From a virus, in IMG/VR virus record IMGVR_UViG_3300037189_012916, positions 1-34,907 of that record: DNA of 34,907 bases. One strand, given 5' to 3'. The notes under the pieces were generated by a model. The model was not told the origin of the DNA, made no database searches, and saw only the letters and a list, made by a program, of their open reading frames with translations. The translations under genes and the position numbers were made by a program. Shown piece after piece: positions 1-34,907 of this stretch (the stretch's first letter is position 1; each line of letters begins with the position of its first letter).

Positions 1-729
1 AAGGCCGACATCACTAGGGGCAGTATTATATGGACTTATATTAAATATATTCGCATCTCGAGCCCAACCTTGTGTATTACCGGCTACTGTTCCTGCAACG
101 TGACATCCGTGATCATTATCGCTAGTTAAATTAAGATCACCTAAATCAACATAGGGAGTATATACATAAGTCCCAGCAGGGTCACCGGTTACCTGAGGAT
201 TCAGTTGAAACCAATTATATTGTACCACTCTAGATCCCCCGGATCCATCTGGATTAACGGCAAACTCCGGATGAGCTGGATCAATTAATCCATCAACAAT
301 CACTATGTCTACATTTCTGCCACTAGATGTTGTTTTAATAGAACCAGTAACCGTAGGTATTCCATTTGACCCCCAGTTCGGTCGTTGAAGGCCCTCGATA
401 CATCTTAATAAACCCCAATTTTTATGATTTTGATTTAATACAGTAGACTTATTCCAAAAACTACTGGTTTGATCCCAATGTGGTGTGATTTTTAAATTTA
501 ACTCCTCGAGCGATAATTCTACATTCATTACTCGACTATCATTTCGAATTTGTTGTGCTTCTGAATCTGTAAGAAGGTAGTGTGTATTTCTACTTACCGG
601 TCTTCTATTTGAAACTTCAACTGCTCTGTTCGGAATATATAAATCTCCCCCCTCAGTTTCCATATCTTGATAGAAAGAATCAAGATCTTCGTAGTTGTAC
701 AGGGTAATAATATATTCGCGCATAGACAT
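1..729 (-). CDS. Subtilisin-like (S8) serine protease, C-terminal part beyond window
   Basis: The 243 visible residues end at the window's left edge. After about 135 residues of N-terminal domain or propeptide comes a subtilase core. The segment IVDGLIDPAHPEF carries the candidate catalytic Asp at residue 146 and DHGCHVAGTVAG carries the catalytic His at residue 207. The Ser motif would lie outside the window. The Asp motif is unusual: families normally have D-[ST]-G, here it is D-G-L. The start ATG at 729 follows GGAG with 7 nt spacing, inside the end of the preceding gene; a second ATG two codons later is possible. It is the distal gene of the tail operon, one base after the collagen-like fibre gene. 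A virion-associated or maturation protease is therefore inferred, but its target is unknown. No signal peptide is apparent. Confidence 0.85.
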   Translation of the reverse strand, partial: MSMREYIITLYNYEDLDSFYQDMETEGGDLYIPNRAVEVSNRRPVSRNTHYLLTDSEAQQIRNDSRVMNVELSLEELNLKITPHWDQTSSFWNKSTVLNQNHKNWGLLRCIEGLQRPNWGSNGIPTVTGSIKTTSSGRNVDIVIVDGLIDPAHPEFAVNPDGSGGSRVVQYNWFQLNPQVTGDPAGTYVYTPYVDLGDLNLTSDNDHGCHVAGTVAGNTQGWARDANIFNISPYNTAPSDVGL

Positions 730-730
730 T

Positions 731-1588
731 TTATAACTCCAATTGTAATAATGTAAGTGTTACAGTAACAGTCCTGGTCACAGCATCGTTATTAGTAACT
801 GATAGATATACTGTGTCAACTGGAATAAAATCGTCATTAAAACCAATTACACCGGGAGTTATGACTTGCGAAAGAGACCCAGATGTGTTAATAGTTTCAA
901 CTATTACACCAGTTCCGGGTAATGGATCATAATTAATATCTCGGTACAAGTCAGTGGACCTGCTCACACTATCTGTGTAAATTCGAACCCAAGCAGGATA
1001 ATTAGTAGCAACTTTTGACAATACATAAGTTTTGTAACCGGCAATTTCTAAAGTTGCAGTTGACCCACTTGCTAGGCCTGTAGCACTTGCTGAAAAAGTC
1101 AATCTCGACGAAAGACCGGAACTGGTAGATAGTACGGTTCCTGTACCGGTAGCAGTTGTCCAGTATGTGTCAAAACTAGTATTAGAAGCCTTGGTCAACA
1201 CCTGACCAGTTAGTCCCCCAGAAGGAATACCAGGACCAGAGGGACCAGAGGGACCAGTTGGACCAGTAATTCCCTGGGGACCGGTTGGTCCTCCAGACGG
1301 ACCAGTAGGGCCTATAAAACCACGCGGGCCTGTAGCACCACGGGATCCATTAATACCAGACGGGCCACTAGGACCACTAGGTCCAGTAGGTCCAGTAGGT
1401 CCTCCAGAAGGCCCAGTAGGTCCCGAAGGACCGGGATCTCCTATAAGTCCTCTATCATTTAAATCAAATTCAACACGATCAAGTAAATCATAATAATTTA
1501 TCACTTTCGATATTAAATTATCAACTACAATAAAACTTGTGCTACTTGTGGCTGTTGTTAAACCAGGAAGTTGTGAAATTTTTGGCAT
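731..1588 (-). CDS. Collagen-like tail fibre or appendage protein
   Basis: A 285-residue protein in three parts. Residues 1-45 form a short N-terminal attachment region. Residues about 47-125 are Gly-X-Y repeats rich in [10 protein letters not shown], as in phage collagen-like stalks, which form trimeric triple helices. The rest is a Ser/Thr-rich beta-type C-terminal domain. The segment [16 protein letters not shown] after the stalk resembles stretches seen in fibre proteins of aquatic phages. The triplet register is interrupted twice by GPSGGPTGP. The start at 1588 has AGAGGA upstream, within the last codons of the giant structural gene, and one base separates the two genes. A host-contact or decoration role at the tail is inferred from context and architecture; the receptor cannot be predicted. 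Confidence 0.85.
1210..1447 (-). repeat. DNA encoding collagen-like Gly-X-Y repeats
   Basis: Short-period repeats of GGTCC/GGACC-type units encode the Gly-X-Y stalk of the fibre protein. The stretch is clearly more GC-rich than its surroundings. Such arrays can change length by slippage or recombination. Confidence 0.75.
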
Positions 1589-1589
1589 T

Positions 1590-4500
1590 TTATAAATCCT
1601 CTAAGGGGTCTCCGCTATCGTCAATAAATGGATCGTAATCAGTATCCAAAATAACATTATCCCCACCATAATAATATATATCTGGCAATTCAGCTTCTTT
1701 TTCACGTATAAAGCGGGCTTGATTAACACCACTAGTTATCAAAGATTCTGTTCCAGTCCATACGTATCCTTTTCTTTGTACCACGGTTATCTGAGTCCCG
1801 GAAGTAATATATTCTCCAATATTTAATGTCAATTCTTGTGTAGATGTGCTTACACTAAACTCGGGTTCTAGAATAATAATGCTGTTGGCTGTTGTATCAT
1901 AGGCCACAGTTTTATCATGCAATTCAACGTATGATTTTCGAAGCTGCCTCCCTCCATAGTAAACAGTAATTTGATCTATAGGATCTATTCCAGGAGTTAA
2001 AACAATTCCGTCACCTGTCGAAGTAGATGTTAATGTACTTATAGCATAAGTGGCTGTTTGTGCGGTATATATTCTTTGAACTAGATTATTTTCTACATAA
2101 GGAATCGATTGTTGAAGACTTTGATCTACTACTTTTGCTCCCGGTAAGCCCCTAAAGGCAGGTCCTGTGCCCAGTGTGCTTCTTCTAAGCTGACTAAGAC
2201 GGTTGCCTTCTTTGCTAAAAAATTCTATCCTTTCAGCATCGATAAAGACTACTCCGGGTTTATTTCTTGCAGGGTTAGGGGGAACTAGCTCAGTTGCATC
2301 TTGAACGTGAATTTCAGTATCTGTATAGAGCAGTTCTTGAGATAGCACTGTGCTATGATATTTCGATATCCGAGTATAATGAGTTTTCTCAAACATATCT
2401 TTAAAAATCCTAAACCCTAATATTTTTCCTCCAAATTCTGAAGTATCAATGGTAGTTACCATAACTTCGTCAGTCGGCCCCACAGTTATCCGATCATTAA
2501 TTTTTACAGTCTGCTTGTCATCTTGTATTAAGAAATCATAACGAGAAATCAAAGGTCGACCATTTAAACTTACCCATATATAATTGTCGTTCATCACAGG
2601 TCTACTCAAATGAAATTCTCGTAGAGCAGTTCCTTGAAATCTTTCTGTTCTCATCATCATATCGTTGTGATCAGTGAACGACAATATTTTTAGTTCTGCA
2701 TTAGCAATAGACGTAGTCAATTCTAGAGTATCATCTGTTATTAGATAATCATGATCAATAACAGCCATAATAGCTATAGCATCACCCACTGTTAATAGTC
2801 CTGCAGTTAATGTAATAACTCCGGTTGTAGAATTTATAGTATAATCGTAATTAAATCTTAATTTATACCCGTTTGCAAACACCTGAACATTACTGTCACT
2901 AAATGTTCCTGCCGGTCTTTGATTTTTATTATCTATACTATAAGTTAGTGTCGATCCGTTAAATCTATAATAACTAACCCACGGAGGGGATAACCGCTGC
3001 CTAATGCCGCCGCTGTCCACTTCAACAATTACTTGGGCACTAAGTGGTTCAAGTACTCCGGGCTTTTTAGATAAAACAAATGTACTTTGTGTTGCGGTCA
3101 CTGAAAACCGTTCTTCACTAATTCTGTTAAAGTTAGTGTATATTGATTCAAAGAACCAGGCTTCAACTGTATGATCACCTTGGGGCATATTATATACACG
3201 AACACAAGCACGTTGATTCCTAGGTCCAACTGCTTCAAATATATATCCATATTCAGTAGTTGTATTAACTCTGTCAATCTCCTGACCGTCTACTAACACA
3301 TAGGCCAATCTAATATCAGAAATTTTTGATAGACTTTGAACCACCGCCCTGGTTTGATTTTCTACAAAGACAATACTACCATCAACACCCGGGTCACTGC
3401 CTACATTTAATAATGTATAGCCGCCTCGACCGGAATAGGATTGAGCAGGTATCGTGATCTGATTGCCCCGAATTAAATATTCTCCCCGAATTCCGTCTAA
3501 GATCCTGCCACCGATATGTAGCATAAATCCGCCAACTGCTTCCGGAATCTCCGATATAATAAAGGACGTTGTTACTCCTGCAACCACACTAAACGCCCCG
3601 TTGATCATTAATGCGTTAGTCGGTGATTGCTGTGTATAAACATTAACACTTAGAGAATCTAATACGTGTCCCGGAACTAATTCTTCCGGTGCATAACTAT
3701 CATTTTCAGATAGGAAAGCATCTCCCGAAATAATTAGATCTTCAGGAGCAACTCCTAACCCCCCTACAAAATTAGAGGCAGTATATGATCCGCCCTGAAT
3801 AATAGAATCTAGACTATTTTCATTACTATCATATTTCCAAAATTCTACTAGTGGATTTCCGTACAAATAAACATCAACAGTAGTAGATGACGATGTAGAA
3901 AGAATCGATACTCGAACTGCAGCGCGATCTGCTATTAAAGGATCAGTAATTAAAGAATATGTAGATGTAGAAGTCCCATTGACTAAAACTGATACTCTAG
4001 CAACATCATTAGACTTTGAAAATGTTTGTACTAAAACAGAACTAGTATTAGTTACAGTTGACCAAAAATATCCTAGTAACTCGTTCTGTACATTTATGGT
4101 TTCAAGTATTATTGCGACTCTTATAGATGCAGTAGTAGACGCAGCTCCTTGAATACTAGCAAGTGTGCCTGTAGAAATAACTTCTAATACATCGTTATTA
4201 TTAATCGAATTAACTGTGTATTTTCCGTTATATCCAAGTGTAGTCATACCAGAAACAAAAACAGTATCTCCTATTTTGATATCACCATAAAAATCAGTCT
4301 TTGTTTTTATTGTGATTGTCGAACCGGTCGATGTGCTGGTTGCTTTAGCATACTTAACTCCATAAGTAGGACAATCTAATCCAATTACTCCAGTTAATGT
4401 GTTGATAGATGTAATTGCGGTATCTGTTCGTACACGCAATGTCGAAGAATTAAGTACATTTATAATTTGCCCGACCGATAGTCCTTCAGTATTATCTAGA

Positions 4501-7500
4501 GTTATAGTCGTAGACTCAATTGTAGCGGTATTGACTATTTTAGATTTAGCATAATAATTAATTAAATCATCCCAGGGAGTTGTATCATAGTTAACTCCAG
4601 AACTCCAAGGAACAGAATAGCTTAACGGTAGTCCCTGAATAATCCTTCCCGGATATTCGGCACCGGTCATTAAGAGAGGTAATTCTTTTCCAGGCATTAT
4701 ATCAGAGGGGAAATAGAATTTGTCTATTCTATCTACTGCGGTATACAAACTTATATGTTTATTATACTTAATTTTTAATATTTGTCCGGCAGTCGGGATC
4801 TTATTTAAGAATCTAAATCTTGAATATTGTTTTGAATACCCGTTATATTTTTCAAAATAATAATCAATAGTATAATCTGTAGCAAAAATTAATTTTCCGT
4901 CTAAGGTCGGAACTATTGTCTTTTTATCTGGAGAAACAGGCCAAGTTGTTACATAACTATCTCTATCACCAGTACAAACAAAAATATCCTGGGTAGCAGT
5001 ACTTCCGATTTCTGTATTAACCCCAACCCTGTCAAATTTAACCCCTAGAATATTTTTTCTTACCTGATTATTTTCTAGAGTCGCAACTAGTGTAGCAGTG
5101 GTCGAAACATAGGGTCCGCCGCCCGAAATAGTCACAATAGGAGCCTGTGTATAACCACTACCAGACTCGGTCACTATAACTTTGAAAACTTTTCCGTCTT
5201 TTATATATGCTTCGGCACTTGCCCCTGTTCCAGTATCTCCTGTCGATGTCGTTATTGTTACAACCGGTTTTTGAGTATATCCTTTTCCAGGATTAGCAAT
5301 TAAAATCGAACCTATTTCATACTTATAATTGTCTGCCCAATCTTTCCAAGGTTGATTAACTAATATAGAATCCCCTAAATTAACAACATCAACTGTTTGC
5401 GTAGCACTATTATAGTAAGGCGGTAAATCAAAATCAGTTGTGTATACGTTCGAAAGATCACCGCCCGAATCTGGGTAACTATAACTAGAAATATAATTAC
5501 GAATTTTAGTTCGATAAGGTTTTACCTCTTTAATATAGTCTTCAATATACTTGTCATTATCTAATTTATAAATTGGACGCTGGTTTAAATTTCCTACCTT
5601 GTTATAAACATTAATATACGAAGTTTTAAACGCCCAATCTAAAAGCTTCTGTTCGACTAATGCTGATCTTACTGCTTTAAAGAAGAATAAATTCCAATTT
5701 ACTTTAAGATCTTTAATGAAGATATCATTCTTAATGGCATAAAGTATTTTAGACAATTCAATATCAGGTGCCTGATCAAACCAAGTTTCATCTAGAGTAA
5801 CATTGTCATATGAGAAACTGGACTTAGGATAATTCCAGATGTTATCTAAAATTTTAATAGTCCCTTTTTCATTATAAAGAATGTTATAACCTAAACTAAA
5901 ATCTCCCTGACTATCTACTCTTTCTAAAATAATATATCTTCCGTCACCGGAATTCTTTATCTTTAAGTATGCTCCTACCGGAACATCTTCTAGTAAAGGC
6001 ATACTACCAAAATCCGATAATACAAAATCAAAATCTTTGAAGGAGTTGTAATTAGAGCTTATCCAGTCTATATATTCCCAATATAAAGTGGTATTATATG
6101 ATTGAGTTTGTATCTTAGCCCAGTTATCTACTGAATAAGTGTAAATGTATTTCGACCACTTTCCAGGATAATCTTGATCAGATCTTACAATAACTGCGTG
6201 AGGCCTGACCGTTAAGATAGGAGCAGTAACAAAACTCGAACCGGAATTTTTTATTGTAGTACTAACAACTCTGCCCAAGGTGTCAATTTCTACTTCAACC
6301 GCTGCGGCGGTATCACCCGAAATAGTCACTTTTGGTGGTAATGTATAACCATATCCCGGATTGGTAATATTAATTCCTTGAATTTTTCCATTATTAACAA
6401 AACATTCCAATTGTGCTTGAACAAGGGTTATAGTTTCGATTTCATTTAAAGAATCAATACTTTCAACTATGATATCATATTCTCTTGAATCTTCAGAAGG
6501 AATTTCTTCTTGACTTTCAAAATTAGTTAGATCGTAATTCCCCCTAATCTGATTTTTTTCTAAAACTCCATTTACAAAATCAACAAGATTACGCAGAACA
6601 TCTAATCTATTTTTAAACAACGTTTGTTGAGGTCTAATTGATATGCCATATCTATTTCTATCAGTTAAGGAGGGGTTTGGTACTAAGTTGCCCAGAGAAT
6701 CGTGACCTAATAAACTATCTATTAATTTCTTTTCAAGAAGAGTACTAGGAATACTGTAGGGATCTCCCTCCTCTAATAATAACCATTCGGTATGGCGAGG
6801 AACATCAATAGAAGAAGTATCAAGTGCTATGTTAGCATTTATTTTATCTGAGATTAACTGAGGTTGAACATTAGAGAAAGCAACTGCATCGGCAGACAAT
6901 ATCGAAGCATATTTTATTCCGTTAGCAGTAGGATCGGCAATTATACTCGATACCTGATATGAGCTAATTCTTCTGTTTGCAACATTCGGAACAATGACCT
7001 TGTTTTTAACCCAATAATAATAAACATTCTCAAAACCTCCGGTAGAACTGTTGTATACCTGTTTCACCGAAAGCACAGTATTATCTGGATATTTAGGCTG
7101 ACCGCTTATACCGTCAGTTAATCCTATTGTAGTATCGGCCTGAGCAGCCCACTCACTGGGCAACAAATCAGATTTAACCCATTCATAAACATCTATAGTC
7201 GATCCTGGGAATAACTTGCCCCAATTATTTTTCCTATAGATTTCGTCTCCTTGTTCATACCAGACGTATTTTGCAGAACTTAAATCCCACCATAATTCGC
7301 CAACGTGATCATCAATCCAACTTACCTGATCATCAACAATCACTCCGCCAATTCCAATTGTATAAACTGCCGGATCAGAAACAACTCGATAGGTTAATTC
7401 TTGTTCTGCTACGCCTGCTAGCTTTCCTTTTACAGGATCAATAACATCCAAGTAGTCTGTTATTTCTTCCTTTACAGAATCAATTAATGCTACTCGTGTT

Positions 7501-10500
7501 ACAATGCCAGGATCAGTTAAAGGTTCCTGTTCTCTTAACAATTGCCAACTTATTAGGTCAGTGTTTATTTTCTTAAATTGATATAATCTAGAATTATTAT
7601 CAGTAGTAACGGTTAATTGATTAAGGACATTGCTATCTTGATCCACTAATGCGGCAGTAGGAGTCTCTAAATATCCATATCCCGGAGTTATTACTGTAAA
7701 TCCACTAACAGTTTTTGTTTCGTCTGTAATCTCACTGTATAAAATTTCAACCGTAGGTTCTGCTCCCGGTGATAATATAGGAGCAGAAAAATCTACAGAA
7801 ATAGTCGCAGTAACATTCACTGTTACTGTTCCAGTTCCGGTCAATCGAAGAAACTTAACTCCTACTGGGATAAAGGACGGAGAACCTACAAATATATTAT
7901 TATTTACAATAGAAACTGCAGTACCATACCTGCTGCCTCTGAGAATATCGGCATCGTTTAATTCTTCTGCCTGTATAAAATATTCATCTAGTAAATTATA
8001 GACATACGCTGCCCCGGAATCAGGAACTGGGTCTACGAATCTAGTAGTTTTTTGATCAAAAGTAGTTTCGCCATTTTTCCCATTAGAGTCAAAAGTTAAA
8101 AACTGTGATCTATTTGTTCCTAATGAGGAAATTGCAAGAGTTGTTTCATCTTCGCTAATTGCTATTGCGTGACCAAATTTTAAATCAGAATTTACCAATG
8201 GATTTTCAATCAATTGCTTATAGGTAAAAATTCCAGTTCCGGTGTTTACATAAACCGCTGCCTTGCCCCTCGATTCTTCTGCAAATCGAACTTCTTTTGA
8301 AGATGCAATTAGATATTTTCCAGTAGACGAAACAACAACATCATCCCCAAATTGATCTGTAGTACCAAACGGAGAAATTATTGTTTGTTTCCAATTTAGA
8401 GCTCCATCATAAATCTGTAGTATTCCTGTGGCTGTAGAAAGATTATGCCCTGGAGCACTAATAGCAATTACATCTCCGGTTTTACTTCCAGAAATTTTAT
8501 GACCCCACTTACTGCTATAGGTGAGAGATATCGACGATGTTGTTCCTAATGTTATACCTCGAGGATGAGCAGAAATTAAAATTGTCGAGGTGTTAGTTTG
8601 GGTATTAACATTATAAGCGTAAACTGATCCAGTGGCCGAACTGGGATATGTAGCAGGTGATCCTACAAGTAACAGTGTAGGTTGGTTTGCGGCGACTTGA
8701 TTAATGTAAATAGAATGCCCAAATCTAGCGTAATTTGCCGAGTACGGATTCGCTATAACTGCCTGAGTATTTTCTTCATTAAATCGAATATTCCTAGAGC
8801 TAATCTTAACTAATCCGTCTGAAATATAATAACGAATATTTCCAGAGCCAGTACTTAATGCAACTGCACCTGAAGTGTTTGCTGCTCGAACAAAACTAGA
8901 CTCAGGGGCGCCGGAAAAATACAATTTCTTACCAACATCGTAAGCTAAAGAATAACCAAATTGAGTAGATGTATTATTGGCACAATATCTTATCAGGCCG
9001 GTATTAAGAGTATATTCATATTGTTTTTCAATATTGTCACCGTCCTTATCATATACCCAGACTTTACCGTAGCTCGGAGCTCCAGTTTGATACCAATCAT
9101 AGGCTGAGGTTAAAAGAACAGAACTATCATTAGTAGAATAGATTGCGTGTCCTAATTTTTGACCAGGCGTGCGTTGACTGGAAGAAATCTCTAGTGCAGT
9201 ATTATAATTTTTTACCTTTTCGTATACTTGCCATTTATTACCTACACCAGAATCTATCCAAACTTTTTCTGTATTAAACAACCTAAATAAATTCTTTTGT
9301 TGAGAAAAAACATTTAAATTCTCATATCGAACAGGTTCAAATTTAAACAATGCACCATAGTAGAGAAGATCATCATCTTCGAGACCAGAAAGATCACTGG
9401 CTACTACGAATTGATTTGCTTTAAGAATTTTTATAACCCGGTAAATTCCATTTACCTGATCATTAAATCTTATAATAGAAACAATATCTCCAATTGCAAG
9501 CTGATGGTGATAATTCGTAACAAATGCTAACTCTTCTCCCGGAACATTAATGAATACACCGGTAACACGCGGAGTTTGTAAAGTATATCGATAAACTGTC
9601 CAATCTCCGTTTTCTAAAAATCCCAACCAAAACGTATCCCCTTCGTTTATTAAATTATTGTTTGCGATGTCAAGGATACTATTTTTATTATATGCCGTTG
9701 CTGTCACATCCTCTCTACGAACATATCCTGCCGTAGTTAGTTCTATATTATTGTCGTCAAAGACTCCGTCGACTGTCTTAAAGGTCGAGGTTGACGAATA
9801 TCGAGCAGGCGTTATCTGTAGTGCATCTGCTTCTACATAATTAATTAAAGGATTTTGTTCCGAAGGCAGAACATCTACAAATTTTACTATATATGGATTT
9901 TCTAAAAATCCAGCTTCTTGTAGTTTAAATTCTATTTCATTATAAGTTTCATAACCGCCATAATGACCCACTCGAAATGCCCACGATTCGTTTATCTCTA
10001 CATCACCTTGATTATTGTATTTGTTGGCTTTTGCTAGTTTATCAATAGAATTTTTAGTGCCTTTCTCTTTAATATATCCTCTATAAAATTTGTATCTTGC
10101 GGTTGGGGTAACAAAAATATTACGCAAAAATTCTCTTTCACTATACCCAATTAGGTGTTGTGCCAATTTTTGTTGTTCGTAATCGAAATTGTCAATATCT
10201 AAACTATAAAAATCTTCAAACTGACCAATCTTATAATCAAAATTGGGCAAAAGATCAGACTGCGGTTTTTCAGTTAACTTGACCCATTTGTTATAGTCAA
10301 ACGTCGAGTTGCTTCTTATTTCTTCATTTGCCTGATAATAAAATCCATTATATCTAACAACATCGCCGGGAGCATAACTTACAAATTGTTTCCAGTCAGA
10401 AATTGAAATATTATCATAAACAAATCCGGGACTGAAAAAATCTCCATCCCAATTTTTAGTTCTAAATCCAGAAAGACGTAATCTTCGTTGTTTATAACCA

Positions 10501-13500
10501 GTTTCTATATCATATATAGTATCATTGAAAACTGTTTCATTATTAAACACCATCGCATGTTCTTTTTGAATCAGATTCAATGAAGCAAAAAATATTCCTT
10601 CTTCAGTTTCGTAAGTTGAGATAGTAAAAGTTCCACTATCTCTATTAACGTCAAATTTATCTACAGGGAACGCTCTGCCGTCTGCCTTTAATAAAGAATA
10701 TTCGTATTTTTTAGAAGTAAGACTGTCTACAACCGAATCTTGAAATTTCATTTTTAAAAGATCCGCAAACGGAGATAATGTTATTAAATTATTGTTTGCC
10801 CAATTTTGTGTAGTCCAGTATAAAAATTCTTTTCCGGAGAATTTCCAGTTTATAACATCTCCAAGATCATTTTGAAACTGATCGAAAATAAACCCTTGGC
10901 TTTCTAACCAATTTCCATAACCGAGTATAAGATCAAATACTTCTTGTTCGGTTGAAAATACTGTTCCGTATGGAATCAAGGTTTCTGTCAATTCATATCT
11001 AGCTGGTAATTGAACTGTTACTCCACCGGTTATAGGCAATGAAGGTAAACCTTCAAATAGATCAGGATCGAAGATTGCCTGAAGATTGTGACCGACCTTT
11101 ACTCTATAAAATTTTCCATTATATTTTACAATTTGTCCTTGCTTGTAATAACGAGTAGTAGTCGAGTTCCCGCCAATTACAGTATCAGTTGTTGAACTTG
11201 TCCAATCGGTATAACTAGCAGAAATTCCTCCTACAGTTATTGCACCAGATACTAAAGTTTTAATAGGTTTAAAAATTGTAAAATAAGGATAGGTATTATC
11301 ATATCCCTTTACAACATATTGACCGTTGGTCTTCTGTACAATAATTCCGGAAATTCTCGATGACTTAATAGGATTGCTTACATTAAGTAACAAAGAATAA
11401 TCTTCAGGGGGAAGGTATGCACCAGGTCCGGTAGAAGTAGGATCGATCGAATCAATAATTATTTGTAGCTTTTCTTTGTTAGTGAACCCTCCTAATTTAT
11501 GAAATAGATTGTAGTTTACATAATCTAGATCTTGCCTTAAGATAGAAATATAATTCAAATCTTTAGTCATGCCAACTTCTTGGACAAAAACTCCAAACCC
11601 AGATATACTTCCACTATCCGAGGTAACAAGATTTTTAGGATTTAAATAAATTCCAGAATCAGAATAAACAATTTGTCCCGAAGGATTAAAACTTATTCTG
11701 CTGAGATCAAACAATTTACTTGTATAGTTTGTAGGATCTAATAGAGCAGCAGCAGCATTGATCACAAAAGGCCAGTAACTGCTATTTCTCCAAGAGGTTT
11801 CAGCAGGACTGCAATCTCCAAAAATCCAATTAGACTTTTGGTCATTGTATGCAATCGGCCCTATCATAAAATTGACAGGGGAAACTAAATTCCCGTTTTG
11901 ATCAACAGGCAACACTGTGGACAGCCCTGGTCGAGCATAAGCATCTTTATATGTATTAGTTCCGTCTCTTATAAAACCATTTTCTATATCCGACCACATA
12001 ACGGTATTGGTTGAACTGTAATTTGTCCCATACTCACTGTTCCACCAAACAGGTTTTGAAGATAAACCCAACATCTCCCAGGGGCGAACATTGGGCTGAT
12101 CGGTGTCATAAAAATATCGATAAAAATTCTTCCAATATCCAGAAGTAGGATTTTCAAAAAGAATATCTGTACCTCCTTTATAATTCCAGGTAAAGCTATT
12201 CCCCTCATCGTAACTGTTATTAGTAGTTACATCAATATTATAATTACCGGCCCATTTTATAAAATCTTTTTGTATAATATTGTTAACGTCTGATATGTCA
12301 TACTTGTTTGTTCGAAATGCGCCAGGTAAAACTAATCCTATATCAAAGATATTTGGATTGTATGTTGTCTTAATATTGTTAAAAATTCGTTTTTCAAATT
12401 CTAAAATTATGTTATCTCGATAATCATCATATGCCCTAATAACGCTTCCATCATGGCACCGAATCATTGATACTGTGTTTTCAATATAAGAATTATCTAG
12501 ATAAATTTCTGGTTGATATTTAGGAAATAAACCTACTTTTGAAGGAGTAGGAGGTACAAAGGATCCTAATGTATCAATATATCTAACAATCTTGATTTTA
12601 TCCCCAAACGCCAGCTCTTGAGAGAAAATAATACTAGAATTTAACAAATTAAATTCGTATTCTTTACCTACGGTTACCTGTTCATTGTTTAGGTAAATTA
12701 AAACTGACACTGTACTTAAAGTCGAAAGATCAAAATCTATTCCAATTGGGTACTCAGTTATTGTAGTATCATCAACTGTGAATTCAGTTACAACTTTATT
12801 TTTTCCATAGCCCAACATATCCGATGAATAATATGGGGATTGTAAATTTTTTGACTTATTAATCTCTAATAAAATTTGATCAAGAGCATCTGCAGGGCTA
12901 ATGTCTCCTTCTACAGTACTAGTTAATCTAATTAAATTAGATTTAAATTGATTGTAATGATCAGCAACTTTTCTAATAGCATCTACTACATTATGTTCTT
13001 TCTTGCCTAGAAAAGTTTGAGCAAACGAAATAGGATTCTTACTGATAATTAATCGACGACCGTTTTCTTGATAATTATCCAGATCTCTTAAATTACTAGA
13101 GCCGGGAAATTGCCCTTCTAAGGCCGTAAACCCTTCTAACATCGAAGATAAATGATCGCTCATCTCAGAAAGAGTTATTTCAGAAATTGGTCCATTTAAC
13201 GGATTATTTGTAAGACTTAAAGGAGTTTCATAAGACCCATTAGCATTAGGTATTTGATCAGTAAAAATTTTAAGAACAACAGTATCATTCTTAGATAATA
13301 AAGAATCATATGAGACTGTTATATACTCGGAAGATTGAGTTAATGTACAAGGTACTTTTTTATTGTTTACATAGCTAACTAAATTTGTTACGGTTGAAAA
13401 CGGTTTGTCCAGGCAAGTTACAACAATTAAATCAGTTTCATTTTCTAATATCTGAAGCTCAACAACAGGAATTTGATATTCAGAACCCTCTCTCCATATG

Positions 13501-15062
13501 TTAGAGAATGAATCTTGATTTCCGTTTATTCTTAAAAAAGTAGTCCCAGTCGGTACAGAATAAGATACATTATTTTCAGTTACTAAAATAGTATCAGCAG
13601 CAAAGTAATTCTTAAACAAATAACTGCCTGTTCCGACACTATTTTGATATTTTAGAGGAAATCCTAAAACTTTGTCCTTAACACCCTGACCCACCGAGTA
13701 CCCAAAAAGTTGATTTCCATAAAAATTTGTTTGATAGTAATCCCTATCACTATAACTATTACCGCTACCATCAAATAAATCAAATAAAGGAGGTTGATTT
13801 ATTGAAGTATGTGTCTGGGCTTGGGTCCAGACTCTTAATGAACTATTATAATACCAACTAGATCCCGAATTTACTTCCCCATAATTTATAGGAGCTACAT
13901 CCAAATTATCAGGAGTCTGATCTTCTACTAAATTGACAATAGGTGGATCAACTGATAGATCATAATGTACCCTATAAATTTTACTGCGAACATCATCACT
14001 GACATCAACGTTGAAAATTACTCGATGGCCTTCTTCAATTAAAATTCCGTCAATATAATAACCATAGGATCCTTGTATTTTAGAAAAAGCATCTTGAGTG
14101 ACAGTATCTATAAGATCAATATTTTTAATACCCCTTTTTCCAAAATTATATAATTGGATATTTGGTTTAAATTCTATAATTGGTCTAAGAGCTCTTAGAT
14201 TAGACGGATAATAAGGAACAAGTTTGTTTATTTCTGCCGCAACCTTTATAATCTCAACATGAAACCATCTATTATATCTAGACCAAGGATTTAAATCAAG
14301 ACTCGATTTATTAATGGTTATATATTCAGGTATTAAAGGTAATTTTTTATCGTTGTCAAATGGATATGTATCAAAATTTGTACTGTCAAATCTTTCATCA
14401 AAAATCGAAACTATCTGTTCATATGGCTGTAACGAAGCAAAATCTACTAAAGAGATAGCTGTGCCTACTCCCTCAACAATAAAAATTTTATTGTTATAAG
14501 AAGCTGGAAGGACATCATTAGAAAATGTTAAAACCATCCCATTGCTTAGATAATATCCATTCGGCATTAGATATTCCGATTGGCCGACAATTTCGTCTTC
14601 TACATCTAACAATGGCTGATTAATTAAAATCGGAGGAGGTCCTTCGGGCAACCAATAATATTGATCATAGTTAACAAACTTGTCCCAATCAATTAAAGGA
14701 TCGAAGGAATAAAATTTTGTTCTAAACAGTCGATCGAGATTTTTATTATTCCCACCCTGTACTTTTATCTCATTAATAATGTCGTCATAACCAATAACGT
14801 CTTGTATTTGACTTTGCTTATCTCTAAATACCAGGGCGGGCTCTAAGGGGTATTGTTGCCTAACAGTATTGTTATCAGTGATGTAAAAATCTCGTTCCGA
14901 ATCATATGTTGGTGTTATTTTAGATCCTACATATCCATCAATACGTTCTAACTGCGGAGCCTGAATTAATTGATCAAGTGTGCTGGATAGAAATTTAGAA
15001 TTCTTATCTGTTCTAAAATACTCAGGTAAAAGGTTAATAGATTTTTTATCTTTATCGGCCAT
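1590..15062 (-). CDS. Giant baseplate/tail structural protein with beta-propeller (VrlC-like N-terminus)
   Basis: About 4490 residues. I choose ATG at 15062 ([16 protein letters not shown]), one base after the gp6 stop (TAATATG), rather than the in-frame GTG at 15074. The N-terminus ([25 protein letters not shown]) resembles large structural proteins called VrlC-like that follow gp6 in T4-type cyanophages; this is from memory, not a search. Residues about 1300-1325 and 1554-1580 hold two Y..G..V.YNG.FY.. stretches like CBM5/12 modules. Residues about 1960-2400 hold seven FG-GAP-like repeats (LGHAI, FGYSL, FGHSI, WGHKI, FGDDV, FGHAI, YGTAV), consistent with a seven-bladed propeller. Four or five G-x-GY...P.V.I motifs occur near 2450, 2895, 2940, 3255 and 3300. 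No membrane segment or catalytic motif was recognised. Role inferred: peripheral baseplate or fibre-anchoring component with adhesive domains. The reading frame is intact throughout. Confidence 0.8.
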
Positions 15063-15063
15063 A

Positions 15064-18000
15064 TTAGGTTCCACTACTTGTTACAATTTCTGATTCGGCC
15101 TTGAGCTGTAATGCTGTGATAGCATCAATAATCTCTATGTCTCCGAATGTTGTTCCGTTGATAAAAAGTTCATAAGACTCACACGACACTTCATACAAAC
15201 TTCCAAAGGCCGAATCTGATACTGGGACGATTACAAAATTTGTTATATCCGGAGTAAGTCGGTTCATAACATATGCAGACAACTCACTAAAATAAAAACT
15301 TTGACCAAACTCCCAATTTTCCAAGGAAAAGAAATCCTCAATAGCAGAATATATCCTTGTTTTTAAATCATTATCAGTAACAGTTAAATTTAAATTCCTT
15401 ACCGCTTTAAATTTTGCCTGAAGAGTTGTATCTGCTTTAGGTCCAAACAATAGTTTATACTTTACCGGATGAAATACCATTTCGTCGCTGATAGATTTTT
15501 TAGGTTCCAACACTGATCGATAATTTTCTTCTAGGGTCTGACTGGTAGGAACTGGTGGTTCTTCTTGACTATTTCCTATTATCCAACTTCTAAAATCATT
15601 ATCGTATGCTGTAGTTAATACATAGATATCTATTATATTTGATTTACTTGGGTCAATTCTTTTCTCATCTCCACTATTATGAACATAATGAAATTTAAGA
15701 TTGGACCTACCACTTTTTCCGATGTATTGATCAGTGTAAATTAGTGATGCTGTAGTTGTGGACCAATATTTAACAGCATCTATAGATTCACTATAGAAGT
15801 AGTATAAAGTTCCGTTAGGAATATTGTTTTTATCAAGAGAATTAAATTCAGCATCGCCATATAAAGGATTGATTTCTTGATCTGATAATATAAAAGTCGA
15901 ATCAGTTTGTTTTTCAAAATAAACAAAATCTGAACCTACAATCATTTCAAAAGAATCAAGGTCATCAATTTGTCCTGTTTTATCGTTTTCATAATAACTT
16001 ATATAAACTTTTTTAGGATCTTGATATCCATCTATTTCAATCACAGGCCTATCAATTTGCCAAGAATAATCAACCCTAAGATTGTCAGAACTATCTGACT
16101 TAGGATTTACCGATAATACATCAATCTTATCTTTTATTACAGAAGCAGACGTATAATCATAATTTTTAGATGTAGAATCTAGATAAAAACCTGTTTCGCT
16201 CTCACTTTGAAAAACATAATCAAGCAATCGATATTTTACCTGATATTTCTTTCCAGTCCAATTAAAGGATATTAACCAACTGGCATCTAAACCTAAAGAT
16301 TCGTCGTTGCCCTGATTGGCCAAAGAGAATGAGGATACTGTATCTAAATTAGAATTTAAAATAATATCCCATTCTCTAGTGTTATTATTAATAGTAAGAC
16401 CAAAATTGCTCAAGGTCATACAAATATTTGCTATTTCGTTTTCGAGAGAAAAATTTAAAATCTTCGAATATCTTGGAATTACTTCGGTGGGTCTAGCCCC
16501 TTGAGGAACCCTAACCGCAAAAATAACAGGACCAGTCCCGTCAGGTAATGGCCCAGTGCCGTCTCCTATTCCGTCAGCAATTATATTCTTTACTGTTGCC
16601 CAAATATAATCTTTACCTCCGGTAGGAATCCCAGATGCCGGTATAGTTTTTAAATTGTTTTTAGGGTCAAAATATTTTCCAGTAGGCGGAATAAATTTCA
16701 CAAACGATCCATTAATTAAGTACTTTAGATTTGTCTGAGAGTACTCACCGACCGCAACTGCGCCGCGGGGTCCGCTAAAATATCCTCTACTTTCGCCGGG
16801 CAACTTGTTAACTTCATTCCAGACAACAGTAAGTGCGTTTACTGAAAATCTCGAATATCTTTCAAGATAGAAATTCTGCAGGGCGGGTGAATTTACAATA
16901 GGAGCCAGTGTATTTTTTATAACTCCAATAACTTGATTTCTATTAGTGAATTCAAATTCAAAATTCTGTTCCGAGGGATTCTTAAACAAAATTCCATCAG
17001 TGGCAAATATACTTGTCTTACTATATTTGCCAGTTATATCAGATAGATCAAAATACTTACTCAACCCACTTGATGTTCTATTGATACTTTTTACTTTGAG
17101 TATATCCGTGCCTGCAGTTAATGGGAAAATATTATAGTCTTCCCCAGTAATCATCCTATCTTGAGTATAGTATACCTGCGGTGCTTTCTGTTGTATACTG
17201 CTGTTAGATTCTGATCCCGAACTATTGTTCACGATATATTGTAAAGACAGAGTTAAATTTAGTGTGTGAGTTTGTCCAGAACTGTTTTGATACGGAACTG
17301 AAATAATAATTCCACTCATCTGCTCCGGCCGGATTATATAGCTAGCGCCGTTACTCTGCCTATAAAATAGTCTAAATTCTCCCTTAGGTAAATCACCAAA
17401 AACACCATCGGCAAAATTTAAATCTATTTGATCGTTATCTCTTGTAGAAACAGCATACACCGTTCTTAAATCTTTGTTTAGACTATTATAAATTACATTA
17501 GAACCTGCAGAAACAGAATCGACCTTGGTCCATAGAGTACTGTAATTTCCGTTTTTATCCAACTGCCACAACCAAACATCTGTATTATTAATATCCTGAA
17601 TATTAACACCGATAATTTCATTAGGCACAGGATTGTCAAGAGAAAAGCTCGATAGGCCGACCGTTCCTTGTCTAAAATGTGTAAAGAATCCTGTATTAAT
17701 GCTACCCGATCCTTGATTATCATTTTTATAAATTAAACTAAAAGAACCTAACGGCTGCGGTGGTACTTCATAAACATAACTTTTTCCAGAAAATGTACAG
17801 GGAACTACTTCAAAATTTATAAATGACCCGTTTATTGTTCTATTAAAATTAAAAATAGACACATCAGGATTGACATTATTAATAGTATATTGTTCAGTAG
17901 AAATACCACTTATAACTGCCCTGTCATCAGGCGTGCCGAAAGCAGATCTAAATGAAGAATTAACAATACTGATGAATTGTTGATACCACTCTGGGTTTGT

Positions 18001-18438
18001 AGGATCATTCCATCCTATAGTAACATTGCCTAAATTAGAACCATTAGCGTCAATTACATTGTCTGTAGTCGATACCGCAATAACTTTTAAAAATCCGTTT
18101 GCAGGAGTATTCCTAGAAGGATTATAGCTAACTAGCTGTGCTAAACGAAGTATACTATCTCTTCGTTGAGCAGTTTCTAAAAAGTTTTCTCTAGCATTTA
18201 AATCAATTCTAAAACTTAGATTTTGACCTAAATAGGCTATTAGATCTATCAGCGCAACGTACTCACTACTATCAATAAAATCATTGAAATCTTCGGGATA
18301 GTTTTCTCGAAGATAAGAGAACATTGTTCTTCTTAGAGTTTCAAAGTCATAGCTTTTAAAATCGGCATTTCTAAAAGATTGATAAATCTTTTTCCAATCT
18401 TCTGCTACTTTAACCTGTTTAGTGGTAGATGGGATCAT
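15064..18438 (-). CDS. 6: Baseplate wedge protein gp6-like
   Basis: 1124 residues, well above the 660 of T4 gp6. The N-terminal 115 residues are characteristic of the family: KIYQSFRNADFKSYDFETLR, EDFNDFIDSSEYVALIDLIAYLGQNLSFRIDLNARENFL, then QRRDSILRLAQLVSYNP. The C-terminal 120 residues (LTVTDNDLKTRIYSAIEDFF, WEFGQSFYFSELSAYVMN, PDITNFVIVPV) match the gp6/Baseplate_J-type end that makes inter-wedge contacts in T4. The extra length is in the middle, which is beta-rich. In T4, gp6 forms the continuous ring of the baseplate inner wedge with gp7, gp25 and gp53; gp25 lies immediately upstream here. The start ATG at 18438 lacks a clear ribosome-binding site, and the 48-nt gap to gp25 contains a late-promoter-like AATAAATA. 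Confidence 0.88.
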   Translation of the reverse strand: MIPSTTKQVKVAEDWKKIYQSFRNADFKSYDFETLRRTMFSYLRENYPEDFNDFIDSSEYVALIDLIAYLGQNLSFRIDLNARENFLETAQRRDSILRLAQLVSYNPSRNTPANGFLKVIAVSTTDNVIDANGSNLGNVTIGWNDPTNPEWYQQFISIVNSSFRSAFGTPDDRAVISGISTEQYTINNVNPDVSIFNFNRTINGSFINFEVVPCTFSGKSYVYEVPPQPLGSFSLIYKNDNQGSGSINTGFFTHFRQGTVGLSSFSLDNPVPNEIIGVNIQDINNTDVWLWQLDKNGNYSTLWTKVDSVSAGSNVIYNSLNKDLRTVYAVSTRDNDQIDLNFADGVFGDLPKGEFRLFYRQSNGASYIIRPEQMSGIIISVPYQNSSGQTHTLNLTLSLQYIVNNSSGSESNSSIQQKAPQVYYTQDRMITGEDYNIFPLTAGTDILKVKSINRTSSGLSKYFDLSDITGKYSKTSIFATDGILFKNPSEQNFEFEFTNRNQVIGVIKNTLAPIVNSPALQNFYLERYSRFSVNALTVVWNEVNKLPGESRGYFSGPRGAVAVGEYSQTNLKYLINGSFVKFIPPTGKYFDPKNNLKTIPASGIPTGGKDYIWATVKNIIADGIGDGTGPLPDGTGPVIFAVRVPQGARPTEVIPRYSKILNFSLENEIANICMTLSNFGLTINNNTREWDIILNSNLDTVSSFSLANQGNDESLGLDASWLISFNWTGKKYQVKYRLLDYVFQSESETGFYLDSTSKNYDYTSASVIKDKIDVLSVNPKSDSSDNLRVDYSWQIDRPVIEIDGYQDPKKVYISYYENDKTGQIDDLDSFEMIVGSDFVYFEKQTDSTFILSDQEINPLYGDAEFNSLDKNNIPNGTLYYFYSESIDAVKYWSTTTASLIYTDQYIGKSGRSNLKFHYVHNSGDEKRIDPSKSNIIDIYVLTTAYDNDFRSWIIGNSQEEPPVPTSQTLEENYRSVLEPKKSISDEMVFHPVKYKLLFGPKADTTLQAKFKAVRNLNLTVTDNDLKTRIYSAIEDFFSLENWEFGQSFYFSELSAYVMNRLTPDITNFVIVPVSDSAFGSLYEVSCESYELFINGTTFGDIEIIDAITALQLKAESEIVTSSGT

Positions 18439-18459
18439 AGTATATTATATTAATTCAAG

Positions 18460-18467
18460 TATTTATT
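18460..18467 (-). promoter_or_regulatory. Late-promoter-like element AATAAATA upstream of gp6
   Basis: AATAAATA on the minus strand differs by one base from the T4 late promoter TATAAATA recognised by gp55. It ends 22 nt before the gp6 start, in the only sizeable gap of this operon. A start site some 5 nt downstream would leave a short AT-rich leader. In an AT-rich genome a chance match is possible. Confidence 0.4.
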
Positions 18468-18486
18468 GTAATATTAACTACTCGGA

Positions 18487-18924
18487 TTATTGTACACTTA
18501 GGCCAATTTTTTGATCAAAAACCAATCTCAAATTTTCTGATTGATCCGTATTTTTTAAAACTAGGGTAAGTTCAACAAGAAATCCCTTGTCATATTCAGT
18601 GACTTTTATCTGGGTGGGATAGACTCTAGGATCAAAATTACAAATGGTAGTAATATCGTTTGTTAGCAGTTCTCTAGTTTCACCGGTTAACGGCTCCATA
18701 ATTAAATCCCAGATTATTGTTCCGAAACTGGGGTTCATTAATCGGCTGCCCTTTCTAGTACTAAAATGATTTAATAAATCTTGTTTTATCAAAGAAAAAT
18801 CAAATAATCTAGGACTTTTACTGGCCATATTCACCGTGCTGAAACCTTTATAGAACTGGCTCTGCTTCTGCAATCGGTGATTTGGAGATCCTTGGCTAGT
18901 AATTTCTTTATTTTTGAATGGCAT
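18487..18924 (-). CDS. 25: Baseplate wedge protein gp25-like
   Basis: 145 residues, close to the 132 of T4 gp25. The core YKGFST...FDFSLIKQDLLNHFSTRKGSRLMNPSFGTIIWDLIMEPL is the hallmark of the GPW/gp25 family, which has a lysozyme-like fold without known activity and sits at the inner baseplate where sheath polymerisation starts. The C-terminal part (PTQIKVTEYDKGFLVELTLVL) fits the family's closing beta strands. The start at 18924 is preferred over internal Met 33 because YKGFST belongs to the conserved core. It lies 11 nt after the gp5 stop, immediately upstream of gp6 as in many contractile-tail systems. Confidence 0.92.
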   Translation of the reverse strand: MPFKNKEITSQGSPNHRLQKQSQFYKGFSTVNMASKSPRLFDFSLIKQDLLNHFSTRKGSRLMNPSFGTIIWDLIMEPLTGETRELLTNDITTICNFDPRVYPTQIKVTEYDKGFLVELTLVLKNTDQSENLRLVFDQKIGLSVQ

Positions 18925-18935
18925 ACAGTTATTTA

Positions 18936-21161
18936 TTAACTACGTTTAACCGGATCTCCCGACTTCTGTGCCAACTGACTTCCGGGACCTCCTTTAACCG
19001 CTGTGGTATCCGGAGCAATTCCTTGCGTTTGAAACTTATTTAGATAAAAAGCATATGCTGCTTTTCTCTCATTATAGTGATTCAACCCTCCATTAACTAG
19101 CGCAGTAACAGAATAAGTGTCGCTCCAAAACGAATCACTATCGGTATATTTCTGAGTCATTATACTGTTTTTAAATCCCTTAGGCTTAAACACATTAAAA
19201 AAGTATAAAACAGATTTTGATGCCCATTCAATTGCCTCAACTATCTCCGGTTGTTGTATAAAGTCCGGGCCATTAAAATAACTTGTCATAGATTTATAAG
19301 TTACTCTACCAGTCAATTGAATAAATCCTCTTCCTAGATATCGAAATCCGTCGCCGGGCTGAGTATTGCCAAGATCTCTTCTTCCTTCATATCCACGTTG
19401 AGCTGACGTAGGGCCCCATATTTCTCGAGTGTATATAAAACCTCCACTTTCGACCTTACACTGTGCCATCCAGGCTGCTAGTTTAATAGGACTAGTAATC
19501 CCAGCAGCCACGAGAACCGATTGCAAATACGCTTCTGTACCTTTAGCATTCTTCGAGATAGGCGGTGAAACAGGTTTTGTATTAACTGGAGTTATAGTTG
19601 ATGTGGTTACTGGAGCTGTAGGATTATTAGTCGTTTCCGATAATGGAGGAGGAGTTACTACAACATCAGTATTATCTGAAGTGAACAATTCCGGATCGAT
19701 ACTTTCATGATGTGGCCACGGTTCGTGTGTAGGAACACGTTGAAGAATCGATTTAATATCCTCAGCTTTGTAAAAGTTTTTGTTATTCCACCCGGAACTA
19801 GATTTTCGATTGGGCAAGGAAAAAATTTCTAAAGGTTTGGGCAATTCCGGAGCGGCGGCCGTTGCAGCAGTGCCGCCCGAAGGGCCATTCATATGAATAT
19901 TGCTGGCATTCTCATATAACGTTCCGGATGCTCCGATGCTAATATCCCCTCCAGAAGTAATATTAGCGGCACCGTTAGAACCTATATTCATTGTGCCCGC
20001 AGAAGATAATTTTATATCATCGGCTAACAGATTTGCAGACTCTCCGCATTGAATTTTAAGATCTTGGCCAGAAGATATATTAGTTGACCCTGCAAAATAA
20101 ATTTTTCCGTCTTTATTACAGATGAGATTATATTTTAATTCACAATTTATATCGATACCACCAAAAGCCTTCATGTGTATATCTCGGCCGGCTTCTATGT
20201 TTACATCTCGATCTGCTCTAAAGTTGAAGTCAGCTTCAGTGTGAATGCTTACAGAATCTTTTGCGTAGATATCTATCTTCCCACTACTGGTCATTTCAAT
20301 CCAGGACGTTCCTTTACTATTGGCGATATAGATTAGATCTTGACTATTATGTAAAAGAATCTGATGACCAGTTCGAGTTCTTAATCGAACTAATTCATTC
20401 TGGCCATCGATGTCTCCGTCATCCATAACAAATGTAGTTCCACCTAGTCTACTTACAGGAGCTTTGATTCTTTCTTTAAATCCTATATCTCCCTTAGGCG
20501 ATCCTGGGCGAGTATCTAACGGCCCCGGAGTTGATATTCCGAATACTCCGCTAGGGACCTCTCTCCTTGCTGAACTAGAAGTAACGCCTCTGACTACATC
20601 TAATAATAAGCCTTGTTCTATTAATCTATCTGCAAACGGGTGTACAGGTCTTTGTAATTTGTCTACCTTTGATAAATCCCTATCTTTAGATGATTTTTTA
20701 TGGAATTCTGCTACAGGAAGAAGGCTAGTTCCGTACTTTGAGTTTAATTGATCTCCTGATACCGCAGCCTGTTTACTTGCTGCGATTCCGGGTATCATAT
20801 GATTTTGAAAAGGATCAACTACACAACCGAACCAATATCCCTGTTGAGGATCACCGTCTACGAAAATTACCATTACAGTGGATCCTATATCAGGGGGAAC
20901 CATCCAAAATCCATAGGACTTCTGCACACTGTTAAAGTCGTCTGGTTTATTTCCTTCAAATCTTACCGAAGTATTTCCAGCAAATGGGCTAAGATATTTT
21001 ACAACAAAAGAATCTCCAATTTCATTCACTGAACTTGGTATGCCTTTGATCAAGGCAACTTCAAGACACCCCATATAGGTAGGATCTAAATGATTTGTAA
21101 CCTCTGCTAAAAAAGGGCCCGATGACGGGAGTTTCGATTGTTCTCTTGTTTCTTCAGCCAT
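18936..21161 (-). CDS. 5: Baseplate hub/spike gp5-like with C-terminal GH19-type glycosidase
   Basis: 741 residues. Residues 1-130 form the gp5/VgrG-type OB-fold (GPFLAEVTNHLDPTYMGCLEV, GFWMVPPDIGSTVMVIFVDGDPQQGYWFGCV). Residues about 240-430 are repeated short beta strands (DVNIEAGRDIHMKAFGGIDI and similar), the triple-stranded beta-helix of the spike. A Pro/Thr-rich linker spans about 495-540. Residues about 545-720 form a GH19 chitinase/lysozyme-like domain: AQCKVESGGF with candidate catalytic Glu near 570, and YLGRGFIQLTGRVTYK near 610. In T4 the lysozyme domain is of another family (GH24) and lies between OB-fold and helix; no such domain is seen here. Role inferred: cell-puncturing spike that degrades peptidoglycan. 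The ribosome-binding site GAGGAG lies in the end of the preceding gene; junction TAATATG. Confidence 0.9.
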   Translation of the reverse strand: MAEETREQSKLPSSGPFLAEVTNHLDPTYMGCLEVALIKGIPSSVNEIGDSFVVKYLSPFAGNTSVRFEGNKPDDFNSVQKSYGFWMVPPDIGSTVMVIFVDGDPQQGYWFGCVVDPFQNHMIPGIAASKQAAVSGDQLNSKYGTSLLPVAEFHKKSSKDRDLSKVDKLQRPVHPFADRLIEQGLLLDVVRGVTSSSARREVPSGVFGISTPGPLDTRPGSPKGDIGFKERIKAPVSRLGGTTFVMDDGDIDGQNELVRLRTRTGHQILLHNSQDLIYIANSKGTSWIEMTSSGKIDIYAKDSVSIHTEADFNFRADRDVNIEAGRDIHMKAFGGIDINCELKYNLICNKDGKIYFAGSTNISSGQDLKIQCGESANLLADDIKLSSAGTMNIGSNGAANITSGGDISIGASGTLYENASNIHMNGPSGGTAATAAAPELPKPLEIFSLPNRKSSSGWNNKNFYKAEDIKSILQRVPTHEPWPHHESIDPELFTSDNTDVVVTPPPLSETTNNPTAPVTTSTITPVNTKPVSPPISKNAKGTEAYLQSVLVAAGITSPIKLAAWMAQCKVESGGFIYTREIWGPTSAQRGYEGRRDLGNTQPGDGFRYLGRGFIQLTGRVTYKSMTSYFNGPDFIQQPEIVEAIEWASKSVLYFFNVFKPKGFKNSIMTQKYTDSDSFWSDTYSVTALVNGGLNHYNERKAAYAFYLNKFQTQGIAPDTTAVKGGPGSQLAQKSGDPVKRS

Positions 21162-21162
21162 A

Positions 21163-24100
21163 TTATCCTCTCCTCAGTAATTTATCTAAAGGATTGGTCA
21201 ACGAAGACTTGCTTTGATATTGGGACGACACCGACCCAGGAATATTTCTATCTTTTATGTTTGAAATATTAGTAACATTAGATAAAAGATAACCAGCAGA
21301 TTGAAATTTATCAGCAGTGACTACTTGATCAACAGGATTAATATATCCGGAATTTATTCGATTTGTGGGTATACTGGTAGCCACAGTACTGGCTAGGTTA
21401 GGTGTTGGGGCTACAGAATAGGGCTGCGTTGGAGGACTCGATGATATCTTAGCAAAATCCACAATTCTGCCAGATGCCTGAGATACATCTAAATTAAGGG
21501 TTGACGGAATATTATTTCTTAAGGAACTAATTTGAGAATTGAGTCTACTGGTTAGATTACTACTAAGACCGGAAAATCTAGATGCATCAATTCCAGACCT
21601 TGCCGATAGAGAATTAGGATCTGCTGCTGAGGATACAAATTCATTTATTTTCCTTCCAACATTCCCAATTAGATTACTAGCATCGCTACCTAATGATGAT
21701 ACTATTGAAAATGTTTCTTTTGTAAAATTAGAAAGTGCGTCAGATGATTGTGCAATAGATACCGCATTAGTTAACTGCGATTCTCCATTATTGATCAAGT
21801 CAGCTGCTGCGCTCACTGTGGCATCTAAAGACAAGGATTCTCTTGCGTCTCTCACAAGGCCGGTAGGATTAAGTCTTAGATCAGAATATTCTATAGCGGG
21901 CAACGGGCCTCCGATATAACCGGCACCGGCACTGAGACTGCTCGGAAATCCGCTTTCAAATCCGGAAGTACGAGATAATAATTCTGAATAGTTTCCCCCA
22001 AGCCCGCCGGGGGAATTTGTAAAGTTGCTTAACTGCCCTGGATTACCAAAACTTGGGAGTCCTCTTCCTAAGGTATCCGATATAGATTGTTCAGAAGCTC
22101 GTCCTTGTGGAGCATAGTTATTACTAAATTTTCCTGTAGGTTGATCTTCTGGTGCTAAAGATGTTCGAGTTGCGTCGGGTGTCTTATTTCCAGTAGTTGT
22201 ATCATCAAGGATCTGCCCAGGTACTCTTATAATGTTTAATCGTTGTGTAAATTTTCCTTCCTGAAAAGAATTTACCACCGTAGTAACTCGATATATTCCA
22301 CTAAAAGGCACACGTTCTTTATCATTAAAATAATATACGCCCCCTTGTTCTAATTTTCCAATATCTATAGGATTTCTAAAATTTATTGCGATCATGACAT
22401 CGCCAAAATTAAATGCTGCTTCTTGATTTGCTGTTACTGTCGAGCCTGTCCCATTTAAATCAGGTCGAAAATTCCCCATTCCTCCGGTAACCAAATATAT
22501 AGGATCGCCTAGAAGTTTAATTTCCCCCACAATCATACTGGCCTTAGAGTTAACAATTGCGTCATGCATATTTCTAGCCAATACTCCATAGGGATCATTT
22601 AAATTTTGGCCAGCATTGGGATTTTGAGCAACATGAACTCCGACTGGATTTCTCTGTGCAGGTGTTTGTGGTATTTGATCAGACTTTTGTTCTTGGGGTG
22701 TCGATCCCTTAGATTGAATCTTCTGGGCTTGATCTGGTTCAACCGCTAACTGTGCAGAGTGTGTGGCTTTATTACCAAGAGCAGTAGGTACCGCTTCAAA
22801 AAATAAAGAATTAAACTGTAATTTAAAATCAATGACGTCTATGTTTTTTCCTGTATATATGTAATTGTATTCTCTAACCGCTCGTGGTATTAGCTCTGAT
22901 TCAGGAAATCGTTGTGTAGAACCGTATAAAGGAATACGAGTCTTATGAACTTTAAAAGGAGTTATAACATAGGTAATGTCTTGATAATGTTTTTTTGTAT
23001 CTGGATTAATATCTTCTCTATTTTTAGTTTCTATTTTTATCAAGAAATAATCAACCATTCCGTTTGAATCAGTTGCCTTGCCTTCTGTTAAAGACTTTAA
23101 TATATTTCTTGTATACTCACTATCAGTGATCACCGCAGCAATAATGTCATGAATATTCATGTTCTCAGGAAACTGAATGGCGGTCTTATTTGGTTCGTAT
23201 TTAAAACTCTCGGGTCTAGCAGCATTTTCCTTCGGACCTGCACTCTTAGAAGTTTTATAGGCATTCGGGGGGTTGGTAGTTGCAGGATCTACCATATCAT
23301 AAAGAACATTATTTTTGTAAATTTCAATGAGCTTACTGGAGGCAATTTTATTTTCACTGGTATAATCAAATCCGGTGTCACTGGCAGAAGGAAACTTAAC
23401 AAAATATCTATCATGCTTATTTCCTGCCGAGTCTGTTTTTGAAGTTTCATCAATCTTGATATTTTGATCAGTGATGTTCTTCATTAGATCTTCTAAGATC
23501 TGTTTAACGGTTAACCCGGACATCTTTACAGCCTTTTTTAATTTACTTGGCTGAGCAAATGCTCGCTCGTTAGTAGGAACACCTTCGCATCTATATCTAG
23601 TACCTTTTTCCGTAATGTCTACTTCGAGATTAACAAACTGAAAAGGAAAATATCTTTCACTATTTGGGACTTTTTCAGGTGCACTAGACGCAACATCTTG
23701 ATCGTCAGGCCATCCCCAAAATTCCACCTTTAGTAAAAAATTAGCTCCCATGTAAGAAGTGTAGCCAGCTCCAAAGGATGATACTGCTAATGCTTCTATA
23801 AAGCCATTAACGCTGTAAGGTTCTGTAATGTCAAATTTAATTTTAGTAGGCTGTGTGGTATTAGATCCATCTTGATATGCCATATAAGTTTCTATTTCGA
23901 CATTATCAATAAACATATCAAATCGGCCGGGACTTCTCGCATTAAATTGATTTAATAGTGATTGGTCTGAGTTTATTCCTAGTTCCCCAATACTGGTATT
24001 AACATTTGATGCCAGTCCATCTGATCCTTTTCCTCCGCTACGTAGAATAACCAAATCAAGAGATCCATTTCTATATGCGTTAGGATCTTCTAAATAACTT

Positions 24101-24282
24101 CCCGGAAGAGCAGCTAGAGTAAAATTATAAGTTAAGGATCTGTATTTGTTTAAAACATTCGACCCTTTTACTTCATAACCTGTTCCTTGATCTGGGTTTA
24201 TTCCTAACTCTCCGAGAGCTGTCCTAGATATACGATCAGAAGGCGTAGATCTAACTATTTCTGTTGATGCAGATGTTGCCAT
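21163..24282 (-). CDS. Putative baseplate hub structural protein (gp27-like by context)
   Basis: 1039 residues, not assigned by a strong motif. Residues 1-250 look like a compact structural domain (KYRSLTYNFTLAALPGSYLE, GFIEALAVSSFGAGYTSYMG, LLKVEFWGWPDD). Around residues 650-690 the stretch VYYFNDKERVPFSGIYRVTTV followed by VNSFQEGKFTQRLNIIRVPGQ resembles the end of hub/late-control proteins that cap the tail tube and hold the spike. The last 340 residues are Ser/Asn/Leu-rich and low in complexity, unlike T4 gp27 (391 residues). It sits between gp53 and gp5, directly before the spike gene whose product a hub protein would bind. Hub function is therefore a reasonable inference. It follows gp53 with a 3-nt gap, with GGGA and AAGGA just before the start. 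Confidence 0.55.
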   Translation of the reverse strand: MATSASTEIVRSTPSDRISRTALGELGINPDQGTGYEVKGSNVLNKYRSLTYNFTLAALPGSYLEDPNAYRNGSLDLVILRSGGKGSDGLASNVNTSIGELGINSDQSLLNQFNARSPGRFDMFIDNVEIETYMAYQDGSNTTQPTKIKFDITEPYSVNGFIEALAVSSFGAGYTSYMGANFLLKVEFWGWPDDQDVASSAPEKVPNSERYFPFQFVNLEVDITEKGTRYRCEGVPTNERAFAQPSKLKKAVKMSGLTVKQILEDLMKNITDQNIKIDETSKTDSAGNKHDRYFVKFPSASDTGFDYTSENKIASSKLIEIYKNNVLYDMVDPATTNPPNAYKTSKSAGPKENAARPESFKYEPNKTAIQFPENMNIHDIIAAVITDSEYTRNILKSLTEGKATDSNGMVDYFLIKIETKNREDINPDTKKHYQDITYVITPFKVHKTRIPLYGSTQRFPESELIPRAVREYNYIYTGKNIDVIDFKLQFNSLFFEAVPTALGNKATHSAQLAVEPDQAQKIQSKGSTPQEQKSDQIPQTPAQRNPVGVHVAQNPNAGQNLNDPYGVLARNMHDAIVNSKASMIVGEIKLLGDPIYLVTGGMGNFRPDLNGTGSTVTANQEAAFNFGDVMIAINFRNPIDIGKLEQGGVYYFNDKERVPFSGIYRVTTVVNSFQEGKFTQRLNIIRVPGQILDDTTTGNKTPDATRTSLAPEDQPTGKFSNNYAPQGRASEQSISDTLGRGLPSFGNPGQLSNFTNSPGGLGGNYSELLSRTSGFESGFPSSLSAGAGYIGGPLPAIEYSDLRLNPTGLVRDARESLSLDATVSAAADLINNGESQLTNAVSIAQSSDALSNFTKETFSIVSSLGSDASNLIGNVGRKINEFVSSAADPNSLSARSGIDASRFSGLSSNLTSRLNSQISSLRNNIPSTLNLDVSQASGRIVDFAKISSSPPTQPYSVAPTPNLASTVATSIPTNRINSGYINPVDQVVTADKFQSAGYLLSNVTNISNIKDRNIPGSVSSQYQSKSSLTNPLDKLLRRG

Positions 24283-24285
24283 TCC

Positions 24286-24588
24286 TTATATTCCCAGAGT
24301 CTTTTTTAAGGTCGATAATTTAGGAAGGTAAATTTTCAACCCAGGAACAAGATCGTAAACAGGATCTTTCAATAAAGATTGATTTCTCATAGAAAAAACC
24401 CACCATAAATTTACATCACCATACAAATCATATGCAAGTAAATCCGGCCTATTTTGATATACCGCAGTAACTTCAAACTGTATATCGTCGCTTTCGGCAG
24501 TAATATCTCGATAGGTCATTACATCAAGATAATCTACTGCAATAGGTGTTCGAAAGTACGGACTTGTGGAACTGTAAATACTAGCCAT
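24286..24588 (-). CDS. 53: Baseplate wedge protein gp53-like
   Basis: 100 residues. The segment YQNRPDLLAYDLYGDVNLWW, continuing VFSMRNQSLLKDPVYDLVPGLKIYLP, is typical of the gp53 family, whose C-terminal part is LysM-like. T4 gp53 has 196 residues, so this is a short version. In T4 gp53 clamps neighbouring gp6/gp7 wedges after hub docking. Its ATG overlaps the stop of the upstream gene as TAATG, implying translational coupling. Confidence 0.85.
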   Translation of the reverse strand: MASIYSSTSPYFRTPIAVDYLDVMTYRDITAESDDIQFEVTAVYQNRPDLLAYDLYGDVNLWWVFSMRNQSLLKDPVYDLVPGLKIYLPKLSTLKKTLGI

Positions 24589-25583
24589 TATAGATACCCT
24601 TTACCTTTAAATCCAGTATAATCGAGATAGTCATTGACTGTGAATCTCTGCATCTCATCTCTACTATACATAGGTATACAGGTAATATTAATCGTAGAGA
24701 TTGTAGGGACTGAATTTTGATCTTCAAAAATTTCCGCTTTAGAAGTAAAATAGTCAACATTGTCGTTTAATTCTATTCGAAAATTTGCTATCGCTACAGG
24801 AACATTTTTAAGAATCATCTCTCCATAAGCATCTAATCTACAAACCGGAGGAGGAGAACCTCGATCAGGTTCGTTGCCAAATTTCATTTTGGTAAGAGCT
24901 CTAAGAAGGTGTACTGTAGAGATAAAAAATTTTGCGTCTTGTTCATTTTCAACTGTAAACTTTCCCGCAATTGAGATAGATCCTATTGAGCTCCTTTGAT
25001 AAAAATTTACTCCGTAATTAGAATGTAATGGATTAACCGAAGCATAATCTGCTTTAATATCAAACGAAATGCTAGGAGTGTAAGGAAAAAGAATTCCAAG
25101 ATTATTTTTTAAAGATTCTGTTCTCGCAGAGTTCAAATAACTACTCGGAACTCTAATCTTTGCTCGAAGATCTGCTCCTTTATTATTAAAAAATACTGCC
25201 TCAACCGGGGGAGGAGTAACTGGTTGAGCACCTGGAGGGACTCCGGGAACTATTCTACCTCCAAAGGGCGCGGTACCAGTAAAGCTATTAAAAGATCCAG
25301 ATTGTGTTAGATCTCCCAAACTGCCGATTACAGAAGAGGAGGCATATTTTTCAAGTGTGGCCGAATCACTACTGCTGGGCAACGTCGGTGTTACTAAAAA
25401 ATCGTCAATTTGAGTTTGCGTATCATCTATATTTTGTTGAACAATGTCTAACTGGGCAGTTAAATTAGTTAGGTCATTTCCGTCGGGAGCAGAAATTAAT
25501 GCATCGGTTATTCTTCCCTGAATAACGCTCTCTTTGTTTTGAAAAACATTCAATTGTTGTCTTAATTGAGATAGTAATGACAT
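24588..25583 (-). CDS. Baseplate/tail-tube-associated structural protein, possibly gp48/gp54-like
   Basis: 331 residues and first gene of the minus-strand block. Residues 1-65 are predicted coiled-coil (repeated Gln/Asn/Leu heptads), followed by a Gly/Pro-rich linker to about 130. The remainder (SISFDIKADYASVNP, FTVENEQDAKFFISTVHLLR, GSPPPVCRLDAYGEMIL, NVPVAIANFRIELNDNVDYF) looks like a tail-tube-type beta domain found in aquatic T4-like phages. T4 gp48 and gp54 are tube-fold proteins that initiate the tail tube, and the position beside gp53 fits, but I see no direct match to either. AAGGA precedes the ATG by a normal distance. Confidence 0.5.
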   Translation of the reverse strand: MSLLSQLRQQLNVFQNKESVIQGRITDALISAPDGNDLTNLTAQLDIVQQNIDDTQTQIDDFLVTPTLPSSSDSATLEKYASSSVIGSLGDLTQSGSFNSFTGTAPFGGRIVPGVPPGAQPVTPPPVEAVFFNNKGADLRAKIRVPSSYLNSARTESLKNNLGILFPYTPSISFDIKADYASVNPLHSNYGVNFYQRSSIGSISIAGKFTVENEQDAKFFISTVHLLRALTKMKFGNEPDRGSPPPVCRLDAYGEMILKNVPVAIANFRIELNDNVDYFTSKAEIFEDQNSVPTISTINITCIPMYSRDEMQRFTVNDYLDYTGFKGKGYL

Positions 25584-25608
25584 AGTTTTTCCTTTATATT
25601 ATTTAATC

Positions 25609-25616
25609 AATAAATA
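25609..25616 (+). promoter_or_regulatory. Late-promoter-like element AATAAATA upstream of gp55
   Basis: Plus-strand AATAAATA, one base off TATAAATA, 71 nt before the gp55 start in the divergent intergenic region. It could let the late sigma factor sustain its own expression. No equally good match points left toward the structural operon. Confidence 0.35.
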
Positions 25617-25638
25617 AAGTGCGCGGTTAATCCCTTCT

Positions 25639-25666
25639 TTGAAATAGCATAATTCTATGCTAAAAT
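25639..25666 (+). promoter_or_regulatory. Sigma70-like promoter with palindromic spacer before gp55
   Basis: TTGAAA (25639-25644) and TAAAAT (25661-25666) each match the -35 and -10 consensus at 5 of 6 positions, with a 16-nt spacer. The perfect inverted repeat TAGCATA-ATTC-TATGCTA (25645-25662) fills the spacer and touches the -10 box, as an operator would. It would drive gp55, gp47 and gp46 using host RNA polymerase before late transcription. AAGGA at 25675-25679 is the gp55 ribosome-binding site. Confidence 0.5.
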
Positions 25667-25687
25667 GTCAACATAAGGAAAATAATA

Positions 25688-26596
25688 ATGTCATTAAATG
25701 GTTCACCCCCCGAAAGAAAAGTCAAATATCTAAATAATAGAGACCTGCTTGCAGAAATACACAAAAGTAAATGCTCATTTTCAAGTTTTATAAAACCCGA
25801 ATACCATCAATATGATATTATTTTAAGTGATTTGAGCAAAATCAATATTAGATCCATTGCAGCAGCTAAGAGAAATAGAGCAAAAAGAATAGGTATCCTT
25901 GCGTTTGCCGAAGCAAGAAAGCAAGATAAAAAAATAAAATTATCAGATGTTACTCCGGACTATACCGAAATTGCTAAAACAGATTTAATTTTTAGGATTA
26001 TGTCGTTCGATCATATCCCATTGGCCCCGGGTCGTAAAAAAACCACTAAAACTACTGCAGACAGTCACGACAAAATAAATTTCCCCCCATACCAGCACTG
26101 GAAATTTGACGACGAGGGAGAAATTATTTGCGTGGGTAAAAGTCACTGGAAGGGTGATTTAGTTAAAGGAAAATATTCGAAAGACCATGGAAAAATTACA
26201 GAGAACCTTGGCAGAATGTTTATAAAATTAAGCGAGCGATACGCGCAACGAAGCAATTGGAGAGGATATACCTATAACGACGAAATGCGCGGGCAAGCAA
26301 TTCTTCAACTAACTCAGATCGGTCTTCAATTCGACGAAAGCAAAAGCGAAAATCCATTTGCCTATTACACCGCAGCAGTGACTAACAGTTTTACCAGAGT
26401 GCTAAACATTGAAAAGAAAAATCAAAACATTAGAGACGATATGCTCGAAGAGCACGGGCTAACTCCAAGTATGACACGACAGCACCAACAAGAATACGCG
26501 GAAGAAACTGCTCGACAGGCCGAACTGTACAAAAATATACGTATGCCAAAAAGCGAAGAAACAGCAGCAGAGGACGATGACGAAACGGCCGTTTGA
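25688..26596 (+). CDS. 55: Late transcription sigma factor gp55-like
   Basis: 302 residues against 185 in T4. The N-terminus KVKYLNNRDLLAEIHKSK parallels the T4 start KYNYVNNKELLQAI. The core at about 178-250 (IKLSERYAQRSNWRGYTYND, EMRGQAILQLTQIGLQFD, SKSENPFAYYTAAVTNSFTR) matches the region of gp55 related to sigma region 2, which recognises TATAAATA. Between these two parts lies an insertion of roughly 100 residues that is absent from T4 (containing FPPYQHWKFDDEGEI and KSHWKGDL). The C-terminus is acidic (EETAAEDDDETAV) and lacks the hydrophobic tail that in T4 contacts the gp45 clamp. First gene of the plus-strand block, with AAGGA 8 nt before the ATG. Confidence 0.88.
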   Translation: MSLNGSPPERKVKYLNNRDLLAEIHKSKCSFSSFIKPEYHQYDIILSDLSKINIRSIAAAKRNRAKRIGILAFAEARKQDKKIKLSDVTPDYTEIAKTDLIFRIMSFDHIPLAPGRKKTTKTTADSHDKINFPPYQHWKFDDEGEIICVGKSHWKGDLVKGKYSKDHGKITENLGRMFIKLSERYAQRSNWRGYTYNDEMRGQAILQLTQIGLQFDESKSENPFAYYTAAVTNSFTRVLNIEKKNQNIRDDMLEEHGLTPSMTRQHQQEYAEETARQAELYKNIRMPKSEETAAEDDDETAV

Positions 26597-26628
26597 CTTT
26601 GCCCAACATACAATATAAACTATTTGTT

Positions 26629-26635
26629 AGGAGGG
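26629..26635 (+). promoter_or_regulatory. Strong ribosome-binding site deciding the gp47 start
   Basis: AGGAGGG lies 6 nt before ATG 26642 and settles that start over the upstream in-frame TTG at 26624, which would overlap this site. Confidence 0.8.
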
Positions 26636-26641
26636 CGCTCT

Positions 26642-27655
26642 ATGGCCTTGTTTAAGAAGGTAGCAGTCTTTACAGATCTTCATGTGGGCCTTAAGTCCAA
26701 CTCTGCAACTCATCTTAAAGACTGTGAAGAATTTGTAGACTGGTTTATTGAGCAGGCCAAAGAAAATAACTGCGAGACCTGTATCTTCATGGGTGACTGG
26801 AGTCATAATAGAAACAGTCTCAATCTCTTTACCCTTAACACATCACTGATCTTGTTAGAAAAATTAGGGGCCGCGTTTGATCAATTCTTCTGGTTCCCAG
26901 GCAATCACGATCTGTTTTATAAAGACAAGCGCGATGTACACAGTTCAGCATTTGGCCGACATATCCCAGGGGTAACTGTAGTAGAGGGCTTGACCACTAT
27001 TGACGATGTTACCTTAGTCCCTTGGTTAGTCGGAGAAGAATGGAAACTAATGCGATCTGTCAAGAGCAAATATGTGTTTGGGCATTTAGAATTACCTTCA
27101 TTTTATATGAACGCAATGATTCAAATGCCAGATCACGGTGAGCTCAAGGCAAGTGATTTCCAAGGACCAGACTATGTATTTTCCGGACACTTCCACAAAC
27201 GACAAAAGAAAGACAATGTTGTTTACATTGGAAACGCATTTCCACATAATTTCGCTGATGCTTGGGATGACGACCGAGGTATGATGGTGTTAGAGTGGGG
27301 AGGAGTTCCCAAATATATTAACTGGACTAACGCACCCAAGTATAGAGTTATAAAACTCAGTGAACTAATTGATCAGAAAGATTCTATAATGAAATCTAAA
27401 ATGTACTTAAAAGTACATTTAGACATTGATATCAGTTTCGAAGAAGCAAACTTTATCAAAGAAACATTTATGACTGATTACGATATTAGAGAAATTAGTC
27501 TTATCCAAGATAAAGTTAATCTAGAAGGAACATACGAAGATAATCCCGAAGGAAAATTTGAAAGTGTTGATCAAATTGTTTCCGAACAATTAATCAACAT
27601 TGAATCAGAGCAGTTTGATAAACGAGTTCTATTGGATATCTACAATAATCTATGA
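26642..27655 (+). CDS. 47: Recombination endonuclease subunit gp47 (Mre11-type)
   Basis: 337 residues, almost the same as T4 gp47 (339). The calcineurin-type phosphoesterase motifs appear in order: DLHVG (12-16), GDWSH (about 51), GNHD (about 87), GHLELP (about 147) and GHFHK (about 182). These ligate the two metal ions used for double-strand-end processing. With gp46 it forms the Mre11/Rad50-like complex that resects ends for recombination-dependent replication and, in T4, also host DNA breakdown. Its TGA overlaps the gp46 ATG as ATGA, so both subunits are translationally coupled. Confidence 0.96.
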   Translation: MALFKKVAVFTDLHVGLKSNSATHLKDCEEFVDWFIEQAKENNCETCIFMGDWSHNRNSLNLFTLNTSLILLEKLGAAFDQFFWFPGNHDLFYKDKRDVHSSAFGRHIPGVTVVEGLTTIDDVTLVPWLVGEEWKLMRSVKSKYVFGHLELPSFYMNAMIQMPDHGELKASDFQGPDYVFSGHFHKRQKKDNVVYIGNAFPHNFADAWDDDRGMMVLEWGGVPKYINWTNAPKYRVIKLSELIDQKDSIMKSKMYLKVHLDIDISFEEANFIKETFMTDYDIREISLIQDKVNLEGTYEDNPEGKFESVDQIVSEQLINIESEQFDKRVLLDIYNNL

Positions 27656-29433
27656 CATTTCTCATTAAAAATCTCACAGTGAAAAATTTTATGAGCGTGG
27701 GCAACCAAACTCAAGCAGTATCCTTTGATCGAGAACATCTTACCTTAGTGTTAGGATCGAATTTGGATCTAGGTGGGGACGATACTGGCTCAAGAAATGG
27801 AACTGGAAAAACTACCATTATCAACGCACTCAGTTACGCATTATATGGCCAAGCATTGACCAATATCAAAAGAGAAAATTTGATCAACAAGATTAATGGA
27901 AAAGGAATGTTGGTCACTGTCGAATTTGAAAAAGACAATCTCAAGTATCGCATCGAACGGGGCCGCAAACCTAATGTGCTAAAACTCTATGTCAACGATA
28001 GTGAATTAAAACTTGACGAAGAAGATGACAGCCAAGGAGATAGTAGAGAAACACAGAAAGCCATTGAACAGATGCTAGAAATGAGTCACACTATGTTCAA
28101 ACATCTTGTGGCGTTGAACACCTATACCGAACCATTTCTCTCTATGAGAGCCGCTGATCAAAGAGAAGTTATCGAACAATTGTTGGGCATTACTTTATTG
28201 TCTGAAAAAGCAGAAGCATTGAAATCCACAATCAAAGATACTAAAGAACAAATTACCAGCGAAGAATTTAGAATCACCGGTGTCAAAACTGCTAACGAAA
28301 ACATTCAGAAAAGCATCAACAGTCTACGGCTCAAAAGCAATGCGTGGGATCAAAAAAAGAATGCTGATATTGATTCTTTTAGCAGGGCCATTGTTCAATT
28401 AGAATCAGTTGACATTGACGCAGAATTGGGAGCACATAATTTATTAAAACTGTGGACTGAGAATGATACTAAATTAAGAAATCTCAACAAGCAGAAGTCT
28501 ACACTAGAATCTGCAGTCACACAGGCAGAACGAACTTTAACCAAATATACTAAAGAACTAAACACTCTGGCCAACAAAACTTGTCCAGCTTGTGAACAAG
28601 ACCTGCACGATCACAAGCACGAAGAAATGACTGCCAAGGTCGTTGAAAACATCACAGAGTCAAAAAAATATCTCGATAAAGTCACAGGAGACCTAAACAA
28701 GGTATTAAGTGAAGTTGCCGCAATAGGCGAACTTGAACATAAGCCTAATACGTTCTACGAAACACAAGAAGAAGCATTAGGACATAAAAATAATTTAACC
28801 AGTCTAGAAAAATCTCTAGAATCTCGAATTGATGAAATCAATCCCTATGACGAACAGATTGTTGAGCTCGAAAATTCTGCCCTACAAGAAATTAATTGGG
28901 AAACTATTAACGAATTAACCAAATTAAAAGATCATCAAGAATTTTTACACAAACTGCTAACCAATAAAGACAGTTTTATTCGTAAAAAAATTATTGATCA
29001 AAATTTAAATTATCTAAACAAACGATTAAGCTATTACATTGATACACTGGGGTTACCCCATCAAGTGATTTTTCAAAACGATCTTTCTGTAGAAATTACA
29101 CAACTAGGACAAGATCTAGATTTTGATAATCTAAGTCGCGGTGAAAGAAATCGACTGATTCTATCAATGAGTTTTGCGTTTCGAGATGTATGGGAAGGAC
29201 TATATCAAAACATTAATCTCTTGTTCATCGATGAGATGGTGGACAGCGGTATGGATGGAGCCGGAGTTGAAGCAGCACTCGCAGTTCTAAAAAAGATGTC
29301 TCGAGATCGAAATAAGAATATATACTTAATATCACACAAGGACGAATTGATCGGCCGTGTGAATAATGTGCTAAAAGTGATCAAAGAGAGTGGATTTACC
29401 AGTTACTCAAATGCTTCCGACTACATCGAATAA
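27652..29433 (+). CDS. 46: Recombination endonuclease subunit gp46 (Rad50-type ATPase)
   Basis: 593 residues (T4: 560). The Walker A motif GSRNGTGKTT is near 45-54. Two long charged coiled-coil arms flank the zinc hook CPAC near 310 (NKTCPACEQDL). The ABC signature LSRGE is near 493 and Walker B with catalytic Glu (LLFIDEMVD) near 523, followed by the His-loop segment YLISHKDEL. All features of an SMC/Rad50 ATPase that drives and gates gp47 are present. The gene overlaps gp47 by 4 nt and its 3' end overlaps the next small gene. Confidence 0.96.
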   Translation: MTFLIKNLTVKNFMSVGNQTQAVSFDREHLTLVLGSNLDLGGDDTGSRNGTGKTTIINALSYALYGQALTNIKRENLINKINGKGMLVTVEFEKDNLKYRIERGRKPNVLKLYVNDSELKLDEEDDSQGDSRETQKAIEQMLEMSHTMFKHLVALNTYTEPFLSMRAADQREVIEQLLGITLLSEKAEALKSTIKDTKEQITSEEFRITGVKTANENIQKSINSLRLKSNAWDQKKNADIDSFSRAIVQLESVDIDAELGAHNLLKLWTENDTKLRNLNKQKSTLESAVTQAERTLTKYTKELNTLANKTCPACEQDLHDHKHEEMTAKVVENITESKKYLDKVTGDLNKVLSEVAAIGELEHKPNTFYETQEEALGHKNNLTSLEKSLESRIDEINPYDEQIVELENSALQEINWETINELTKLKDHQEFLHKLLTNKDSFIRKKIIDQNLNYLNKRLSYYIDTLGLPHQVIFQNDLSVEITQLGQDLDFDNLSRGERNRLILSMSFAFRDVWEGLYQNINLLFIDEMVDSGMDGAGVEAALAVLKKMSRDRNKNIYLISHKDELIGRVNNVLKVIKESGFTSYSNASDYIE

Positions 29434-29755
29434 AGAATTAGACAAATACAAAGATCTGTGCTCTCAATTGGCTACAGAATTTGTAGAATTTTACAATGAT
29501 AATCTGGGATTTTTTAAAACATTGGGCAGAGAGCCCGGATATGCTGCAAGAAAACATCTTAGAAATATAGAAGATCTCGCAAAGCAATTGAAAAAACAAA
29601 GTCAATTGGTGAACAAAGAAAATTTAGCTAACCTTCGTATAGAGGCTAAATTAAATAAACTCAAGGCAAAGAAAAAGAGTGGGCCTCGAGGAAGACCGAA
29701 AAAAAATCAAAAGCCAATAAACAATGACATGGACACATCAAGGCACGATAGTTAA
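29411..29755 (+). CDS. Small basic protein with AT-hook-like motif
   Basis: 114 residues from ATG 29411; a GTG start at 29390 would add 7 residues. Neither has a clear ribosome-binding site, so coupling to gp46, which it overlaps by 23 nt, is likely. Residues about 1-70 look helical (LCSQLATEFVEFYNDNLGFF, EPGYAARKHLRNIEDLAKQL). The tail is strongly basic, with GPRGRPKKNQKP at about 91-103, which contains the AT-hook core RGRP flanked by basic residues. AT-hooks bind the minor groove of AT-rich DNA, which suits this AT-rich genome. I do not recognise a family; a DNA-binding accessory to recombination or replication is a guess from motif and position. Confidence 0.7.
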   Translation: MLPTTSNKELDKYKDLCSQLATEFVEFYNDNLGFFKTLGREPGYAARKHLRNIEDLAKQLKKQSQLVNKENLANLRIEAKLNKLKAKKKSGPRGRPKKNQKPINNDMDTSRHDS

Positions 29756-30149
29756 TGAACTTCCCGAAGATTGTGTGGGTTTTGTGTATTGTATAACCAA
29801 TTTAACAAATAATAGAAAATACATAGGCAAAAAACTGGCAAAATTTAGTAAAACGACCTACAAGACTGTAAAGTTAAAGAACGGCACCAAGAAAAAAAAG
29901 AAAATTCGCAGTAAAATAGATTCAGATTGGCAAACATATTTTGGCTCAAACCTAGAACTAAACAAAGACGTAGAACAATTAGGCACTGAAAATTTTAAAA
30001 GAGAAATACTATACTACTGCAAATCCAAGGCTGAATGCTCCTATATTGAAGCCCGTGAACAGTTTGATCGTAAGGTATTAGAATCGAAAGATTACTATAA
30101 TGGTCAAATTTCTGTCAGGGTACATGGCTCACATATACTAAAAACTTAG
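29724..30149 (+). CDS. Free-standing GIY-YIG endonuclease (Seg-like)
   Basis: 141 residues. The N-terminal module has GFVYCITNLTNNRKYIGKK (residues 19-37), the GFVY/YIG version of the GIY-YIG signature. WQTYFGSN follows mid-protein, E109 (EAREQF) is the likely metal-binding Glu and N126 (YYNG) the distal conserved Asn. T4 Seg proteins and the intron nuclease I-TevI share this domain. A Lys-rich stretch (KNGTKKKKKIRSK) probably contacts DNA. No separate C-terminal DNA-binding domain is visible. It overlaps the AT-hook gene by 32 nt in another frame and has no obvious ribosome-binding site. No split gene is seen nearby, so it appears to be a free-standing homing nuclease or a nuclease recruited to phage DNA metabolism. 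Confidence 0.8.
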   Translation: MTWTHQGTIVNELPEDCVGFVYCITNLTNNRKYIGKKLAKFSKTTYKTVKLKNGTKKKKKIRSKIDSDWQTYFGSNLELNKDVEQLGTENFKREILYYCKSKAECSYIEAREQFDRKVLESKDYYNGQISVRVHGSHILKT

Positions 30150-30157
30150 GCAAATTA

Positions 30158-30523
30158 AACGGTTACAGCTCGCACTGGCTAATTTCAAGTGCTCGGAAAC
30201 CTGGACCCGAGGTCACAGGGAGGAAAATCTCTTGCCGTTAAGAGTGCTCAACCACTACCCTATTACTGGATGAAGATCGCTTATAAGCCCTGCGATTTGG
30301 GTGTTTGAAGATATTATAATATAGGCAAAAAGAAGGGTAATCCCCTAACGGCCTCAAGTATGATAGCATATACTTGTGGACCTGCCGTCAGAAATAAGAA
30401 CTTGGCTCGAGGTACCGGCTGACCGCCTCTGTAACTGCCATAATGCTATTGACCGCTAAAGAACTCGACGAAAGATCTCTTTGGATATATTTTTTGCCCG
30501 GCAACGGGCAAAATGTGACCGTT
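30158..30523 (+). ncRNA. Candidate structured RNA, class unknown
   Basis: Gene-free segment with many nested inverted repeats. The ends pair: AACGGTTAC (30158-30166) with GTGACCGTT (30515-30523), 9 bp with one G-U. Inside are GCACT/AGTGC (30172-30176/30188-30192); TCGG/CCGA (30193-30196/30207-30210); CTCTT/AAGAG (30229-30233/30240-30244); ACCC/GGGT (30257-30260/30299-30302) enclosing AGATCGC/GCGATTT (30274-30280/30292-30298); ACGGC/GCCGT (30348-30352/30384-30388) enclosing CAAGTAT/ATACTTG (30355-30361/30370-30376); GAGG/CCTC with an inner CGG/CCG (30409-30429); and a 9-bp stem with a GCAA tetraloop (30492-30513). Found by eye; no known class was recognised. The strand is inferred from neighbours and the GNRA loop. 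Confidence 0.55.
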
Positions 30524-30615
30524 GAATCTGACGAAGTATCTCTTCTTTCATAATGATTTACTGTTTAACACAATGATAATAGTGATTAGACTGTTAAGAT
30601 TAGGGATGAAATAAC
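30524..30615 (+). other. AT-rich spacer after structured RNA
   Basis: No ORF of note. It contains GACGAAGTATCTCT (30530-30543), a 12-of-14 copy of GACGAAAGATCTCT at 30467-30480 inside the candidate RNA. Otherwise nothing recognisable. Confidence 0.4.
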
Positions 30616-30660
30616 TGCTTCGAGCGATAGCGAAGAAGCAAGTGAACGTAGTTCACTTTT
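30616..30660 (+). terminator. Tandem hairpins, second terminator-like
   Basis: TGCTTC/GAAGCA (30616-30621/30635-30640) is followed at once by AAGTGAAC-GTA-GTTCACTT (30640-30658), an 8-bp stem with T residues after it (TTTT, then AGTTT). It would end transcripts of the gp55-gp46 block and the candidate RNA just before the late promoter at 30665. Confidence 0.55.
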
Positions 30661-30664
30661 AGTT

Positions 30665-30672
30665 TATAAATA
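30665..30672 (+). promoter_or_regulatory. T4-type late promoter TATAAATA
   Basis: Perfect TATAAATA, the gp55-dependent late promoter sequence, 32 nt before the ATG at 30705 and 6 nt after the terminator-like hairpin. This is the best late promoter in the window and indicates that the downstream protein is made late. Confidence 0.75.
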
Positions 30673-30704
30673 AAAGAATAAAAATTCTTTAAGGTTTATT
30701 TGCT

Positions 30705-31310
30705 ATGAAAATTACTGAACTGCTGATAGAAAATTCTCAAATAGATGAATTAGATCTTAACAGGATTGGTCAAGCTCTGGGTACAGGAGCTAAAAAGGTG
30801 GCTAATGTAGCAGGAGCAGTAACGGGTGGTCTTAGAGGATTAGGAACATCGTTTAAACAGGGGTACGATGCAGGTAAGGCCTACACAAGCGGAACTTCAA
30901 CTGCTAATCCTGCTGGTGCTTCGACTAGCGCAGCCTCAACACAGACTGTTTCTGCACCAGCAGGAACTAGTTCAACGCCTGGAGCGCCGACACCGCCTAG
31001 ATCAAGTGCTCCTGCTGCTAACAACCCTCCCCCTACACAACCGCAGGCTAGCACAGCTCCAGTTCCAGGGCAGGAAATCGAAATGCCCGGAACCAATCTT
31101 AAATTTAAATATGATGCAGACTGGAAGGATTCTGCAGGAAATCCTGCCGATCCTGCTATACAGAAAGTATTACAGCAATTGGCCAGTGGTGTCGATAAAG
31201 CATCAATTCCTCGAGCAGATCTAAATGCTGCTAGACGCAGTTTAGGATTACCTGCATTTGAAAGCAAAACTGTAGGATTTAACAGCAAATTCCTAGGTAC
31301 AACAATCTAA
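30705..31310 (+). CDS. Late virion-type protein with internal-head-protein-like N-terminus
   Basis: 201 residues, family not recognised. Three parts: an N-terminal segment, a Gly/Ala helix region (VANVAGAVTGGLRGLGTSFK, about 32-51) and an Ala/Pro/Ser/Thr linker (about 62-120), then a small C-terminal domain (MPGTNLKFKYDADWKD, IQKVLQQLASGVDKASIPRA). The start MKITELLIEN resembles the T4 internal-protein capsid targeting sequence MKTYQEFIAEA, which prohead protease gp21 cuts after Glu; LIE before N fits the L/I-x-E pattern. Driven by the perfect late promoter upstream, with AAGG 10 nt before the ATG. A packaged head protein is a hypothesis; any late structural protein is possible. Its stop overlaps the stop of the convergent frameshift ORF. 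Confidence 0.7.
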   Translation: MKITELLIENSQIDELDLNRIGQALGTGAKKVANVAGAVTGGLRGLGTSFKQGYDAGKAYTSGTSTANPAGASTSAASTQTVSAPAGTSSTPGAPTPPRSSAPAANNPPPTQPQASTAPVPGQEIEMPGTNLKFKYDADWKDSAGNPADPAIQKVLQQLASGVDKASIPRADLNAARRSLGLPAFESKTVGFNSKFLGTTI

Positions 31311-31537
31311 AAGAAACTAAGACCGGTTTTTTTAGTAGTTTCTAAATTTGATTGTATAATTTCACCTATTATTGTTCGATCCTCGGGTGTTAACAAGAAA
31401 GATTCATTAAGTGTTAGACCTCCGCGCATATACCAGCATAGTCTAAACAGTTCTTCCTTGATGGCTTTTGTATCTTTTTCGTATTCTGATACCAGCTTGT
31501 CAATACCTTCGCTGTCGAGATACAAAAGCCTTATACG
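31307..31537 (-). CDS. Frameshift-extension ORF of the gp26-like assembly protein
   Basis: An open frame with no convincing start of its own: the first possible codon is TTG at 31525 and no ribosome-binding site precedes it. It is in the -1 frame of the gp26-like gene and stays open back through the slippery heptamer. After slippage, 76 residues would be added, beginning CGT-ATA-AGG (R-I-R) and continuing LLYLDSEGIDKLVSEYEKDT. The segment LFRLCWYMRGGLTLNES and LTPEDRTIIGEIIQSNLETT-KKTGLSFF resembles small proteins found beside gp26-like genes in aquatic T4-type phages, which argues for a real protein. Probably expressed as a 365-residue fusion, like lambda gpGT. Confidence 0.75.
   Translation of the reverse strand, partial: RIRLLYLDSEGIDKLVSEYEKDTKAIKEELFRLCWYMRGGLTLNESFLLTPEDRTIIGEIIQSNLETTKKTGLSFF
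31312..31343 (-). terminator. Hairpin at the convergent gene ends
   Basis: AGAAACTA/TAGTTTCT pair over 8 bp (31312-31319/31336-31343). On the minus strand the stem is followed by TTTA at the stop of the frameshift ORF, giving a weak terminator; on the plus strand it lies just after the stop at 31310. It could end transcription from both sides. Confidence 0.35.
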
Positions 31538-31543
31538 AAAAAA
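31463..31543 (-). promoter_or_regulatory. -1 programmed ribosomal frameshift signal
   Basis: On the minus strand the gp26-like frame reads GCA ACT TTT TTC GTA TAA. The heptamer T TTT TTC (31543-31537) fits X XXY YYZ. Six bases later begins a perfect 13-bp stem: GGCTTTTGTATCT (31530-31518) with AGATACAAAAGCC (31475-31463). The loop is 42 nt, within which CAGC/GCTG (31514-31511/31496-31493) could pair. Heptamer, spacer and stem are as expected for a -1 site. The zero-frame stop TAA (31533-31531) lies between heptamer and stem. Confidence 0.85.
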
Positions 31544-32403
31544 GTTGCAGGATCAAACATCAAAGGCACTTCGATTGTGTCTTTATCATACCCTTGTTCC
31601 TTCATATCCTGTGTTGCAGGAACTACTAAGGGTTTAATTGCATTAACTTCTCTAAGCTCATCGAGATGATTTTGCATTTTGTTGAAAATGTCTTTGTCTA
31701 CGTTTTCGACAAATTCCTTAATATGTGATCTATCTTCGGTACTGCCTGCACTAGAATCTATTCGAAATATACTAGACTCTACTACTCCTATAGTTACCTC
31801 GGTTAACTTTTTAAAACTATCTTTGAAAGTTTTAATCTTATCCTCATCGGACATTTCGCCGTCGTTGGCTATCTGTATAATTCGTTGCGTTTCGAACGTT
31901 TTAATTGCGCTATCGCTAATTTGTTTATAGTTAAGAGGCTTTACATAGACAGTAAGATCATTGTTGATGCTGATAATCGGATTCCAGGTGATTTGATTCT
32001 GTAGGGTATCCATTACAATTCTTAGATCAACTTCGTAGTCTAGCTCTCCACTTTCTCCCAGCTTTATTGGAGTGGTCATCTTTTCTCCATAGGTAGCTAG
32101 TCTAATGGCAATCAAGATCACATCAATATCTATACTGGGCACTTGCCAGGCGTTTTTAATGTTTGGCATACAGTGCTGTATAACATCAACTACTGCCTGA
32201 CCGCTGAGTACAGCATCCGGGACCTTGAGCATTAGTTCGTCCTTTGCGGTCATTGAATATACTGGATATTCACCAGTTTCGCTGATGTCTAAACTACCTG
32301 CGGGCCAATAATTTCCTTGGCTAGGCAATTTAATATAGATTTTGGGTTGCCTCATAAATGAAGCTAGTGGATTATTCTGTAGGGGAAGGCCGTTTACTAC
32401 CAT
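31531..32403 (-). CDS. 26: gp26-like baseplate hub / tail assembly protein
   Basis: 290 residues from ATG 32403, chosen over the far-upstream Met at 32466 because GGAG precedes it by 8 nt and the family-like sequence starts at NPLASFMRQPKIYIKLPSQG. The pattern (YIKLPSQGNYWPAG, YSMTAKDELMLKVPDAVLSG, CMPNIKNAWQVPSIDIDVIL, IAIRLATYGEKM) matches gp26-like base plate proteins of T4-type aquatic phages. As I recall, many relatives carry two Cys pairs (zinc-like); neither is present, since the corresponding places read GESGELDYEV and DTIEVPLMF. The C-terminus PATFFV is encoded by the slippery site. Together with the extension it resembles G/GT tail chaperones. It is divergent from the tape measure gene, whose product such a chaperone would bind. 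Confidence 0.75.
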   Translation of the reverse strand: MVVNGLPLQNNPLASFMRQPKIYIKLPSQGNYWPAGSLDISETGEYPVYSMTAKDELMLKVPDAVLSGQAVVDVIQHCMPNIKNAWQVPSIDIDVILIAIRLATYGEKMTTPIKLGESGELDYEVDLRIVMDTLQNQITWNPIISINNDLTVYVKPLNYKQISDSAIKTFETQRIIQIANDGEMSDEDKIKTFKDSFKKLTEVTIGVVESSIFRIDSSAGSTEDRSHIKEFVENVDKDIFNKMQNHLDELREVNAIKPLVVPATQDMKEQGYDKDTIEVPLMFDPATFFV

Positions 32404-32415
32404 ATTTTTAACTCC

Positions 32416-32423
32416 GATAAATA
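32416..32423 (+). promoter_or_regulatory. Late-promoter-like GATAAATA toward tape measure gene
   Basis: Plus-strand GATAAATA, one base off TATAAATA, 52 nt before the tape measure ATG. It lies upstream of, and points at, the opposite-strand copy at 32444-32451. Confidence 0.5.
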
Positions 32424-32443
32424 AAAGATAAATTAGGACGATG

Positions 32444-32451
32444 TATTTATC
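32444..32451 (-). promoter_or_regulatory. Late-promoter-like GATAAATA toward gp26-like gene
   Basis: Minus-strand GATAAATA, the same variant as the facing plus-strand copy, 40 nt before the gp26-like ATG at 32403. The two would give 5'-overlapping transcripts. Confidence 0.5.
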
Positions 32452-32475
32452 TACGCAGATAACCACTAAAAAACA

Positions 32476-34907
32476 ATGGCAGAAGTCACAGGATCAATAG
32501 GTAACGAACCAGTAGAACTGAATAATGCGGCTACAGAGGCTACGTTAAAACTACTGCTGCAGGCTACCTTATCGGCAAACAGGCAAACACTCGAGAGTGT
32601 TAGGAACATTGCTCAAAACAGCGGATTAAACGCAGAAACAGTAGCAGCAGCAAATGAAAATCTTAGCAGACTTGCATCGGGTACTACAAAAACAGGAGCT
32701 TCGTTAGGTGCAGTAGGTGTAGTTGCCGATCAAGTAAAAGCTGGACTTTCTAAGGTAGCAGATGTAACCAAAGAAATTACATCTGGTACTGGCAATGTAA
32801 GCGGTGTTTTTGATATCTTTGCTAAACTACCGGGAGTTTTAGGCGCAGTATTTTCTGGTATGCAAAAGTTAGCTGCATATCAAGAAAATTTATTACAGAC
32901 TTATCAAAGCATTACTCGCGTAGGAGCTAACTTCGGGGGCAGCCTAACGCAAATGAGACAGGCTGCCGCCGATACCTTTATGACATTAGATGAATTTCGA
33001 GATGTTATATCGCAGAGTGGTGAAATTTTTGCCAAAATGGGTGGTACTGTAAATCAAGGAGCTACTTCGTTCAGGCAATTAAGTAAGGAATTATTGGGCA
33101 GTGAAATTGGTCGAGATCTTAGAGCTCTTGGAATGACCACTAAAGAAATTAACGAAGGGATGCTCTCGTATATTTCTGTTACTGGAGGCAGGACTAAGAA
33201 AGAATTAGAAAATACTGAATTAATAACAAAAGCCACTGGTGAATATTTTACAGAGTTAGACAAGCTAACGCAGTTTAGTGGAAGAAGTAGAAAACAACAA
33301 GAAGAAGATCAAAAAAAAGCTGCTGCTAATGCAGCCTATCAACAGGCACTGTCGCGCATGACAGAAGAACAGAAGGCTAGGGCAGAAATAGGTAGACAGG
33401 CTGCTGCAAATTCTGGTATAGCTGGCGCGCAAGAAGCCTTCATGTCTAGGATTGCAGGGTTACCACCAATAACTGAGGATGCTAGACAATTTACAGGGAT
33501 TTATTCTCAAGCCGCACAGGGAATAAATCAGATGGCAGATCAGGCATTAAGTGCAACCGGCACAATGAAAGGTGTCGAGTCTGGATTTGGAATGTTTAAT
33601 GCAGGAGTAAAAAGGCAAACCGATAGTCTAGGGCTCACTGCAACTGCACTAGCAATGCAAGGTAATCGAATCGTTAATGGTGCTACTTTATATTCGATTC
33701 AGTTAGAAAAGAAGGGAGCAGATACTGCAGAGGGCACTGCAAAAATAATGAATGATATTGCTGCACAGCAAGCAACACAAAAAAAATCCGAAGCTGCACA
33801 GGCTGTTGAAACTCAAATAGCAATGCAGAAATTAGGTCAAGAACTCTTGACTAAACTGTTGCCTATAGTATCTGCCCTCTGGAATGTAATGAATCCTCTT
33901 GTAACTGCAGTTACCAGTGTGCTAAATGCAATGCTCAAAATTCCTTATTTGTTTGAGATATTAGGAGCTTCGTTAGCAGCAGCAGTTTTAGCATTGGCAG
34001 TTGTTAGAACTCGAGCAGCAGTAGCAGCAGTTGGATCAATGTTTGGAGGCGGCGTGCCTCCAGGCGGATCTCCGGGCGGCCGAGGCGGCCCGCCGGTCGG
34101 CGGTGGTGGGCCTCCGGGGGGTGCTGGTAGAGCAGCAGGAGCAGCAGGCGGTGCTGGTAGAGCAGCAGGAGGTGCTTTAGGAGGGATTGGGGCTGGACTC
34201 GGCAGTGGAGTAGGCGCAGCATTAACTGGACTATCTACCGGATTAATATCATTAGCTAATCCGAGGGCAATGTTGGGAACTGTAACTTTAGGATTATTAT
34301 CTGGAAGTTTACTGATCTCTGCAAAAGCGTTTAAAGAATTTACAGGAGTAAGCTGGAAAGATGTAGGAATAGCAACATTAGCAATTACTGGACTTGCAGC
34401 AGGCGCTGCTGCCCTATCCTTTATAGCTCCTGCAATACTCATCGGTTCTGCAGCGTTAGGTGCCCTCGGCGGCGCAATATGGCTTTTAGCCAAAGGACTT
34501 AAAGAATTCCCTACTGATGTCTTTCCTAGTATAAATGTATCTTTTGGAGCTTTGGGGGATATAGTTAGTGATGTATTTGGTGCTATAGATTCTGTGATAT
34601 CTTCGACATTGACAGTTATTAAATCTACCTTTGGATTTGTCTGGAATGTAATATCATGGCCATTTAAACAATTAGGATCTGTAGTGACTACTTCCTTTGA
34701 TGCAGTAAGTGGATTAGTTACAGGACTATACAATGGAATTAAATCTACCTTTGGATTTGTTTGGGATGTTATATCTTATCCGTTTAAGCAACTAGGTAGT
34801 TTGGTTAATGGCGCCTTTGATGCAGTTACAGGCCTAGTTACAGGTCTGTATAACGGAATTAAAACTACTTTTGGATTTGTTTGGGATGTTATATCTTATC
34901 CGTTTAA
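32476..34907 (+). CDS. Tail tape measure protein, 3' end beyond window
   Basis: At least 810 residues, open to the right edge. It starts MAEVTGSIGNEPVELNNAAT. Residues 15-330 are mostly helical and Ala/Gln-rich, typical of tape measure proteins. Hydrophobic stretches at about 486-508 (IPYLFEILGASLAAAVLALA) and 634-672 could insert into the host membrane. A Gly/Pro/Ala linker spans about 522-565. From about residue 716 a 40-residue repeat begins (STFGFVWNVISWPFKQLGS, then FDAVSGLVTGLYNGIK), still running at the edge. Function inferred: sets tail length and is ejected ahead of DNA. It is unlike T4 gp29 (590 residues) in length and repeats. No strong ribosome-binding site precedes the ATG. It is divergent from its probable chaperone. 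Confidence 0.85.
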   Translation, partial: MAEVTGSIGNEPVELNNAATEATLKLLLQATLSANRQTLESVRNIAQNSGLNAETVAAANENLSRLASGTTKTGASLGAVGVVADQVKAGLSKVADVTKEITSGTGNVSGVFDIFAKLPGVLGAVFSGMQKLAAYQENLLQTYQSITRVGANFGGSLTQMRQAAADTFMTLDEFRDVISQSGEIFAKMGGTVNQGATSFRQLSKELLGSEIGRDLRALGMTTKEINEGMLSYISVTGGRTKKELENTELITKATGEYFTELDKLTQFSGRSRKQQEEDQKKAAANAAYQQALSRMTEEQKARAEIGRQAAANSGIAGAQEAFMSRIAGLPPITEDARQFTGIYSQAAQGINQMADQALSATGTMKGVESGFGMFNAGVKRQTDSLGLTATALAMQGNRIVNGATLYSIQLEKKGADTAEGTAKIMNDIAAQQATQKKSEAAQAVETQIAMQKLGQELLTKLLPIVSALWNVMNPLVTAVTSVLNAMLKIPYLFEILGASLAAAVLALAVVRTRAAVAAVGSMFGGGVPPGGSPGGRGGPPVGGGGPPGGAGRAAGAAGGAGRAAGGALGGIGAGLGSGVGAALTGLSTGLISLANPRAMLGTVTLGLLSGSLLISAKAFKEFTGVSWKDVGIATLAITGLAAGAAALSFIAPAILIGSAALGALGGAIWLLAKGLKEFPTDVFPSINVSFGALGDIVSDVFGAIDSVISSTLTVIKSTFGFVWNVISWPFKQLGSVVTTSFDAVSGLVTGLYNGIKSTFGFVWDVISYPFKQLGSLVNGAFDAVTGLVTGLYNGIKTTFGFVWDVISYPF
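34621..34907 (+). repeat. Tandem 120-nt (40-residue) repeats in tape measure gene
   Basis: Units start at 34621, 34741 and 34861, exactly 120 nt apart, each beginning AAA(T/A)CTAC(C/T)TTTGGATTTG. The third is cut by the window edge. Units two and three are closer to each other than to the first. Confidence 0.9.

Follow-up and report, generated by a model that had tools for sequence, protein, structure and literature searches.

A gp26-like gene with a very probable, conserved -1 programmed frameshift in phages related to T4

The window analyzed here (the whole 34,907-nt stretch of IMG/VR virus record IMGVR_UViG_3300037189_012916) carries on its minus strand a gp26-like gene that, judging from comparative sequence analysis, is very likely to undergo a conserved -1 programmed frameshift. 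The frameshift arrangement is kept across very distant relatives and is very probably real, and the resulting short and long forms would in all likelihood constitute a T4-type tail assembly chaperone for a divergent tape measure gene. The conservation and phase of the slippery heptamer in relatives, a covarying downstream stem, and a conserved -1 coding frame place the arrangement beyond chance. The features of the locus, in window coordinates, are as follows.

32412..32415, minus strand: GGAG, Shine-Dalgarno-like, 8 nt upstream of the ATG of the gp26-like gene (sequence)
31531..32403, minus strand: gp26-like short form, 290 aa, proposed TAC-N (PF12322 / phrog_150)
31537..31543, minus strand: slippery heptamer T_TTT_TTC in zero-frame phase (sequence and conservation)
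31531..31536, minus strand: 6-nt spacer from heptamer to stem (sequence)
31531..31533, minus strand: stop codon TAA that ends the short form in the zero frame, located between heptamer and stem (sequence)
31518..31530, minus strand: 5' arm of the proposed 13-bp stimulatory stem, GGCUUUUGUAUCU (fold, covariation, and synonymous-codon null)
31463..31475, minus strand: 3' arm of the proposed stimulatory stem, AGAUACAAAAGCC (fold and covariation)
31310..31537, minus strand: -1 frame extension, 76 codons (RIRLLYLD...LSFF), proposed TAC-C domain (open frame and pN/pS)
32476..34905, plus strand: divergent tape-measure-like gene that runs off the window end, presumed chaperone client (phrog_58, 4.3e-8)

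The short form matches PF12322, the Pfam family of T4 gp26/gp51, at 32.0 bits against a curated cut-off of 24.5 (E 1.3e-7) and the PHROG family phrog_150, baseplate hub (1.5e-12). Both matches bear out a sequence-only reading of the window that had called the gene gp26-like. In a Foldseek search of viral models, the AlphaFold prediction for the short form (pLDDT 84.6) matched T4-like baseplate hub assembly proteins, and the Foldseek search of the PDB found nothing convincing (no match below E 0.7). With VIA-align, 2ob9, the tail assembly chaperone of HK97, was superposed on the model across 98 of 107 residues with an rmsd of 4.7 and a weak Z of 5.9, which falls in the range that, according to the tool, may reflect nothing more than a common arrangement.

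The 3' end of the short form reads GCA ACT TTT TTC GTA TAA. The sequence-only reading had placed here a heptamer in the right phase (31543-31537), a 6-nt spacer, the short-form stop between heptamer and stem, and a perfect 13-bp stem (31530-31518 with 31475-31463), and all of these features and coordinates hold, as does the zero-frame phase of the heptamer. The -1 frame runs from CGT at 31537 to the stop TAG at 31309-31307 and, joined after Phe289, would give a fusion of ∼365 aa. As that reading had stated for this open 76-residue frame, no Shine-Dalgarno-like motif and no usual start are present at its head; the first TTG sits within the stem, and the first ATG is extension codon 37. A convergent Pro/Ala/Ser/Thr-rich open reading frame (ORF) at 30705-31310 has an end that overlaps the final bases of the -1 ORF.

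Three further ORFs of the window attracted attention. A single ORF of 4494 aa (1590-15074) lies beside baseplate-like genes and is very long for a structural protein. The adjoining ORF at 731-1588 encodes collagen-like GPTGPSG repeats, and a partial ORF at 1-729 appears subtilisin-like by eye (DGLIDPAHPEF, DHGCHVAGTVAGN).

The motif TTTTTTC occurs 12 times in the window against 18.6 expected, and its frequency alone is not discriminating. The AT-rich window holds many copies of the motif, so conservation has to carry the argument. An IMG/VR search with the short form recovered 80 loci at 61-73% protein identity; in all 80 close relatives, TTTTTTCG occupies the corresponding position and the -1 frame is open, with a length equal to within one codon. 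We also read 18 named jumbo phages at about 21-32% identity (Phosso, Atu_ph07, Serratia BF, RaK2, Cassandra, PA5oct, CBB, GAP32, Munch, 121Q, Vibrio 2.275, SCTP-2, XaC1, XbC2, Kaldavass, Hallingskeid, XacN1, and RAS14, the last found solely via RaK2); the match of the uncultured phage LR756511 (L104) was too weak to interpret. The heptamer at Phe-Phe and an open -1 frame are present in 18/18 of these phages (T_TTT_TTC in 16, T_TTT_TTT in XacN1 and RAS14). The nucleotide-level comparison of related gp26-like genes proposed in the earlier reading thus found the heptamer and the frame kept in 80/80 and 18/18.

The same layout extends to a Kyanoviridae cyanophage and Aeromonas phage phiAS5. Heptamer and open -1 frame are found in 79/79 readable relatives of the cyanophage, and in 83/83 of the readable IMG/VR loci for cyanophages and Aeromonas taken together (82 T_TTT_TTC, one T_TTT_TTT), leaving out one further locus that ends before the slip site. 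These phages share with the window the identical heptamer, the same Phe-Phe position, and an open -1 frame (∼60 codons), but their gp26 is shorter (about 240-260 aa) and the sequence of their extension is different. A chance T run followed by a fortuitous ORF, a reading to which the abundance of TTTTTTC in the window would lend itself, has a vanishingly small probability and is already refuted by the conservation and covariation results.

In 146 distinct genes, the codon preceding Phe-Phe is always NNT (ACT, AGT, GCT, GAT, AAT, TCT, CAT, CGT, or TAT) while encoding eight residues (Thr, Ser, Ala, Asp, Asn, His, Arg, and Tyr); all 146 use TTT for the first Phe, whereas for the second 143 use TTC and 3 use TTT (XacN1, RAS14, and locus L155). 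Product probabilities for this heptamer conservation ignore relatedness and, as the relatives are non-independent, overstate significance and are not exact. The proposal that Phe-Phe is kept because it encodes the slippery site survives, given the NNT wobble and the TTT TT(C/T) pattern. Such a homopolymer T run, complete as T_TTT_TTT in the latter three genes, could in principle let the polymerase rather than the ribosome generate the -1 frame. Transcriptional slippage is nevertheless highly improbable here: six Ts are shorter than the runs usually needed for polymerase slippage, the C at position 7 is kept in 143/146 genes, the T run does not exceed 7 in any of them, and an RNA stem that covaries lies at a fixed distance.

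The stem consists of 13 perfect base pairs around a 42-nt loop (fold z, -2.7). In a gap-free alignment of 54 distinct window-clade sequences, 95% of cells are paired and 6 of the 13 pairs show double changes. The covariation score is 0.176, compared with 0.071 for shuffled alignments (0/500) and only 0.025-0.063 for slid versions of the helix, and RNAalifold unaided recovers the inner ten pairs of the 13-bp helix. Against synonymous recoding of the -1 frame, the window segment has a z of -4.3, and the MFE of the window clade has a mean z of -4.55, with 55/55 sequences below -1. The stem is far stronger than synonymous recodings, and therefore the protein does not force it, in agreement with the earlier reading.

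The downstream structure differs among more distant relatives. Cyanophages have a mean z of -2.8 against recoding, with a compact 11-bp, short-loop hairpin in many, whereas RaK2-like phages show no stem above chance within 84 nt (mean z, -0.13) and keep the heptamer and -1 ORF. The RaK2-like set showing on average no excess stem comprises loci L083-L084, L086, L089-L090, and L099-L103. This lack of excess structure indicates that the stimulator is not universal and varies or is absent while the heptamer stays; in G/GT-type pairs, a downstream stimulator is frequent rather than required. The expectation that a downstream stem would be kept in relatives therefore stands for the window clade, where the stem covaries, and often for the cyanophages, but not for the RaK2-like phages. 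As a transcription terminator, the window stem is an unlikely candidate given its 42-nt loop and missing T tail; scans for promoters and terminators were not informative.

The extension is under codon-wise purifying selection. Its median pN/pS is 0.46 in the -1 frame, compared with 0.89 and 1.44 in the other two frames, and third codon positions change most. Pfam and PHROG scans of the -1 ORF found no significant family, and the AlphaFold model of the ORF alone is poor (pLDDT 66, pTM 0.38) and helical. Compared as profiles, the -1 ORFs of the window clade and of the cyanophages do not match significantly and agree only in their position and in a loose motif. Throughout the window clade, the extension ends in an invariant Phe-Phe, mostly as LPFF (window 31310-31315; loci L001-L080). 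A joined coding sequence (CDS) annotation is absent from every record examined; these records leave the extension out, begin it at an internal ATG, or list it as a hypothetical protein of its own.

Alternatively, the downstream ORF could be a small gene in its own right, translated by ribosomes that terminate at the stop and reinitiate, with no fusion made. An ATGA overlap at the stop occurs in 5/54 window-clade sequences, the Phosso record lists the extension as a CDS of its own, and Pseudomonas phage Cygsa01 carries TAATG and no slippery heptamer. This explanation is very unlikely: the stop-overlapping codon is ATA, CTA, TTA, or GTA in 49/54 distinct window-clade sequences, and the TTG within the stem has become TTA in five sequences, four of which carry a matching change that keeps the base pair. 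Nor does a strong start with a ribosome-binding site exist for the small ORF, as a Shine-Dalgarno-like motif is found in 0/54 window-clade sequences. Reinitiation also gives no role to the invariant in-phase heptamer or to the NNT wobble. In Cygsa01 itself (L098:1795-1982), the ORF at the TAATG overlapping the gp26 stop is annotated as baseplate hub assembly catalyst (gp51-like), and the genome has one PF12322 gene; this lineage may have exchanged frameshifting for coupled translation.

Frameshifting remains the preferred reading for the window. The gp26 gene of T4 lacks both the slippery heptamer and the -1 extension; its product belongs to the same Pfam family and keeps Phe-Phe near its C-terminal end. 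The gp51 gene adjoins gp26 divergently and encodes a PF12322 domain (residues 1-201, 3.9e-52) plus about 48 C-terminal residues, a segment that matches the cyanophage -1 ORF profile (76%, P 2.3e-5). The window -1 ORF agrees with the gp51 C terminus only in position and loose motif (hhalign 2.5%, nonsignificant). The core Straboviridae T4, phiAS4, DLP3, E26, and SJ_PmiM each have two PF12322 genes, and an in-phase T-run heptamer or extension frame is found in 0/5 of their gp26 genes; that of SJ_PmiM has one in-phase AAATTTA with no open frame after it. Conversely, 15 whole or nearly whole genomes with the frameshift layout have a single PF12322 gene, and SCTP-2 has the layout but scores under the Pfam threshold. 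A slip site and a second PF12322 gene are thus nearly mutually exclusive.

Domain make-up and gene counts together suggest that the short and long forms come from two genes in T4, with gp26 as the short form and gp51 as the long form, and apparently from one gene in the others. The earlier statement that T4 keeps gp26 and gp51 separate is therefore correct as to two divergent genes without heptamer or -1 ORF, but the pair looks like a two-gene version of the same chaperone pair that the window would make from one gene by frameshifting. Relatives lacking the heptamer, which that reading had named as a possible refutation, are none among the 80, 18, and 83 sequences above, but do include Cygsa01, T4, and the four other core Straboviridae. 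It is moderately likely that the single-gene -1 frameshift is the widespread gp26/gp51 arrangement in T4-related phages, including cyanophages, Aeromonas phages, and jumbo phages, and that T4 is a derived exception in which gene duplication took the place of the frameshift.

We infer the occurrence and ratio of slippage, the chaperone function, and the role of the extension as follows. Most ribosomes would end at 31531 and yield the 290-aa gp26-like protein. A minority would pause at the stem with UUU in the P site and UUC in the A site, shift back by one base on U_UUU_UUC, and read on in the -1 frame to produce the ∼365-aa fusion. Homology to T4 gp26/gp51 and the adjacent tape measure gene suggest that the tape measure protein would be coated by the short form. 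The long form, the rarer of the two, would contribute a small and largely helical C-terminal domain linking the tape measure complex to tail tube assembly. The gene adjoining the gp26-like gene matches phrog_58, the tail length tape measure protein family, confirming the earlier assignment of the divergent neighbor. The proposal of a -1 frameshift making a G/GT-like pair is accordingly supported by the in-phase heptamer, the conserved extension, the covarying stem, and this neighbor.

The layout resembles lambda gpG/gpGT and P2 E/E+E' in its place beside the tape measure gene and in a short-form stop soon after the slip site, and, like lambda gpG/gpGT, it would make two proteins from one gene. 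It differs in protein family (PF12322), in heptamer (U_UUU_UUC versus G_GGA_AAG of lambda), in the 42-nt loop of its stem, and in a tape measure gene that is divergent rather than downstream on the same strand. In Vandenendeviridae and Andersonviridae, the tail assembly chaperones likewise show a -1 shift that is conserved at a poly-T site close to the TAC-N end, with a misannotated ORF downstream; they belong to other phage groups with a GTTTTT motif and are likened here by layout, not by protein relationship (PMC12846349).

A real frameshift could still yield a baseplate hub component rather than a tape measure chaperone. Database names for the gp26-like protein refer to the baseplate hub, and older genetics placed gp26 in the T4 hub (PMC3004832). 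We regard this as improbable: gp51 is needed for T4 assembly yet absent from the particle, and gp26 and gp51 are both listed as hub assembly chaperones (PMC3004832); Vladimirov et al. 2022, as cited in PMC10885494, identify which T4-like proteins are the tail assembly chaperones; and the gp26-like gene adjoins the tape measure gene.

Frameshifted tail chaperones are a known kind, and a 2016 review singled out T4 as the exception to their conserved frameshifting (PMC5009743). In T4-like phages, the tail assembly chaperones were identified by Vladimirov, Gautam, and Davidson (Virology 2022, 566:9-15); from the title, the citations, and the domain make-up found here, we read these proteins as gp26 and gp51. 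Papers citing that work credit it with poly-T frameshift signals in T4-like TAC-N genes (PMC12846349) and state that in some T4-like phages a short gene and a separate fused long gene replace frameshifting (PMC10885494). The statement in the sequence-only reading that no frameshift is known for gp26-like genes therefore appears to need correcting, since, by these citing accounts, frameshift signals in T4-like tail chaperone genes were already published. Within the papers searched, no description turned up of the frameshift in this jumbo clade, of its covarying stem, or of the way in which slip site and second gene nearly exclude each other; Vladimirov et al. 2022 may cover part of this.

The covarying stem is directly testable in reporters. 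The results imply that chaperone genes are misannotated in the jumbo phage and cyanophage records covered here. If the single-gene frameshift is the widespread arrangement and T4 the derived exception, gp51-labelled or hypothetical small ORFs after gp26 in frameshift lineages would be misannotated fusion halves, and the slip site would have persisted while the stimulatory RNA was rebuilt or lost. The window and its relatives place the wider T4-like group within the tail-chaperone frameshift rule, and our comparison suggests that the departure of T4 from it consists of two PF12322 genes and no slip site.
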